Below, in pieces: positions 1 to 64,000 of a stretch of 64,000 nt of DNA. The notes under the pieces were generated by a model, which saw only the letters and a program-made list of their open reading frames with translations, searched no databases and had not been told where the DNA came from. This DNA is from Dryocola sp. LX212. Lineage in GTDB: Bacteria; Pseudomonadota; Gammaproteobacteria; Enterobacterales; Enterobacteriaceae. Made by a program: the position numbers and the translations under genes. Each line of letters begins with the position of its first letter. Position 1 is the first letter of the stretch. The stretch is taken from NCBI GenBank assembly GCA_041504365.1, contig CP167917.1, positions 496,001 through 560,000 on the forward strand, written 5' to 3'.

Positions 1-1227
1 GTCGTACTTCCCGTACAGCGGCGAGTGGTTCAGCAAGCCATTACGTTCGTCGTCCGTGACCGGCCCCATGCGTGAGCAGGGCGCGATAACCATGGCGCGC
101 TCGACCATCGTCGGGCTGCCCTTTTCATCCAGGAAGGAGACCAGCGCTTCGCCTGTGCCCAGCTCCTGAATGGCTTTTTCGGTGTCGAACGCCGGGTTCG
201 CCCGCATGGTTTGGGCGGCGGTTTTAACGGCCTTCTGATCTTTTGGCGTAAAGGCGCGCAGGGCATGCTGCACGCGGTTACCCAGCTGGCCGAGCACCGT
301 ATCCGGAATATCCGACGGGTTCTGGGAAACGAAGTAAACGCCCACGCCTTTGGAACGGATCAGGCGGATGACCTGCTCGATTTTATCCAGCAGCACCTGT
401 GGAGCATCGTTAAACAGCAGGTGGGCCTCATCAAAGAAGAACACCAGCTTAGGTTTGTCCTGGTCGCCCGCTTCCGGCAGCTGTTCGTAAACCTCGGAGA
501 GCATCCACAGCAGGCTGGCGGCGTAAAGCTTCGGCATCTGGTAAAGCTTCTCCGCGGAAAGGATATTAATGATGCCCTTGCCGCTGGCATCGGTGCGCAT
601 CCAGTCTTTAATGTCCAGCATCGGCTCGCCGAAGAAGTATTCCGCCCCCTGCTGCTCAAGCTGGAGCAGCCCGCGCTGGATAGCCCCCACGGAGGCGCTG
701 CTGATGTTGCCGTACTGGTTCTGGAAGGATTTCGCGTTGTCGCCGATATACTGCGTGGCGGCGCGCAGATCTTTGAAGTCCAGCAGTAACAGGCCCTGGT
801 CGTCCGCGATGCGGAAGATGATTTGCAGCACGCCGGACTGCACGTCGTTCAGATTAAGCAGGCGGGAAAGCAACAGCGGCCCGAGGTCCGACACCGTTGC
901 ACGCACCGGGTGGCCTTTCTCACCGAAGATGTCCCACAGTACCACCGGGTTGCCGTGCGGTGACCAGCCCGAAACGCCGATTTTATTGAGCCTGGCGAGC
1001 AGTTTTTCCGACTCAGCGCCCTCTTCAGCAACGCCGGTCAGATCGCCTTTTACGTCCGCCATAAACACCGGCACGCCGATTTCAGAGAAGGATTCCGCCA
1101 GCTTCTGCAGCGTGACGGTCTTACCCGTGCCGGTTGCACCGGTGATCAGCCCATGGCGGTTGGCCATATTCGGCAGCAGGTTAAGTTCAGTTTCTGTGGT
1201 GCGGGCAATCAGCAGTGGCGCGGTCAT
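1..1227 (-). CDS. yjgR: YjgR-like DUF853 ATPase, partial (N-terminal part)
   Basis: HerA/FtsK-like P-loop ATPase of the YjgR (DUF853) family. The first 409 residues are read from the ATG whose complement is at 1225-1227; the C-terminus lies beyond the left window edge. A Walker A motif GATGTGKT is at residues 30-37, and a Walker B stretch [10 protein letters not shown] lies in the middle of the visible part. The family is thought to be a DNA-translocase-like ATPase, but its cellular role is not established. In E. coli yjgR lies near ahr and leuX, which supports a core-genome placement here. Confidence 0.88.
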
Positions 1228-1361
1228 TTGTGGTTTTCCTCAGCTATTTTCCATAAGCATAGCAAGCAGATAAATTACGTCATCAGCATATTCCCATGTT
1301 TGCGGCAGCCCTCGAAGGAAGAACTATGCTTTGCATACGTTTTTCAGATTCTAAGGAACCT

Positions 1362-2996
1362 ATGTCCAGATTCTTCTATAACGACCGCAAACAGCTGGTC
1401 AACGACGCCATTGAAGGCGTTATCATCAGTTCCCGATTCCGCAATCTGACGCGGCTGGATATCGACCCGGCCATCCGCGTGGTCGTCCGCAACGACTGGG
1501 ACAAAAGCAAAGTGGCGATTATTTCCGGCGGCGGCTCCGGCCATGAACCTGCTCACGTCGGCTTTGTAGGCAAAGGGATGCTGACCGCTGCGGTATGTGG
1601 TGATCTGTTCGCCTCGCCGAGCGTGGACGCGGTGCTGAACGCGATAGTGGCGGTAACCGGCGACCGGGGCTGCCTGCTGATTGTGAAAAACTACACCGGC
1701 GACCGCCTGAACTTCGGCCTCGCGGCGGAAAAAGCGAAAAAGCACGGCCTGAAGGTCGAGATGGTGATTGTCGGCGACGACATCTCGCTGCCGGACAACA
1801 AGCAGCCGCGCGGCATCGCCGGAACGGCGCTGGTGCATAAAATTGCGGGCTACGCCGCAGAAAAGAGCAAGTCCCTCAGCGACGTTAAAGCCATTGCGCA
1901 GGAAGCCTGCGACAACATCGCCAGCATCGGCGTGGCTATGCAGACCTGCAACCTGCCGGGCAGCGACGAAGAAGAAGGGCGCATCAAAGGCGGCCACGTC
2001 GAGCTGGGGCTGGGCATCCACGGGGAGCCGGGGGCCAGCACGGTCGACACGCAGAACAGCAAAGAGATTATCGCCGCGCTGGTGAAGCCGCTGCGTAAAA
2101 AGACGGGCAAAGAGGCGAAGCTGGCGGTGCTGGTCAATAACCTCGGCGGTGTGTCATCGCTGGAGATGGCGCTGCTGACCAAAGAGCTGGCGCACTCCGC
2201 GCTGAAAGATCAGCTGGAGTACCTGATTGGCCCCGCGCCGCTGGTGAGCGCGCTGGACATGAAAGGCTTCTCTCTTTCGGCCATCGTGCTGAACGACAAA
2301 TTTATCAAAGCGTTGCAGGCGGATGTAGAGACGGCAGGCTGGCAGCCGCTGGTTAAACTCCAGACCATGCCGCTGCAGAAACACAAGGTGCTTAGCAAAA
2401 GCGGGGAGCCGAAAGCCTCTGAAAATGAAGCTGCGAAGGCGCTGGTGGCGAGCATAACCAAAACGCTTATCGACCAGGAGAGCCACCTCAACGCGCTGGA
2501 TGCGAAGGTGGGCGACGGCGACACGGGGTCGACGTTTGCGGAAGGGGCGCGCGATATCGCGCAGCTCAACGACAAGGGCAAACTGCCGCTGAACGACACG
2601 GCGGCGCTGCTGGAGCTGGTGGGTGAACGGCTGGCAACGGTGATGGGCGGCTCGAGCGGCGTGCTGATGTCCATCTTCTTCACCGCCGCCGGGCAGAAGG
2701 TGAGCGAGAAGAAACCGCTGCCGGAGTCCCTGCTGTTCGGGCTGGAGCAGATGAAGCGTTATGGCGGAGCGGACCTGGGAGACAGAACGTTAATCGATGC
2801 GCTGCAGCCGGCGCTGGAAGCGTTGCAGAGTAAAGACCTGAAGGCTGCCGCGAAGGCCGCAGCAAAAGGTGCGGACGACACCGCGAAGATGCAGAAAGCA
2901 AACGCGGGCCGCTCGTCGTACGTGAACAGCAACAGCCTGGACGGAGTGAAAGATCCTGGCGCGGTAGCCGTGGCTGAAGTTTTCAAAAACTTGTAG
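1362..2996 (+). CDS. dhaK: Dihydroxyacetone (glycerone) kinase, ATP-dependent single-chain DhaK-DhaL type
   Basis: Phosphorylates dihydroxyacetone to dihydroxyacetone phosphate with ATP, feeding glycolysis. The protein has 544 residues, the usual length of the fused Citrobacter/Klebsiella-type enzyme. The N-terminal DhaK domain shows GGGSGHEPAHVGFVG, and a His in LGLGIHGEPG fits the residue that binds substrate covalently in this family. The C-terminal DhaL domain shows DAKVGDGDTGST, whose aspartates bind Mg-ATP, and LGDRTLIDAL. The ATG at 1362 is preferred because AAGGAA lies just upstream; an earlier in-frame ATG at 1296 has no such site. It sits alone, without a dha regulon or PTS-type dhaM. 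Confidence 0.93.
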   Translation: MSRFFYNDRKQLVNDAIEGVIISSRFRNLTRLDIDPAIRVVVRNDWDKSKVAIISGGGSGHEPAHVGFVGKGMLTAAVCGDLFASPSVDAVLNAIVAVTGDRGCLLIVKNYTGDRLNFGLAAEKAKKHGLKVEMVIVGDDISLPDNKQPRGIAGTALVHKIAGYAAEKSKSLSDVKAIAQEACDNIASIGVAMQTCNLPGSDEEEGRIKGGHVELGLGIHGEPGASTVDTQNSKEIIAALVKPLRKKTGKEAKLAVLVNNLGGVSSLEMALLTKELAHSALKDQLEYLIGPAPLVSALDMKGFSLSAIVLNDKFIKALQADVETAGWQPLVKLQTMPLQKHKVLSKSGEPKASENEAAKALVASITKTLIDQESHLNALDAKVGDGDTGSTFAEGARDIAQLNDKGKLPLNDTAALLELVGERLATVMGGSSGVLMSIFFTAAGQKVSEKKPLPESLLFGLEQMKRYGGADLGDRTLIDALQPALEALQSKDLKAAAKAAAKGADDTAKMQKANAGRSSYVNSNSLDGVKDPGAVAVAEVFKNL

Positions 2997-3022
2997 GCCG
3001 GATAAGCGCAGCGCCATCCGGC
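2997..3022. repeat. REP element (palindromic intergenic unit)
   Basis: GC-rich interrupted palindrome beginning GCCGGATAAGCG and ending GCCATCCGGC directly after the glycerone kinase stop codon. This is the classic enterobacterial REP form, and supports core chromosome here. A related unit lies at 59456-59482. Confidence 0.85.
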
Positions 3023-3038
3023 GAATAGCTCAATACAA

Positions 3039-3058
3039 AAGGCCCCTTACGGGGCCTT
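3039..3058. terminator. Bidirectional intrinsic terminator between dhaK and ahr
   Basis: Perfect 8-bp stem AAGGCCCC/GGGGCCTT with a TTAC loop, placed between two convergent genes. It has an A run on the left and T/A-rich sequence on the right, so it can serve both strands. Confidence 0.8.
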
Positions 3059-3064
3059 ATCACA

Positions 3065-4084
3065 TCAAAAATCCGCTTTTAACACCACGCGGTAACGCGC
3101 CTTGCCGTCACGCACGTGCTGAATCGCCTCTTTGATTTTCGACATCGGGAACAGCTCGATCTGCGGCTGCACCTTCGCGCGGCCCGCCAGCTTCATCAGC
3201 GAACGCAGCTCGTGCGGGGAGCCGGTTGCCGAGCCGGAGATGCTGCGGTCGCCGGAGATCAGCGTAAAGGCAGGCACCTGGAACGGCTTCATCACCGCGC
3301 CGACGCTGTGGAAGTTGCCGCCGTAGGCCAGCGCCTGGAAGTACGGCATCCAGTCTAAATCGACGTTAACGGTGTTGATGATCAGGTCGAACTGGCCCGC
3401 CAGCGCGTTTAACGCTTCCGGATCGCGGCTGTTCACCACTTTATCCGCGCCCATCTTCAGCACTTCTTCTTTTTTGGAAGGATTAGAGCTGAACGCCGTC
3501 ACCTCGCAGCCCATGGCGTGCAGCAGCTTGATGGCGATGTGCCCCAGCCCGCCGATACCAATCACGCCCACGCGGCTGGTGGCGGTAACGTGGTGCATCA
3601 GCAGCGGTTTGAACACGGTAATGCCGCCGCACAGCAGCGGACCGGCGGATTCGATATCAATGGATTCCGGCAGCGGAATGGCCCACTGCCAGTTGGCGCG
3701 GATTTTATCGGCGAAGCCACCGCGGTTCATGATTGTCGGCACGCTGCCTTCCTGGCAGTTAACCTGGTTACCGCTGATACAGGCATCGCAGTGCCCGCAG
3801 CTGCGCGCCGTCCAGCCAATACCCACGCGCTGCCCGACCTTCAGCCCCTTATCCTGTGCGGCGCTGCCCAGCGCATGCACGCGGCCAATCACCTCGTGGC
3901 CCGGCACCAGCGGATACTGGGAGAAGCCCCATTCGTTATCGATCATCGACAGATCGGAGTGGCAGACACCGCAGTACTCCACCTTGACTTCAACGTCCTC
4001 TGGCAGCAGTTCGCCTGCGTCGAACTCATGAAGTTCCAGTTCGGCACCGGCCTGCGCTGCCGCGTAACTTTTAATAATGGACAT
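3065..4084 (-). CDS. ahr: NADPH-dependent aldehyde reductase/alcohol dehydrogenase Ahr (YjgB)
   Basis: Zinc-dependent medium-chain dehydrogenase of 339 residues that reduces a broad range of aldehydes. Catalytic zinc ligands are seen in the N-terminal region ([15 protein letters not shown]), structural zinc cysteines in [15 protein letters not shown], and a Rossmann glycine motif [12 protein letters not shown]. Family and order match E. coli ahr, which also lies next to leuX. It is read towards the kinase gene and ends just left of the shared terminator. Confidence 0.93.
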
Positions 4085-4404
4085 GTGGTTTCCTTAAGCG
4101 AAGGTTCAGTCTGGAAGTGTAGAACATCGGGAGCGCCGAGGGCGATCACGTAACGTGCTGTCTGGAGGATTCGGAATTTGTTGGGTGTCGAGGGGGATAA
4201 CAACACGACGCCTTTGTAGGGGGAAAAGCGAATGTGCCTTCCACCGGGATCAGGTGGGGCCAGGCTTCTGCGATCCTGCAAGACCGGGCAACGATATGAA
4301 GATACGCTGTTTTTTTCAGCGTTCAGCAAGGGAAGAACAGAGCGGCGCTTGCAAGGCAGCAAACGACAGGTATAATCCACAGCGTTATCCGCATACCTCT
4401 TCGT
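4085..4404. other. Intergenic region ahr-leuX
   Basis: About 320 bp with no convincing gene. It holds the ahr leader (right to left) and the leuX promoter near 4349-4376. Short reading frames here lack ribosome binding sites. Confidence 0.6.
4349..4376 (+). promoter_or_regulatory. sigma-70 promoter of leuX
   Basis: A -35 like TTGCAA (4349-4354) and a consensus -10 TATAAT (4371-4376) are separated by 16 bp. They end 28 bp before the tRNA, a typical strong stable-RNA promoter layout. Confidence 0.75.
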
Positions 4405-4489
4405 GCCGAAGTGGCGAAATCGGTAGACGCAGTTGATTCAAAATCAACCGCCGCAAGGCGTGCCGGTTCGATTCCGGCCTTCGGCACCA
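4405..4489 (+). tRNA. leuX: tRNA-Leu (anticodon CAA)
   Basis: 85-nt class II tRNA. The acceptor stem GCCGAAG pairs with CTTCGGC, the anticodon loop TTGATTCAAAATCAA carries CAA, there is a long variable arm, T-loop GGTTCGATTCC, and an encoded 3' CCA. It matches E. coli leuX in layout and flanks (ahr upstream, integrase downstream). The 3' end is duplicated at 30240-30256, marking this tRNA as the integration target of the island. Confidence 0.97.
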
Positions 4490-4541
4490 ACAGTATGTAA
4501 ATAGACCTCAACTGAGGTCTTTTTTTATGTCTAAAATCCAG
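4473..4541 (+). repeat. Left attachment-site direct repeat (attL)
   Basis: Sixty-nine bases, from TCCGGCCTTCGGCACC in leuX through the tRNA terminator to AAAATCCAG, recur at 30240-30307 with one base deleted and two substitutions near the CCA end. Direct repeats that include a tRNA 3' end and flank an adjacent integrase gene are the signature of site-specific integration. The exact crossover point within the repeat is not visible. Confidence 0.9.
4503..4526 (+). terminator. leuX intrinsic terminator
   Basis: Stem AGACCTCA/TGAGGTCT with a two-base loop and a run of T, 14 nt after the tRNA. It lies inside the attachment repeat and is therefore copied at 30269-30292. Confidence 0.88.
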
Positions 4542-4613
4542 CATTTATCTACCTTTCTCGCTATATTAACTCTCTCAAGGTCAACCGGCTTCAACGTACA
4601 TCTACCAACACAT

Positions 4614-4660
4614 GTTGGTACAGATGATGGTATTTCCGGTTCGATAATGCTTGTACCAAC
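4614..4660 (+). promoter_or_regulatory. Paired 9-bp inverted repeat upstream of the integrase
   Basis: GTTGGTACA (4614-4622) and TGTACCAAC (4652-4660) are perfect inverted copies separated by 29 bp and end 15 bp before the integrase start. A further TACCAAC copy at 4603-4609 pairs with the left arm. The second element has the same arrangement with a matched change in both arms (30380-30427). They may be integrase arm sites or operators; which one cannot be told from sequence. Confidence 0.55.
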
Positions 4661-4675
4661 AGGGAGGGGATAAGC

Positions 4676-5929
4676 ATGGCTCTAACAGATATCAAAGTCA
4701 GAACAGCGAAGCCAACGGATAAGCAATATAAGCTGACCGATGGCAACGGTATGCATCTTCTCGTCCACCCCAATGGTTCAAGATACTGGCGTCTGCAGTA
4801 CCGCTTTGGCGGGAAGCAAAAGATGCTGGCTTTAGGCGTATATCCTGATGTGTCTCTTGCAGATGCCAGATCGCGTCGTGATGATGCTCGGAAGCTTTTG
4901 GCAAACGGCATCGACCCGGGAGACAAAAAGAAAAGTGATAAGGTTGAACAAGAAGAAGCGCGCACTTTTGAGGAGCTTGCTGTTGAGTGGCATGCCACAA
5001 ATAAAAAGTGGTCGGAAGAACATAGCCGACGAGTGCTCAAAAGCCTGGAGGACAACCTCTTTCCTGCCATTGGTAAACGCAACATTGCCGAGCTAAAAAC
5101 GCGGGATTTGTTAGCTCCTATAAAAGCCGTAGAACTTTCTGGACGACTTGAAGTGGCTTCCCGTCTGCAACAGCGAACCACGGCAATAATGCGTTATGCC
5201 GTACAGAGCGGTTTGCTCGACTACAATCCCGCGCAGGAGATGGTCGGTGCCGTTGCTTCAGGTAACCGGCAACATCGACCAGCTCTTGAATTGAAACGGA
5301 CACCCGAACTGCTTCAGCGCATAGGCAGCTATACCGGTAGGCCGCTGACTCGCCTTGCCGTTGAGCTAACCCTCCTTGTCTTCATTCGTTCCAGTGAATT
5401 GCGTTTTGCTCGTTGGTCCGAGATCGATTTTGAAACATCAATGTGGACGATTCCAGCCGAGCGGGAAGTTATCGAAGGAGTAAAGCACTCACAGCGAGGT
5501 TCGAAAATGCGGACACCTCATCTGGTTCCACTTTCCCGTCAAGCTCTGGCGATTCTCGAGCAGATAAAGACGTTCAGTGGGGATCATGAACTGATCTTTA
5601 TTGGCGATCATAACCCTCGCAAACCGATGAGTGAAAACACGGTGAACAAATCTTTGCGAGTGATGGGATATGACACACAGGTTGAAGTCTGCGGTCACGG
5701 TTTCAGGACAATGGCGTGTAGTTCGTTGATTGAGTCAGGGTTGTGGTCGAGAGATGCAGTGGAACGGCAGATGAGCCATATGGAGCGTAACTCTGTGCGA
5801 GCGGCTTACATTCACAAAGCCGAGCATCTTGATGAGCGCAAACTGATGCTGCAATGGTGGGCTGATTTTCTGGATGCGAATAGGGATAAGGCGGTGAGTC
5901 CGTTTGACTTTGCCAAGTTTGGGCGGTGA
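4676..5929 (+). CDS. P4-family tyrosine recombinase (island integrase)
   Basis: Integrase of 417 residues that inserts and excises the element at leuX. The N-terminal arm-binding domain (MALTDIKVRTAKPTDK, DUF4102 type) is followed by a SAM-like core-binding region and the catalytic domain with R238 (RSSEL), H341-x-x-R344, H368 and nucleophile Y378. All catalytic residues are present, so it looks active. GGGAGGGG lies 6-9 bases before the ATG. It reads away from leuX, as in most tRNA-borne islands; E. coli leuX carries intB in the same position. Confidence 0.95.
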   Translation: MALTDIKVRTAKPTDKQYKLTDGNGMHLLVHPNGSRYWRLQYRFGGKQKMLALGVYPDVSLADARSRRDDARKLLANGIDPGDKKKSDKVEQEEARTFEELAVEWHATNKKWSEEHSRRVLKSLEDNLFPAIGKRNIAELKTRDLLAPIKAVELSGRLEVASRLQQRTTAIMRYAVQSGLLDYNPAQEMVGAVASGNRQHRPALELKRTPELLQRIGSYTGRPLTRLAVELTLLVFIRSSELRFARWSEIDFETSMWTIPAEREVIEGVKHSQRGSKMRTPHLVPLSRQALAILEQIKTFSGDHELIFIGDHNPRKPMSENTVNKSLRVMGYDTQVEVCGHGFRTMACSSLIESGLWSRDAVERQMSHMERNSVRAAYIHKAEHLDERKLMLQWWADFLDANRDKAVSPFDFAKFGR

Positions 5930-6262
5930 TTAGCCGCGGTTTCTCCCACAACATGCGGAGTGGGGACTTTGCATAAGTTAAAGCGGTCTATCCAAAGGAG
6001 ACCAACAGTGCCAGCAGTGATGCTGGTGCTGCTAGTTAATGACGCTGCTTATTTTTTGTCTATTTTGCAATATGCGTTATGTCTCTCAAGAGTAACCCTG
6101 TGTTAAATATCGATAGGGCCAGTCTGCCACAATGAAGAACCGAAAAAGATATTGATTTAAGGAGGGTGTTTACTTATCTGTTCTGAACGGTTTCGCGATA
6201 CAATGCTACCAAGTATGTAACTAATTCTAAGCAAAGGTGCTTTATAATCGAGGGGCGATTGA
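5930..6262. other. Gene-free stretch between integrase and hsdR
   Basis: About 330 bp with no supported gene and several stop codons in every frame. It must contain the hsdR promoter. A GA-rich GAGGGGCG just before 6263 serves as the hsdR ribosome binding site. Confidence 0.5.
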
Positions 6263-9200
6263 ATGGATGCATTAAGTGCTACTACATCGACAAATTTCAG
6301 TTTTCTCGCTGAACATGACCCGCTGTTTCTACAAATCGCCACTGCTGCAGAAAATGCCTTCTCAGGCGATCCCAACACCACCTTGATTAAGTTGCGCCAA
6401 CTAGGTGAAGCCTTAGCACAACATATTGCTGCGCTGGTCGGGCTCACGTTTGATGAACCGCCCACTCAGGCTGATTTACTCTACCGCCTCAATCGCGAGC
6501 TAAAATTTGAACCAACGGTACGCGAGCTATTTCATCTATTGCGGATAGAGGGCAACAAGGCCACTCACCAGTTCAAAACCAAGCACAAAGAGGCGCTGGA
6601 TGGCTTAAAAGTGGCGCGAGCGCTAGCTATCTGGTTCCACCAATCTTTCGGCAAGCAGGGAGCGGCCTTTAAACCCGGCGCTTTTATTGCTCCCCCAGAC
6701 CCGAGCAATCAGCTCAGGCAACTCCAAACGGAAATCGATCGCCTCAAAAGTGAGCTCACTACCGCCAACATACAGCTAGATTCCAGCCAACAGCTGCAAA
6801 ATTTGCTGGTGCAGGAAAAGAGTGAATATGAAACGCTGGCGCTAGCCATGGATGATGAAACTAAGGTGTTAGCATCGCAGGCGAAAGAGCAGGAAATTGC
6901 ACTCGAACAGCTTCGACAGCAATACGAAGAAAAATTAAAAATCCTGCAAGCGCAGCTGACCGAAAAAGATGAAAAGCAGGCCCGAACACAACGGCAAGAG
7001 TTTGCCCAGAAGAGCCGCCGTGCTAGCCAACATATCGCGTTAAATGAAGAACTCACCCGTATACTGATTGACCAAAACTTAAATGATGCGGGCTGGCTTG
7101 CTGACAGTCAGGAACTGACCTGGGCTAACGGAACTCGCCCTGAAAAGGGGATAAACAAAGCCATTGCCGAATGGCCTACGGAGCATCAGGGTAAAAAAGG
7201 TCGCGCTGATTACGTTCTGTTTTGCGGCTTAACTCCGCTGGCCACGGTCGAAGCCAAAAAAGAAAACACCGATGTTGCGGGAAAAATTCCGCAGGCAGAA
7301 CGCTATAGCAAAGGCTTCAAAATCACTTCCCCCATGATCGGCGCATGGGAGCGTGAAGGCCGAACCATTGCATGGGCGGATGAAACTGACGGGCATTACA
7401 TTATCCCGTTTGTATACTCCTGCAACGGTCGCCCCTACGTGCCACAGTTGGCCGAGTCATCAGGAACTTGGTTCAGGGACGTGCGCGAACCGTCCAACAT
7501 CCGCCGTGCGCTGCAAAAGTTTCATACCCCGCAAGGCTTGCTGGATAAACTCGAACGCAGCAAAGACAGCGCCGAACAGAAGCTAAAGCAAGAAGGCTTC
7601 GCTTACCTCCGGTTACGCGATTATCAGCAAAAGGCCATTCTCGCCGTTGAAAGCACATTGGCGCAAAACATCCGCAATGCCCTGCTGGCGATGGCAACCG
7701 GCACCGGGAAAACACGCACCATTGTTGGCCTGATGTACCGTTTTCTGAAAACTGAACGCTTCAAGCGCATCCTGTTTCTGGTTGACCGCACGGCTTTGGG
7801 CGACCAAGCCACGGACACCTTCAAAGAAGCGCCGCTGGAGCAAAACCAGACGCTGTCTCAGATTTACAATATCGCTGAGCTCGGCGATATGGCTACACAG
7901 GCAGAAACCCGAGTACAGGTCGCGACGGTACAGGCCATGGTTAGCCGCATTTTTTCCTCGGACACACCACCGCCGGTGGATGAATTTGACTGCATCATCG
8001 TTGATGAAGCCCACCGAGGCTACACCTTAGATCAGGAAATGACGGAAGGGGAGCTCTCGACCCGCGACGCCAGCCAATACCTCTCCAGCTACCGTCGAGT
8101 GCTCGATTATTTCGACGCGGTAAAAATCGGCCTTACCGCCACACCGGCGAAACACACCAGCGATATCTTCGGCAAACCGATTTACATCTACTCCTACCGT
8201 GAAGCCGTGGCGGATGATTGGCTCATCGATCATGAACCCCCGATCCGTTATGAAACGCTGCTGACGCAAAATGGCATCCACTTTGACAAAGGGAGCCAGG
8301 TGCATGCCATTAATATCCACACCGGAGAGGTTGAGATTGACCAGCTAGAAGACGAGGTGGATTTCAACGTCGATGCATTTAACCGTGGCGTCATCAGTGA
8401 AAACTTTAACCGGGTTATTTGCCAACAGCTCGTGAAAGAGCTCGACCCCTTTGGCGAAGAGAAAACACTGGTTTTCTGCGTCACGGACAAACATGCCGAC
8501 ATGGTCAAACGCCTGCTGGATGAAGCGTTCTCTGCCGAATATGAAAACTATAATCAAGCGGCCGTCGAGAAAATCACCGGTGAAAGTGACAAAGTCAAAC
8601 AGCTGATCAAACAGTATAAAAATGAGCGCTACCCGAATATTGCCGTCACCGTTGATTTGCTCAGCACCGGCATTGACGTGCCGAAGATTTGTAATCTGGT
8701 TTTCATGCGTAGGGTGAAGTCACGTATTTTATTTGAACAAATGATCGGTCGCGCAACGCGCCGCTGTGATGATATTGGCAAAACGGTCTTCCGTATTTAC
8801 GATCCGGTGGATATTTATGAGGCCCTCAGCGACGTCAACACCATGAAACCGCTGGTCAAAGACCCCAATATCACGCTTGAACAATTGGTCAGCGAGCTAA
8901 CAGATACTAAACAGCTTGAAAAAGCGCTTAATAGTCCCGGCGAACAGGCCGGGGAAACTCAAGCTGATGTGGTACTCAGCCAGTTAAGCCAAAAGGTGAT
9001 GCGTATTTTGCGTAAAGCGGAAAAACGCGCAGAAAGTCGTCCGGCGGTGAAACAAAAGTTGGCTGACCTTCACCAGATTTGGGGTGTAGAACCTAAACAA
9101 CTGCATCAACACCTGCATCATTTAGGGCCGCGTCAGGCGGCTGCCTTCATCCAACAACAGCAAGGGTTAATCAGTCAGCTCAACGAGATAGCTACATTAC

Positions 9201-9787
9201 TCGGCAGTGAATACCGGCCGATTATTTCTGAGCATCATGACCAACTAGAGGAACGTAACCAGAGCTACGGTAGCCATCAACGGCCAGAAGATTACTTGGA
9301 AAGCTTTGCGGATTTTATTCAGCAGCAGCTTAACCAATCCACTGCGCTGGCCGTGGTTGTCAACAAACCCCGCGACCTCACTCGTGAACAGCTTAAAGAG
9401 ATCCGCTTATTATTAGACGGTGCGGGCTATTCCGAAGCTAAACTACAAACCGCCGTGCGTAATCAAACCAATCAGGATATCGCCGCCAGTATTGTCGGCC
9501 ATATTCGCCGTGCTGCACTAGGGGAACCGCTTATGCCTTTTGCGCAGCGCGTATCACAGGCAATGATCAACATTTATAACAGCCACGCATGGACAACCCA
9601 GCAACGAAAATGGCTGGATCGTCTGGCAAAACAGCTGGTTCATGAAGTGATCATTGACCACCAATTTATTAACAGTCGTTTTGCTGATGACGGCGGCGTA
9701 AAACAGCTTAATAAGATATTGGTAGACCAACTGGACAGCGTGCTGGATGAACTTAACGGTGCGATCTGGCCACAACAAAGCGCCTGA
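6263..9787 (+). CDS. hsdR: Type I restriction enzyme, R (endonuclease/translocase) subunit
   Basis: ATP-driven DNA translocase and endonuclease of a type I restriction-modification complex, 1174 residues. An N-terminal DUF4145-like domain (about 1-130) is followed by a long Gln/Glu-rich coiled coil (about 145-250), the HSDR_N nuclease core with D316 and E330-A-K332, and a superfamily 2 helicase with GTGKT (480-484), DEAH (581-584), GLTATP and a QMIGRATRR motif VI. The C-terminal part should dock to HsdM/HsdS. All key residues are present. First gene of the hsdRMS-ATPase-HNH run, but a hairpin with a T run separates it from hsdM. Confidence 0.95.
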   Translation: MDALSATTSTNFSFLAEHDPLFLQIATAAENAFSGDPNTTLIKLRQLGEALAQHIAALVGLTFDEPPTQADLLYRLNRELKFEPTVRELFHLLRIEGNKATHQFKTKHKEALDGLKVARALAIWFHQSFGKQGAAFKPGAFIAPPDPSNQLRQLQTEIDRLKSELTTANIQLDSSQQLQNLLVQEKSEYETLALAMDDETKVLASQAKEQEIALEQLRQQYEEKLKILQAQLTEKDEKQARTQRQEFAQKSRRASQHIALNEELTRILIDQNLNDAGWLADSQELTWANGTRPEKGINKAIAEWPTEHQGKKGRADYVLFCGLTPLATVEAKKENTDVAGKIPQAERYSKGFKITSPMIGAWEREGRTIAWADETDGHYIIPFVYSCNGRPYVPQLAESSGTWFRDVREPSNIRRALQKFHTPQGLLDKLERSKDSAEQKLKQEGFAYLRLRDYQQKAILAVESTLAQNIRNALLAMATGTGKTRTIVGLMYRFLKTERFKRILFLVDRTALGDQATDTFKEAPLEQNQTLSQIYNIAELGDMATQAETRVQVATVQAMVSRIFSSDTPPPVDEFDCIIVDEAHRGYTLDQEMTEGELSTRDASQYLSSYRRVLDYFDAVKIGLTATPAKHTSDIFGKPIYIYSYREAVADDWLIDHEPPIRYETLLTQNGIHFDKGSQVHAINIHTGEVEIDQLEDEVDFNVDAFNRGVISENFNRVICQQLVKELDPFGEEKTLVFCVTDKHADMVKRLLDEAFSAEYENYNQAAVEKITGESDKVKQLIKQYKNERYPNIAVTVDLLSTGIDVPKICNLVFMRRVKSRILFEQMIGRATRRCDDIGKTVFRIYDPVDIYEALSDVNTMKPLVKDPNITLEQLVSELTDTKQLEKALNSPGEQAGETQADVVLSQLSQKVMRILRKAEKRAESRPAVKQKLADLHQIWGVEPKQLHQHLHHLGPRQAAAFIQQQQGLISQLNEIATLLGSEYRPIISEHHDQLEERNQSYGSHQRPEDYLESFADFIQQQLNQSTALAVVVNKPRDLTREQLKEIRLLLDGAGYSEAKLQTAVRNQTNQDIAASIVGHIRRAALGEPLMPFAQRVSQAMINIYNSHAWTTQQRKWLDRLAKQLVHEVIIDHQFINSRFADDGGVKQLNKILVDQLDSVLDELNGAIWPQQSA

Positions 9788-9804
9788 TTCTGGTAAAATT
9801 CGCT

Positions 9805-9822
9805 GGCGAAACTCGCCTTTTT
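9805..9822 (+). terminator. Short intrinsic terminator or attenuator between hsdR and hsdM
   Basis: GGCGA/TCGCC stem with a three-base loop followed directly by five T, inside the 79-bp hsdR-hsdM gap. The stem is short, so partial read-through is likely. It could lower hsdR-to-hsdM read-through, so that hsdM depends on its own promoter. Confidence 0.55.
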
Positions 9823-9866
9823 AATCGCGCTTGCGGCATATTTTGTGAGCGAATGCAGGAAAAATA

Positions 9867-11486
9867 ATGAGTAATAATAACGATATCGTACAAAAACTGT
9901 GGAACCTGTGTGATGTACTGCGTGACGACGGCATCAACTACAGCGATTACGTCACCGAACTAGTGCTACTGCTGTTTATCAAAATGGTGCATGAAAATAC
10001 CGAAGCAGAATTATTAGATCAGCACACCTTACCGCAGGGCTGCCGCTGGGGCGATCTCAACAGTTTATCGGGCCTCAACCTGCTCAACTATTACAAACAA
10101 ATGCTGTTGAAGCTCTCCAGTGGCAAAGACGCTGAAGGTAATTCGGTTCATGCTGACCCGCTGATTAGCGCCATTTATGCCGATGCGCAAACTCGCCTGC
10201 GTGAGCCTCGTCATCTCGAACAGATGATCCGCACCCTCGACCAAATTGACTGGTTTAGTGCTAAAAAAGACGGTCTCGGCGATCTTTATGAAGGTCTGCT
10301 GGAGAAAAACGCCGGAGAAACAAAATCTGGCGCAGGACAATATTTTACGCCGCGAGCTTTAATTAACAGCATGGTACGCTGCATTAAGCCACAGCCTGGA
10401 GAAGTGATCCAAGATCCCGCTGCGGGCACCGCAGGATTTTTGATTGCCGCCGATCAATACATCAAGCAACAAACCGACAACCTCTACGACCTGACGGCCA
10501 AAGCGAGAACCTTTCAAAAAAATAAAGCCTTTGTTGGTGTGGAACTGGTTCCGTCTACGCGCCGCTTGGCACTGATGAACTGCCTGCTGCACGGCATGGA
10601 AGGGGATGACGAAGGCGTCGTGCATCAGGGCAACGCGCTGGGCATGGCGGGCGCTAGCTTGCCCAAAGCCGATATCATTCTTGCTAACCCTCCGTTCGGT
10701 ACGGCGAAGGGCGGTGAAGCTAGCATTACCCGTGATGACTTAACCTACCCAACCAGTAACAAACAGCTAGCGTTTTTACAGCATATCTACCGTAACTTAA
10801 AACCGGGTGGCCGTGCAGCCGTGGTGCTGCCCGACAACGTCTTGTTTGAAGCGGGCGTTGGCACCGATGTACGTCGCGACCTTATGAACAAATGCAACCT
10901 GCACACCATTTTACGTTTACCCACCGGGATTTTTTACGCCCAAGGGGTGAAAACCAACGTTTTGTTCTTCACCAAAGGTAGCGCCAACAACAAATATCAG
11001 GATGAAAACTGTACCGAAAACGTCTGGGTCTATGATCTGCGCAGTAACATGCCAAGCTTTGGCAAACGCACCCCGTTTGGTGAGCAACATTTAAAACCCT
11101 TTGAAGCGGTTTACGGTGACGATGCCTACGGCCAAAGCCCGCGCAGCGAAGGGGAATGGAGCTTTAACTCCGACGAGCTCGACGCGCCCGATAACGCCGA
11201 AAATCAGCACGTTGACGACCGCATGGCGACCAGCCGCTGGCGCACATTCAGCCGCGAATGGATCCGCGATGTTAAAGGTGATTCATTAGATATCTCATGG
11301 CTGAAAGATAACAACAGCGTTGATGCGGCTAACCTACCTGAACCATCGGTGCTGGCTGCCGAAGCGATGGGCGAACTGGTGCAGGCACTGGGGGAGCTGG
11401 ATACGCTGATGCGTGAGCTGGGCGCTAGCGATGAAGCCGATGCGCAAAAGACGTTGCTGAATGAGATGTTGGGTGGGGTTAAGTGA
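9867..11486 (+). CDS. hsdM: Type I DNA methyltransferase, M subunit
   Basis: N6-adenine methyltransferase subunit of 539 residues that protects host sites and forms the M2S core. An N-terminal helical HsdM_N domain is followed by the SAM-binding motif DPAAGTAGF (from residue 183) and catalytic NPPF (274-277). The signature YFTPRALIN precedes them, and all are intact. The stop codon TGA overlaps the ATG of hsdS (TGATG), so the two are translationally coupled. Confidence 0.96.
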   Translation: MSNNNDIVQKLWNLCDVLRDDGINYSDYVTELVLLLFIKMVHENTEAELLDQHTLPQGCRWGDLNSLSGLNLLNYYKQMLLKLSSGKDAEGNSVHADPLISAIYADAQTRLREPRHLEQMIRTLDQIDWFSAKKDGLGDLYEGLLEKNAGETKSGAGQYFTPRALINSMVRCIKPQPGEVIQDPAAGTAGFLIAADQYIKQQTDNLYDLTAKARTFQKNKAFVGVELVPSTRRLALMNCLLHGMEGDDEGVVHQGNALGMAGASLPKADIILANPPFGTAKGGEASITRDDLTYPTSNKQLAFLQHIYRNLKPGGRAAVVLPDNVLFEAGVGTDVRRDLMNKCNLHTILRLPTGIFYAQGVKTNVLFFTKGSANNKYQDENCTENVWVYDLRSNMPSFGKRTPFGEQHLKPFEAVYGDDAYGQSPRSEGEWSFNSDELDAPDNAENQHVDDRMATSRWRTFSREWIRDVKGDSLDISWLKDNNSVDAANLPEPSVLAAEAMGELVQALGELDTLMRELGASDEADAQKTLLNEMLGGVK

Positions 11487-12844
11487 TGAGCGAGGGTAAA
11501 TTGCCTGAAGGGTGGTGCTACGCATGTGTTGGCGACTATCTTTATTTGAAAAATGGTTTTGCTTTCAAAAGTACTAGTTATGTAAATGCGAGTGAGCATA
11601 CATATCCAGTAATCAGAATATCAGATTTAAATGGGGCTCAGACTTCAGACCGAAATGCTGTTCATGTATTAGCTGGAGAGAGTGGTTTTGAAATTAACAG
11701 TGGTGATTTATTAATTGCTATGTCTGGCGCAACGACGGGAAAAATAGGAGTATACTCAGGGCGAACACCTGCGTATCAAAATCAACGCGTTGGAAATATC
11801 ATTCTTCATTCCACTAAATATGGTAATGCTAAATATCGAGACCTCCTAATATCTTCGCTATCTGACACTATATTGGAAATTGCTTATGGAGGAGCTCAGC
11901 CTAATATATCTGGTAAAGGTATTGAGCAAATAACTATATTGCTCCCCCCCCTAACCGAACAAAAAATCATCGCCGATAAACTCGACACTCTGCTAGCACA
12001 GGCTGATAGCGCCAAAGCACGCCTTGAGCAAATACCACAAATCCTAAAACGTTTTCGTCAGGCGGTGCTGGCGGCCGCGGTGAGTGGGAAATTGATCTCT
12101 ACAAATAGTGAAGTAAATAAATTAACTAGACTTGGTAAAATTGCCAAAGATATTAGATATGGAACATCTAAAAAATGTTCTGAGGATAAAGGTAATGTGG
12201 CTGTGTTACGGATCCCCAACATTGGGATGGGTTATATAATTAATCATAATCTTAAATATGCTGATTTTGATTCAAAAGAGCTACTCTCGCTTTCTTTGGA
12301 GAAAGGTGATTTGCTTTTAATTCGTTCAAATGGAAGCGTAGATTTAGTTGGCAAAGTAGCTGTAATTTCAGAAAATGATATTAAATATCTTTTTGCAGGA
12401 TATCTTATCCGCATAAGACTTGATCAAGAAAAAGCTATACCTCACTATATTTCCTTTTGTTTGCAGAGCCCGCAATTAAGGCAAGTCATTGAAAATATTG
12501 CTCGCTCCACTTCTGGTGTTAACAATATCAACAGTAAGGAACTTGCTTCACTTGAATTACCTCTCCCTCTACTTTCAGAACAAACCGAAATTGTTCACCG
12601 CGTAGAACAACTTTTCGCCTACGCTGACGGCATCGAAAAGCAGGTACAAAACGCCCTTGAGCGCGTCAACAACCTCACGCAATCGATTCTAGCTAAAGCA
12701 TTTCGCGGAGAACTCACGGCGCAGTGGCGGGCTGAAAACCCTGACTTAGTTCGTGGTGAAAATAGCGCCCAAGCCTTATTGGAAAAAATTCAACAGCAAC
12801 GCGCAAGCACAAAAAATATCAAATGCGGCAAAGGTAATAGTTAA
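11486..12844 (+). CDS. hsdS: Type I specificity subunit S
   Basis: Recognises the split target sequence, 452 residues. There are two target-recognition domains (about 1-150 and 205-365), each followed by a conserved helical spacer containing L(T/S)EQ and a coiled-coil run (about 155-200 and 370-430). Both recognition domains are much richer in A+T than the spacers and than hsdM/hsdR, which suggests exchange of recognition domains by recombination. A run of seven C at 11944-11950 sits in frame at the end of the first domain. ATG 11486 is preferred over GTG 11483 because of the stop-start overlap. It ends with a one-base overlap onto the ATPase gene. Confidence 0.94.
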   Translation: MSEGKLPEGWCYACVGDYLYLKNGFAFKSTSYVNASEHTYPVIRISDLNGAQTSDRNAVHVLAGESGFEINSGDLLIAMSGATTGKIGVYSGRTPAYQNQRVGNIILHSTKYGNAKYRDLLISSLSDTILEIAYGGAQPNISGKGIEQITILLPPLTEQKIIADKLDTLLAQADSAKARLEQIPQILKRFRQAVLAAAVSGKLISTNSEVNKLTRLGKIAKDIRYGTSKKCSEDKGNVAVLRIPNIGMGYIINHNLKYADFDSKELLSLSLEKGDLLLIRSNGSVDLVGKVAVISENDIKYLFAGYLIRIRLDQEKAIPHYISFCLQSPQLRQVIENIARSTSGVNNINSKELASLELPLPLLSEQTEIVHRVEQLFAYADGIEKQVQNALERVNNLTQSILAKAFRGELTAQWRAENPDLVRGENSAQALLEKIQQQRASTKNIKCGKGNS

Positions 12845-14547
12845 TGCGATTACTCTCCTTAAGTTTACGCGGCAGCTACAAAGGCTTAAAAGATCAAGTC
12901 TTTGATTTTAGTTATGCTCAAGACAATGTATTTGCCTTGATTGGCCTCAATGGGTCAGGTAAATCTCAATTGCTTGAGTTAATAGGAGAAACTTTTTCTT
13001 ATCTGGAACGATGGCAACGTGAAGAATTCAAAACTAAAACGTCGCTAGGTTTTGCCGTTACAGTACATTATCAATGGGATCTTAGACATGATAATGATGC
13101 TCTTTTATATCCTGACATGCCCATTACCCGTGATGGTATTGTTGAGTTAAAGGTAACGATTGAGCTTAATGGTGATGTGGTTTTAAGTATTCGCAATGCT
13201 GATGAGTGGCATACATTAGAGGCTGGTGAACATCAATTTCCTATTCCGGTAGTAGTTGGTTATGCATCGGGGCTAAACGAAAATTTACAGCGCAGCTTTA
13301 TGAAGAATGCTGTTCAACATTTTGAAGTACGTCGTGTTAGCGCCCAAAGACATAAAAGACTTTCGCAGAAAATTGACCAGGAACAACAAGTCGATATTAA
13401 TCATCAGTATATAAAAAAATATCCACATATTTTTAGTCAATTATCTGAAGAGGGTTTCGTACAAGATGGCTATTTAGAGTTAAGAGAAGTTAACTCATTT
13501 GCTAGTAATTTTAACTACCTTGATTACGATAATGTTGGGCTATTGGTTCTATCGCTTTCGGTACTTCCGACAGAAACAGTATTACAACTGTTTGATGAAA
13601 TAACATACAAACATCCTGTCAAAGCAGTGCTTCATTACGACTTTCGCTCAGGTATCATAGAAGATGATGCCATTCGTGATGTGAAAATGTTGATCCGTAT
13701 AGCAGGCTCCGATCATGTTAGGCCAACGGGAGGCCGAACGACAGATAACCAGTATGAGCTTTATGAGTTAGAGTATCTTTCTGGAGAAATCACTCTTGAA
13801 TTAAGTGATGAGGCTGTTTTAAACCGACTTCGTGAAGATAACTACTATGATTCTTTCGCATTATTTAAAAGACTTAATAATATTCAACAGCTTGGCATAA
13901 AGAACTGGGATCGTACATCTCGTTTGAAATTGATGAAAGATGATTTTATAGGTACGGTAAAAAAACCTCTGCAGTCAAGATTACCTTTATCTGTTGTTGA
14001 GTTATTAATGGCTAATGAACAAGGTGACACCGTCAAATTTGATGATTTATCTGACGGTGAAGCTCAATTGATTCAGGTTATCGCGGCTACGCGAATATTT
14101 AGTCAGGCTCAGGCTATATTTCTTTTTGATGAGCCCGAGACACATCTTAATCCATCTTGGCGTACCTATTTTCACCAGCGTTTAACCGAAGCATTTACAC
14201 CTGAAAAAGAGAGAAAAGGTCAATCGCAGTTCTTTTTATCTACTCACTCACCATTCATGATTTCCTCGCTCAAACGCGAGAATGTATTTTTCTTCGAGCG
14301 TAGTGATATGGGTTGTATCAGTATGGAACCGGTGTCCAGCCAGACTTATGGTACCTCATTTGATATCTTGGTTAAGAACCACTACGGTTTGCGTTCCCTT
14401 ATTTCACAGACAGTGGTAGAGGATGTTAAAAATCGATTACCAGAAGATAATAATCCTGAAGCAGTTATAGCTGCGCGACGCTGGATTGAGGACAATTTGG
14501 GAGAGTCAATGGAAAAGGCTTATCTTCTAAGGAAATTAGAGAACTAA
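12844..14547 (+). CDS. Restriction-associated AAA/SMC-like ATPase (Septu PtuA-like)
   Basis: ABC/SMC-type ATPase of 567 residues. Walker A GLNGSGKS is at 34-41, the signature-like LSDGE at 402-406, Walker B FLFDEPETHLNP with D429/E430, and an H-loop STHSPF around 466-471. The long middle stretch between Walker A and the signature has no recognised domain. Such ATPases paired with an HNH nuclease form the Septu (PtuA/PtuB) anti-phage systems, and related genes are known as restriction-system-associated ATPases. The start overlaps the hsdS stop (TAATG) and the end overlaps the next gene the same way. AT-rich compared with hsdR/hsdM. Assignment to Septu is an inference from the gene pair. Confidence 0.7.
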   Translation: MRLLSLSLRGSYKGLKDQVFDFSYAQDNVFALIGLNGSGKSQLLELIGETFSYLERWQREEFKTKTSLGFAVTVHYQWDLRHDNDALLYPDMPITRDGIVELKVTIELNGDVVLSIRNADEWHTLEAGEHQFPIPVVVGYASGLNENLQRSFMKNAVQHFEVRRVSAQRHKRLSQKIDQEQQVDINHQYIKKYPHIFSQLSEEGFVQDGYLELREVNSFASNFNYLDYDNVGLLVLSLSVLPTETVLQLFDEITYKHPVKAVLHYDFRSGIIEDDAIRDVKMLIRIAGSDHVRPTGGRTTDNQYELYELEYLSGEITLELSDEAVLNRLREDNYYDSFALFKRLNNIQQLGIKNWDRTSRLKLMKDDFIGTVKKPLQSRLPLSVVELLMANEQGDTVKFDDLSDGEAQLIQVIAATRIFSQAQAIFLFDEPETHLNPSWRTYFHQRLTEAFTPEKERKGQSQFFLSTHSPFMISSLKRENVFFFERSDMGCISMEPVSSQTYGTSFDILVKNHYGLRSLISQTVVEDVKNRLPEDNNPEAVIAARRWIEDNLGESMEKAYLLRKLEN

Positions 14548-15707
14548 TGTTATTCTCACTCAACCCACAGACTCCTCAATGCTCTGTATTTTCATTACTT
14601 AACGCTGAGTTTCTTCATTTTCTGCAATCTAGTGTTAATGCAGATGTTTATTCAGAGAGATTATTTCGTACCTTTACGGAAACAAGTCGAGGTAGACAAA
14701 GAACAGTCCCAAGTGTTTGTTGGAGTAATAAACCAACAAGAGAAAAATTTCATAAACTCTGGTTAGAGCTCCCAGATACAATAGTCAAACGTCAGGAATT
14801 ATCAGATCAGATAAGTGAGTCCCAGAATATCCAAAATTTTTTTAATGACACTCAAGCTAGATTGCCAGAATTAGTGCCGACCTCCTTATTTGAAGCGTGT
14901 AAGTCATTAACAACTCATCTCTTTACATGCACAAAAGATCTTGCTAAAGCAAAGCTACAATCTCAAAGTTCTATAGAAAATCATTATCAAAACTTTGTAA
15001 GGGAAAATAATCACAGCCATCTTTGTTCTATTTGTGGTACTGCACTTCTCTCTCAAAATAGAGCGAATGTAGCAGATGAAAAACAGTATCGTTCAGACTA
15101 CGATCATGTTCTTTGCAAAGATAAATATCCCGTTTACAGTGTTCATCCTGGTAATTTCATTCCGACTTGCCACATTTGCAACAGTAAAGCAAAAGGAGCT
15201 AAAGATGTTCTCAGAGATAATGTGAACCAACGAAGAATAGCATTTTATCCACTTCCCCCATCTCAAGAGTCATGTGAACAATTTGCAGCGGTGTCACTTC
15301 ATCTAAGTGATCGTAGAGACTTAATTGAGAATAACTGGGAAGCGCCCTTGGACTCAGCATCTGTTTTATTCCCAAGAGCTCCAGTAGACATAGTAAGTAA
15401 AATAGATGTCTGGAAAGAAGTTTACAAAGTTACAGAAAGAGTAGAACAGCATCTTAAAACTCACTTTATCGAGCGTATAGCTACAGATTTGCGACCAGTA
15501 AGTTTTGATGATTTCTGTGGGCAATTAGATAGATATTCAAGACAAATGCCAATAGACTATAAAAAATCGGAGTGGAGGTTTTGGTGGCATAAAGTTTATG
15601 AGTTTTTATCTAGTCAAAATGAAGCCTATCTACAAGATGTTTGGGTATTAATTGACTGGAAGTTAAGGCTATCAAATGATGCTGATATGGCTGACACTTT
15701 TGATTAA
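14547..15707 (+). CDS. HNH endonuclease partner (Septu PtuB-like)
   Basis: Predicted DNA nuclease of 386 residues. A zinc-ribbon HNH core lies in the middle: C160-x2-C163, D184-Y-D186-H187, N203 and C208-x2-C211 followed by NSKAKG, the usual layout of HNH domains stabilised by two CxxC pairs. The first 140 residues and the last 150 show no recognised domain, so it is larger than many PtuB proteins. It begins with a one-base overlap on the ATPase gene, which argues for a complex made in fixed ratio. Its stop codon lies 9 bp from the end of the convergent Argonaute-partner gene. Confidence 0.7.
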   Translation: MLFSLNPQTPQCSVFSLLNAEFLHFLQSSVNADVYSERLFRTFTETSRGRQRTVPSVCWSNKPTREKFHKLWLELPDTIVKRQELSDQISESQNIQNFFNDTQARLPELVPTSLFEACKSLTTHLFTCTKDLAKAKLQSQSSIENHYQNFVRENNHSHLCSICGTALLSQNRANVADEKQYRSDYDHVLCKDKYPVYSVHPGNFIPTCHICNSKAKGAKDVLRDNVNQRRIAFYPLPPSQESCEQFAAVSLHLSDRRDLIENNWEAPLDSASVLFPRAPVDIVSKIDVWKEVYKVTERVEQHLKTHFIERIATDLRPVSFDDFCGQLDRYSRQMPIDYKKSEWRFWWHKVYEFLSSQNEAYLQDVWVLIDWKLRLSNDADMADTFD

Positions 15708-15716
15708 TGTTGAATA

Positions 15717-16913
15717 TCATTTCAACCGGTGATGAATATTGTCATACTGTTTTTTTAAATTCATTGTGGAGGGGGCGTTTATTACGACGCAACCATCAAT
15801 GCCATTTATCTTCAACACCCCCTCCTTGAATTTCGTATGTTCTTGCGTTGCACGCGTGCAATCCCACAGGAAACTGATGATACTTGAATCCTTATATTTT
15901 TCGTCGACACGATAAAGTGATGCATCTTCTGCAATTTCTCCTATTAGTGCAGGAAACGATTTCTTTGTATCTTTTCGGTATTTTACTTCAATAATTGTGT
16001 GCAGTGATGGCAGATAAAGGTCAATGCGGGGGTTTTTTTGCCCGACAGGCTGAAGATTCACCTCATCTGCAATATCGTTGAATATTGGTGCAAGTAGGAT
16101 ATAAAGCAGATTCTGAACATGATATTCATTTTCAACTTGCCACTTTACGGGCTCTGCGCCTCTGGTTCGACCTGAGTCCTCCCATGTCCACCTTTTTAAC
16201 CCAGCAGGGATATGTTCCAGAAATCCTAGCAGGTCATCCAGTGTCCATCCAGACGGTGGAGCAATGGCAATTTCCTGATTAATTTGATTAAAAACGTAAA
16301 GCATTACGCATAAGAGAGTCACTGAAGGATTTTCTGTAGCTTGTGCTTGAAATTCACTCATAAAACGTCCGACAAGAGAAAGTCGGTTCTGATGGCTATT
16401 GATCTTCAGTAACTTTCTATAATGAAGGAAGAGTGGTATGCAAGCACTACTAAAGGTGGCTGATTCGCTGTTACTGACATATGTCGCGATATCTTTCTCG
16501 AAGATACTGAGATGGTTGCTTTCAATCTGCTGAGCCAGAAACCCTGAAATCCACTGTTCGAACTCGTGATCTATACTCTCATCTTGAATCTTTGCGGTTA
16601 GCCATTTTACTGCCATTACACCGAACATGTCCGATACCCAAGGTCTCGGTGTTGAGTCGATCTTGGGAGCTTGCCCGAGCAGGCGAGAAACATCCTGGAC
16701 CGAGACAGTTTCATCCAGAATACCTAAACCTGAAATTGCACAGCGTTGGTATAAAGATAGGTCCGCAAAGCTAAAATTCGTAATGCAGCTTTTAACTCCT
16801 TCCAGAAGATTAAAAAAGCAGGACTTAAATGGATCAATGTGAGCGGATTCGATCACCTTACTGTGAAAATAGTCGCGTAGCTGATAAACGTTTTCTTTCT
16901 CTATAGGAACCAT
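15717..16913 (-). CDS. PD-(D/E)XK nuclease partner of long-B Argonaute (AgaN-like)
   Basis: Predicted effector nuclease of 398 residues. The C-terminal third carries the restriction-endonuclease-like core: E263 in a helix, D298 in NPRIDLYLP, and E309-V-K311 in IIEVKYRK, followed by a helix GEIAEDASLY. The N-terminal 250 residues are helical without a recognised domain. Genes of this type sit next to long-B Argonautes (BPAN systems), where the Argonaute senses invading DNA and the nuclease degrades DNA so that the infected cell dies. Its start lies inside the Argonaute gene (13-bp overlap), so the two are translationally coupled. Confidence 0.8.
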   Translation of the reverse strand: MVPIEKENVYQLRDYFHSKVIESAHIDPFKSCFFNLLEGVKSCITNFSFADLSLYQRCAISGLGILDETVSVQDVSRLLGQAPKIDSTPRPWVSDMFGVMAVKWLTAKIQDESIDHEFEQWISGFLAQQIESNHLSIFEKDIATYVSNSESATFSSACIPLFLHYRKLLKINSHQNRLSLVGRFMSEFQAQATENPSVTLLCVMLYVFNQINQEIAIAPPSGWTLDDLLGFLEHIPAGLKRWTWEDSGRTRGAEPVKWQVENEYHVQNLLYILLAPIFNDIADEVNLQPVGQKNPRIDLYLPSLHTIIEVKYRKDTKKSFPALIGEIAEDASLYRVDEKYKDSSIISFLWDCTRATQEHTKFKEGVLKINGIDGCVVINAPSTMNLKKQYDNIHHRLK

Positions 16914-19132
16914 TGTGAATGCCCTATTTTTCCAATCATGACTGAGTCACTCCAGCCCGGTAGCTGATTCAACCATCCTAAATTATGGGCGATAAGATCG
17001 GAATAAGTGATGGTAACTGGCATGGGATTGGGGAAGTAACTACGCCAGGAGTGTGATGCGAAACTGTAGAGCTGAGCACTCAAATACTTAATATCTTTGA
17101 AGGTCGAGTCTTTATGAACGTTGACGATCACACCACGTGGATGACCGTCCGTTTCTTGTCGTAATTCACGTTGGCCAATCAGGTAAACAAGCATTTCGTT
17201 TTTAGAAAGCTTAAACGTTTTTCCGCGATGTGTCGCCAGGCGTCCTTTCGGCATGGTCGCCGTTGAAGAGTCGAACATGTGGAGTCCGTGATTCTCTGAG
17301 ATTTTTACGAAGGCATACTCGATCTGGTAATCTCTATACTTGTCGATTACCGCACGGACTGCCTGAATCTCTTCCTTATTGAACTTTTTGACTTGTACAT
17401 GGAAAATTAAGCGAATCGTATCGCCTTTCTGCCAGTTCATTCGCCTTTGTATTTTTTCTATATTCTCGGCTAGAACAGAGGTTAGAGCGCCGCAGTAAGC
17501 TTCCGGTACAACGGCTTTGGACGTACTCGAGACAATGTAACTACCGTCTCCCGAAAATACGGTGGTGATTCCCATAATGCGCTGATTATGGGCACCACGC
17601 TCTTGGACGATATTTGCACTGCCAATACCGATCACAAGTTCATGGGATAGCGTTGGCGATGATTTTAGCAGCCACGGGATTCCACCCATCTTCGCATAGC
17701 AGGCCAGTGACATGTTATTAAGCGAGTAGCCGAGTGAATAATCAGACTGCGCTAGCAGCTCTATTGTGAAATCCTGTACAGGAACTTGGTGCAAGTAAAA
17801 TAGGCTTTTACCAAGATAGTAAGGATTATCAGCAACTTTAAGTTTTTTAAATGACTGCCGCACCTGTACGAGGGCCAGATCCCAACGTCCTCCGTCATCG
17901 GCTTTTTTGCGTATTGCAGCTTCGATGGCACTTTTGTATGCATCGACGCTGTCTGTGGATGTTTCGAACACTTCAACACGACTGGTTCCAAGTGCAAATT
18001 TACCCTCAAGGCCATTTCTAAAATATTTGCTATTAGACATACCTTTCAGTAGCTTACGGATGAACTGCTCGACTCGTCCTTTGTCATGTTGGGCGCAGAT
18101 CACGCAGATTGACGGATCGTTCCTATCGAAGGTACGTTTTGTATAGGGGCCATTTTGTGTAAGACCCTTCTCCGCCCAATCTGCTTCACCGTTATCGTTG
18201 AAGACGAACACCGGCTTTTGCATTTGTACACAATCTTTTTGAATGTCGGATGGATCCTCGATTTCGATACGCGTTCCATCGAGCAGTGAGATGTTTGTCG
18301 CTTGGATATACCTCTTAAGGGCGTCGATTCGGTCTTTTTTATTCTCGCCTCCGTTGAAAATGGAAACGGACTGCCGAATATGTTCGACAATGGAGTCTTT
18401 CTTCGTACCATGCGTATGAAGGATGTAGTCGTCAAAATTCGCTCGGCTAGCTTCGAGATAAACGTCTTTCGCCTCAGCATGAACAGCTTGGCCGTCGGGA
18501 CGAATGACACTCAAAGTTCTCCCTTCGTAGCAGCTTTCTACAAACCCTAAAAGTTTTCTAAATCCGTCGTCCTGCTCGGTGACGACGTAGCGACCAATAA
18601 CATTGAATCCGGTTTTTAGGAAAAACAGGCAGTTCTCTTTTACTACACGACGTGTTGTGCAATCAATTATAAGACACGGTTGGCCCTGAACAGTACGGGT
18701 GTTGATTGAATATTTGGCACAAACTTTTAAGGGATAAGCCTCACCAAGAATTGAGGCTAAAAGATTGTCTTTTGGTTTGGCACTTACCACCTCGATAGGA
18801 TTGAAGCCGCAAGGAGTTCGGCCCAATCCAGCGAAGTGCTTGAGCAGACCATCTTTAACCAGAGAGCAAAAGGTTCCCAAATTATCCTTTAGTTGCAGTG
18901 TCTGCGGTGTACCAGATTTGGGGAACGTACCATCACTCGAAAAGATCTGAATATTTTCACCATGACGCCGGAAGACGTGCGTCACTTTATGGGAGGAGCG
19001 GAGGCTATCTAGAGTTGTCTTGTCGTAGGGTATCTGGACAAATTTCAACTCCAATTCAGGGACTTTCAGTGGAAACGCATTCAGGACAATCGGCAAGACC
19101 CACCCCTTTTGTGTTAGTGAAAAATCCAACAT
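16901..19132 (-). CDS. Prokaryotic Argonaute, long-B type, catalytically inactive
   Basis: Guide-dependent nucleic acid-binding protein of 743 residues, about the length of RsAgo-type long-B Argonautes. The MID part ends with the hallmark AKMGGIPWLL (480-489, with the guide-binding Lys at 481). PIWI follows (about 498-743) and ends in WFL at the extreme C-terminus, as in the family. The DEDX tetrad is gone: the first Asp position reads IGIGSA (501-506), the second reads FHVQVKK (577-583), and the last reads ITYSDL (708-713). It should therefore bind but not cut. In family members the guide is RNA and the target DNA. It is the first gene of a two-gene operon with the nuclease. Confidence 0.9.
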   Translation of the reverse strand: MLDFSLTQKGWVLPIVLNAFPLKVPELELKFVQIPYDKTTLDSLRSSHKVTHVFRRHGENIQIFSSDGTFPKSGTPQTLQLKDNLGTFCSLVKDGLLKHFAGLGRTPCGFNPIEVVSAKPKDNLLASILGEAYPLKVCAKYSINTRTVQGQPCLIIDCTTRRVVKENCLFFLKTGFNVIGRYVVTEQDDGFRKLLGFVESCYEGRTLSVIRPDGQAVHAEAKDVYLEASRANFDDYILHTHGTKKDSIVEHIRQSVSIFNGGENKKDRIDALKRYIQATNISLLDGTRIEIEDPSDIQKDCVQMQKPVFVFNDNGEADWAEKGLTQNGPYTKRTFDRNDPSICVICAQHDKGRVEQFIRKLLKGMSNSKYFRNGLEGKFALGTSRVEVFETSTDSVDAYKSAIEAAIRKKADDGGRWDLALVQVRQSFKKLKVADNPYYLGKSLFYLHQVPVQDFTIELLAQSDYSLGYSLNNMSLACYAKMGGIPWLLKSSPTLSHELVIGIGSANIVQERGAHNQRIMGITTVFSGDGSYIVSSTSKAVVPEAYCGALTSVLAENIEKIQRRMNWQKGDTIRLIFHVQVKKFNKEEIQAVRAVIDKYRDYQIEYAFVKISENHGLHMFDSSTATMPKGRLATHRGKTFKLSKNEMLVYLIGQRELRQETDGHPRGVIVNVHKDSTFKDIKYLSAQLYSFASHSWRSYFPNPMPVTITYSDLIAHNLGWLNQLPGWSDSVMIGKIGHSQWFL

Positions 19133-19147
19133 ACTGCGCCTTGATAA

Positions 19148-19279
19148 TTATTCCCAGTCGGGGATGTGCTTGCACACTGGCACCTGACTGGCGCTCGCCG
19201 TGTGTTCACTCGTCTCCGGAACTAACAGTTCAGCAATTAATTTCTCCACCATGGTCGCGGAAATGTTTTTAAGACTCAC
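19148..19279 (-). CDS. Candidate small ORF (up to 43 aa) directly upstream of the Argonaute
   Basis: A reading frame from GTG 19279 (or ATG 19252, 34 residues) ends 15 bp before the Argonaute start on the same strand. It has no clear Shine-Dalgarno site and no recognised domain; it contains MVEKLIAELLVPET. It may be a leader peptide, a gene remnant, or chance. Confidence 0.25.
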   Translation of the reverse strand: MSLKNISATMVEKLIAELLVPETSEHTASASQVPVCKHIPDWE

Positions 19280-19669
19280 AAAGCAATTATCTAACACTTT
19301 ATACTAATCTAATGCAAAGACTGGGGATTTGATACGAGTGCTGGCTATGCTTTGACGCACTGTGATGAAGATCTATTATCCGGTGTACATATGGGCACTA
19401 AAGCCCCGATATGACACTATAGCTGCCAGCCTGACTAAATTACACTTGCGGGATCTCATGATTAAAATGACCGATGTGGCAGGTCGTTAAATGGAGTTTA
19501 CCTTGATAATCGGACTCTTACAGGCAGGCGTATGCCATCCCTGAAGGGCAGACAGACGCCATGCTGATGAATGGATTAAAAGGATTGAGAAGGGCACAGC
19601 GGTGTGGTTGTCACACTATGGAGTTATGGCGTAAATTAACAACCATCAGCAAAAACGATGTATGAAATA
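19280..19669. other. Gene-free stretch upstream of the Argonaute operon
   Basis: About 390 bp without a supported gene. It separates the defence cargo from the island backbone and should carry the Argonaute promoter (reverse strand). No strong repeat seen. Confidence 0.4.
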
Positions 19670-20326
19670 TCAGCCCTGACTACAACCAAATGAGCGTTCA
19701 ATACTGCTATAGCGTTTGGTTCGATGCTTTGCCATGTAACTCAGACGGAAAGTAAGTGCATCCAGTTTATCCATGAATTCCGGCTTATTGAGCTCCAGGA
19801 AAGCCATAGGATTATCAACAAAGTGCACTAGCGTCAGATATTCAGGCCAGTCACGCTTCTTCATTGCACTTAGCCACGCGTTCTGAACAAGAGAGGCCAG
19901 ACCTTTCCCCTGTTCGCCGTAGCCTCCCAGAGCATTGAACGTGTCGGTATTGACGAAAAGTGCCATGTGGTAATGCTTCTTGCCACCCAGCTCTGGTTGC
20001 TCCAGCACCCAGACGTAGCGAACTGAAGAGCGATGGCAGCGTTTACCTTCCCTGGCTTTTCTTTGTCGGTAAGCGGCTATCTGAGCTTTCAGTGAGTCGA
20101 TAAAGCGGGACATTAGCCCCGGGCTTAAGTCTGCATCACTGACAATACTGTCACCCACATCTCCGGCTTCCGGTAAGTGTAAATCCACCCTGATAACCGT
20201 GGTTTGTGGATGGTCCTGCAGTGCGTTACAGAGTACCCCTTCGATACGCTGTAGATATTTCTCGTTGAAAGGTTCATGGCGTTGGTCCACTACCATTGGG
20301 TGGATGATGTCATCGAACAAAAACAT
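19670..20326 (-). CDS. YfjJ/YagK-type inovirus Gp2-like protein
   Basis: 218-residue protein of the family found in P4/CP4-type elements and related to inovirus replication protein Gp2. Recognisable features are a histidine pair in GGKKHYHMALFVN, similar to rolling-circle initiator motif II, a preceding RYVWVLEQPE, and SYMAKHRTKRY near the end, where a Tyr follows as in RCR enzymes. The start at 20326 is chosen for GGAGGAAA 6-8 bases upstream; a longer frame runs to 20383. It may start element replication, but this is inferred from the fold only. Downstream of alpA on the same strand. Confidence 0.75.
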   Translation of the reverse strand: MFLFDDIIHPMVVDQRHEPFNEKYLQRIEGVLCNALQDHPQTTVIRVDLHLPEAGDVGDSIVSDADLSPGLMSRFIDSLKAQIAAYRQRKAREGKRCHRSSVRYVWVLEQPELGGKKHYHMALFVNTDTFNALGGYGEQGKGLASLVQNAWLSAMKKRDWPEYLTLVHFVDNPMAFLELNKPEFMDKLDALTFRLSYMAKHRTKRYSSIERSFGCSQG

Positions 20327-20717
20327 AATAGTTTCCTCCACCTGTAGGGAAACAGCAGGTATAGTGCTGCCTTCCTGAAACACAGACAGGCATAGTGATT
20401 GGGAGATTCAGGGAGTAACGCTGATAGGGATATTGATTACAGGCGTTGCTAGTTGTTCAGCATATGGCTCAGATGATTACAGCCTTATGCCCTGCAGAGG
20501 TTTATTTAAGTGTTTGTATTATATGGTCATTGACAGGTTTTTAGGCTCTTACCCCACAGGTAAATACTACCTATCCGACATTAGTTCCGCTTAGCGGAAC
20601 CTTTTGTGGCAAGGCTTAACTTATTGTTTCAATGACAATAATTACTCCGAAGTTAGCAGTTCCATAAAATATGTATTTGCCCTGGAATGGTTATGTATCC
20701 GTCGCATTTCGAGCGGC
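20327..20717. other. Gene-free gap with hairpin
   Basis: About 390 bp with no supported gene. A perfect GTTCCGC/GCGGAAC hairpin with a TTA loop at 20584-20600 is followed by CCTTTT and could act as a terminator on the forward strand. Confidence 0.45.
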
Positions 20718-21314
20718 TCAAATCAGCGGATCGAGTACAGTGCGGTAGGCAAAGCAGACGTATTCATCCATCATGCTGGTAAGCATGTGGTTCTCAGTCT
20801 GCCGGTCATTAACCCAGTTATTTACTTCCTCGCTTGTTTTGAACTTTAGACTTTCAATCCAATCAGCAAGACAATTCCCCAACATCAAATCGTACCAGCA
20901 CAGCCAGACAAGCTTTAGACGAAGTTCAGTCCCTCTAAACTGCTGAAACAGGCTGGTGAGCTTATTTGCCAGTGAACGCTGTTTTAAACGGACACATTCG
21001 GAAAGCAGAACGCCTTCAAGCATGGGATGGTGGGCCAGCAGGTGTTCCTGCGTTAATAAGCTTACACTCAGGTCATCATCTATCGATAATGATGCTGCCG
21101 CTGCCTTTCCATAAATAAGCCGATGTAGCCAGTGAGGCACAATAGCAATAACAGGTTCTTTCCCTGGTAAATTAAGACAGCCAACCGTCAGGCTATGATA
21201 GTGATATATGTTTTGATGACACATTCCCTGCCGGACAGTCAGCTTCGTAAAATCCGTCAACCAAGTCTGGTAGCATTTATGAAGTTCTTCGTAACGCGGT
21301 TTATAGTCTTTCAT
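20718..21314 (-). CDS. Hypothetical island protein, 198 aa
   Basis: Not recognised. Soluble, mostly helical, rich in Leu, Trp and His, with LLTQEHLLAHHPMLEG in the middle and no signal peptide. AAGGAA precedes the ATG. It lies between alpA and the YfjJ-like gene on the same strand, the place where P4/CP4-type islands usually carry such an uncharacterised gene, so a role in element biology rather than defence is likely. Confidence 0.6.
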   Translation of the reverse strand: MKDYKPRYEELHKCYQTWLTDFTKLTVRQGMCHQNIYHYHSLTVGCLNLPGKEPVIAIVPHWLHRLIYGKAAAASLSIDDDLSVSLLTQEHLLAHHPMLEGVLLSECVRLKQRSLANKLTSLFQQFRGTELRLKLVWLCWYDLMLGNCLADWIESLKFKTSEEVNNWVNDRQTENHMLTSMMDEYVCFAYRTVLDPLI

Positions 21315-21410
21315 GGTTCATATTCCTTCTGGCTTAAATTACAGGAAACAGAAAATCTCCGGGTAGCCGGATAATTATTTTCATGCTGCGGGTTTAGTTA
21401 GGGGAGAGGC

Positions 21411-21617
21411 CTATTTGCGTGACTGGTTAATGCGTTCCTGAAGCCAGGTTTCAACTTCACTTTTTAACCAGCGGGAGCTACGACCCATTTTTATTGGTTT
21501 TGGGAAAACATCATCTTTAATTAGCTTATAGAACCACTTGTCCGTTAAACCTGTCAGGTTGGTGATAAATGCCATATTGACAAACTGGTCTTCTAAAAGA
21601 GATGGATGGGTATTCAT
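21411..21617 (-). CDS. alpA: AlpA-family excisionase/transcriptional regulator
   Basis: 68-residue MerR-like winged helix protein: FITNLTGLTDKWFYKLIKDDVFPKPIKMGRS-type core with an SRWLKSEVETWL recognition end. AlpA of CP4-57 activates integrase expression and so promotes excision. GGAG lies 9 bases before the ATG. It heads the reverse-strand run alpA-198aa-YfjJ-like. Its presence with an intact integrase suggests the element may still be able to excise. Confidence 0.9.
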   Translation of the reverse strand: MNTHPSLLEDQFVNMAFITNLTGLTDKWFYKLIKDDVFPKPIKMGRSSRWLKSEVETWLQERINQSRK

Positions 21618-22264
21618 TGTTCGTTTCTCCGGTTAAGAAAGGTAAGCCGGACTCGTGATGTTTGATAACGACCACGTGCTTCGGCATACCAACCCGGTAA
21701 TCTGTAAAAAAAGTTGAAGGTCATTGACCTCTATGCCACTACGGGCCTACAGGCAAATTGAATTGCTTAGTGTTACCTCATAACGATCCGCCAGCTATCA
21801 GCTACCGAGTTCCCTGAACGCCACTCCATACCAATTTCTTGGCTGCCATTGAGCACTGTGCTAAGGGAAATTTTTTCATTAAATGTCATAAGGTCGCTTA
21901 CTGCGGGAGTGAATAAAGCATCCACTTCTTTCCTTGTAGTTACTGAGCAGTCAATCGAGTTAATGGCAGAGGGACGTGACTGCTGAATTTGGCTACGATT
22001 TTTGTGCAGAACACAATGGGGTAAGTTTTTTCATGGGTTGTAAGTAGAATACTGTATCCTTGATGCGAAAAAGGCTAGGTGCCATACCTAACTTATTGAT
22101 ATTTTATGTTGTATCTGAAATTTAGCACTACACTTTTACTACAGTAATACACTGTTTTTATATCATTATTTTCTTCAAAAAAAGTATGGTTTACATCTGG
22201 GTTGTGTTCTTTTACTCTTGAGTGAAATGATTGAAAACAACCATTCTGGAGTAGGAGATGTATC
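21618..22264. other. Divergent regulatory region between alpA and the 316-aa gene
   Basis: About 650 bp with no supported gene in any frame. It is AT-rich towards 22020-22250 and must hold promoters for alpA (leftward) and the next gene (rightward). I see no decisive operator. Confidence 0.45.
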
Positions 22265-23215
22265 GTGGAGGGGGATGAATTCGATGAACGGGAAATGCGA
22301 AAAAAGACACAGAGGCTGGCAAGTCGCCTGAAGTGGTTAAGGACAAACCCCAGGGCAAGGCATTTCTTTCTCTTTCATTTACTAACAAAGAAAACCGTAG
22401 CACTTGCTAGTGCGAACATCCGAACTACTCCCGATGTGCCGAAGCTTCATGTCCATGATCCAAAAGTGGTCATGTCCCCTCAGAATACGGGAGAAATGAA
22501 TAATAAAAGCGAGATAAATTTTCAGGATTTAGACCTGGGCTTAGAGGAGTTAGATATAAGTTTGGTTCTACCAAAATGTGATCAGGCTAATGGATTAGAC
22601 TTCTCAAGGATAACAAACACGGATGTCATTCCAGATGTAATGGAAAAAATAATCGATGTTATTTTGAATATGTATCAATCGCCAAGACTGGCGGACCAAG
22701 TGATTACGGAAGTGGTGGTAGCTTGGGCTAATGCCAGCAATCAATTCCCTAGTGCATTTTCATGGCTGGACAAGAATAACGAAGAACAATGTTTGTGGGT
22801 TTGGGAGCAAATGAGGAAAAAATATATTTCTATTGATACCAAACCTATTTCCTGTGAACAACGTTACCATTTCATTATTGCCGTATTTGATAACTGGAAA
22901 GGCTGGAGTAACGAGCAACTGGGTTATCTGAAGGAAAATAAAAGAAGGAAGGGCGAGAAATTAATTTCTCATGGTTTGGGAAGTGCAAGTTCATTAAATC
23001 ACAAAGAAATATTGCTCGAAGAACTGGGTAAGGCTTGGGAGCAAAAATCCCGTAGGAAAAAGATAAAAGATACTGCCCCAACTTTAAAACTGAATAAAAT
23101 ATACCAAAAAAGGCTGAACCAGATTGCTGAAGGTAAACACATGACGTTGGATGAGACACTCAAATGTCTCATCGACAATGAGTTATTACGTGTGAGCATG
23201 TTGAAGGCTAGATAG
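22265..23215 (+). CDS. Hypothetical protein, 316 aa, possible ribbon-helix-helix C-terminus
   Basis: Not recognised. GTG start with GGAG at 22254-22257. The N-terminus is basic and Arg-rich (about 1-45). The middle is acidic and helical. The end (about 277-316) reads KIYQKRLNQIAEGKHMTLDE, followed by a short helix, a pattern like a ribbon-helix-helix DNA-binding fold. It sits between alpA and the GTPase gene, a known cargo spot in CP4-type islands (E. coli CP4-57 has rnlAB near there), and is followed by a terminator. It could be cargo or a regulator. Confidence 0.6.
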   Translation: MEGDEFDEREMRKKTQRLASRLKWLRTNPRARHFFLFHLLTKKTVALASANIRTTPDVPKLHVHDPKVVMSPQNTGEMNNKSEINFQDLDLGLEELDISLVLPKCDQANGLDFSRITNTDVIPDVMEKIIDVILNMYQSPRLADQVITEVVVAWANASNQFPSAFSWLDKNNEEQCLWVWEQMRKKYISIDTKPISCEQRYHFIIAVFDNWKGWSNEQLGYLKENKRRKGEKLISHGLGSASSLNHKEILLEELGKAWEQKSRRKKIKDTAPTLKLNKIYQKRLNQIAEGKHMTLDETLKCLIDNELLRVSMLKAR

Positions 23216-23294
23216 TATAAAATCAGATGCGGTGCAGGACACACATCTACACATCATTCCAAATAATTTCAGACAGATATTATCTCCATGAATC

Positions 23295-23331
23295 ACCCCC
23301 GAAACTATCTTGGCTCGGGGGTTTTGTTTTT
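23295..23331 (+). terminator. Intrinsic terminator before the GTPase gene
   Basis: ACCCCCGA/TCGGGGGT stem with a 12-base loop followed by TTTGTTTTT, ending 17 bp before the next ATG. Confidence 0.8.
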
Positions 23332-23348
23332 CTGTCTGAGGTCGTTTA

Positions 23349-24224
23349 ATGAAAAAATCAGAAGGTCTGCAGGCCATCGAAAAGCCGCTGGCGTCGCTCC
23401 CCCATGCCATTGGCAAACATATTCTTGAGCATATTCAAAAGCTCACTCACTACGAACCAGTCATTGGGATCATGGGCAAAACAGGCGCGGGAAAATCATC
23501 TCTGTGTAATGCGATTTTCCAGGGGGAGGTTACGCCCATCAGTGATGTCCACGCCTGCACCCGTGACGTACTGCGATTGCGTCTGAGCAGTGGTGACCAT
23601 AGCCTGATACTAGTAGACCTGCCTGGAGTAGGCGAGAGCGAGCAACGGGATAAAGAATATGAATCTCTATATCGCAATATTCTCCCTGAGCTAGATCTCA
23701 TCTTGTGGGTTATCAAAGCCGATGATCGAGCCTTCTCTGTGGATGAACGCTTCTACCGTCGGGTGATGACTGACCACCAGCAGTGGATACTTTTTATCGT
23801 TAACCAGGCTGACAAAATAGAACCCAGCCATGAGTGGTATGTCACCGGCAATGCACCATCACCGCACCAGTTGGTGAATATTGAGGCCAGGCTGGCATCC
23901 ATTCGTCAGTTATTTTCACCACTCCATCCGGTGTGCGCTGTCTCTGCGAGAACAGAATGGAATCTGCCATCAATGGTAGAAACCATGATGTGCTGCCTGC
24001 CAGACCGAGCCACCAGCCCATTGGCGACACAACTGCACGGGAGGTTATGCGGTGAACCGATAAAAAAGCAGGCTCGTGAGGGCTTTGGCAACGCAGTAGG
24101 AGAGGTGTTTGATTCTGCGGAAGCGGCATCATTTATTCCTGCGCCATTAAAAGCGATTATTCGTACTGTCCGCGATGCCGTAGTATCCGTTGCCCGTGCC
24201 GTTTGGGACTGGATTTTCTTCTGA
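23349..24224 (+). CDS. YfjP/YeeP/YkfA-family GTPase
   Basis: Era-like P-loop GTPase of 291 residues found in nearly every CP4-type element. G1 GKTGAGKSSLCN, G3 DLPGVGE and G4 NQAD are all present, followed by a helical C-terminus. Its cellular role is unknown. A fragment of a second copy is present at 31723-31950 in the neighbouring decayed element. Confidence 0.9.
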   Translation: MKKSEGLQAIEKPLASLPHAIGKHILEHIQKLTHYEPVIGIMGKTGAGKSSLCNAIFQGEVTPISDVHACTRDVLRLRLSSGDHSLILVDLPGVGESEQRDKEYESLYRNILPELDLILWVIKADDRAFSVDERFYRRVMTDHQQWILFIVNQADKIEPSHEWYVTGNAPSPHQLVNIEARLASIRQLFSPLHPVCAVSARTEWNLPSMVETMMCCLPDRATSPLATQLHGRLCGEPIKKQAREGFGNAVGEVFDSAEAASFIPAPLKAIIRTVRDAVVSVARAVWDWIFF

Positions 24225-24436
24225 GCTGGCTTACCTGCCATTATCTTCGGGACATACCCTGTCCGTTCTGATGTTTTATAATCTGCTGAATTTCGAAACT
24301 TTCCCCTTTACGCCCCGTCACGGTTGATTTCAGCAACAGTAAAAAATACGTCTTCTTGTGTCCACTCCCTGCCCCACCCCTTCGTTAAAATAACTTTTTA
24401 ATTTTCAGCTAATTATCTCACTGGAGAACCTGTCTC

Positions 24437-25138
24437 ATGACTCAGGCTGAACGCCGTCATGACCGGCTTGCCGTCAGGCTGTCGTTAATTATCAGCCGCC
24501 TGGTGGCGGGTGAAACTCTGGATTTGCGAAAGCTGGCAACTGAATTCGGTGTGTCGGTTCGTACCCTGCGCAGGGACTTTCGGGAACGTCTGATGTATCT
24601 GGATCTGGAGTATCACAAAGGTCAGTGTCGCTTGCTGTCCGGAGGTCGACAGAGAGAGTTGGCGGTGATGACGTTTGCTCGCCAGTCGGGTGTTGAAGCG
24701 CTGTTTCCTGATATGGATAACCATTTGGTTGCTTCACTGTTGAGCGGTCCCGGTGAGTCTCCCTGCCTTATCTGGCAGGGAGTGGCCCAAGTGTCATCCC
24801 CAGACTCGGGCGTGTTCACGCGACTGGTGAGCGCGGTATCGGAACACCGGAAGGTGACGCTACTGGGAAGCGGCTGTCGTTGCACAGACCTTGCTCCCTA
24901 TCGCTTGGTTCTGCGTGAGGGAGAATGGTATCTGACGGGTGAGCATCAGGCCCGGATTGCCGTTTTTCCCCTGACTGATATTCGGGCGGTCACGCTCCAC
25001 AACGGCAGCTTCGTTCCAGATATAGCGATGCGCGACATCCTCTCTCACCCGGATTTTCTTCAGGCTTTACCCCACTTTCGCTTTTTCCACTCATTGCTTG
25101 TCGCAACTGACGGCGGGCTTATACCTCAGAAGGAATAA
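24437..25138 (+). CDS. YafY/YfjR-family WYL-domain transcriptional regulator
   Basis: 233-residue DeoR-like regulator. An N-terminal helix-turn-helix (LRKLATEFGVSVRTLRRDFR) is followed by a WYL domain with the PYRLVLREGEWYLTG core. Members of this group occur in CP4-57 (yfjR) and CP4-6 (yafY). It is followed six bases later by a secreted-protein gene, so it may control that pair. Confidence 0.88.
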   Translation: MTQAERRHDRLAVRLSLIISRLVAGETLDLRKLATEFGVSVRTLRRDFRERLMYLDLEYHKGQCRLLSGGRQRELAVMTFARQSGVEALFPDMDNHLVASLLSGPGESPCLIWQGVAQVSSPDSGVFTRLVSAVSEHRKVTLLGSGCRCTDLAPYRLVLREGEWYLTGEHQARIAVFPLTDIRAVTLHNGSFVPDIAMRDILSHPDFLQALPHFRFFHSLLVATDGGLIPQKE

Positions 25139-25143
25139 TCACA

Positions 25144-25776
25144 ATGAAATTGCTTACCACTACAGTGCTGGCCGCCAGTTTTTGCTTTGGTGTTGTGTTT
25201 CCGGCTGACGCTGGAAACACTGTCGGCACAGTCAAAGCCTGGCAATACATGCAGGCTGACGGCTGGAAATCCGCCGATGGTATGGATGACAATAAGCTGC
25301 ACAACATGCTCTATCAAGCCAGCGTGATTGATAACTACCCGTGGACGAAACAGTTTCTGCTACGTGTCCGTGGTGGCGGTGCCATTTTCCTGGCCGACAA
25401 GAAAACCCACACCATTCGCCAACTAAAACTGAATCCACTTAGCGGTAATTACAACGATATTGAAACGGTCTACCAGGGAGAGAATAACGGAAATGGATGT
25501 TATTTCGCCATTATTGATAATAAATTCTGGGCAAGAGACGAGGCCGAGCAGAATGTTCTCTATGGCTATCCTCGCGTCGATAATGTGGAAAACGAGCTGG
25601 CTAAAATCAGGCAGCAATTCAGCCCACAGGTAGTTATGGTCATGCCGGATAACTGTGTGAATAAACAGCAGCAGGCCGTTTTGGCTGCTAAACGTTCGGA
25701 AGAAGACCGAAAGCTCCAGCAATGGGTGGCACAGCAAAGTCTCGCTGAATTATGTCGCCGCACAGGAAACTGCTGA
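25144..25776 (+). CDS. Putative exported protein, 210 aa
   Basis: Not recognised by family. A clear Sec signal peptide covers residues 1-23 (hydrophobic core VLAASFCFGVVF, cleavage after ADA). The mature part has two to three cysteines, including a final RRTGNC, which suggests a disulphide. It starts five bases after the WYL regulator stop with GGAATAA upstream and precedes an IrmA-like gene. The pair of exported proteins may act together outside the inner membrane. Confidence 0.7.
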   Translation: MKLLTTTVLAASFCFGVVFPADAGNTVGTVKAWQYMQADGWKSADGMDDNKLHNMLYQASVIDNYPWTKQFLLRVRGGGAIFLADKKTHTIRQLKLNPLSGNYNDIETVYQGENNGNGCYFAIIDNKFWARDEAEQNVLYGYPRVDNVENELAKIRQQFSPQVVMVMPDNCVNKQQQAVLAAKRSEEDRKLQQWVAQQSLAELCRRTGNC

Positions 25777-25901
25777 TCTCTTCTCAATACCACTAAAGGC
25801 AAAGATCGATGGAAAAGGATTATCAGAAGGTTATTGCGATACCGACTCTCACGACGGCAAGGGTATGGGCAAAGCCTATTTACCGCAAAATCGCGCCACC
25901 C

Positions 25902-26354
25902 ATGAGCCAATTTGTTAAAGCCTTACCTGTCATCGCCGGTTTAATACTGTGCCACCTGTCATCCGCTTATGCTGATGAACAACGCTATATCAGCATCCGC
26001 AACACCGATACCATGTGGACGCCCGGTAATATCTGCGTGTATCAGTTCCGCCTGGATAATGGTGGTAGCGGAGTGGGTTTCGGCCAACTGGCTGTTTCAC
26101 TGCGTTTGAAAGACAAAGCAGGCAACACACTGGCGACAGGTACCATGGACGTAGCCCCCTTTGGTGATAGCGACGCTACCCGTTCTCAGGAGGTTTTTCT
26201 GGAGCATGAATGTGTTGAAAACGTCAACGCTGTTGAAATCATGAAGGCGACCGAAGAGCGCAATGGCCATCAGGTTAGGCTGCCACTGTCCGTTTTCGAC
26301 CCACAGTATTACCAGCCATTGCCGATATCGGTTGCCGGGAATAAGGCATCATAA
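25902..26354 (+). CDS. irmA: IrmA-like secreted protein (interleukin receptor mimic family)
   Basis: 150-residue precursor. Signal peptide MSQFVKALPVIAGLILCHLSS-type to AYA, then a mature domain of about 127 residues beginning DEQRYISIRNTDT. The mature part carries ICVYQFRLDNGG, FGDSDATRS and VSLP-like LPLSVFDPQYY stretches that match my recollection of E. coli IrmA, a small fibronectin-III-like protein that binds human interleukin receptors. Two cysteines are conserved (ICVYQ and HECVEN). An earlier in-frame ATG at 25809 would hide the signal peptide; 25902 is preferred. In uropathogenic E. coli irmA also lies in CP4-type islands. Confidence 0.8.
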   Translation: MSQFVKALPVIAGLILCHLSSAYADEQRYISIRNTDTMWTPGNICVYQFRLDNGGSGVGFGQLAVSLRLKDKAGNTLATGTMDVAPFGDSDATRSQEVFLEHECVENVNAVEIMKATEERNGHQVRLPLSVFDPQYYQPLPISVAGNKAS

Positions 26355-26412
26355 CTGGCTTAGCTTTGCATCTACCAAACATCAACTTAGCACAATCCTT
26401 CACTACACATCA

Positions 26413-26445
26413 GGCCATGCCTCCTTCGGGAAGCATGGCCTTTTC
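26413..26445 (+). terminator. Hairpin upstream of the DUF932 gene
   Basis: GGCCATGC/GCATGGCC stem with a 12-base loop, then TTTTCGTTTTT. It ends about 30 bp before the next start codon. Confidence 0.7.
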
Positions 26446-26473
26446 GTTTTTAATCTCTAAATAAGGAATAGCC

Positions 26474-27295
26474 ATGACCCGATTAGCTTCTCGCTTTGGA
26501 TCGGTGAACCTCGTTCGCCGCGATCGCCCATTAACCCGTGATGAACTGGCGCATTACGTACCGAGTGTATTTAGTGAAGAAAAGCATGAATCACGCAGCG
26601 ACCGATACACTTACATCCCGACCATAACCCTGCTCGATAACCTGAAGCGTGAAGGCTTCCAGCCGTTCTTTGCCTGTCAGACCCGTGTGCGGGACCAGAG
26701 CAAGCGTGAACACACCAAACACATGCTGCGCCTGCGCCGCGAAGGCCAAATTACCGGCAAGCAGGTGCCAGAAATTATTCTGCTTAACAGCCATGACGGC
26801 TCCAGCTCATACCAGATGCTGCCGGGGCTATTTAGATCGGTTTGCCAAAATGGACTGATTTGCGGTGAGAGTTTTGGTGAGGTGCGCGTACCGCATAAAG
26901 GCAATGTGGTGGAGAAAGTCATTGAAGGGGCTTACGAAGTACTGGGGATATTTGACCGAGTGGAAGAGAAACGCGATGCCATGCAGTCGTTGCTGTTACC
27001 GCCACCAGCCCAACTGGCAATGGCAAAAGCAGCATTAACCTACCGCTTTGGCGAAGAGCATCAGCCGGTGACGGAATCACAAATCCTATCCCCACGCCGC
27101 TGGCAGGATGAAAGTAACGACCTGTGGACCACTTATCAGCGCATTCAGGAAAACCTGATTAAAGGCGGTCTGTCTGGACGAACCACCAAAGGTAAACGCG
27201 CTCATACACGCGCTGTTAAAGGTATCGACGGTGATGTAAAGCTTAACCGTGCTCTGTGGGTGATGGCTGAGAATATGCTGCAGCTTGCCTCATGA
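26474..27295 (+). CDS. DUF932 protein, YafZ/YfjQ family
   Basis: 273 residues, the normal family length. Shows FFACQTRVRDQSKREHTKHMLRL-type core (cut here: residues about 60-85) and LNSHDGSSSYQMLPG, the conserved DUF932 centre. Many mobile elements and phages carry this family; its function is unknown, possibly in element maintenance. AAGGAATAGCC precedes the ATG. Part of the fixed CP4 order DUF932-RadC-CbeA-CbtA. Confidence 0.88.
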   Translation: MTRLASRFGSVNLVRRDRPLTRDELAHYVPSVFSEEKHESRSDRYTYIPTITLLDNLKREGFQPFFACQTRVRDQSKREHTKHMLRLRREGQITGKQVPEIILLNSHDGSSSYQMLPGLFRSVCQNGLICGESFGEVRVPHKGNVVEKVIEGAYEVLGIFDRVEEKRDAMQSLLLPPPAQLAMAKAALTYRFGEEHQPVTESQILSPRRWQDESNDLWTTYQRIQENLIKGGLSGRTTKGKRAHTRAVKGIDGDVKLNRALWVMAENMLQLAS

Positions 27296-27320
27296 ACCTT
27301 TTTATTATCCCTTCCCTCAG

Positions 27321-27349
27321 GCCTTGCCAATAAACCGGCGAGGCTTTTT
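27321..27349 (+). terminator. Hairpin upstream of the radC-like gene
   Basis: GCCTTGCC/GGCGAGGC stem (one G-T pair) with an eight-base loop followed by five T, 17 bp before the next ATG. Confidence 0.65.
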
Positions 27350-27365
27350 GTTTTAAGGAACAAAT

Positions 27366-27836
27366 ATGTCTGTATTTAATTTATCCCCGGTATTTCCTGC
27401 AAACGAGCAACGCGTCATTCGTCGGGCATTACGCCTGCTGGAGAAATATCAGCGTCAACCGAGTGAGCCATTTACCTCCACCAGCTTCACTAAGACCTGG
27501 CTGCAATTACAGATGGCTCATCAGGAGCGTGAAGTTTTTATCGTGATGTATCTCGACAATCAGCACTGCCTGCTGGGATGCGAAACACTGTTTACCGGCA
27601 CACTTAGCCATACCGAAGTGCATCCCCGCGAAGTGGTTAAATTGGCTCTGAAACACAATGCCGCTGCGGTAATTCTGGCGCATAACCATCCGTCAGGTAC
27701 GACAGAAATCAGTCAGCAGGATAAACACATCACTCAGCGGATAGTGAAAGCGTTAGCACTGGTAGAAGTGCGAGTGCTGGATCATTTGGTTGTTGGGAAC
27801 GAAGAGGTGTCTTTTGCTGAGCAGGGTTTGCTTTAA
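27366..27836 (+). CDS. RadC/YeeS-family JAMM-like protein
   Basis: 156-residue short RadC form typical of CP4 elements (YeeS, YfjY, YkfG). The metal-binding MPN motif is intact: LGCETLF, then [17 protein letters not shown]. RadC itself was wrongly linked to repair; the family's activity remains unknown. Followed by cbeA after 12 bp. Confidence 0.92.
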
Positions 27837-27848
27837 ACGGAGGTTTTC

Positions 27849-28172
27849 ATGTCAATCACACCACCTCATGAATGGGGTCTACAAAGCGATATCACCCCAC
27901 GATTTGGCGCGAGATTAGTTCAGGAAGGCAATCGACTGTACTACCTGGCTGACAGGGCTGGATTGACGGGTAACTTTACCCCGGAGCAATTGCAGAAACT
28001 GGATCTGGTTTTCCCGCTGTTTGTAGAACAACTGGAAAATATGCTGCGTGCTGGCGAACTAAATCCACATCAGCAACATCAGGTGACCATTCAACGTGCG
28101 AGTTTAACCTGTATAGCTGATACCCGTGGTAGCTGTGGCTACGTTTACATTTCTATCTATCCAACCCAGTAA
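27849..28172 (+). CDS. cbeA: CbeA/YeeU/YfjZ antitoxin (type IV)
   Basis: 107-residue antitoxin. Family text [20 protein letters not shown] and the C-terminal [14 protein letters not shown] are plain. In E. coli, CbeA protects by stabilising MreB and FtsZ filaments against CbtA rather than by binding the toxin. GGAGGTTTTC precedes the ATG. The toxin gene follows after 35 bp. Confidence 0.93.
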
Positions 28173-28207
28173 CACCTTCTCTCTTCTCTTTTATCAGGAT
28201 TCAACTC

Positions 28208-28528
28208 ATGCAAATTTCATCTGTACCGGCCACGGTGCCGGTTTTGTCACGCCTGTCGCCCGTACAGGTCTGGCAGCAACTGTTAACGTATCTGCTGGAG
28301 CACCATTACGGCCTGACACTTAACGACACGCCATTCCACGACGACGCGGCCATTGAGGAGCATATCGACGCAGGAATCACGCTCGCCGATGCTGTTAATT
28401 TTCTGGTGGAACGTTATGAACTGGTACGCATCGACCGCAAAGGATTTACATGGCAGGAGCAGACGCCATTCTTGACCGCCACCGATATTCTCAGAGCCAG
28501 GCGAGCTACAGGATTAATAAATACCTGA
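28208..28528 (+). CDS. cbtA: CbtA/YeeV/YpjF toxin (type IV)
   Basis: 106-residue toxin that inhibits polymerisation of MreB and FtsZ. The family core [20 protein letters not shown] and [20 protein letters not shown] is intact and full length, so it looks functional. Paired with the preceding antitoxin and followed by the DUF4942 gene, as in many E. coli islands. Confidence 0.93.
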
Positions 28529-28594
28529 ATTCTTCGAGCCTCATTCCTGATTTTTACCTCTGAACTTCCAACCTTTTTTATTCATCGCATAATG

Positions 28595-28616
28595 CGCCTG
28601 CCACTCCCGGCAGGCG
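28595..28616 (+). terminator. Hairpin upstream of the DUF4942 gene
   Basis: CGCCTGCC/GGCAGGCG stem with a six-base loop, followed by TGTTTGCTTT, 25 bp before the next ATG. The T run is interrupted, so termination may be weak. Confidence 0.55.
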
Positions 28617-28641
28617 TGTTTGCTTTAATGGACGATTAACG

Positions 28642-29475
28642 ATGCAAACAGAACCCGACGTGTTAACGGAACACAATGAACTCATCTGTTCGACCAGTAT
28701 CGAACGAGTAGTCTCTTGCCGCGATTCCGCACTTAAACAGATTGAACAACTCATTGAGCAGCTTGATACCATTTCACGACTAACCTCAGAAATCGGTGGT
28801 GGTACAGCGCAAGACTGGGCGATGAAATCCGGGCACCGCTACGATAGCTGGCTGACTGAGAAGACTGACAAAGCGATGCCTGCCGTCACCCGCAATATAG
28901 ATCGCAGCATCTGGCGAGACCTGATGCTGAAGTCCGGCATGATGGCCTTGATGGATGCACAGGCTCGCGACCAGTGGCATAAGAACCTGGATGAGGGCGA
29001 CCTTCCTGCAATCAGCGAGGCGAATATCCTCAGCACCTTTGAACAGTTACATCTCAACAAAATGGATGTCTTTGAACGTGGCATCATCAACGTCTTCAAA
29101 GGCCTGTCGTGGGATTACAAAACCAACAGTCCCTGCAGCTTTGGTAAGAAGATCATCATCAATAATCTGGTAAGTCACAATCGCTGGGGATTTAGTCTGA
29201 ACTGGGGTTGGCGGCGGGATCAACTTGCGGACCTGGAGCGAATGCTATTTTTGCTGGATGGAAAACCCATCCCTGACAACCGTGGCGATATTTCTACCCG
29301 ATTGATGGATCATATCCGGGATAATCCGGCTAAGGATGTTTACGAAGATGAGTTCTTCAGCATTCGTTACTATCAAAAAGGCACGGCGCACTTGACCTTC
29401 AAGCGTCTGGAGTTGATTGAGCGAATGAATGACATCATTGCTAAACACTTTCCGGGAATGCTGGCTTCGAGATGA
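28642..29475 (+). CDS. DUF4942 protein
   Basis: 277 residues, soluble, no signal peptide. The DUF4942 core is recognisable by FERGIINVFKGLSWDYKTN and FFSIRYYQKGTAHLTFKR. The family is tied to CbtA-type loci and sometimes fused to methylase or RNA-related domains; its function is unknown. Its fixed place behind cbtA suggests a third member of the toxin-antitoxin locus or an anti-restriction-like helper. Confidence 0.85.
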   Translation: MQTEPDVLTEHNELICSTSIERVVSCRDSALKQIEQLIEQLDTISRLTSEIGGGTAQDWAMKSGHRYDSWLTEKTDKAMPAVTRNIDRSIWRDLMLKSGMMALMDAQARDQWHKNLDEGDLPAISEANILSTFEQLHLNKMDVFERGIINVFKGLSWDYKTNSPCSFGKKIIINNLVSHNRWGFSLNWGWRRDQLADLERMLFLLDGKPIPDNRGDISTRLMDHIRDNPAKDVYEDEFFSIRYYQKGTAHLTFKRLELIERMNDIIAKHFPGMLASR

Positions 29476-29570
29476 TGGGGGACTGATGTTGTTTTCGCCG
29501 CAGGTAGTTACGCGAACACAAATATGCTATTTTAATAAGTGTTATTAACTTTTATTAAAAGGTGGCGGTC

Positions 29571-29819
29571 ATGAGACAACACGCGAAACAGACGATCAGC
29601 GCTCAGATCCCAGCAGAGCTTGCAGCTGCGGTTGAAAACCTGGCTATTGAACTGGATAGATCCAAAAGCTGGGTTATTAAAGAAGCGTTGACCGCCATGA
29701 TTGAAGAGAGAGAGCGGCGGCATCAGCAGATTTTGAAAGGGCTTGCTGATGTCGATGCGGGAAGGGTGGTTAGCCATGCGGATGTGGTTGACTTCGCTAA
29801 CAAACTGAAAAAATCATAA
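29571..29819 (+). CDS. ParD/CopG-type ribbon-helix-helix antitoxin
   Basis: 82-residue antitoxin. The N-terminal ribbon-helix-helix reads QTISAQIPAELAAAVENLAI with RSKSWVIKEAL, and the acidic C-terminal tail should wrap the toxin. AAGGTGG is placed well for ATG 29571; GTG 29562 is the alternative. The toxin gene begins three bases after the stop. Likely autoregulated, since TATTTTAATAAGTGTTATTA just upstream is a promoter-like AT-rich imperfect palindrome. Confidence 0.88.
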   Translation: MRQHAKQTISAQIPAELAAAVENLAIELDRSKSWVIKEALTAMIEERERRHQQILKGLADVDAGRVVSHADVVDFANKLKKS

Positions 29820-29822
29820 CCC

Positions 29823-30098
29823 ATGGAAATACAGTGGACCCAAAAGGCCCAGGATGACCTGGAGCGTATTTATAGGTTTGCCTGTCAGTACAGTCGGCAA
29901 CATGCTGACAATGTGTTAGAGCGTTTGATCATCGGAACCTCAGGGCTCGCCGACCATCCAAGAATCGGTGTATCTCAGATAAGATATGAACCACGAGAAG
30001 TGAGGAAAATTTTGTTTGATGATTATGACGTTCACTATGAAATTCAGCGCGATACTATTTATATTGTTGACCTTTGGCATACCAGAGAGGATCGCTGA
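29823..30098 (+). CDS. parE: ParE/RelE-superfamily toxin
   Basis: 91-residue toxin. ParE-type features are IQWTQKAQDDLERIYRF, a middle GLADHPRIG, and a C-terminal VHYEIQRDTIYIVDLWHTRE. ParE proteins poison DNA gyrase, while RelE proteins cut mRNA; the sequence looks ParE-like but is not proof. It is the last gene of the element before attR, a good place for a stabilisation module. Confidence 0.88.
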   Translation: MEIQWTQKAQDDLERIYRFACQYSRQHADNVLERLIIGTSGLADHPRIGVSQIRYEPREVRKILFDDYDVHYEIQRDTIYIVDLWHTREDR

Positions 30099-30239
30099 AG
30101 TTCGTCATCTTCTAGGCAACTCTTTCCCCGATTCGAGTCCCAAAATCAACGATTTAATGTGTTGGTATCGATGTTGGTATATTATCTAAATGTTATTTTT
30201 TATTGATTTTAAATCAAAGGATTAGTCATTATGTGCGAG

Positions 30240-30307
30240 TCCGGCCTTCGCACCATTAGTATGTAAATAGACCTCAACTGAGGTCTTTTTTTATGTCTAA
30301 AATCCAG
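30240..30307 (+). repeat. Right attachment-site direct repeat (attR / internal att)
   Basis: 68-base copy of 4473-4541, with the tRNA end (one G missing in TTCGCACCA), the terminator at 30269-30292 and AAAATCCAG. A second integrase leader begins directly after it, so this site is both the right end of the first element and the left end of a second, tandem one. Confidence 0.9.
30269..30292 (+). terminator. Copy of the leuX terminator in attR
   Basis: AGACCTCA/TGAGGTCT hairpin plus T run, identical to 4503-4526. Here it would stop transcription leaving the ParE gene. Confidence 0.75.
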
Positions 30308-30379
30308 TCCCCGCAAGGCTTCCCTCGCTTTTTCAGTCAACATAAGTCAACCTGATTCAATCTACATCAACTTACTGAT

Positions 30380-30427
30380 GTGGGTACAAATGCGGGTATA
30401 TCCCGGTTCGATAATGTTTGTACCCAC
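30380..30427 (+). promoter_or_regulatory. Paired inverted repeat upstream of the second integrase remnant
   Basis: GTGGGTACA (30380-30388) and TGTACCCAC (30419-30427), 30 bp apart, at the same place as the pair at 4614-4660 and sharing the internal CCGGTTCGATAATG. Both arms differ from the first copy by the same matched change (TT to TG against AA to CA). Confidence 0.55.
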
Positions 30428-30453
30428 ACAGAACCCTTGAAAGGATACTCAAC

Positions 30454-30493
30454 ATGGCTCTGAGTGATGTGAAGGTTCGTACGGCCAAGCCTG
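30454..30493 (+). pseudogene. Integrase of second element, cut off by IS
   Basis: GAAAGGATACTCAAC and then ATG open a frame MALSDVKVRTAKP, close to the start of the intact integrase at 4676. It ends after about 13 codons at the left end of the IS3-family element; the rest of the gene is missing from the window. Confidence 0.88.
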
Positions 30494-30556
30494 TGAATCG
30501 CCACGGGTTTAACAGACACCTCAGAGTCATTTAAGATGGCTTAAAGAGAGGTGCCC

Positions 30557-30835
30557 ATGAGCGGTAAGCGTTATCCCGAAGAGTTTAAAATTGAAGCAGT
30601 CAAACAGGTTGTTGATCGCGGTTATTCTGTTGCCAGCGTTGCAACACGTCTCGATATCACCACCCACAGCCTTTACGCCTGGATAAAGAAGTACGGTTCA
30701 GATTCTTCCACTAATAAAGAAGAGTCAGATGCTCAGGCCGAGATCCGCCGTCTCCAGAAAGAGCTGAAGCGGGTTACCGACGAACGGGACATATTAAAAA
30801 AAGCCGCGGCGTACTTCGCAAAGCTGTCCGACTGA
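30557..30835 (+). CDS. IS3-family transposase OrfA
   Basis: 92-residue helix-turn-helix protein starting MSGKRYPEEFKIEAVKQV, with a C-terminal leucine-zipper-like region LQKELKRVTDERDILKKAAA. ATG 30557 has AGAGAGG upstream; GTG 30551 is the alternative. A run of seven A at 30796-30802 near the end is a likely -1 frameshift site joining OrfA to OrfB. Confidence 0.9.
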   Translation: MSGKRYPEEFKIEAVKQVVDRGYSVASVATRLDITTHSLYAWIKKYGSDSSTNKEESDAQAEIRRLQKELKRVTDERDILKKAAAYFAKLSD

Positions 30836-30891
30836 GGTACGCCTTTATCCGTGACAACACCTGTTGCTGGCCTGTTCGCCTGCTCTGTCGG

Positions 30892-31671
30892 GTGCTGGAT
30901 GTTCATCCCAGTGGTTTTTACGCCTGGCTTCAGCAGCCGCATTCACAACGCCATCAGGCAGACCTGAGGCTGACAGGGCAGATTAAACAGTTCTGGCTGG
31001 AATCGGGATGCGTCTATGGTTATCGCAAAATCCATTTGGATCTGCGGGACAGCGGGCAACAGTGCGGAGTGAACAGAGTCTGGCGACTGATGAAACGTGT
31101 CGGGATAAAGGCTCAGGTCGGATACCGGAGCCCGCGGGCACGTAAAGGCGAGGCCAGTATCGTGTCGCCCAACAGGCTCCAGCGACAGTTCAATCCGGAT
31201 GCTCCGGATGAGCGTTGGGTAACGGACATAACCTACATCAGGACCCACGAAGGCTGGCTGTATCTTGCCGTGGTTGTTGATCTGTTCTCACGCAAAATTA
31301 TCGGCTGGTCCATGCAATCCCGGATGACAAAGGACATTGTCCTGAACGCACTGCTGATGGCTGTATGGCGGCGTAATCCCCAAAAACAGGTGCTGGTTCA
31401 TTCGGATCAGGGCAGTCAGTACACAAGCCATGAGTGGCAGTCGTTCCTGAAATCACACGGCCTGGAGGGCAGCATGAGCCGTCGCGGTAACTGCCATGAT
31501 AATGCGGTTGCAGAAAGCTTTTTCCAGTTGTTGAAACGTGAACGGATAAAGAAAAAGATGTACGGAACGCGGGAAGAAGCCCGCAGCGATATTTTTGATT
31601 ACATCGAAATGTTTTATAACAGTAAGCGTCGGCATGGTTCTAGCGATCAGATGTCACCGACAGAATATTAA
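30892..31671 (+). CDS. IS3-family transposase OrfB (DDE integrase domain)
   Basis: 259 residues from the first ATG; the open frame reaches back to overlap orfA in the -1 frame, so the active product is probably an OrfAB fusion. An HTH_21 domain is followed by the rve catalytic core with D in WVTDITYI, D in LVHSDQGSQYTS and E in CHDNAVAESFF (D-D-35-E). All catalytic residues are present. Confidence 0.92.
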   Translation: MLDVHPSGFYAWLQQPHSQRHQADLRLTGQIKQFWLESGCVYGYRKIHLDLRDSGQQCGVNRVWRLMKRVGIKAQVGYRSPRARKGEASIVSPNRLQRQFNPDAPDERWVTDITYIRTHEGWLYLAVVVDLFSRKIIGWSMQSRMTKDIVLNALLMAVWRRNPQKQVLVHSDQGSQYTSHEWQSFLKSHGLEGSMSRRGNCHDNAVAESFFQLLKRERIKKKMYGTREEARSDIFDYIEMFYNSKRRHGSSDQMSPTEY

Positions 31672-31722
31672 AACCAGTATTATCAACGGCTCGGAAGTGT
31701 CTAGATTATCCGTGGCGATTCA

Positions 31723-31950
31723 CTCTGCAATTCCCTGTTCCAGGGAGAAGTCACGTCGGTCAGCGATGTGGAGGCCTGCACCCGCGATGTGCTGCGCTTC
31801 AGGCTCCGCAATGGCAATCACAGCCTGATGATTGTTGATTTACCTGGTGTGGGTGAAAGCGAGCAACGCGATGAAGAATACACTGCACTGTATCGCCGCA
31901 TCCTACCCGAACTGGATTTAGTTTTATGGGTCATCAAGGCTGATGATTGA
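31723..31950 (+). pseudogene. Fragment of a YfjP-type GTPase gene
   Basis: Codons from LCNSLFQGEVTSVSD to VLWVIKADD match residues about 50-125 of the intact GTPase at 23349. The G1 motif and everything upstream is lost at the IS end. The reading frame departs from the family after ADD, where an hcp fragment starts. Not functional. Confidence 0.88.
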
Positions 31951-31960
31951 ATAGACCCGG

Positions 31961-32017
31961 ATTCACGACGGGAATATTCATTTTACTGATGCATGGAACG
32001 AGCGCCCTACAGCTTGA
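31961..32017 (+). pseudogene. C-terminal fragment of an hcp gene
   Basis: Eighteen codons IHDGNIHFTDAWNERPTA and a stop match the C-terminus of type VI secretion Hcp proteins, including the copy at 44824 (DAWNERP). It is joined to the GTPase fragment with only about ten bases between them. Confidence 0.75.
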
Positions 32018-32035
32018 TAAAATAGAGGGATTAAT

Positions 32036-32158
32036 GTGAGCGATAAAAATCAGAATGATGTGGTGCTTTGTATGCTATTAGATGACATTCAGAGTGGACG
32101 AATCATAAAGATTCACCCCGATGAAAAAACTTTTTACAGAACGAGGCGTACCGGGTAG
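32036..32158 (+). CDS. Small ORF behind the hcp fragment, 40 aa
   Basis: GTG start with AGAGGGA six bases upstream; product MSDKNQNDVVLCMLLDDIQS and on to a TAG. Not recognised. It may be the start of a truncated gene of the Hcp cassette type or a gene remnant. Confidence 0.35.
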   Translation: MSDKNQNDVVLCMLLDDIQSGRIIKIHPDEKTFYRTRRTG

Positions 32159-32194
32159 GGCTGATTATTATTCCTCTCATTGAGGTAGTGTTAT

Positions 32195-32247
32195 AAATTC
32201 TGTGTCATTCCAGTAATATATAATCAAAAAGGAATGACACAGAATTT
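32195..32247. repeat. Perfect 17-bp inverted repeat with 19-base loop
   Basis: AAATTCTGTGTCATTCC (32195-32211) and its exact reverse complement (32231-32247). No gene ends next to it on the forward strand except the 40-aa ORF. It could be a terminator-like structure, a miniature transposable element or a recombination scar. Confidence 0.7.
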
Positions 32248-32274
32248 CTAACATTCCTTGCTCAGGCATGTACT

Positions 32275-32299
32275 GCATACGAGAGTATGCCTCTTTTTT
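32275..32299 (+). terminator. Intrinsic terminator
   Basis: GCATAC/GTATGC stem with a GAGA tetraloop followed by CTCTTTTTT. It lies before the convergent lipoprotein gene. Confidence 0.65.
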
Positions 32300-32420
32300 A
32301 TTACGTTTTATTGAATAGCAGAGATATTGCAGCCTGATCGCTCAGGAAAAATACTCTCCATGAAAATCGGAGCGGTTAATTCTGTATCCAGACTAGCTAT
32401 CTTATTATCCGACAATCTAT

Positions 32421-33095
32421 TTACTGATATTTAGCTTTGGGATCAAATTTCACTATATCGCTGGCCATTTTATCGATTAATGCTTTAACTGACTCAGCCG
32501 TTAACGGTGTTGATTGGTTAGGTATCATCTTCCCCTCACCCTTACGCACAGCTTTAAATACTGGCTTATTGGTTTTCGCGTCGATCAGCTCAGCTTCGAA
32601 ATAAAGATGAGTATCAGCAGTACGGTGACCCGTTATGTTTTCAAGACCGGCAACAAGCAGCGCGGCAGGTACAACCTCGTAAAACTGCAACCCTTCTTTG
32701 CTCAAATCTACACCGGTAATTGCTCCCTTAAATATCAAACTACGTGGGCCTGCCATAGTGGCCAGCGGTTTCCTTTCAGAGATGGCACTCTTTATTTTCA
32801 AATCAGTATAATTGCGGATGCGATCCAGTGCTAGCTGGCCAACCTGAGTATTTACCTTCGGCTTCGGATAGTAGGTTATAGGGTTATAGACAATATTATC
32901 ATAATTTGCCGGATTGAAATTTGGATCAACCCAGCGAAGTTCGGGTTCACCGGAGGGAGTCTTCATCTCTTTGAGGTTTGAATAATCACCAAGGAAACCT
33001 GAGTATTTTTCTGGCTCAGCTAGCTTTGAAGTACAGCCGACTAACATTAGCGCACTGCTAAACATAGCTAAGCAGAACATCTTTTTTCGATACAT
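32421..33095 (-). CDS. DUF3313 family lipoprotein
   Basis: 224 residues. A lipoprotein signal peptide with the lipobox LVGC (Cys about 21) is followed by CTSKLAEPEKYSGFLGDYS, a hallmark opening of DUF3313 proteins. Ser follows the Cys at +2 or so, which favours outer-membrane sorting. The rest holds an LTGVDLS-like ligand fold and no transmembrane span. Function unknown. Single gene facing away from the IS; no partner is evident. Confidence 0.85.
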   Translation of the reverse strand: MYRKKMFCLAMFSSALMLVGCTSKLAEPEKYSGFLGDYSNLKEMKTPSGEPELRWVDPNFNPANYDNIVYNPITYYPKPKVNTQVGQLALDRIRNYTDLKIKSAISERKPLATMAGPRSLIFKGAITGVDLSKEGLQFYEVVPAALLVAGLENITGHRTADTHLYFEAELIDAKTNKPVFKAVRKGEGKMIPNQSTPLTAESVKALIDKMASDIVKFDPKAKYQ

Positions 33096-33294
33096 GCTTA
33101 AATCTCCTAATAAAATCCGTTAACCCCTTGTTAACGCAACATCAGGTTTAACAGAAAAAAAAACCTCACGGTTGAGAAAAAGTGCGATTAATGGCTATTG
33201 AAAACCATTAATTTGTTTATTTTTAAACAAAGATGTTCGGTTTACGTATCAACTGAACGTTCTGGGGCGCAGGTAGCTATAGTTTCCTGCCAGT
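33096..33294. other. Upstream region of the lipoprotein gene
   Basis: Together with the next 110 bp this is a gap of about 300 bp without a full gene. AT-rich; includes a probable promoter for the reverse-strand lipoprotein and a GTTAAC-containing imperfect repeat near 33118-33135. Confidence 0.35.
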
Positions 33295-33396
33295 TTATTC
33301 GAACGATGAAAGCTTATTATTCCAGAGAGTAACCGGTTCATCATCCTCGCGAGCGATAATGATGGCTACCGCCACGATTCTTTCGCCAGGTTTCAC
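33295..33396 (-). pseudogene. Possible gene remnant on the reverse strand
   Basis: A reverse-strand frame MKPGERIVAVAIIIAREDDE and on to a stop at 33295 has protein-like composition (33 codons from GTG 33396) but no ribosome site. Most likely the tail of a lost gene. Confidence 0.25.
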
Positions 33397-33404
33397 GTTC
33401 TAGT

Positions 33405-33686
33405 GTGATTTGCAATGACAAAACCACAGTCGATATGACAGGGAAAGTAGCGAAATTGACAGGCCTGGGTAACGAGCAACGTTGCTACTTTATAAAAGAC
33501 AAATCTGTACTGGAGCTTCCAGATAAATATTTAGGAGAGGCAATAGCCAGGGATGTTTATAAGCTCTCTGTGGTTGCAAATATTGGTGATATTTACTATT
33601 TGTCTCTTGCCGATCACTCGATTAACAAAGCAGGGCTCAGGTTTAAAAATGGAAATATGGTCAGAGTAGACTGCCCAACAAAATAA
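33405..33686 (+). CDS. Hypothetical protein, 93 aa, probably 5'-truncated
   Basis: Not recognised. The only early start is GTG 33405 without a ribosome binding site, so the N-terminus may be missing. The body is well formed with beta-rich composition (DVYKLSVVANIGDIYYLSLA). Two to three Cys residues suggest export if a signal peptide was lost. A terminator follows. Confidence 0.4.
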   Translation: MICNDKTTVDMTGKVAKLTGLGNEQRCYFIKDKSVLELPDKYLGEAIARDVYKLSVVANIGDIYYLSLADHSINKAGLRFKNGNMVRVDCPTK

Positions 33687-33693
33687 AAATATT

Positions 33694-33727
33694 AAAATGG
33701 CTGTTAGTTTACACTTCCAGCCATTTT
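33694..33727. terminator. Bidirectional intrinsic terminator
   Basis: AAAATGGCTG/CAGCCATTTT stem, 14-base loop, between convergent genes (93-aa ORF and second hsdR). Confidence 0.75.
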
Positions 33728-33732
33728 ATGTA

Positions 33733-36700
33733 TTAAGCCCCTTTCAACATATCAAACACAACGCGAGCAAACCCCTTAGCCAACTCAGGATTTGAAAGGT
33801 ATTGCATCATCATGTCTTGCTGGGCTTCGCTGCTGTCCATTACGGCGTCATCGATGGCTTTAGGGAAATCCCCGAGCATGGCCTGTTCACGAGTGTTGTT
33901 GGCAATTTGCGTCATCACGGCCTGGTTTTCAGATAATTTATCACGCACGGTGAAGGCATAGTTAATCATGTCCTTATCGCTAAGATTATCGGTGACAAAC
34001 AGATCGTTCAGACGAGCCAGGATGTTAGACAGAAATTCCTCTTTTTTGTCCTTCGGTTTGGCTGTGCCGATGTCATTACCCGGCTCAATTTTATACTCTT
34101 CCGCATCCTCCTGAAGCTTGAGATGCTGTTCGTGAAGCTTCGATAGGCGGTAATGGCTCATCTCCACGTTGCTTAGATCGACCTCGTCTTCCTCAACGCG
34201 CTGCTCATGGAGCAGGGGTCGTAGATGGCGGGCAAACAGGCTTAGTTTCTCCAGCTCTTTGTCATCGTATTCAACGATCTGCGACATAAACTCGTAGAAG
34301 CGGACAAAGCTGCCGAGATCTTTCTTAAAGATATCCAGCTTGTCTTTTTCCTGCTTGCAGTCCTTGAAGCTATTTTCTGCGTTGGTGATAAGCACCACGT
34401 CGTTGGTTTTTTTCGTGCGTTCAAAGATTTCTTTTGCCAGCTTGTAAGCCTCAACGGCGGAGGTATAACGCTTCTTCCAGCGTTCAACGGCTGGCTTGCA
34501 GATATTGCTAATTGCCGCATTAGATTTGTTTTTGGTAAAGAAGGCCTCGCAAAATTGCTCGACTTCCGTCCACAGGAAGATGCTGCTGGCGCGAAGCTTC
34601 TGGAACAGCTCAAAGACCAGCTGCGGATCGCTGACATCCGTCAGTTCTGCCGTCTGATAATAAGGCTGGAAGGCCTGCAGAATGTCGTCTGGTTCGTTAT
34701 AGAAATCGAGGACAAAGGTGCCGGACTGTGCTTTACCCGGATAGGTGCGGTTCAGGCGCGAGAGAGTCTGTACGCATTCCACACCGCCCAAAGCTTTGTC
34801 TACATACATTGCACACAGTTTGGGCTGATCAAAACCTGTCTGGAATTTATTGGCGACCAGCATGACCTGATAATCATCGCTATCAAATGCCTTACGCATA
34901 TCCCGGCCCTTCAGGCCCGGGTTCATATTCATTTCCGTAAATTTCTGATTCAGCAGCGCGAAGCTATTCGGGTCTTTCTCGTTAAACTCTACCTCGCTGG
35001 AAAACGCCACCATAGCATTGATTTTTTCGTATTTATTTTCTGCGATGTATTTATCAAACGCCAGCTTGTAGCGCACGGCGGCTTTACGCGAGCTGGTGAC
35101 GACCATTGCCTTGGCCTGCCCGCCAAGTAAGTGCATCACGTGTTTACGGTAATGTTCAACGATGACTTTTACTTTTTGCGAGACGTTATGTTCGTGCAGC
35201 GCAACCCACTGATTCAGCTTGATCTTGGCTTTCTTGCTGTCCACTTCCCGATCGGGATCGTCAAGCTTTTGCAGCAGCTTATAGGCCACTTTATAGTTGG
35301 TATAATTCTTCAGCACATCAAGAATAAAGCCCTCTTCGATTGCCTGACGCATCGAGTAAACATGGAAAGCTTCGGGTTTATTGGTTTTGGATGCGGGTTC
35401 AAGGGGGTTGGGGCGGCGGCCAAACAGCTCCAGCGTTTTAGCTTTTGGCGTAGCGGTAAACGCATAATAATTCAGGTTACTGCTGCCTCTGCGTGCGGCG
35501 ACGGTGGCATCGAGAATATCCTCGGACGACAGCACCACTTCATCATCCGCCTCTTCTGTCATCAGCACTTCTTTCAGCTGGCGCGCCGTCGAGCCGCTTT
35601 GCGATGAGTGAGCCTCATCGGCAATGACCGCATATTTGCGTAGCTTAAGGCTGACGCTGCTTTCGATGGCTTTTAAAACGTGAGGGAAGGTTTGAATGGT
35701 GACGATAATAATCGGCTGCGAGTTTTCCAGCGCGCTGGCGAGCTTTTCTGATTTCGACCCATCGCCTTCTTTATTATTAATGCGCCCGACAACGCCATCC
35801 GCATGTTCGAACTGGTAGATGGTGTCCTGCAGCTGATCGTCCAGCACGGTGCGGTCAGTGACGACAATCACCGAGTGGAACTGCTTTTCGCCTTTCTCAT
35901 CGTAGAGCGTCGAGAGCTGGTGAGCGGTCCAGGCGATGGAATTGGATTTACCGGAGCCTGCGCTGTGCTGAATAAGGTACTTATTACCGGTGCCTTCAAC
36001 CGTGGCCGCGTTAATCAGCTTATTCACCACGTCCCACTGGTGGTAGCGCGGGAAGATTAAGCTTTCTTTTTTAATCTTTAAGCCGTTCCAGTCTTCTTTT
36101 TCTTCAATCTGCAGGTGCACAAAGCTTGCGAGGATCTTCAGCAGGTTGTCCGGCAGCAGAACCTCATTCCACAGATAGCTTGTCGCGTATTCGTTTTCAT
36201 TCTCGGGGATTTCATTGCCTGCACCGCCTTCTTTGGTACCTTTGTTAAACGGCAGGAAGAAGGTGTCGTCGCCAGCAAGTTTGGTCGCCATAAACACTTC
36301 ATACTGGCTGACGGCAAAGTGCACCAGGGCACCACGTTTGAAGGTAAGCAGCGGTTCAGGCTTGTTGGTTACCGGGTCTTTCGGCAAACGCGTTTTCTTA
36401 TATTGTTTGATCGCGTTATGCACCGCCTGCTTGAACTCGGATTTCAGCTCAAGGGTTGCCATCGGCAGTCCGTTAACAAACAGCACCAGGTCGATCCGCC
36501 ACTTTTTGGCCTTTACACCGCTTGCGTCAAAGGCTGTTTTGGTGGCATAGGGGCTATAAACCAGCTCCGGCACCACGCGGCAGATATTCTGCTTATAGCG
36601 CGCCAGGGTTTCCGGGTTGAGATTATGCTCCGGCTTAAACTGGCATAGCGAAAAGCGTGCATTGCGGATTTTAAGCTCATTACGCAGCACGCCTAACGTC

Positions 36701-36981
36701 CCGTAGGTGCGTGACAGTTTATCCGTAGCGTTGATATCCGCTTTTTTGAGCTGCACCACCAGCGCATCGAGGAAATGACGTTCGGTATCGGTGGGATAAA
36801 TCTTCGTAAACTTCTCCCACTCCAGCGGCTGAGTGTTTTGCACAAAGGCCACTGCATCCTGCGTGTACAGCGCACGTTCGCGGTCGTAACCGTCCGATGT
36901 ACCCCGTTGCCAGCCAGAGGCAAGCATCTGGGCGATCATCTCAGCCTGGAAAATCAGCTCTTTGGTGGTGTCCATACTCAT
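33733..36981 (-). CDS. hsdR: Type I restriction enzyme R subunit (second system)
   Basis: 1082-residue translocase/endonuclease. The HSDR_N nuclease core shows D164 in RIDLVLF and E178-L-K180; helicase motif I is GSGKS (342-346), motif II DEAH in VIADEAHSSQSGS, motif III AFTATPKA, and a late motif GFDQPKLCAMYVDK. It belongs to a different subfamily from the first HsdR (no DUF4145 domain or long coiled coil). Last gene of the reverse operon hsdM-hsdS-hsdR with a four-base ATGA overlap onto hsdS. Confidence 0.95.
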   Translation of the reverse strand: MSMDTTKELIFQAEMIAQMLASGWQRGTSDGYDRERALYTQDAVAFVQNTQPLEWEKFTKIYPTDTERHFLDALVVQLKKADINATDKLSRTYGTLGVLRNELKIRNARFSLCQFKPEHNLNPETLARYKQNICRVVPELVYSPYATKTAFDASGVKAKKWRIDLVLFVNGLPMATLELKSEFKQAVHNAIKQYKKTRLPKDPVTNKPEPLLTFKRGALVHFAVSQYEVFMATKLAGDDTFFLPFNKGTKEGGAGNEIPENENEYATSYLWNEVLLPDNLLKILASFVHLQIEEKEDWNGLKIKKESLIFPRYHQWDVVNKLINAATVEGTGNKYLIQHSAGSGKSNSIAWTAHQLSTLYDEKGEKQFHSVIVVTDRTVLDDQLQDTIYQFEHADGVVGRINNKEGDGSKSEKLASALENSQPIIIVTIQTFPHVLKAIESSVSLKLRKYAVIADEAHSSQSGSTARQLKEVLMTEEADDEVVLSSEDILDATVAARRGSSNLNYYAFTATPKAKTLELFGRRPNPLEPASKTNKPEAFHVYSMRQAIEEGFILDVLKNYTNYKVAYKLLQKLDDPDREVDSKKAKIKLNQWVALHEHNVSQKVKVIVEHYRKHVMHLLGGQAKAMVVTSSRKAAVRYKLAFDKYIAENKYEKINAMVAFSSEVEFNEKDPNSFALLNQKFTEMNMNPGLKGRDMRKAFDSDDYQVMLVANKFQTGFDQPKLCAMYVDKALGGVECVQTLSRLNRTYPGKAQSGTFVLDFYNEPDDILQAFQPYYQTAELTDVSDPQLVFELFQKLRASSIFLWTEVEQFCEAFFTKNKSNAAISNICKPAVERWKKRYTSAVEAYKLAKEIFERTKKTNDVVLITNAENSFKDCKQEKDKLDIFKKDLGSFVRFYEFMSQIVEYDDKELEKLSLFARHLRPLLHEQRVEEDEVDLSNVEMSHYRLSKLHEQHLKLQEDAEEYKIEPGNDIGTAKPKDKKEEFLSNILARLNDLFVTDNLSDKDMINYAFTVRDKLSENQAVMTQIANNTREQAMLGDFPKAIDDAVMDSSEAQQDMMMQYLSNPELAKGFARVVFDMLKGA

Positions 36982-38339
36982 GCGGTGGCCTCCTGTGATA
37001 CCTCGGATTCGCTGGTTTCTGGTGCAACCCAGTCGCGCACGTCGATTTTGCCGGTGACGGCGGCGGAGATAAGGGCGGTGCGGCGTTCCTGGAGAAGACG
37101 GATACCTGTTAACGCGTTTTCTTCCAATGACTCAAAGCGTTTCATTTGATCTGAAATGCGCTTAATTATCGAATGCTGCTCATCAATAGGGGGGACCGGG
37201 ATCAAACCATTTGCAAGAAACTCATGCTCAATACTTTCTACTGTAGCCCCTTCTTTTGTCCACTCTAACAACAAAGATTTGACATTCCCGTTGATAAAAT
37301 ACGCAGCATAATGAGCTTTCATTCTTTCATTGAATCTTAACGCTTTCATATCCTGATTTATCGTAATTTTTACGATATTTATAGCCACAGGAATATTTCG
37401 TTGAAGAATTCCAGAACGAACTACCATGAGCAATGAACCTTCTTCAACATAGTTTGTTGAAGATTCACTTACTGCTTTTGGTGTAACATAATCTTGAGTT
37501 TCTGAAATCCAAAAAGACTTCATATCTTTCGGCGAAACCCATGGAACAGTCCCCCCTTGCCAATAAGATAAGTTATCTTTTGTCGGAGTCCCACCCCCAC
37601 TAAAATTGCATAAGTATTTAAGTGGTACTAGTTCCCAGTGCTCTGGCACTTCCCCCAACCACTCAACGCCAGAATCTTTCATCGGCACATCAGGGTTTAG
37701 CCCTTTGGTAACGGCATGGCTAATCACTGCCTGACGCTTTTCTTTTAGTAGTTCAATCAGTTGCTGCTGCTTCTCGATCAAGTTATCGATTTTTGCGGTT
37801 TCGTGGTCGAGGAAAGAAGCGATTTTAATTTGTTCTTTCAGCGAAGGGCATGGGTAGACAATTTCATTGAAAGCTTCGGTAGGCAAACGCCACCGACCTA
37901 AATGAGCACTTCCTTGTCCAAGATGAAAAAATCGACGCTGTTTATAACCATCTTGCAGTAAATAAAGATAGTAGCGGCTATAAAAACTATGTTTATTTCG
38001 TACAGCAAAGACACGATAGTCTGGACTAGTTACACCATCATAATTTGAAATATCTACATAACCTGTTAGTAAGTCCATATGGTTCATTGCAAACTCACCA
38101 GGATATACCCTTTGATATTTTGAGTAATCCATAGAAAGTTGACCTTCACCACTTTCAATATCTTTTATCTTTATCCCTTTTTGGGTTACAGATAGAACAT
38201 CATAGCCTATTTTACCTGCAATTTTTTTCTTAATTTCAAATATATATTTAAGTTTTTTTATAGACCACATCTTAGGGATATTGTCTAAAGACTCAACCCA
38301 AGAATCCTTATACTCCGGATACGCCTTATACTTACTCAT
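36978..38339 (-). CDS. hsdS: Type I specificity subunit S (second system)
   Basis: 453 residues with two recognition domains (about 1-165 and 230-395) and two conserved coiled-coil spacers (LKEQIKIASFLDHETAKIDN and IDEQHSIIKRISDQMKRFES). As in the first HsdS, the recognition domains (about 37160-37640 and 37870-38330) are AT-rich while the spacers are not. The GLNPDVPMKDSGVEWLGEVP linker between the halves is typical of this HsdS group. Overlaps hsdM by one base and hsdR by four. Confidence 0.94.
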   Translation of the reverse strand: MSKYKAYPEYKDSWVESLDNIPKMWSIKKLKYIFEIKKKIAGKIGYDVLSVTQKGIKIKDIESGEGQLSMDYSKYQRVYPGEFAMNHMDLLTGYVDISNYDGVTSPDYRVFAVRNKHSFYSRYYLYLLQDGYKQRRFFHLGQGSAHLGRWRLPTEAFNEIVYPCPSLKEQIKIASFLDHETAKIDNLIEKQQQLIELLKEKRQAVISHAVTKGLNPDVPMKDSGVEWLGEVPEHWELVPLKYLCNFSGGGTPTKDNLSYWQGGTVPWVSPKDMKSFWISETQDYVTPKAVSESSTNYVEEGSLLMVVRSGILQRNIPVAINIVKITINQDMKALRFNERMKAHYAAYFINGNVKSLLLEWTKEGATVESIEHEFLANGLIPVPPIDEQHSIIKRISDQMKRFESLEENALTGIRLLQERRTALISAAVTGKIDVRDWVAPETSESEVSQEATA

Positions 38340-40702
38340 CAGGAATGCACCTCCTGCAGCAGCTTCATAATCTCGGCGCTGACGGCATCCAGATCGGCGT
38401 CAATCTCTTCCAGCGGGCGCGGTGGCTGGTAAACGTAGAAGTGGCGGTTAAATGGAATTTCGTAACCGACAATCCCCACCTCATTGTCCTTGGCGTCGCG
38501 CTTATCGGCATTAACCCAGGCATCGGCAACGTGCGGTAGCACTTCGGCTTTAAAGTAGTTTTCAATCAGGTCGCTGGTAGCCATCGATGGATTTAACGGG
38601 ACGTTTTCGTTATCACGCAGCTCGCCATCCTGCTCGAACTCCACCACTTTACCTTTGTATTCAAACGCGCCGTACAGCGGCTGGGCAGCTTCTTTGAGCA
38701 CCTTTTTAACAACCGGTTCGGCGGCAGGGTTTTTGGTGGTGATGGCATCGATAAACTGTTTGTTCTCTTTGGCATCCAGCTTTACACCGGCTGCTTTGAT
38801 GGCACCTTTCAGCGTTAGCTGGAACTCATTAAAGTCATCGCTAACCCGTTCTTTGCCGCCTGCTTTAGAACCTAGCGCAGTCTGGATCAGCTTTGCTTTA
38901 TCCTTCAGCGCACGCTGCGCCAGCCACAGTTTGCCGTCCAGCAGGTCTTTAATCTGCTTCTCTTTCAGCTCGGCAAACTCTGCTTTGATGATCGCGCGGG
39001 CTTCAACCTCGATTGATGAAAAATCGCCGTAGCCGTTTTCCTGCCACTGGGCCGCGAACTCTTCGTACAGGCGTTCCATCGGCGCATTAAACGGCTTCAG
39101 CGCAAAGCGCAGGCCCGCAACGGCTTCATCGGTAACCTGGGCGGATAAACGCAGCGGGCGTTCAATGGTCAGGCGGCGGTAGCCAAAATCGGAGCTGCTA
39201 AAGATTTTGCTGGCGAAGGTTTTCGGCGTTTCGGTTTTGGCCGTGGTAGACTGGCGGCCTCGGCTGGATTTTTGCTCGGGTGCTTTATCCAGACCAAACT
39301 CTTCAAGAGAAGTCGCGTCCACTACTTCAAACTCACCGAAGGTGCGGGTGATGAGCTTGATATCTTCCTCGCCCATCAGGTTGCGCTTGGAGCCTAAAGA
39401 TTTACGCATCTTGCCGCAGAGGTTGGTGCCGTCAATCAGCTGCACTTTGCCCTTACGCTCTGGGGCTTTCTTATTCGACAGGATCCATACGTAAGTCGCA
39501 ATGCCGGTGTTGTAGAACATATCTGTCGGCAGCGCGACAATCCCTTCCAGCAGATCCGCTTCCAGGATGTAGCGGCGAATTTCACTCTCGCCGCTGCCTG
39601 CTCCGCCGGTAAACAGCGGTGAACCGTTCAGGATAATGCCAATGCGCCCGCCGTTGCTGACCGAGCCATCCACTTTATTACTATCGCGCATTTTGCTGAT
39701 CAGGTGCATCAGGAACAGCAGCGAGCCATCGGACACGCGCGGCAGGCCTGGGCCAAAACGCCCGTTAAAACCTTTCTGCGTATGCTCGTCGTTAATCTCG
39801 CCTTCAATCTTTTTCCAGTCCACGCCAAACGGTGGGTTAGATAGCATGTAGTCGAACTGGTCCTGCGGGAGCTGGTCGTTGGAAAGCGTGTTCCCCAGCT
39901 TGATGCGGCTGACGTCCTGGCCTTTGATCAGCATGTCGGCTTTACAGATGGCGTATGACTCAGGGTTAAGCTCCTGACCAAAAGCGCGCATTACCGCGTT
40001 TGGGTTCAGCTCATGCACATATTCCATCCCGGAGGAAAGGAAGCCACCCGTGCCCGCCGTTGGATCGTAAATCGTGCGGATGATGCCATCTTTCGACAGC
40101 GCCGCATCATCTTCCATAAATACCAGCGAAGTGGTTAAGCGCACGATATCGCGCGGGGTAAAGTGCTCACCGGCAGTCTCATTCGAACTTTCCGCGAAAC
40201 GGCGGATAAGCTCTTCAAACACCAGGCCCATCTCATGGTTAGAAATTGCCCGCGGGCTTAGGTCGGTGGTGGCAAATTTCTTAACGATTTTGAAGAGCAG
40301 GTTGGCGTCATCCAGCAGGCCAACAAATTCGCTGAATTTGAAATGGTCAAAGATTTCACGCGCATCCTTTGAGAAGCACTGAACGTAATTCTCCAGGTTG
40401 TCTTTGATGTCGTTCTGTCCCATCTTGCCGAGGTCCATCGGCGAGGTGTTGAAGAACGAAAGCCCTTTGGTGGCGCGTAACAGAAACTTCTCTCTGCCTT
40501 CCTCGGGCAGCGGGCTGGCCTTCAGCTTTTCAGCTTCCGCAACCACGGCATCTTTGGTCGGCGCTAACACACATTCAAGGCGGCGCAGCAGCGTAAAGGG
40601 CAGGATCACGCGCCCGTACTGGGACTGCTTGAAATCACCGCGTAACAGATCGGCAACCGACCAGATAAAGGCAGCCGTTTGAGAGAAGTTTGTGTTAGTC
40701 AT
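38339..40702 (-). CDS. hsdM: Type I DNA methyltransferase M subunit (second system, long form)
   Basis: 787 residues from [20 protein letters not shown]. An HsdM_N domain is followed by [10 protein letters not shown], the SAM motif DPTAGTGGF and catalytic [11 protein letters not shown]-terminal extension of about 300 residues (charged, helical, [12 protein letters not shown] onward) separates this group from ordinary HsdM. The open frame continues upstream to 40819, but the family start is at 40702. Probably the first gene of the operon; its promoter region is shared with the divergent GmrSD gene. Confidence 0.93.
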
Positions 40703-40908
40703 TGAAGTGCCCAAGGAATTACAAAAAGTGGGCTGATTATACATGAAGTAGCAATGGCTTTTGTGTTCTGTCGCAGGCGCTGACGTTCCTCTGCAAGGAT
40801 TTATGATCTGGACACACACTTTTGCGAATCAGCCTTAGTCAAAGTAGGCGTAAAGGGGTAAATTAGACTTATCGCATTGGAATACCGCTAGTTAACAAGG
40901 ATTTAAGG
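40703..40908. promoter_or_regulatory. Divergent promoter region between hsdM and the DUF262 gene
   Basis: About 205 bp serving genes on both strands. Close spacing suggests joint control of the two restriction systems. I see no clear operator. Confidence 0.4.
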
Positions 40909-42996
40909 ATGAAGGCTAAAGAAGCCAAGTTGCTAAACTTTTTACAGACAGCGCCACAGCTGATTATTCCCATTTACCAGCGAATTTATTCCTGGAGCCT
41001 GAAGGAGTGCGAACAGCTATGGGAAGATATTATCCGCTGTGGGAGGGATGAAGATAACCAAGGCCATTTTATCGGATCGGTTGTTTATATTGAAAACGGG
41101 CTTTATTCGGTAACGTCACAGTCACCGCTGTTGATCATTGACGGGCAGCAGCGCGTAACCACGGTTTCACTGCTGATAGCAGCACTGGCGGAGGCGGTGG
41201 GGGAGCAAGAGTTTATCGAAGGCTTTAACCAGACCCAGCTACGCGGGTTTTACTTAACAAATCCGCTTCTGTCAGGGGAGAAGCGTTACAAGCTCATCCT
41301 CTCGCTAACGGATAATGAAACACTTCGTGCGATCGTCGATCGCAAAGCGCTTCCAGAAAATAACTCCGTGCGGGTGAAAGAGAATTTTGAATTCTTCCAG
41401 GAGAAACTGCGTGACGAAGCAATTCTGGAAACGGTTTGCAAAGGGCTTAGCAAGCTGATTGTTGTCGATATCTCTTTGCAGCGTGGTCATGATAATCCAC
41501 AACTTATTTTTGAAAGCATGAACTCAACGGGTAAAAAGCTGAGTCAGGCCGATCTCATTCGTAACTACATTCTGATGGGGTTAGAAAACGATCGTCAGAC
41601 GGCGCTATATAATGATTACTGGCGCAAGATGGAGCTGCTGTTCGGCCAGGAAGCATACTCGGAGCAATTTGATGCTTTCATGCGCCATTATCTGACGGTG
41701 AAAACCGGCGACATTCCAAAAATTGATGATATTTATGAGGCCTTTAAGCAGTATTTTTATCGTCAAAATGAATCCGTTGAATCGGCAGTGGCGGATATCC
41801 ATAAATATGCGATCTATTTTTGCGCAATCGCGTTAGGTCTTGAAAAAAATAAAACGCTTAAAGAGATATTTCGTGATATACGCGAATTAAGAATGGATGT
41901 GGCCTATCCGTTAATGCTGGAGCTTTACGATGACTATCAGCATGGCATTTTAGAGACTAATGACTTTGCCGAAGCTTTGCGTCTGATGGAAAGCTACGTC
42001 TTCCGACGGGCCGTATGCGCCATTCCAACTAACTCCCTGAACAAAACTTTTGCGGGGTTGAGTAAGAATGTAGATAAAAATCATTATCTGGAGAGCTTGA
42101 AAGCTGCCTTTATGCTGCTTCCGTCCTATCGTCGTTTTCCTACCGACGAGGAATTCAAAAGGGATATCCAGACTCGCGATCTTTATAATTTTCGCAGCCG
42201 TAGCTATTGGCTAAGAAGACTTGAAAATCATAAGCATAAAGAACCAATCCCGCTTGATGAATATACTATCGAACACATTATGCCGCAGTGTGATAACCAG
42301 CCGGAAAAGGTGCCAGCAGAGTGGCGAGCATCCTTGGGCGATGAGTGGGAGCAGGTCTGGGAAACCTGGCGCCATACCTTGGGTAATTTAACGCTGACGG
42401 GCTATAACTCTGAATACAGTAACCGTTCTTTCGCTGAGAAACGTGATATGGACGGCGGCTTTAAATACAGTCATCTGCGTCTGAATGATGGGTTAGCGTC
42501 ACTGGAAACATGGAATGAAGAGACCCTGACGGCCAGGGCAAAGAAAATGGCCGAGCAGGCAAGCCAGGTCTGGCCTGGCGCTAAACTTCCAGAAGATTTA
42601 CTGAAGCGTTATCTGCCTAAAAGTGATGTTAACGTCATCTATGGTTTTGAAGATCATCCCCATCTTGCAAAAAAGCATATAAATATTTTGTTTGAAGCAT
42701 TTCGCAAAGCCACGTTTGCGCTAGATCCTTGCGTATCAGAGGTCTTTTTAAAACTCTATATTGCTTACAAGGCTGAAGTTAATTTCGTGGACATTATTCC
42801 CCAGGCAAAAAGATTATTGCTCTCATTGAATATGCCTTTTTCGGAACTCAATGATCCTAAAGGCCTCTGTCGTGATGTATCAGCCCTGGGTCGATGGGGA
42901 AATGGTAACGTAGAATTAGGCTTCGACAAATTAGAGGATCTCCCCTACGTTATGTCCATCGTCGCTCAGGCTTTTGATCGCCAGATGGATAATTAA
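40909..42996 (+). CDS. DUF262/DUF1524 protein, GmrSD-type type IV restriction enzyme
   Basis: 695 residues. The N-terminal DUF262 domain (ParB/sulfiredoxin-like NTPase) shows IPIYQRIYSW and LIIDGQQRVTT. The DUF1524 HNH nuclease region shows YTIEHIMPQ and LGNLTLTGYNSEYSN. A third C-terminal region of about 120 residues (from VIYGFEDHPHLAKK) ends in a winged-helix-like segment. GmrSD/BrxU proteins cut glucosylated or otherwise modified phage DNA using NTP. AAGGATTTAAGG precedes the ATG. It stands alone, divergent from the type I system, a usual partnership that covers both unmodified and modified DNA. Confidence 0.88.
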   Translation: MKAKEAKLLNFLQTAPQLIIPIYQRIYSWSLKECEQLWEDIIRCGRDEDNQGHFIGSVVYIENGLYSVTSQSPLLIIDGQQRVTTVSLLIAALAEAVGEQEFIEGFNQTQLRGFYLTNPLLSGEKRYKLILSLTDNETLRAIVDRKALPENNSVRVKENFEFFQEKLRDEAILETVCKGLSKLIVVDISLQRGHDNPQLIFESMNSTGKKLSQADLIRNYILMGLENDRQTALYNDYWRKMELLFGQEAYSEQFDAFMRHYLTVKTGDIPKIDDIYEAFKQYFYRQNESVESAVADIHKYAIYFCAIALGLEKNKTLKEIFRDIRELRMDVAYPLMLELYDDYQHGILETNDFAEALRLMESYVFRRAVCAIPTNSLNKTFAGLSKNVDKNHYLESLKAAFMLLPSYRRFPTDEEFKRDIQTRDLYNFRSRSYWLRRLENHKHKEPIPLDEYTIEHIMPQCDNQPEKVPAEWRASLGDEWEQVWETWRHTLGNLTLTGYNSEYSNRSFAEKRDMDGGFKYSHLRLNDGLASLETWNEETLTARAKKMAEQASQVWPGAKLPEDLLKRYLPKSDVNVIYGFEDHPHLAKKHINILFEAFRKATFALDPCVSEVFLKLYIAYKAEVNFVDIIPQAKRLLLSLNMPFSELNDPKGLCRDVSALGRWGNGNVELGFDKLEDLPYVMSIVAQAFDRQMDN

Positions 42997-43005
42997 CGTA
43001 ATTTT

Positions 43006-43033
43006 AAAGTTAAGGGGCGTAGCCCCTAACTTT
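43006..43033. terminator. Bidirectional terminator
   Basis: AAAGTTAAGGGGC pairs with GCCCCTAACTTT (one bulged base) with a GTA loop, between convergent genes. Confidence 0.75.
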
Positions 43034-43040
43034 AGAAACA

Positions 43041-43286
43041 TCATCGTATTAATTTTGCTCGGTCAACTAAAGTTCCATCCTCCCTAAAATACCGCTCAGG
43101 CCAAATCTCAGAAGGATGCACCCCAAGCGCCTCGGCAATCAAAAACTCCCCCTTAGGCCATGGGCGCACAAGGGCATTTGCGAGCGTTGCGGAGCTCAAC
43201 CCAGCGGAGCGCGACAGCGCTGCCAGTGATGTGCCTTTCTTGCGTAGTCCGGCGATGATATCTGCTTTGTGCCAGCCTTCAGTCAT
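43041..43286 (-). CDS. Ner/Nlp (SfsB-like) helix-turn-helix regulator
   Basis: 81 residues. WHKADIIAGLRKKGTSLAAL, SRSAGLSSATLANAL and IAEALGVHPSEIWPERYF are the standard Ner/SfsB pattern, close to Mu Ner. GGAGGGAATC precedes the ATG. It heads, on the opposite strand, the type VI cassette array and may control it. A fragment of a second copy lies at 49232-49280. Confidence 0.9.
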   Translation of the reverse strand: MTEGWHKADIIAGLRKKGTSLAALSRSAGLSSATLANALVRPWPKGEFLIAEALGVHPSEIWPERYFREDGTLVDRAKLIR

Positions 43287-43540
43287 GATTCCCTCCTGGC
43301 GAACTAATAATGATTTCAGTTATTTCATTAACTAATTTAGAAATATTTTCGGCGTCTGGATACTACGTATAACGTAGCCTGGCGGCATAAAACTCCTTCT
43401 ATTACCCCAACCAATTACACTTTCAAGTAATTGATATTAAAGGCTTTTGGTGTTATAAAAAATCGCCAGCAAAAAGGAGCTGGTCAACAGTCACTCTCAA
43501 AACGAGGACAAAGATTTACCTCCAGGTAAGGGATTATGAA
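43287..43540. other. Region between the Ner-like gene and cassette 1
   Basis: About 250 bp, AT-rich, with no gene. It should hold the promoters for the Ner-like gene and for cassette 1. GGATTATGAAATGGATAC at its end recurs before 44017 and marks the cassette start. Confidence 0.4.
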
Positions 43541-43558
43541 ATGGATACAGGAAAGTGA
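43541..43558 (+). pseudogene. Five-codon scar of the cassette's first gene (copy 1)
   Basis: ATGGATACAGGAAAG and TGA: the first codons match the intact copy at 44017 (ATGGATACG) and the last bases match the end of the gene where it overlaps the GTG of the DUF1493 gene. About 450 bp between them have been deleted. Confidence 0.7.
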
Positions 43559-43878
43559 CTGATATTGAAGTATTGGAGTTTTTCCGGGGTGAACTGTCGC
43601 TTCATGTCACGTTCACTTTCAAGCCTATCCCCGTTGAGCTTGATACACCGCTCCAGGATTACGCTGAATGGGATGAGCTACCTTATGCAATTGAGGATTT
43701 CGGTGAGAAATTCAACGTTGATGTTTCGGTAATTGACTTCGATTTTTATTACCCGTGGGAAATAGAAACTTTCTGGCGTAAATGGTTCAATAAAGAACCG
43801 ATAAGACAAGTTTCAAAGCCCTTAACTATTCGTATGTTCGCAGAATCAGCTAAGGCTGGATACTGGTTATACGACTGA
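43555..43878 (+). CDS. DUF1493 protein (cassette copy 1)
   Basis: 107 residues. DUF1493 is a small acidic family often seen in enterobacterial type VI Hcp/VgrG neighbourhoods, with acyl-carrier-like proportions; the function is unknown. Ends RMFAESAKAGYWLYD, nearly the same as the second copy (GMLIESAKAGKWLYD). GTG start follows the scar of the first cassette gene. Confidence 0.82.
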   Translation: MTDIEVLEFFRGELSLHVTFTFKPIPVELDTPLQDYAEWDELPYAIEDFGEKFNVDVSVIDFDFYYPWEIETFWRKWFNKEPIRQVSKPLTIRMFAESAKAGYWLYD

Positions 43879-43896
43879 AGAAAAAGGAGTTTCAAA

Positions 43897-43956
43897 ATGG
43901 CTATACCTGTTCATTTATTACTGATTGGAGCAGTTGGTGGTGGTGATTCACTTTAG
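43897..43956 (+). pseudogene. N-terminal fragment of hcp (cassette copy 1)
   Basis: MAIPVHLLLI is the Hcp N-terminus (compare MAVPVHLFLT at 44824), then nine unrelated codons to a stop. AAAGGAG precedes the ATG. Confidence 0.78.
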
Positions 43957-44016
43957 GTAAGGAGGGGTTTGGCAGGCTTTAATGAATTAGGTACATGAAT
44001 CATAAAGGATTATGAA

Positions 44017-44475
44017 ATGGATACGGTAGAGGAACTTAACGGAACATACTTTTATGCAGGGCGATCTAACCTTACCGCCTCAGAGCTGTTTTTCATGGTT
44101 TTTTGTGAAACTACGGCAGATCATTTCGGAATTGATGATGTGTTAGCCGTAGCGGCGCTTTACGGTGGCGCGAACAATCAGAAAACAAGGGCTAAGCCCA
44201 AAGGAGCCAAAGAGGGAACTTCACGGGCTTCCATGGCAATGCGAAAGTATTTTAAAACTGCCAAATTCCCCTTTGGGATACAACTACCTACCTGGATTGG
44301 TGGATACACGCCCTGGACGGTAGAACGGCGTATGGTTGCGAAAATAAGTACCTTCACAGGGCGAACTATTCCCCTTATAGGTGAGGTGATTCTTCTCGCT
44401 GATGTATCACAAATCACCTGGTGCTCAATACGCGATTACAACCGAATAGCGCGGGGTAACGATAAATTATGGTAG
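44017..44475 (+). CDS. Unknown protein of Hcp cassette, 152 aa (candidate effector)
   Basis: Not recognised to a named family. A homologous but 5'-truncated copy is at 49283. Between the two, the best conserved parts are KTR-KP-GA-GT in the middle and, near the end, a hydrophobic GR-xP-GE/W-LAxDVxQI segment followed by YN-IAR. The hydrophobic segment could enter membranes. It is encoded right before a DUF1493 gene (seven-base overlap) and an hcp gene, an arrangement used for type VI effectors and their partners. The effector role is inference. Confidence 0.55.
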   Translation: MDTVEELNGTYFYAGRSNLTASELFFMVFCETTADHFGIDDVLAVAALYGGANNQKTRAKPKGAKEGTSRASMAMRKYFKTAKFPFGIQLPTWIGGYTPWTVERRMVAKISTFTGRTIPLIGEVILLADVSQITWCSIRDYNRIARGNDKLW

Positions 44476-44801
44476 GCGACATTGAAGAACGTATTTTTGC
44501 ACTGGCGAGACGCTACAACGGTATCTATCTATTCAATAACGAAAAGAAACAACGGTTATTGAATGCAGAAACCGATTTTGACACGGATATGCAGCTGGAT
44601 ATTGGCGAAGCTGAAGACCTAATGGATGAATTTTTTAAAGAATTCCAAGTGGATAGGGCGAATTTTAGGATTGAAACCTATTATCCTGATGAGCCTTTCT
44701 CCTGGAATCCTTTCAAAAAATTCCCGCCTATTCCTGTGCCCGATTTTACTATCGGTATGTTGATCGAGTCAGCTAAAGCCGGGAAATGGTTATACGACTA
44801 A
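44469..44801 (+). CDS. DUF1493 protein (cassette copy 2)
   Basis: 110 residues, longer N-terminus than copy 1 but the same core (FRIETYYPDEPFSW, PDFTIGMLIESAKAGK). ATG overlaps the end of the 152-aa gene, so the two are translationally coupled. As the small acidic neighbour of a candidate effector it could be an immunity or adaptor protein; not shown. Confidence 0.82.
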   Translation: MVGDIEERIFALARRYNGIYLFNNEKKQRLLNAETDFDTDMQLDIGEAEDLMDEFFKEFQVDRANFRIETYYPDEPFSWNPFKKFPPIPVPDFTIGMLIESAKAGKWLYD

Positions 44802-44823
44802 TCACAAGCAAGGAGCGATAAAA

Positions 44824-45307
44824 ATGGCTGTACCTGTACACTTATTTTTAACTGATGATGGCGGCGCGATGATTCTCGGTTCTTGCGACGTTATGGACAG
44901 GGAAGGGAGTATTGAATTACGAGGTTTGCACCATTGTCTGACCATCCCTACAGACCCGATGACCGGGAAAGTGACTGGCACGCGTCAGCACTCACCGTTT
45001 CAGTTTACTAAAGAGCTTGATAGCGCTTCGCCGTATCTCTTCAAGGCAGCGGCGACAGGCCAGACGCTAAAATCTGCTGAATTCCGCTTCTACAACATTA
45101 ATTACGCGGGGCAAGAGGTGGAGTATTACCGCATCACGCTGGAAAGTGATTTCAGTCAGCCCTGTTATGCACGACACACGAGGCTGTCCGGGAACGGGCC
45201 ACATGGAAGAGGTGGCGCTGAACTACGAGAAGATTACTCATCTGTATAAAGACGGAAATTTGTTGGCCCACGATGCATGGAACGAACGCCCGACGGTCGC
45301 GGCATAA
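44824..45307 (+). pseudogene. hcp: hcp (type VI secretion tube protein), frameshifted
   Basis: MAVPVHLFLTDDGGAMILGS and SPFQFTKELDSASPYLFKA are the standard Hcp1 core. At 45160-45162 (CCC, where CC would keep frame) the reading shifts: before it DFSQP, after it in the next frame VMHDTRG, HMEEVALNYEKITH and the correct end DAWNERPTVAA. Read with one C fewer it gives a full Hcp of about 160 residues. Without correction the product ends in unrelated residues at 45249. It may be a true frameshift or a sequencing error in a short homopolymer. Confidence 0.88.
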
Positions 45308-45312
45308 CAAAT

Positions 45313-45336
45313 GGCTGATCCTCTCCGGGATCAGCC
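45313..45336 (+). terminator. Hairpin after hcp
   Basis: GGCTGATCC/GGGATCAGCC-type stem with a five-base loop directly after the hcp stop and before the convergent aminotransferase-fold gene. No long T run. Confidence 0.5.
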
Positions 45337-45350
45337 CTGTCTACCAGCAG

Positions 45351-46535
45351 CTACTTTTCATAAGGGGGAAAATGGCGTTTTTTATAGGCCGCCTTAAGCT
45401 TTTCCATGGCCAGATTCAGTACATGACGTGGGGCCGCAACATTTAACCTCATATGCTGTTCTCCCCCAGGACCGTACTGTTTACCCGGAGATAACCCTAA
45501 TCCGGCATCCTTGATAAAAAAGTCGGCTAGTTGTTCGTCATTCATGCCCAGCTTTGTAGCATTAAGAAATAGTAAATAAGACGCTCCCCCGTGCACAACT
45601 GAAATGTCTGGACAATCTTTGCTAATTGCCTCCTTCACAAAATTTACATTATCCGCGAGATAGTGTAGTAATTTCTGATACCAATCTTCACAATAGGTGA
45701 ATGAAGAATAAATAACCGCCTGCTGAAGATAATTTGTTTCGGCAAGATGGCATTGTTCAAGGAATCCAAATAGCTTTTCACGTAATCGTGGATTCGTAAT
45801 AATCATAAAGCCCCCCTGTACGCCCGGAACATTAAATGTTTTTCCTGGGGAGTGCAGAATCACCGATTGGTTGGCTGTATCTCTATCAATATTAAAAAAT
45901 GGCGTGTGTGCTTCCTCAGAAAAAACCAAATCACAATGCACTTCATCTGATATTATCACGACGTTTTCATCATGGCAGCAACGCTGTATTTTTGATAGCG
46001 TTTCCTTTCTCCATACCACTCCTCCTGGATTATGAGGGGAAACCAATAAAAATACCCGGCATTGTTTCAGCTTTTCTCTGAAATCGATCCAGTCAATCTC
46101 AAAAGTGCCGCCCTTTTCAATTAGCCGGGACTGGATGAGATTGCGTTCACACCCTGGAACTAAATCCCGGTATGGGTCGTATATCGGCGTTAGCGTCAGA
46201 ATATTATCCCCCCGTTGAGTCAGCGCCAACAAGGATAAAACAACTGACTTAATTACCCCAGGGACAAAATGTATCCACTCATCTTTTACCTCACAGTTAT
46301 ACCTTTTTTTATACCATTGAATCACAGCCTTCTTCCAGCATGGATAGTCGATGTTATATCCCTGAATCGGCTGTGAAGCAACGGAATTCATTTCAGATAA
46401 AATTGCATCAGGCGTGTTGAAATCCATATCTGCAATCCATAAAGGTATAACCGTTTCTGTGCCGAACATTTTTTTCATCTGCCCCGTTTTGCGGGAAGTG
46501 CGGTCTCTGGAAACAATAAGATCAAATAAAGACAT
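45351..46535 (-). CDS. PatB/MalY-family PLP-dependent C-S lyase (cystathionine beta-lyase type)
   Basis: 394 residues, fold type I. MPLWIADMDF-like opening (VIPLWIADMDFNTPDA), SPHNPGG, the Asp of ISDEVHCDLV, PLP lysine in SPGKTFNVPG and a C-terminal RLNVAAPR. MalY/PatB enzymes cleave C-S bonds of cystathionine or other cysteine conjugates to give a thiol, pyruvate and ammonia. No MalT-regulator features can be judged. It is third in the reverse run AraC-NhaC-lyase, 41 bp after the antiporter gene; its substrate may be what the antiporter brings in. Confidence 0.88.
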   Translation of the reverse strand: MSLFDLIVSRDRTSRKTGQMKKMFGTETVIPLWIADMDFNTPDAILSEMNSVASQPIQGYNIDYPCWKKAVIQWYKKRYNCEVKDEWIHFVPGVIKSVVLSLLALTQRGDNILTLTPIYDPYRDLVPGCERNLIQSRLIEKGGTFEIDWIDFREKLKQCRVFLLVSPHNPGGVVWRKETLSKIQRCCHDENVVIISDEVHCDLVFSEEAHTPFFNIDRDTANQSVILHSPGKTFNVPGVQGGFMIITNPRLREKLFGFLEQCHLAETNYLQQAVIYSSFTYCEDWYQKLLHYLADNVNFVKEAISKDCPDISVVHGGASYLLFLNATKLGMNDEQLADFFIKDAGLGLSPGKQYGPGGEQHMRLNVAAPRHVLNLAMEKLKAAYKKRHFPPYEK

Positions 46536-46576
46536 TTTTTACCGTCGCATTGATATTAAAATAGATTTTCTTTCAT

Positions 46577-48025
46577 TCAGGATACAGTCAGATTTTCAGG
46601 GTCGTCTTCCTTTTCATAAGGGGCAATACCTATACCCGTTGCCGCCCACAGGAGAGCAAAGAATACACCGCTATAACATAGAATGGCCCAGGGAAGATAA
46701 TCAAGGGTCGCGACGCCCAGCATTGTGGCACAATATACTCCCGAGGCCGACCACGGGATTATGGGCTCAACTACCGTGCCCGCATCTTCTGTGGTTCTGG
46801 ACAGGTTTTTAGCAGCGAGCCCTCTTCTTTTATATTCGTCTTTAAATGCATCTCCGCACAGTAACAGTGGCAGTGTGCCATTTGCCGTACAGGCGCATAT
46901 AGTGAAAGCACACAGAATCGTTGTAAATATTAACCTGAAAGTGGATTTTACCCCTTCAGTCATTCTATGAATAACCGTATGTAAAGAGCCCGTTGCACTC
47001 ATGGCACCTGCAAAGCTGAATGCGCTGAAAACGGTAACGAAACTGCTGAACATAGAGATGGCACCACCGCGCTCCAGCAGGCGTGGCATATCTGGAGACA
47101 GCACTGAAATATCGACGCCATCAGCCATATTTAACCTGAAACCGCTTACTATGGACTCGCCAACAGATGCGGGCGTAAATGACTGCAAAAGAATTGCCAA
47201 AACGACAGAAACCAGCGTAGACAGAAATAGCATTGGAATAGGTGGTTTTTTGCTTAAGGAGCCATAAAGTACAATCATTGGTGGCAATATCAGAAGAATA
47301 TTGAAATTGTATATTTCATCAATGGATGTCATTAGCCGAGTAATTGTCTCCGGGGTTGTTGCTGAAACGTCAATATTTAAACCCATGTAAGAATAGACAA
47401 TACAGCAGAGGATGAATCCGGGGCCCGTTGTCCATAGCAAATGGCCTATATGAGAGTACAAATTCACGCCTGCCGCTAATGCTGCCATATTCGTCGAATC
47501 GGAGACTGGAGAAAGCTTGTCCCCAAACCAGCATCCAGACACAATGGCGCCCGCAGCAATCGCCAGGGGAATATTCAGCCCGATAGCGACGCCTATCATG
47601 GCAATGCCTATGGTTCCGATAGATCCCCATGAGGTGCCAGTGCAAACAGAAATAAGAGCCCCCAGAAGGAAGGCGGAAATATAGTAGTACTGTGGGTTTA
47701 TGACTTTAAGACCATAATAAATTATCATAGGAATGGTGCCAGACACCATCCATGCGCCAATAAGAAAACCAATGCTTGCTACAATTAAAATTACAGGTAA
47801 GGCTTCTGATATTTTTGTACATATAGCTTTCAAAATGTCATCCCAGGTATAACCATGGGCAATCGCGACAAAGGACGCTGTTGCTGTACCTAAAATTATC
47901 ATGGGTTCAGCGCGGATATTAAATGCGAAATATCCGATGCTGATTGCAGTTAACATAATAATCATCGGGAACAGGGACCAGAAAAAAGAGGGCCTCTGCT
48001 TATCCGTATTTGGAATGCTGTTCAT
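46577..48025 (-). CDS. NhaC-family Na+/H+ antiporter-like transporter
   Basis: 482 residues with about 11-12 membrane segments. Family text: FLLGALISVCTGTSWGSIGTIG and GAIVSGCWFGDKLSPVSDSTN, with the charged pair in the latter that is typical of NhaC. Many NhaC-like proteins outside Bacillus transport organic substrates rather than Na+. The link to a C-S lyase suggests transport of a sulfur-containing amino acid or conjugate, which is inference. Confidence 0.85.
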   Translation of the reverse strand: MNSIPNTDKQRPSFFWSLFPMIIMLTAISIGYFAFNIRAEPMIILGTATASFVAIAHGYTWDDILKAICTKISEALPVILIVASIGFLIGAWMVSGTIPMIIYYGLKVINPQYYYISAFLLGALISVCTGTSWGSIGTIGIAMIGVAIGLNIPLAIAAGAIVSGCWFGDKLSPVSDSTNMAALAAGVNLYSHIGHLLWTTGPGFILCCIVYSYMGLNIDVSATTPETITRLMTSIDEIYNFNILLILPPMIVLYGSLSKKPPIPMLFLSTLVSVVLAILLQSFTPASVGESIVSGFRLNMADGVDISVLSPDMPRLLERGGAISMFSSFVTVFSAFSFAGAMSATGSLHTVIHRMTEGVKSTFRLIFTTILCAFTICACTANGTLPLLLCGDAFKDEYKRRGLAAKNLSRTTEDAGTVVEPIIPWSASGVYCATMLGVATLDYLPWAILCYSGVFFALLWAATGIGIAPYEKEDDPENLTVS

Positions 48026-48103
48026 TTTAATTATTCCTGATCTTATGGAGTAGAATAGCTTTGCAAGTATTTGTTGTTTTCATTGGCTTGTTTATTAGGT
48101 GAT

Positions 48104-49048
48104 TTATCTTTCTTCTGGTAACGAAGTATGCAGAATGCGTTCATGACTCAATCTTCGGTACTCTTTCGGCGGTATGCCGACATGATTTTTGAAAATGCTG
48201 TAAAATCTACTGCTGGATGTAAAACCAGCCAGCGTTGCAATATCCATAATCGGTTTGTCGGTATCGCTCAGCAGTGCCCGAACATGATTAATGCGTAATG
48301 ACATAATGTATTGCTTGATCGACATTTGCATTGATTCTTTAAAAATACTCATGGCGTAGTGCGTATTTAATTTGACATGTTCAGCTATATCGTTAATCGC
48401 AAGCGGTTTATCACTGTTTGCGGCAATAAATTCAAGCATCTGGCTGACATAAAATTTCGCATGACGAGACGTGGGCTTGAGAGTAGATGAGGATATTTTC
48501 TGCACAGACACCGCAGACCATCCCGACATGCTAAAGCGTTTAAGCATCAGTGCAACTTCATCAATTGCTAGTTGTCGCACGTGCGGGTTAGGACTTTGGA
48601 GTTCCAGCTGCCAGCGCTGGATCTCAATAATGCTCAGCGGTTGTATGTTTTGGGAGCGTACAACCTTTCCGTGAGTTATATGATTAATTAACTCCCTTTC
48701 CAGGGGCCATGATAAAAAAAGATGCATAGGCAGGTTAATAATAGCCATCTTCTGGCAATTTCCCGGATCGGTTAACTGATGGGGAGTACATGCCCAGAAT
48801 AATGTCACATGCCCTTGCCGGAACTGCACGGATTCATCATTTATCAGGTAATTAACATTGTCGTCAAACGGTATATTTATTTCTACCTGTCCATGCCAGT
48901 GGCTATAAGACATTGCCAGGGGAGCACGGAGCTCAATCTCCATCCTTTGTGATTCTGAATACAGCGCCAGAGGGCTTTTGGTATGCTTATCATAGCTACG
49001 GCACATGTATGGATTATCCGGTAGCCGTGGGTAATTTTTATCTGCCAT
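48104..49048 (-). CDS. AraC-family transcriptional regulator
   Basis: 314 residues. An N-terminal cupin-like sensing domain (HGQVEINIPF, FRQGHVTLFWACTPH) is followed by two helix-turn-helix motifs (AINDIAEHVKLNTHYAMSIF and IMDIATLAGFTSSSRFYSIF with PKEYRR). ATG 49048 has GGAGTGAG at a good distance; GTG 49057 is an alternative. First gene of the reverse run, so it is the likely activator of the NhaC and C-S lyase genes. Confidence 0.92.
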   Translation of the reverse strand: MADKNYPRLPDNPYMCRSYDKHTKSPLALYSESQRMEIELRAPLAMSYSHWHGQVEINIPFDDNVNYLINDESVQFRQGHVTLFWACTPHQLTDPGNCQKMAIINLPMHLFLSWPLERELINHITHGKVVRSQNIQPLSIIEIQRWQLELQSPNPHVRQLAIDEVALMLKRFSMSGWSAVSVQKISSSTLKPTSRHAKFYVSQMLEFIAANSDKPLAINDIAEHVKLNTHYAMSIFKESMQMSIKQYIMSLRINHVRALLSDTDKPIMDIATLAGFTSSSRFYSIFKNHVGIPPKEYRRLSHERILHTSLPEER

Positions 49049-49231
49049 TGTACTCACTCCGGGCCAGCTGACTGAAAGGTATCTGCTACATTTTCATCTT
49101 ATCTTAATTACCTCCCGAATTTACCTACATTTTATTCAATCTATTCCCGGAAAGTCAGATTTCAGTGCGGTAGACGAGCATTCTGACTTTTCGGGAAGAA
49201 CTCTTCATGATAATCGTGTCACCTCCCTGCT

Positions 49232-49280
49232 TTTCTGAATAGGGATGCACGCCCAGTGCCTCAGCAATCAGCCTTTCTCG
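49232..49280 (-). pseudogene. Fragment of a Ner-like regulator gene
   Basis: Read on the reverse strand, RERLIAEALGVHPYSEKQ matches LIAEALGVHPSEIW of the regulator at 43041. About 16 codons remain, and the break falls where the truncated cassette gene begins. Confidence 0.65.
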
Positions 49281-49282
49281 AT

Positions 49283-49639
49283 AAAATTGATGAGCAGTTT
49301 GGCGGCATCACCGACGTGATAGCGATGAGCAGCACCATTCTTGGGCTGCCATTGCCAAAGACAAGAGGTAAGCCCTATGGCGCTACGCCTGGTACGCCCA
49401 TCGCCTCCAGCTCTCTGCGCCAGGCTCTCGACACTGAGCTACCCATGAGATTGGCGACGTTGACTCATGGGAGTATCGAAAGGCTCAAATCAAAGTACGT
49501 CACTAATCTGGAGGCTTTTATTGGCCGATGGGTTCCCGTTGTGGGGTGGGGGATGCTTGCCGGGGATGTGGCCCAAATCGTTTTTGAGGCGGTGAACACC
49601 TACAACATGATAGCCAGGAAAGAAGATCGCATCGGGTGA
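49283..49639 (+). pseudogene. 5'-truncated copy of the cassette's 152-aa gene (copy 3)
   Basis: From KIDEQFGGITDVIAM to NMIARKEDRIG it aligns with residues about 35-152 of the protein at 44017 (KTR-KP, GR-VP-GWG-LAGDVAQI, YNMIAR). The frame is open further left to 49256, but those codons come from the Ner fragment. Its stop overlaps the GTG of a DUF1493 remnant. Confidence 0.7.
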
Positions 49640-49741
49640 CTGACATCGAAGTAATGATGAAAAAGACGTTCCAAAATGGCTGTTTCCGACCGCTTATGGC
49701 TGAAAGCCGGGAAAGGGCGCATTGCGCGCCCCACACACTAA
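49636..49741 (+). pseudogene. DUF1493 and hcp starts joined by deletion (copy 3)
   Basis: GTGACTGACATCGAAGTAATG matches the start of the DUF1493 gene at 43555; after about ten codons it meets TTCCAAAATGGCTG, which matches the hcp start at 43891-43903. Twenty more codons run to a stop without Hcp features. About 300 bp of DUF1493 and nearly all of hcp are missing. Confidence 0.6.
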
Positions 49742-50916
49742 GAACGCAAAGTATCAAGCACCTCTTCAGATACCTCAGCCAGATATAAAGCAGGCAGCCC
49801 CTCGAAGTCCGATGTGAATAACACGTGGCGGTTGTCCGGTGTGAATGACGGATGTGGGTGCGTGACCTGGCGGTCGCCGTCGAGTACTTTCCACGAGCTG
49901 TTGTGCGCGGCCAGCGGGGCGTATTTGCTGGTTTTCGCGTCTAAGATGTAGAGCCACGGATCGTTTTCAATGGTGTGGCTGGCGGTGTCCTTAACGTCTA
50001 CCGGCGTGCCGGAGCCGTCGCCGACCAGTAGCGTGCCGTCTTCGTTGCTCATCAGGTGCGAGCAGCTGGGCATGGTCATCATCGCGCTGTCTTCGCCCGT
50101 CTGCGGGTCGAAGCGGCGGATGCAGCGGTCGCTGCGGCCTTTCTGGTACGAGACGTAAATCAGCGCCGAGCCGTCCGGCACCCAGAATTCGTGCGTGCAG
50201 CTTTCTCCTTCCGCGTGCTCTTTCACCTTGCGCACGTTGCTGCCGTCTTCATTCACAAGCCACATGCGGGCGTCCACCAGGTCGTGCGGGCCTTCGTGGC
50301 AGAAGGCGACGGTACCGTCGTCGAACGGGCGATAAATCGGGTGGCCCAGCCAGCCGTTCTCTTCGTGAATAACGCGGGATTTGCCGCTGTGCAGGTCGAC
50401 GCGCAGCAGGCGGCAGTGCGGCCTGCGGTGATAGAACGCCTGGAAGATTTTCCAGTCCGAGAGCGGCGTCCAGTCTTCGCGGGCGATCTCGATACCGACC
50501 AGGCTGGTGCATTCGCTGTTGGCGACCCAGGTGCCGTAGCCGACCCACTCTTCGGGGACCCGGTAAACCGTCTGTTCGCTGAAATCCGCCAGCGAAACGC
50601 GCTGGAGGCTGCGTTCGTTTTTAACGTAATACAGATGCTGGTCGTCCGGCGAGAGGAAGCCGCCAAAGGTGTTATCGCCCGGCCCCTCCGTCAGCTGCAC
50701 CGCCTTCTGGGTGGTTAGATCCAGCAGGTAATAGTTGCGGCTGCCGTCGAACTCCCCGGCAAACAGCAGGTGGCTGCCGTCGCGGGTAAAGCATTTCTGG
50801 TAGAAATAGTTGCGGTGGCACAGCACGTCCGCTGGTGTCAGGCGTGTAACTTTTGCGCCGGTTTGCGCATCCTTTACGCTGTGGAAATTAAACTGGATCT
50901 CAGAACCCTTTGCCAT
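49738..50916 (-). CDS. ogl: Oligogalacturonate lyase (PL22)
   Basis: 392-residue beta-propeller enzyme of the cytoplasm that splits short oligogalacturonates to 4-deoxy-5-keto-uronate units, late in pectin breakdown. The Mn-binding group is visible: H in TCTHEFWVPDG, H in SCSHLMSNEDG and QVTHPHPSFTPD (Q, H, H). GGAGGGGC lies before ATG 50916; the frame extends further upstream to 50979 without a ribosome site. A near-perfect KdgR operator lies 20 bp upstream. Divergent from the transporter at 51159, forming an uptake-and-cleavage pair. Confidence 0.94.
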   Translation of the reverse strand: MAKGSEIQFNFHSVKDAQTGAKVTRLTPADVLCHRNYFYQKCFTRDGSHLLFAGEFDGSRNYYLLDLTTQKAVQLTEGPGDNTFGGFLSPDDQHLYYVKNERSLQRVSLADFSEQTVYRVPEEWVGYGTWVANSECTSLVGIEIAREDWTPLSDWKIFQAFYHRRPHCRLLRVDLHSGKSRVIHEENGWLGHPIYRPFDDGTVAFCHEGPHDLVDARMWLVNEDGSNVRKVKEHAEGESCTHEFWVPDGSALIYVSYQKGRSDRCIRRFDPQTGEDSAMMTMPSCSHLMSNEDGTLLVGDGSGTPVDVKDTASHTIENDPWLYILDAKTSKYAPLAAHNSSWKVLDGDRQVTHPHPSFTPDNRHVLFTSDFEGLPALYLAEVSEEVLDTLRS

Positions 50917-50935
50917 TGCCCCTCCGTCATTCATT

Positions 50936-50955
50936 AACTGAAATATCATTTCATT
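50936..50955 (-). promoter_or_regulatory. KdgR operator upstream of ogl
   Basis: Reverse strand AATGAAATGATATTTCAGTT fits the KdgR consensus AATRAAAYRNYRTTTYRTTT at 19 of 20 positions. KdgR represses pectin genes until 2-keto-3-deoxygluconate appears, so this predicts pectin-inducible ogl. Confidence 0.8.
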
Positions 50956-51122
50956 TATATAAAAACACGCTACCACCAAAATTTTATCCCGTCCTTCTCC
51001 CGGCGATTAATCTGTTACCCGCGTTGCAAAAACGGATAAAAAACCATCGCCAACCGGTTTAACTGTGAGCAAATTCACAACAATGCCGGTCATTGCATCC
51101 TATAAAACGCAGGGTCCACAAA

Positions 51123-51143
51123 AATAAAACAACGGTTTAATTT
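51123..51143 (+). promoter_or_regulatory. Weak KdgR-like site upstream of the transporter
   Basis: AATAAAACAACGGTTTAATTT resembles a KdgR half-site pair but has one extra base and a mismatch. Suggestive only because of its place 16 bp before the transporter ATG. Confidence 0.25.
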
Positions 51144-51158
51144 ACCTCAGGGGTAACG

Positions 51159-52718
51159 ATGACAGCGGAAAAACCCATTTTATTCAGACATCAGCTGGCC
51201 TATGGCGGCGGCAACTTGCTGGGGAGCGGCGCGTTAGCCATCGCCGGCATCTGGCTACTCTATTTTTACACGACCTTCTGCGGCCTGACGCTGCTGGAAG
51301 CGTCGGCCATCTTCTCCGTCGCCAGCATCATCGACGCCATCAGCAATCCGCTGATGGGCTATCTGTCGGATAACTTTGGCAAAACCCGCCTCGGTAAACG
51401 CTTTGGCCGCCGCCGCTTCTTTATCCTGCTCGGCATCCCGCTGATGCTGGTTTACCCGCTGCTGTGGGTCGAGGGCTTTGGCTTCTGGTACTACCTTTCC
51501 ACCTACGTGCTGTTCGAGCTGATTTACACGTCGGTGATGGTGCCGTACGAAACGCTCGCCACGGAAATGACCACCGACTTCTCGGCGCGCTCAAAGCTCA
51601 CCGGCTATAAGGCCATCTTCGGTAAAATCGCCAACTTCCTCGCCGCGATCATTCCCGGCCAGTTCATTCTTCTTTATGGCAAAGACTCCGCGCAGCCCTT
51701 CTTCTATACGGCGCTCACCTACGGCGCGATCCTGTTCGTGGCGATAGGCATGCTTTACCTCTCTTCCTGGGAGCGGCCGGTGGAAGAGACGACGCCTGTG
51801 GACGAGAAGAAAATGACGCTCGGCAAAACCATGCTGACGCTGCTGCGCGACATGAAATCGACCTTCCATCTGCGTGTGTTCCGCAAGCATCTGGGCATGT
51901 ACCTGTGCGGCTTCGGGGCGGAGTGGCTGTTCGCGTCGATCTTTACCTACTTCATTATCTTCGTGCTGCAGTACGATCCGGCGATGGTGGCGGGGCTGAG
52001 CAGCCTGAACTCGATCCTGCAGCTTTGCTCCACGGCGATCTTTATCGGTATCTGCGTGAAGCACGGCTTCAGCAAGCCGTATATCCTGGCGCTGGGGATC
52101 GTGGTGTTCACGGTGATCTGCTACAGCCTGCTGCACTTCCTGCATCTGCCGCAGCAGTACGCCACGGCGGCGATGCTGACCATTACGGTGGTGTTCGGCA
52201 TCGGCACCGGCGGCGTGTATTACATCCCGTGGACGGTCTACACCTTCCTGGCGGATATTGACGAGGCCTTTACGGGCCGCCGCCGCGAGGGTATTTACGC
52301 GGGGGCCATGACCTTCTCCGGCAAGCTGATGCGCTCGGTTATCGTCTTCGTGATGGGGGCCATCCTCAGCTTCTACGGCTTCCAGTCCAAATCCCACACC
52401 CAGCCGGAAAGCGCGGTCACCGCCATTGCCGTGGTGTTCTGCGTGGGCGTGGTGGCGCTGGCGTTAATGGCGATGGTGTTCAGCGCGCAGATGAAGCTGA
52501 ACCGCAAAACGCACCTGGTGGTGCTGGGCGAAGTCGCCAGAATCAAGGCGGGCGGGCAGATAGCTGATATCGAACCGGACGTTCGCGCGGTGATGGAAGA
52601 GCTGATCGGCTATCCGTATGAAGCGTGCTGGGGCAACAGCAAGGTATGCCGCAAAATCTTCGATACGCCAGCCGTGGAGGTAGCCGCGCCTGCTCCGGTG
52701 AGCCTGACGCGACCCTGA
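51159..52718 (+). CDS. togT: TogT-like oligogalacturonide transporter (GPH family)
   Basis: 519 residues, 12 predicted membrane helices. GPH-family marks: LAYGGGNLLGSGAL at the N-terminus, DAISNPLMGYLSDNFGKTRLGKRFGRRR between helices 2 and 3 (the loop is longer than shown here), and a PYETLATEMT segment. It is a cation symporter; the substrate is inferred from divergence with ogl, as in Dickeya togT. A cytoplasmic tail of about 80 residues ends the protein. Confidence 0.85.
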   Translation: MTAEKPILFRHQLAYGGGNLLGSGALAIAGIWLLYFYTTFCGLTLLEASAIFSVASIIDAISNPLMGYLSDNFGKTRLGKRFGRRRFFILLGIPLMLVYPLLWVEGFGFWYYLSTYVLFELIYTSVMVPYETLATEMTTDFSARSKLTGYKAIFGKIANFLAAIIPGQFILLYGKDSAQPFFYTALTYGAILFVAIGMLYLSSWERPVEETTPVDEKKMTLGKTMLTLLRDMKSTFHLRVFRKHLGMYLCGFGAEWLFASIFTYFIIFVLQYDPAMVAGLSSLNSILQLCSTAIFIGICVKHGFSKPYILALGIVVFTVICYSLLHFLHLPQQYATAAMLTITVVFGIGTGGVYYIPWTVYTFLADIDEAFTGRRREGIYAGAMTFSGKLMRSVIVFVMGAILSFYGFQSKSHTQPESAVTAIAVVFCVGVVALALMAMVFSAQMKLNRKTHLVVLGEVARIKAGGQIADIEPDVRAVMEELIGYPYEACWGNSKVCRKIFDTPAVEVAAPAPVSLTRP

Positions 52719-52902
52719 TAGCTAAAGCCTCAGGCGGCGTTTAACCTTCATTTTTGTGAGGTTGTTCAAAGCCTGAGAGATCGCTGTTCTGTTTATGGCA
52801 ATACCCGCATCAATCCCTCAAAAAACAATTCGGGACAGGCGAATACTGAAGTCAGTAAAGCATATGACCTGAAAAGAAAATAAATCACCGGAGGGATATG
52901 CG

Positions 52903-53100
52903 ATGAATCAAACGAACCTACAGGCAGTAAAAAACTTCGACTTTCTGGCCCGCAGCTTTGCCCGCATGCAGGCATTAGGGCAGTCCGTCGATATCCAGGC
53001 CGTTACCGGCAATATGAATGAAGAGCAAAAAATCTGGTTTTGCGAGCGTTATAAGCAGTACTGCCGCCAGGCAACCAGCGCGCTTGAGCTGGAACATTAA
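52903..53100 (+). CDS. glgS: Surface composition regulator GlgS (ScoR)
   Basis: 65 residues with [12 protein letters not shown] and [14 protein letters not shown], plainly GlgS. In E. coli this small protein is under RpoS and affects glycogen, motility and fimbriae. GGAGGGATATGCG precedes the ATG. A strong terminator follows. Confidence 0.93.
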
Positions 53101-53111
53101 TCACTTCACCC

Positions 53112-53134
53112 AACGGGCCTTCGGGCCCGTTTTT
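53112..53134 (+). terminator. glgS terminator
   Basis: AACGGGCC/GGCCCGTT stem with a TTCG tetraloop and T run. Confidence 0.88.
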
Positions 53135-53155
53135 CATTCTCTGTAATCTGGTTTT

Positions 53156-53186
53156 GTAGGGGAGACGCTGCGCTTTCCCGACCTAC
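53156..53186. repeat. REP-like palindrome
   Basis: GTAGGGGAGACGC pairs imperfectly with GCGCTTTCCCGACCTAC; typical of intergenic repeats in this family. It lies in the roughly 300-bp glgS-murQ gap, whose remainder holds the murQ promoter. Confidence 0.55.
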
Positions 53187-53329
53187 GAATTCACCTCGCG
53201 GCTCTTTTCTTCGCATCTGATGTAATAAAAAATTCCATCCATCAACAATGATTATTTCTTATTTATTAAATTCTTATGCTTGTTATGGGGCGGGGAATGC
53301 AATCTTATTCTGTCACATGGCCGGGTCTG

Positions 53330-53345
53330 CGTGATAAACGTCACT
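53330..53345 (+). promoter_or_regulatory. Candidate CRP site upstream of murQ
   Basis: CGTGATAAACGTCACT fits the CRP pattern TGTGA-N6-TCACA with one mismatch in each arm. E. coli murQP is under CRP and MurR control. The distance to a promoter is not resolved. Confidence 0.4.
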
Positions 53346-53404
53346 GTAATTGAATAATTTATTCCTTATCATGCAGCCATCGCAACCCAACGGACGTTCC
53401 ATCC

Positions 53405-54313
53405 ATGAAGATCAACTTAAACAAACTGGTTACCGAAAGCCGCAACCCGGCAAGCGCAGAAATCGACACTCTGCCGACTCTCGACATGCTCGCCGTCATC
53501 AACCAGCAGGACAAGCTGGTGCCGGTTGCCGTGGAGGCAACGCTGCCGCAGATCGCGCAGGTGGTTGATAAGGTTGTTGAGGCGTTCGGCCGCGGCGGCA
53601 GGCTGATTTACTGCGGCGCGGGTACGTCCGGGCGTCTGGGTATTCTGGATGCGAGCGAGTGCCCGCCAACTTACGGCACCCCGCGCGAGCAGGTCGTTGG
53701 GCTGATTGCGGGCGGGCATCCCGCTATTTTACAGGCGGTAGAAAACGCCGAAGACAGCCGCGAAATGGGCGAGCAGGATCTGCGGGATCTTAATTTTAAC
53801 GATCGGGATGTGCTGGTCGGGATCGCCGCCAGCGGGCGCACGCCGTACGTGCTGGGCGCAATGGCCTATGCGAAAAGCGTTGGCGCAACCGTCGCGGCTA
53901 TATCCTGTAACCCCGGCAGCGAAATGAGCGAGGCGGCGGATATCGCCATCGAGCCGGTAGTTGGTGCGGAAGTGGTGACCGGCTCTTCGCGCATGAAGGC
54001 GGGCACGGCCCAGAAGCTGATCCTGAATATGATCACCACCGGGGCGATGATCCGCAGCGGCAAGGTTTACGGCAACCTGATGGTGGACGTGGAGGCGACC
54101 AACGCCAAGCTGCTTCAGCGCCAGGTCAATATCGTGGTAGAAGCCACCGACTGCACGTCGGAAGAGGCGCAGAAGGCGCTCGGCGAATGCAACCGCCACT
54201 GCAAAACCGCCATTCTGATGATGCTAAGCGGCCTGTCGGCTACCGATGCGGGCGCGCTGTTAGCCAAACATCAGGGCTTCATCCGTAAAGCGCTGCAGGG
54301 GAATACACCATAA
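53405..54313 (+). CDS. murQ: N-acetylmuramic acid 6-phosphate etherase
   Basis: 302 residues. Splits MurNAc-6-P into GlcNAc-6-P and D-lactate during cell-wall recycling. SIS-domain text is clear: [28 protein letters not shown]-type core (about residues 60-85) and [16 protein letters not shown]. Two bases before the murP ATG region; the murQ-murP pair is an operon. No murR is seen in the window. Confidence 0.97.
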
Positions 54314-54314
54314 C

Positions 54315-55760
54315 ATGGCAAAAATTACCGGCCCGATGATCGATCAGATCCTGCGCCTGACGGGCGGTGGCGAAAATATTCTGATCTGCGGCAACTGCAT
54401 GACTCGCCTGCGCTTAACGCTTAAGGATCGTCAGCTTATCCGGTTGGACGAGCTGAAGAAGATCCCCGGCGTGATGGGCGTGGTGAACCGCGACGACCAG
54501 CTGCAAATCATTCTTGGCCCGGGCAAGGCGCAAACGGCCAGCGAGATGATGAATGCGAAGCTTGCCGACGGCACCCGGCCGTCAGGGGAAGAGAACGCCG
54601 ATCTCCAGGCGACCGCTCGCCAGAACAAGCAGCAGATGAAGGCGAAGCAGAACAGCGCGGTGCATAACTTTTTGACGAAGTTTGCCACCATCTTTACGCC
54701 GCTTATTCCGGGGTTTATCGCCGCGGGCCTGCTGCTGGGCATCGCCACGCTGCTGCAACAAACGCTGGTTGTCGACGGCGTTACCACTGCCGCCTGGCTG
54801 ACGCAGCTGATTGCCTATATGAAGGTGTTCAGCATCGGCCTGTTTACTTTCCTGAGCATCCTGATCGGCTACAACACCCAGAAAGCCTTCGGCGGCACCG
54901 GGGTGAACGGCGCGATTATTGCCTCGCTGTTTATCCTGCGCTACGTGCCGGAAGGGACGGTGGGCTACTACGCGGGGATGGATAACTTCTTCGGCATGGC
55001 CATCGACCCGCGCGGCAATATTATCGGCGTGCTGCTGGCCTGTATTTTAGGCGCGTGGATTGAACGCCAGGTGCGGCGGGCGATCCCGGATAATCTGGAC
55101 ATGATCCTTACTTCGACCATCACGCTGCTGATCACCGGCGCAATCACCTTCGTGGCGATTATGCCGATAGGCGGCGAGCTGTTTAAGGGCATGTCCTGGC
55201 TGTTCCTGCATCTGAACGGCAACCCGTTCGGCACCGCGCTGCTGGCCGGGCTGTTCCTGATAGCCGTGGTGTTCGGCATCCACCAGGGCTTTGTCCCGGT
55301 CTACTTCGCGCTGATGGACGTGCAGGGCTTTAACTCCCTGTTCCCGATTCTGGCAATGGCCGGAGCAGGGCAGGTGGGTGCCGCGCTCGCGCTGTTCGCC
55401 CGCTCGCCAAAAGGCTCCACGCTGCGCACGCAGATCAAAGGGGCGATTTTCCCTGGCCTGCTGGGCATTGGTGAACCGCTGATCTACGGCGTCACGCTGC
55501 CGCGCCTGAAACCGTTTATCACCGCCTGCATCGGCGGCGGCGTGGGCGGCTTCTTTATCGGCCTGGTCGCCTGGCTGGGCCTGCCGGTAGGTCTGAACAC
55601 CGTGTTCGGCCCGTCCGGGCTGGTCTCCATTCCGCTGATGACTTCGGGCCAGGGCATATTCGCGGGCATGGCGGTCTACGTTGCGGGAATTTTGATTTCT
55701 TACTTCGCGGGCTTCGTGCTCACCTGGTTCTTCGGTAGCAAGAATGTTGATTTGAGTTAG
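54315..55760 (+). CDS. murP: PTS N-acetylmuramic acid transporter EIIBC
   Basis: 481 residues. The EIIB domain (1-90) has the phosphorylation Cys in [12 protein letters not shown], followed by an Ala/Gln/Lys-rich linker (about 95-115) and an EIIC domain of ten membrane helices with [15 protein letters not shown]. Imports MurNAc as MurNAc-6-P, the substrate of MurQ. It has no EIIA, so Crr is the expected partner. Confidence 0.96.
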
Positions 55761-55771
55761 GACTACGATCC

Positions 55772-55805
55772 GTAGGGCGGGCAAGCGTTAGCGCCCCCGC
55801 CGAGT
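55772..55805. repeat. REP-like palindrome after murP
   Basis: GGCGGGCAAGCGTTAGCGCC with GGGCG-like arms, the BIME style common in this family. Confidence 0.6.
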
Positions 55806-55890
55806 AGTTTGTTGGCGCTGACCAAACCAACGTTTTTTTGCTTTCCTTTTATTCCCATCCCCCGACTATCCTTCCCCGAATTTCATCTAA

Positions 55891-55933
55891 GGACATAAAA
55901 GCATTAGCGATAATTTTTAATTCTTTTATGTCC
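55891..55933 (+). promoter_or_regulatory. 11-bp inverted repeat upstream of tauA
   Basis: GGACATAAAAG (55891-55901) and CTTTTATGTCC (55923-55933) are exact inverted copies around an AT-rich 21-bp centre, about 50 bp before the tauA start. In E. coli tauABCD is activated by the LysR-type Cbl; the site suits a dimeric activator of that kind. Confidence 0.5.
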
Positions 55934-55983
55934 GGGCGCTTGCCAGGAATACTGCGATCTCACCTTTGAGCGGAGCAGAGATC

Positions 55984-56958
55984 ATGGCAGGAACGAAACG
56001 TACTTTTTGGCTGGCAGCGCTGGCCCTTATCGCCGCCCCGGCGTTTGCGGTGGACGTCACCGTGGCTTATCAGACTTCTGCCGAACCCGCCAAAGTTGCG
56101 CAGGCCGATAACGCCTTTGCCAAAGACAGCGGCGCGAAGGTCGAGTGGCGCAAGTTCGACAGCGGCGCTTCCGTGGTGCGTGCCCTGGCCTCCGGCGACG
56201 TACAGATTGGCAATATCGGCTCCAGCCCGCTCGCCGTCGCCGCCAGCCAGAAGGTGCCGATTGAGGTGTTCCTGCTGGCGTCTCAGCTCGGTAATTCCGA
56301 AGCGCTGGTGGTGAAGAAAGGCATCTCCGGCCCGCAGGATCTGATCGGCAAGCGCATCGCCGTGCCGTTTATCTCGACCACCCATTACAGCCTGCTGGCC
56401 GCCCTGAAACACTGGGGCATCAAGCCGGGCCAGGTACAAATCCTCAACTTACAGCCCCCGGCAATTATTGCCGCCTGGCAGCGCGGCGATATCGACGGTG
56501 CTTACGTCTGGGCGCCTGCCGTTAACGAGCTGGAAAAAGACGGCAAAGTGCTGACGGATTCCGCGCAGGTCGGCAAGTGGGGCGCGCCTACGCTTGACGT
56601 CTGGGTCGTTCGTAAAGACTTCGCCCGGCAGCATCCTGAAGTGGTGGCAGCCTTTGCCAAAAGCGCGCTCGCGGCCCAGAAGGGCTACATCGATAACCCG
56701 GACGCGTGGCTTAAGCAACCGGATAACCTCAGTAAACTTTCCCGCCTGAGCGGCGTACCGGAAAGCGACGTGCCGGGCCTGGTGAAGGGCAATACCTACC
56801 TCACCGCGAGCCAGCAAACCGAGCAGCTTACCGGCCCGGTGAACAAGGCGATAGTGGACACCGCGCAGTTCCTGAAGGCGCAGGGCAAAGTCCCGGCGGT
56901 GGCAACGGACTACAGCCAGTTCGTCACCGATCGCTTCGTGAAACCGCTGGCGCAGTAA
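55984..56958 (+). CDS. tauA: Taurine ABC transporter periplasmic binding protein
   Basis: 324 residues. Signal peptide MAGTKRTFWLAALALIAAPA with cleavage after AFA. Mature text VDVTVAYQTSAEPAKVAQAD and NLQPPAIIAAWQRGDIDGAY is typical of TauA. A TTG 18 bases earlier opens the same frame, but ATG 55984 fits the signal peptide better. First gene of tauABCD. Confidence 0.95.
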   Translation: MAGTKRTFWLAALALIAAPAFAVDVTVAYQTSAEPAKVAQADNAFAKDSGAKVEWRKFDSGASVVRALASGDVQIGNIGSSPLAVAASQKVPIEVFLLASQLGNSEALVVKKGISGPQDLIGKRIAVPFISTTHYSLLAALKHWGIKPGQVQILNLQPPAIIAAWQRGDIDGAYVWAPAVNELEKDGKVLTDSAQVGKWGAPTLDVWVVRKDFARQHPEVVAAFAKSALAAQKGYIDNPDAWLKQPDNLSKLSRLSGVPESDVPGLVKGNTYLTASQQTEQLTGPVNKAIVDTAQFLKAQGKVPAVATDYSQFVTDRFVKPLAQ

Positions 56959-56967
56959 GGGGGAGTT

Positions 56968-57735
56968 ATGTTGCAGGTATCAGGGCTTAGCGCGGATTAC
57001 GGCGGCAAAACCGTCCTTAACGACATTAATCTGACGGTGGATGAAGGCGAACTGCTGGTGGTGCTCGGCCCGTCCGGCTGCGGCAAAACTACCCTGCTGA
57101 ACCTGATTGCCGGCTTTGTTCCTTACGATACCGGCAGCATCACGCTGCAGGGCAGGCAGGTAACCGGGCCGGGTGCCGAGCGCGGTGTGGTCTTTCAGAA
57201 TGAAGGGCTGCTGCCGTGGCGCACGGTGCTGGATAACGTGGCCTTCGGGCTGCAGCTTGCCGGGCAGCCGAAAGAGCAGCGGGATGAAATCGCCCTCGAC
57301 ATGCTGCGCAAGGTTGGCCTGGAAGATAAGGCTAAGCGCGCCATCTGGCAGCTTTCCGGCGGGCAGCGGCAGCGGGTGGGTATCGCCCGCGCGCTGGCGA
57401 CAAAACCGCAGCTTCTGCTGCTCGATGAACCTTTTGGCGCGCTGGACGCGTTCACCCGCGAACAGATGCAGACCCTGCTGTTGAAGCTGTGGCACGAGAG
57501 CCGCCGTCAGGTGCTGCTGATTACCCACGATATCGAAGAGGCCGTGTTTCTTGCCACCGAGCTAGTGCTGCTGTCGCCGGGGCCAGGACGCGTGCTGGAG
57601 CGCCTGCCGCTTGATTTTGGCCGCCGCTTTGCCGCTGGCGAACCTTGCCGCAGCATCAAGTCCGACCCGGAATTTATCGCTAAGCGCGAATACGTGCTTA
57701 GCCGTGTATTTGAACAGCGCGAGGGCTTTCTATGA
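56968..57735 (+). CDS. tauB: Taurine ABC transporter ATP-binding protein
   Basis: 255 residues. Walker [10 protein letters not shown], signature [15 protein letters not shown], Walker [14 protein letters not shown], and H-loop [15 protein letters not shown] precedes the ATG. Overlaps tauC by four bases (ATGA). Confidence 0.96.
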
Positions 57736-58559
57736 GCATCGTCATCACGGATAAAACGCAGCGCCGCCGCCTGGCCTGGCGCTGGCCCTTCTCGCGCCAC
57801 GTTACGCTAAGCCTGACTACGCTCACCGCCATCGTTCTGCTGTGGTGGTGGGTTGCCGCCGAACAGTGGGTCAGCCCGCTGTTTCTGCCGCCGCCGGGGC
57901 AGGTGCTGAGCAAGCTGATTAGCATCGCCGGGCCGCAGGGCTTTATGGACGCCACGCTGTGGCAGCATCTGGCCGCCAGCCTGCTGCGTATTCTGACCGC
58001 GCTCGCTGCCGCCGTGCTGATCGGGATCCCCGTCGGGATTGCGATGGGGCTTAGCCCGACCGTGCGCGGCATTCTCGACCCGCTGATCGAACTGTATCGC
58101 CCGGTGCCGCCGCTGGCCTATCTGCCGCTGATGGTGATCTGGTTTGGCATCGGCGAAACCTCGAAAATCCTGCTGATTTATCTGGCGATATTTGCCCCTG
58201 TCGCCATGTCGACGATGGCTGGCGTGCGAAGCGCCTCGCAGGTGCGCATTCGGGCAGCGCGGGCGCTGGGCGCAACACGTTCGCAGGTTGTCTGGCATGT
58301 GATTCTGCCGGGCGCATTGCCGGAAATTCTTACCGGGTTCCGCATCGGGCTGGGCGTGGGCTGGTCAACGTTGGTTGCTGCGGAGCTTATTGCGGCAACC
58401 CGCGGGCTGGGCTTTATGGTGCAGTCCGCAGGTGAATTCCTGGCAACGGACGTGGTGCTCGCGGGCATCGGCGTGATTGCCGTCATCGCATTCTGTTTAG
58501 AACTGGGTTTACGCGCGCTGCAGCGTCGGTTGACCCCATGGCATGGAGAAGGACAATGA
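57732..58559 (+). CDS. tauC: Taurine ABC transporter permease
   Basis: 275 residues, six membrane helices. The EAA loop reads [26 protein letters not shown] in family position (about residues 170-195). Overlaps both neighbours by four bases. Confidence 0.95.
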
Positions 58560-59404
58560 GTGAAAAAGTGAATATTGTGCCGCTGGGGCCGTACATCGGC
58601 GGGCTGGTGAGCGGGGTGGACTTAACGCGCAGCCTGAGCGATAACCAGTTCGAGCAGCTCTATCACGCGCTGATCCGCCATCAGGTGCTGTTCTTCCGCG
58701 ACCAGGCGATTACGCCGCAGCAGCAGCGGGCGCTGGCGATGCGCTTCGGGGATTTACACATTCACCCGGTTTATCCGCACGCGGAGGGCGTGGAGGAGAT
58801 CATCGTGCTGGATACCCACGACGATAACCCGCCGGATAACGACAACTGGCACACCGACGTCACCTTCATCGAGACGCCGCCTGCCGGAGCGATTCTGGCG
58901 GCGAAAACGCTGCCGGAAACGGGAGGCGATACGCTGTGGACCAGCGGCATCGCGGCTTACGAGGCGCTGTCCGAACCGTTCAAACGCCTGCTGTCCGGGC
59001 TGGAGGCGGAGCACGATTTCAGGAAGTCATTCCCGGAATATAAACATACCGGCAGCGAAGCGGAGCACCAGCGCTGGCGCGAGGCCGTTATCAAAAACCC
59101 TCCGCTCAATCACCCCGTTGTGCGCACCCATCCGGTAAGCGGCAGGCAGGCGCTGTTTGTGAATGAAGGATTCACGACGCGGATTGTCGATCTGACGCAG
59201 AAAGAGAGCGACGCGCTGCTGGCGTTCCTGTTCGCCCACGTCACTAAACCAGAGTTCCAGGTCCGCTGGCGCTGGCAGGAAAACGACATTGCCATCTGGG
59301 ACAATCGCGTCACCCAGCATTACGCCAACGCAGATTACCTGCCCGCCCGACGGATTATGCACCGCGCAACAATACTGGGGGATAGGCCTTTCTGGCGGGG
59401 GTGA
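58556..59404 (+). CDS. tauD: Taurine dioxygenase
   Basis: 282 residues. Fe(II)/2-oxoglutarate enzyme that releases sulfite from taurine for use as a sulfur source. The facial triad is H-x-D in NWHTDVTF and H in RRIMHRATI, with a following Arg for 2-oxoglutarate. ATG overlaps the tauC stop (ATGA); a longer frame begins at 58538. Confidence 0.96.
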
Positions 59405-59455
59405 ATGAAACCCCGGTGGATGAAACTGGCGTTTATCCCCCTACGAAACAGCCAG

Positions 59456-59482
59456 GTCGGATAAGCGCCAGCGTCATCCGAC
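59456..59482. repeat. REP element after tauD
   Basis: GTCGGATAAGCG ... GTCATCCGAC, the same family as at 2997-3022. Confidence 0.82.
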
Positions 59483-59498
59483 AAATATTCGCTAAAAC

Positions 59499-60683
59499 CT
59501 ATTTAACCCGCACCTTAACCGCGACCAGGGCCGCCGTCAGCAGCATCAGGCTGCCGGAGAGGATCAGCGGGGAGAGCAGGCCGAGGTTGTCCAGCGCGTA
59601 GCCGCCGACGGCTGCGCCGCAGGTGTTTGCCAGCTGAATAACGGCAACCTGAATGGAGCCTGCTTTTTCCGCCTGATCGGCCAGCGAGCGGGTGATCCAC
59701 GTTGACCAGCCTACCGGGATTAAGGCGAACGCAAAGCCCCAGATGATGGCGATGGCGGAGGCGACAATCTTATCCGTTCCCCACAGCACCAGCGTTAATG
59801 CGCTCAGGGCCAGTATCAGTGGGGAGAGCGTCAGCGCCATTTTCAGCGAGCGTTTAAGGAACACCGCAGAAAGCGAAGTACCCACGAAGCTTGCGATGCC
59901 GAAGCTCAGCAGCACCAGCGTCAGGCCGTCCACATCGAAGCCGGCCAGCGTCATATAGATCGGGCGAATATAGGTGAAGAAGGCGAACTGCCCGGCAAAG
60001 GCCAGGAAGATGGCCGCCATGCCCGCCAGCACGCCCGGGCGTTTCAGCAGGCCAAACATATTCTGTTTCAGGTGTGCCGCTTCTCCCGGCAGGGACGGCA
60101 GCACTTTCCAGACCCAGAGAATACAGCCCACCCCCATCAGCGCCGCGCCGTTAAAGACGTTGCGCCAGCCGATTATCCCACCCAGGAAGCTCCCCAGCGG
60201 CGCGGCGATAACCAGCGCGATAGAGACCGCACCAAAAATCACCGACAGCGCTTTTGGCACCGTGCGGGCTGGCACCAGCCGCATTGTCAGCGAGGCGGAC
60301 ATCGCCCAGAAGCCACCCAGCGCCAGCCCCAGACAGGCGCGGCCCAGCAGCAACAGCGTGAAGTTTTGTGCAAACGACACCATCAGGCAGGAGGCGGTCA
60401 GCAGTACCGAAAACAGCAGCACGACGTGGCGACGGTCGGTTTTGCCGATAAGGGTCGTCACAAACAGGCTGGCGAACATAGCGACAAATGCCGTCACGGT
60501 CACCGACTGTCCGGCCACGCCTTCCGAAATCCCCAGGTCCTGCGCCATCGGCGTCAGCAGGCTGACGGGTAAAAACTCGACGGTAATCAGGCACGCTACG
60601 CAAAACGCCACGGCAAAGACGGCGGACCAGTTGGGCCGAACAATCGGCTCCGGTTTCGCTGTCTGTTGGATATGTTCACTCAT
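59499..60683 (-). CDS. nepI: Purine ribonucleoside efflux pump NepI
   Basis: 394-residue MFS transporter with 12 helices. [20 protein letters not shown] and the very conserved [20 protein letters not shown] identify NepI (YicM), which exports inosine and related compounds. ATG 60683 has AGGTGAAG upstream; the frame starts earlier at 60707. Single gene. Confidence 0.93.
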
Positions 60684-60707
60684 TTCTTCACCTGGCGTGC
60701 TTGTCAT

Positions 60708-61074
60708 AAAGCGCGCTAGTTTAGCATCATAAATGTGACGAATTTAACGTTTTGACAACTTTTAGCGCCGCGCTTCGCGAAGCGGCGCTGACCCTTTCGG
60801 GAAAATATCAACAGGGTTATTTCTTAGGCTTTATTAGGCCCGGACTTAGAGGACATAAGGATTCATCGCGTATTAATTATCCGCCGTATTCATTAAATTA
60901 TGCTACTCATCTGAACCGCGTTAAATAATTTATTAATTATGGCCGCAGGACGAAGATAAATATCTCCTCAGGGAATGAGAAGTGCCGCAGGGGCTGTTAC
61001 AGCCGTTAACGAATCAAGCGAAATATTCAGGGACGCTTTATTTCGTTGTGCTTTTTTTATTTTAAGGAATATCC
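60708..61074. other. Intergenic region nepI-fimA
   Basis: About 370 bp, AT-rich to the right, holding the promoter of the fimbrial operon. A GC hairpin lies at 60764-60789. I looked for an invertible fimS-like switch flanked by matching inverted repeats and saw none; no fimB/fimE is in the window. Confidence 0.5.
60764..60789. repeat. GC-rich hairpin
   Basis: AGCGCCGC/GCGGCGCT arms around GCTTCGCGAA. Possibly an intergenic repeat or terminator; no T run. Confidence 0.45.
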
Positions 61075-61635
61075 ATGAAATTCAGCAAAATTGCTTCCTC
61101 TCTGGTTGCTGGCCTTGTACTGATGAGCGGTGCTGCCCATGCAGAAGATCCTACGCCGGTTACCGTTAACGGCGGTAGCGTTCACTTCGAAGGGGAATTA
61201 GTTAACGCCGCCTGTGCCGTCAGCACTGAATCCGCTGATAAAACCGTGCATATGGGCCAGTACCGTACCGCGGCTTTCTCTAAAGTTGGCGACACCTCTG
61301 CACAGGTGCCTTTCACCATCGTTCTGACCGATTGCGACAGCACCGTTGCGGCAACCGCTTCTGCGGCCTTCACCGGCCAGACTGACGGGACTGACCCGAC
61401 GCTGCTGGCGATCAACTCCGGTGGCAACGCCACTACCGCTTCCGGCGTGGGTATCCAGATCCTCGACCGCACCTCTAAAGTGCTGACTCCGGACGGGACA
61501 TCTTTCTCTACCGCCCAGACGCTGAACGACGGTGCTAATACCCTGCCGTTCACCGCGCGTTATAAAGCAACGGCTGCCACCGCGACTGCGGGCCAGGCCA
61601 ACGCAGACGCTACTTTCGTTATGAAATACGAATAA
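61075..61635 (+). CDS. fimA: Type 1-like major fimbrial subunit
   Basis: 186 residues. Signal peptide to AHA, then a pilin fold with two Cys (NAACAVS and LTDCDS) that form the usual disulphide, the N-terminal donor strand after [10 protein letters not shown] and a C-terminal [25 protein letters not shown] precedes the ATG. Strong codon use and a hairpin after the gene suggest it is made in excess over later genes. Confidence 0.92.
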
Positions 61636-61680
61636 GCCCCTCCACAAGGATGAGGTTTGCCTCACGGAGGAGGCAATTTT
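61636..61680 (+). terminator. Hairpin after fimA
   Basis: Nested stems (GCCCCTCC with GGAGGAGGC, and TGAGG/CCTCA inside) followed by AATTTT. Likely a partial terminator or mRNA stabiliser that sets subunit ratios. Confidence 0.6.
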
Positions 61681-61700
61681 CACGTTAATCGAAGGCGCGC

Positions 61701-62246
61701 ATGAAAAGGATAATACCGTTCCTCCTGCTTACCGTTGCGGGAAGCCCGGCGCTGGCAAAGCGGGTGGTGGTGATTGATGGCGGCAAGGTGCATATGCGGG
61801 GCTCGCTGGTTAACGGTGCCTGCACCGTCGCAACGGAAAGTCAGGAAATGACCGTGCAGATGGGGCAGTACCGCAGCTCTCTGTTTCCGGCCGTCGGCAG
61901 CTATGCGCCGGTCAGCGTGCCGTTTGCCATTCGTCTTACAGACTGCCTCGCCGAAGTGTCCGAACGGGTTGGCATTGCCTTTCAGGGGGTGACGCCCGCA
62001 GAGGATCCGCAGGTGTTTCTTGCCGCCACCAGCGCCAGTGGTAACGACGCGAGTTCGGGCGTGGGGCTGGCGTTATTTGACAGCCAGCAGCAGCTTATTA
62101 TTCCGAATACGGAACCGGGCTATTTCGCCGCCATAAAAACTCGCGAAATGATTTTTCATTTCACCGCTCGTTATCGCTCGGTGTCAGAAAGCGTTAAGCC
62201 AGGAAAACTCCACTCTGATGTCTGGTTTACGCTGGTCTATCCCTGA
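61701..62246 (+). CDS. fimI: FimI-like minor fimbrial subunit
   Basis: 181 residues. Signal peptide [19 protein letters not shown], then the same pilin pattern as fimA ([33 protein letters not shown]). Diverged from fimA, as FimI is; FimI acts as a stop or anchor subunit in other species. Confidence 0.85.
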
Positions 62247-62282
62247 TTCGCCGTTTAATAAAAGTCTATGGTATCTGTCGTG

Positions 62283-62975
62283 ATGAATAATGTAATTAAG
62301 TCAGGCGCTGTCTTATTAGGATGGTTACTTTTCTCGTTTACGGTTCAGGCCGCCGGCGGAATTGGTCTTGGTGCCACGCGGGTGATCTATCCTGCCGATG
62401 CAAAACAAACGTCCCTTTCTATTACCAACAGCGACAAAACGGAAAGATATCTGGTGAACTCCTGGGTCGAGAATAATCTCGGCGCAAAAGATAAGAGCTT
62501 TATCGTGACGCCACCGCTGTTCGTCAGCGAGCCGAAAAGCGAAAATACCCTGCGCATTATTTATGTCGGCCAGCCGCTGCCGACGGATCGCGAATCTATT
62601 TTCTGGATGAACGTGAAGGCGATCCCTTCAGTGGATAAAAACAGCGTGGAGAACCGCAACGTGCTCCAGCTGGCAATCATGTCGCGCATCAAGCTGTTCG
62701 TACGCCCTAAAAACCTGCCAATGAAGCCGGAAGACGCGCTGAAGCAGCTGCGTTTTACGCGCAGCGGCGCGCATCTGAGCATCCATAATCCTTCCCCGTA
62801 CTACGTTTCCACGGTCAACCTGAAGATAGGTAACGATAAGCTGCCCAACACGATGGTTGCGCCGAAAAGCGTGGCGCAGGTGGCCGTTGCGACCGGCATG
62901 CAGGGAAAGATCACCTTTCAGACGGTGAACGATTACGGTGCGGTGACGCCGATGCAAGCAGGCCAGATGCAGTGA
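62283..62975 (+). CDS. fimC: Periplasmic fimbrial chaperone FimC-like
   Basis: 230 residues. Signal peptide ending VQA, then [20 protein letters not shown], the chaperone signature NVKAIPS, and the subunit-binding Arg/Lys pair in RVIYP and RIKLFVRP. Donates strands to pilins in the periplasm. The start could also be ATG 62268 in the same frame; neither has a strong ribosome site. Confidence 0.92.
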
Positions 62976-63006
62976 TGCTGGCGGGCCGCAAAAGGGAATT
63001 CCGCAA

Positions 63007-64000
63007 ATGATGATTAAGCCGCTCGCGCCACTGGTGGTGGCGATCCTCACCGCGCTCTGCTCAGGGGCAGGCCACGCTGAAAGCTATTTTAACCCCCGCT
63101 TTTTGTCTGACGATGATGGCGCCGTGGCGGATTTGTCGCGCTTTGAAAAAGGCAGCCAGCAGGCGCCCGGCAGCTACCGCGTGGATATCTGGCGCAACGA
63201 CGAGTTTATCGCCACCGAAGACCTGCATTTTGTCGATGCGGGCAAGCAGGCGGCGGACCAGGCGACGAACGGCGGCCTTACACCGTGCCTGGACGGCGAC
63301 TGGCTGAAGCGGCTCGGGCTGAATATGCAGGCGTATCCGGCATTAGCGAAAGTGAAGGCGGGGGAGTGCATACCGCTGCCGCAAGCCATACCCGGCGCGA
63401 CTACTGCGTTTGATTTTAACAAGCTGCGCCTGGATATCAGCCTGCCCCAGGCGTCGCTGAACAACAGCGCACGCGGCTATATTCCGCCGGACCAGTGGGA
63501 CGAGGGGATCCCCGCGGCGCTGGTGAACTACACCTTTACCGGCAACCGCGGCAGCAACGACGACAGCTATTATCTCAGCCTGCAAAGCGGCCTTAACTGG
63601 GGAGCGTGGCGCCTGCGTAACAGCGGGGCCTGGAGCTATACCAGCGGGGACGGCTACCACAGCAATACCTGGAAGAACATCAGCACCTACGTGCAGCGCA
63701 CGGTTATTCCGCTCAAGGGCGAGCTGGTAATGGGCGACAGTAATACCGGCAGCGACGTATTCGACAGCGTTGGCTTTCGCGGCGCGCGCCTCTATTCGTC
63801 CGACAGTATGTATCCCGACAGCCTGCAAGGCTACGCGCCGACGGTGCGTGGGATTGCGCGGACCAATGCCAAAGTCACCGTTCGGCAGAACGGCTATGTG
63901 ATTTATCAAAGCTACGTATCGCCGGGGGCGTTTGCGATAAGCGACCTCAACCCGACCTCTTCCAGCGGCGACCTTGACGTCACCGTCGAAGAGAAAGACG
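63007..64000 (+). CDS. fimD: Outer membrane fimbrial usher FimD-like, partial
   Basis: The first 331 residues are in the window. Signal peptide to GHA, then [20 protein letters not shown] (usher N-terminal domain) and the start of the barrel ([40 protein letters not shown]). The frame is still open at the window edge, so the adhesin and other genes should follow outside. Confidence 0.93.

Follow-up and report, generated by a model that had tools for sequence, protein, structure and literature searches.

Two overlapping open reading frames on the minus strand of the window (the whole stretch of 64,000 nucleotides analysed here) raise the question of whether they form a BPAN-type pair, in which an Argonaute is coupled to a PD-(D/E)XK nuclease, and how such a pair would relate to systems already characterised. 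The upstream frame spans 16901-19132 when its 743 codons are counted from the first ATG, the likely gene being 16901..19096 (731 aa, TTG start). The downstream frame, 15717..16913, encodes the 398-aa nuclease bAgaN with its C-terminal DpnII/MboI-type PD-(D/E)XK domain, and the two genes overlap by 13 bp (16901..16913, minus strand). A preliminary description had listed these two frames, 743 and 398 codons long and overlapping by 13 bp, an AKMGGIPWLL stretch and a terminal WFL in the Argonaute, and residues D298, E309, V310 and K311 in the nuclease; all are present, the nuclease residues at the positions given there. Pfam analysis of the Argonaute reports a hit with Piwi (E 2e-11) and PADLOC one with pAgo_II (E 3e-291 over residues 16-743, in the 743-aa reading); for the nuclease, Pfam returns DpnII-MboI (E 4e-43) and PADLOC Aga_Helical-REase (E 1e-132). 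E-values of this order exclude chance for both proteins, and the profile search that had been suggested as a check places the first protein inside Piwi/pAgo_II and its partner inside DpnII-MboI.

The source genome holds a single match to the window Argonaute. The nuclease gene lies directly downstream of the Argonaute gene in the window and in 29/29 relatives, and all 29 also keep the 13-bp junction, the ATG being replaced by GTG in one of them; this count includes locus L007, whose nuclease ends with the contig after 47 residues. Distances among the Argonautes follow those among the nucleases closely (r 0.98 for 27 pairs, the window's own included), a value reached by 0/2000 permutations, and the correlation still stands at r 0.93 once the four most distant pairs are removed. 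Coevolution of the two proteins is also reported in excerpts of Song et al. 2023 (PMC10620215).

The Argonaute and its inactive PIWI domain

The 731-aa product of 16901..19096 (minus strand) comprises a guide-binding MID domain and an inactive PIWI domain, and is a homologue of EcAgo. Its conservation was analysed in alignment A1, which holds 23 of 28 full-length Argonautes, the relatives being 56-96% identical to the window's; L002, L005, L007, L009 and L012 are excluded from it, and L027 and L028 are partial. The catalytic residues of TtAgo, which we take to be D478, E512, D546 and D660, were matched by residue identity in the TtAgo protein, and three MAFFT settings agree on the resulting PIWI alignment. 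The position of the first catalytic aspartate (D478) is occupied by Gly and that of the third (D546) by Phe in 23/23 Argonautes, while the E512 position holds Glu in 17 and Asp in 6, and the D660 position Asp in 22 and Glu in 1, so that both remain acidic. The PIWI domain of all 23 is thus devoid of the DEDX catalytic tetrad, as in long-B pAgos, and the cleavage-dead long-B Argonaute proposed in the preliminary description agrees with this broken tetrad.

The best PDB matches are EcAgo, then RsAgo. The RsAgo entries, 6d8a, 5awh and 6d95, are titled uncharacterized protein and presumably represent this long-B Argonaute; they align to residues 165-743 and also exhibit Gly at the first catalytic position, but are much less similar, with 242 bits in phmmer as compared with 1657 for EcAgo. 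Together with the PADLOC pAgo_II hit, these matches suggest that the protein groups with the long-B pAgos. In the MID domain, residues Y426, K430, Q441 and K469 (731 numbering) are invariant in 23/23 Argonautes; the canonical YK 5'-phosphate-binding motif of MID is described in parts of PMC6299218 and PMC11096173, the former also attributing a shortened PAZ* domain to long-B pAgos. A short pAgo system (SPARTA, SPARSA or SPARDA), in which the Argonaute is reduced to MID and PIWI and the partner carries an APAZ domain, was considered and rejected, the Argonaute fitting a 724-position full-length profile and no APAZ family standing among the Pfam and PADLOC matches of its partner.

The start of the Argonaute gene

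The 743-residue Argonaute of the preliminary description exists as an open reading frame, but its start lies very probably 12 codons too early. A TTG start candidate is found at window positions 19096-19094, directly preceded by a G-rich Shine-Dalgarno-like stretch, and the 12 codons upstream of it (19097..19132, minus strand) are most likely untranslated. TTG is also the aligned start in 25/27 relatives, in one of these a codon further on; the remaining two have ATG at the aligned start or one codon before. Moreover, 18/27 relatives carry an in-frame stop somewhere in positions 6-11 of the would-be extension, which rules out the longer form in them. Because of this TTG at the aligned start and of these stops, the 743-aa form is doubted, and the Argonaute is most likely a protein of 731 aa starting at TTG. 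A 731-aa form was likewise chosen by Song et al., on structural grounds according to excerpts of PMC10620215.

The TTG appears unusually stable, since in just 11 of 234 invariant degenerate columns is the commonest codon shared by at least 25 of 28 sequences; start codons are, of course, under a constraint of their own. Such a weak start may limit Argonaute output. The literature search returned no paper on a TTG start in prokaryotic Argonautes.

The nuclease

The 398-residue nuclease comprises two parts, a helical N-terminal domain (residues about 9-214, predicted helices) and the DpnII/MboI-type PD-(D/E)XK domain (residues 234-381), which carries D298, E309 and K311. These three residues and V310 are invariant in 28/28 nucleases of alignment A2, which includes the window's own, covers 50-95% identity, and excludes L002 and the truncated L007. 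In the structure model, residues 9-214 form helices, for the most part predicted with fair confidence, the C-terminal part being poorly predicted, and fold searches returned no secure match. The N-terminal part had been described as lacking a recognised fold, a statement to be amended: it is predicted to be helical, in line with the PADLOC name Helical-REase, and is present in the complex of PDB entry 23wq. This domain may be the one that receives the Argonaute signal.

Comparison with EcBPAN and related systems

Among proteins of solved structure, the nearest matches are EcAgo and EcbAgaN in PDB 23wq, which contains eight chains of each. By hand count, EcAgo differs from the window Argonaute at 18 residues plus the start residue over 731 (~97% identity) and EcbAgaN from the window nuclease at 19 residues over 389 (~95% identity). 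The nuclease ends differ, however: the window protein has 398 aa as compared with 390 in EcbAgaN, hence 9 residues versus 1 past residue 389. The literature search did not return the paper behind 23wq; by their names, EcAgo and EcbAgaN, the two proteins would be those of the EcBPAN system of Song et al. 2023 Nat Commun (PMC10620215). EcBPAN agrees with the window pair in its two genes, in their order and in the numbering of the catalytic residues, and its mutants D298A and E309A-K311A, as given in excerpts of that paper, correspond exactly to residues of the window nuclease. Judged from the sequences, the system is therefore not a new one but a close copy of the published EcBPAN.

According to the same excerpts (PMC10620215), EcAgo carries small RNAs with a 5'-phosphate and binds complementary ssDNA. 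Target-bound EcAgo activates EcbAgaN, a dimeric Mn-dependent DNase, whereupon genomic DNA is degraded and the cells are killed; changing D298 or E309/K311 of EcbAgaN abolishes the activity. The system acts on plasmids with a CloDF13 origin, and the parts of the paper concerned report neither a plating effect nor protection for T5, T7 and lambda-vir, nor a stable EcAgo-EcbAgaN complex by pull-down. In BPAS and BPAM, described in the same source, a long-B Argonaute is likewise accompanied by a distinct killer protein, but their effector is a Sir2 or a membrane protein, whereas that of the window is a PD-(D/E)XK DNase.

The island and its cassette

The preliminary description had placed the pair in a leuX island, and this label fits the order of a tRNA-Leu(CAA) gene, the leuX-type insertion site (4405..4489, plus strand, ARAGORN), followed by a 417-aa open reading frame (4676..5929, plus strand). 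The latter is a putative island integrase by its position and its DNA similarity, this stretch being ~90% identical to E. coli DNA with an annotated tyrosine recombinase/integrase beside tRNA-Leu. The 3' end of the tRNA recurs neither in the window at up to 3 mismatches nor in the 4.7-Mb genome at up to 1, and this search thus did not locate the far border of the island. The 4.5-kb chromosomal flank has its best E. coli match at ~80% identity over 53%, and 0/5426 genomes cover 80% of it, which places the window in an enterobacterium other than E. coli.

Between the integrase frame and the nuclease lie, on the plus strand, a type I restriction-modification (R-M) unit hsdR, hsdM and hsdS (6263..12844; Pfam and PADLOC) and a Septu (PtuAB)-like pair (12844..15707) formed by an AAA ATPase of 567 aa and an HNH-like protein of 386 aa. 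PADLOC analysis of the latter pair reports hits with PtuA (E 5e-44), PDC-M62B (E 4e-10) and PtuB (E 8e-7). It is a neighbour that does not belong to BPAN itself, and the R-M and Septu-like block faces the BPAN operon.

The same cassette is present beside tRNA-Leu in E. coli VTB96935v (NZ_CP178662; L031), in the order integrase, hsdRMS, AAA ATPase, hypothetical protein, and convergent nuclease and Argonaute. The Septu-like pair also adjoins BPAN there and in Phytobacter ursingii (L003), where the order is the same as far as the locus reaches, the cassette being only partly covered. The E. coli Argonaute is identical to the window's at 710/731 positions and the nuclease at 373/390 compared positions, whereas hsdS and the AAA/HNH pair have diverged; its Argonaute differs from the 23wq chain at 3 residues (hand count). 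In 500-bp bins, hsdR/hsdM and BPAN are mostly 93-99% identical between the two cassettes, as compared with mostly 49-86% for the hsdS-AAA-HNH middle, with two bins at 93%. A diverged middle between conserved flanks suggests that parts have been replaced within this middle.

Distribution

The pair is present in 1/5426 complete E. coli genomes (megablast), and a match was found in 2/147 relatives searched, the own genome counted. The nuclease profile matches 4/369 genomes of the class, again including the own one, two of the other three matches being partial or weak; this profile is not specific for BPAN, since it also matches 2/14 control genomes (E. coli and Corynebacterium glutamicum). The genome collection was also scanned with a pattern that detects close relatives only; the 28 loci identified belong to Gamma-, Beta- and Alphaproteobacteria and to a few MAGs that carry the labels Nitrospirae, Desulfobulbus, Manganitrophaceae and Bacteroidetes. 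Since Argonautes ~80% identical occur under such distant taxon labels, they point to horizontal transfer, although the MAG labels may be wrong. As for mobile carriers, 12/72,556 plasmid records match, only one of them above 60% identity (Shewanella, 82%), and no match was returned from 50,697 phage records. In IMG/VR, 11 stretches fit two peptide patterns of profile A1 and none of them encodes a relative.

Proposed mechanism and alternatives

The identity to EcAgo and EcbAgaN, the PADLOC names, the MID motif, the dead PIWI domain, the D-EVK residues, the conserved junction and gene order, and the correlated distances together lead us to assign the pair to BPAN, and in this respect the preliminary description is borne out. 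We are highly confident that the pair is a BPAN system orthologous to EcBPAN and that it would work against plasmids by RNA-guided, Argonaute-triggered DNase suicide; with 95-97% identity, the window copy would be expected to behave like EcBPAN. By analogy, the catalytically dead long-B Argonaute would take up small RNAs with a 5'-phosphate from the transcriptome and, once loaded, would find complementary ssDNA, for example where a plasmid origin of the CloDF13 type exposes it. With guide and target bound, the Argonaute would then switch on the dimeric PD-(D/E)XK nuclease, which would degrade DNA without sequence preference, so that a plasmid-carrying cell would lose its genome and die and the plasmid would be removed from the population. 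The nuclease end that differs from EcbAgaN, and the lack of a stable complex and of phage protection in EcBPAN, were counted against this mechanism.

Two other explanations were weighed. In helicase-linked antiplasmid systems of the ApsAB/DdmDE kind, plasmids are removed by an Argonaute without killing the cell. Excerpts of PMC11096173 describe ApsAB as an Argonaute-like protein with a PD-(D/E)XK-containing partner acting on plasmids, and ApsB as retaining a MID motif that resembles the one of long-B pAgos. However, ApsB is devoid of a PIWI domain according to the same excerpts, whereas the window Argonaute has a recognisable one; no helicase family is found among the Pfam and PADLOC matches of the 398-aa partner; and the sequence identity points to EcBPAN rather than to ApsAB or DdmDE. 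We therefore give this explanation hardly any weight. The pair could otherwise be an inactive relic, its genes intact but their expression or function lost in this host, and its sparse occurrence among E. coli and the relatives would agree with such a loss. Yet both frames are full length with all motifs kept, and the Argonaute start and the gene overlap are conserved, which makes a relic quite improbable beside a working EcBPAN orthologue.

Neighbouring genes and a possible layered defence

Genes near the relatives were surveyed with PADLOC and Pfam, the nearest gene being covered at part of the loci only. Near BPAN in other genomes, the survey reports XhoI-type and type III R-M, hsdR, a Gabija helicase, Lamassu, a caspase, ShosA and PDC-S06, and in some of them other R-M genes precede BPAN at a distance of 12 or 26 bp. 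Neighbours at L015, L018 (174 aa), L021, L022 (343 aa) and L030 (192 aa) returned no PADLOC or Pfam match, nor did the 801-aa gene of L022 return one in PADLOC, and two others are not defence genes, a GGDEF/EAL protein at L006 and a DUF3987 protein upstream at L003. These unmatched, GGDEF/EAL and DUF3987 neighbours count against the picture of a defence island. With the nearest gene covered at part of the loci, the survey is not taken to show that R-M genes are enriched.

It is conceivable, if rather unlikely, that BPAN, instead of standing alone, acts as a suicidal second layer of R-M units: in enterobacteria it would travel together with a type I R-M unit and a Septu-like pair as one prebuilt cassette, its Argonaute would be kept low by the weak, conserved TTG start, and it would fire only if the first layer fails or makes foreign ssDNA. 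Given the incomplete survey, and since defence islands are common, cooperation between R-M and BPAN is put forward only as a hypothesis.

Implications

An enterobacterium other than E. coli thus carries, in a tRNA-Leu island, an almost unaltered version of an Argonaute suicide system that has already been characterised, and related pairs (Argonautes at 56-96% and nucleases at 50-95% identity) occur in many proteobacteria and in MAGs labelled as a few other groups. What it adds to the known system is modest, namely an Argonaute start corrected to a conserved TTG and the structure of a shared cassette. With this cassette structure, a possible cooperation between R-M and BPAN becomes testable.

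The long-B Argonaute gene (16901-19096, minus strand) and its PD-(D/E)XK nuclease partner (15717-16913, minus strand), which together form the BPAN pair, overlap at positions 16901-16913. In the window and in 29 relatives, this overlap sets both the C-terminus of the Argonaute (W-F-L) and the N-terminus of the nuclease (M-V), the Argonaute stop codon being TAG in all the junctions printed (30/30, 29 relatives and the window). Upstream of the Argonaute, a YagK/YfjJ-domain protein is encoded at 19670-20383 on the minus strand; the E. coli island also harbors a YagK/YfjJ-domain gene, at a farther point along the island.

Immediately 3' of hsdS, the plus strand encodes an AAA ATPase (567 aa) and an HNH-like protein (386 aa) at 12844-15707. 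PADLOC reports matches of this pair with PtuA (E 5e-44), PDC-M62B (E 4e-10), and PtuB (E 8e-7). The resemblance to Septu is distant only, and the pair is possibly an R-M-attached Septu variant. Compared over window positions 11000-15700 with the E. coli VTB96935v cassette and the partly covered Phytobacter ursingii one, hsdS, AAA, and HNH are mostly more diverged than both ends (hsdRM and BPAN), a divergence pattern that reads as if parts of this middle block had been exchanged.

Other genes precede BPAN elsewhere. The 1.2-Mb alphaproteobacterial MAG contig JAHDXS010000001 carries three BPAN copies, L010, L011 and L013, whose Argonautes share 92-97% identity with one another and whose nucleases share 89-98%; the copies are preceded by an XhoI-type gene in L010 and by type III R-M-like genes in L011 and L013. 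In L010 and in another relative, L008, 12 bp separate the end of a type II restriction gene from the probable TTG start codon of the Argonaute; this probably also holds for L007, and in part for L009 and L012. The L008 gene is XhoI-type according to Pfam, PADLOC assigns REase_II to those of L008 and L010, and the putative counterpart in L007 has the same first 30 residues. A type II methylase gene lies upstream in L008 and L012. The arrangement looks like a single transcription unit.
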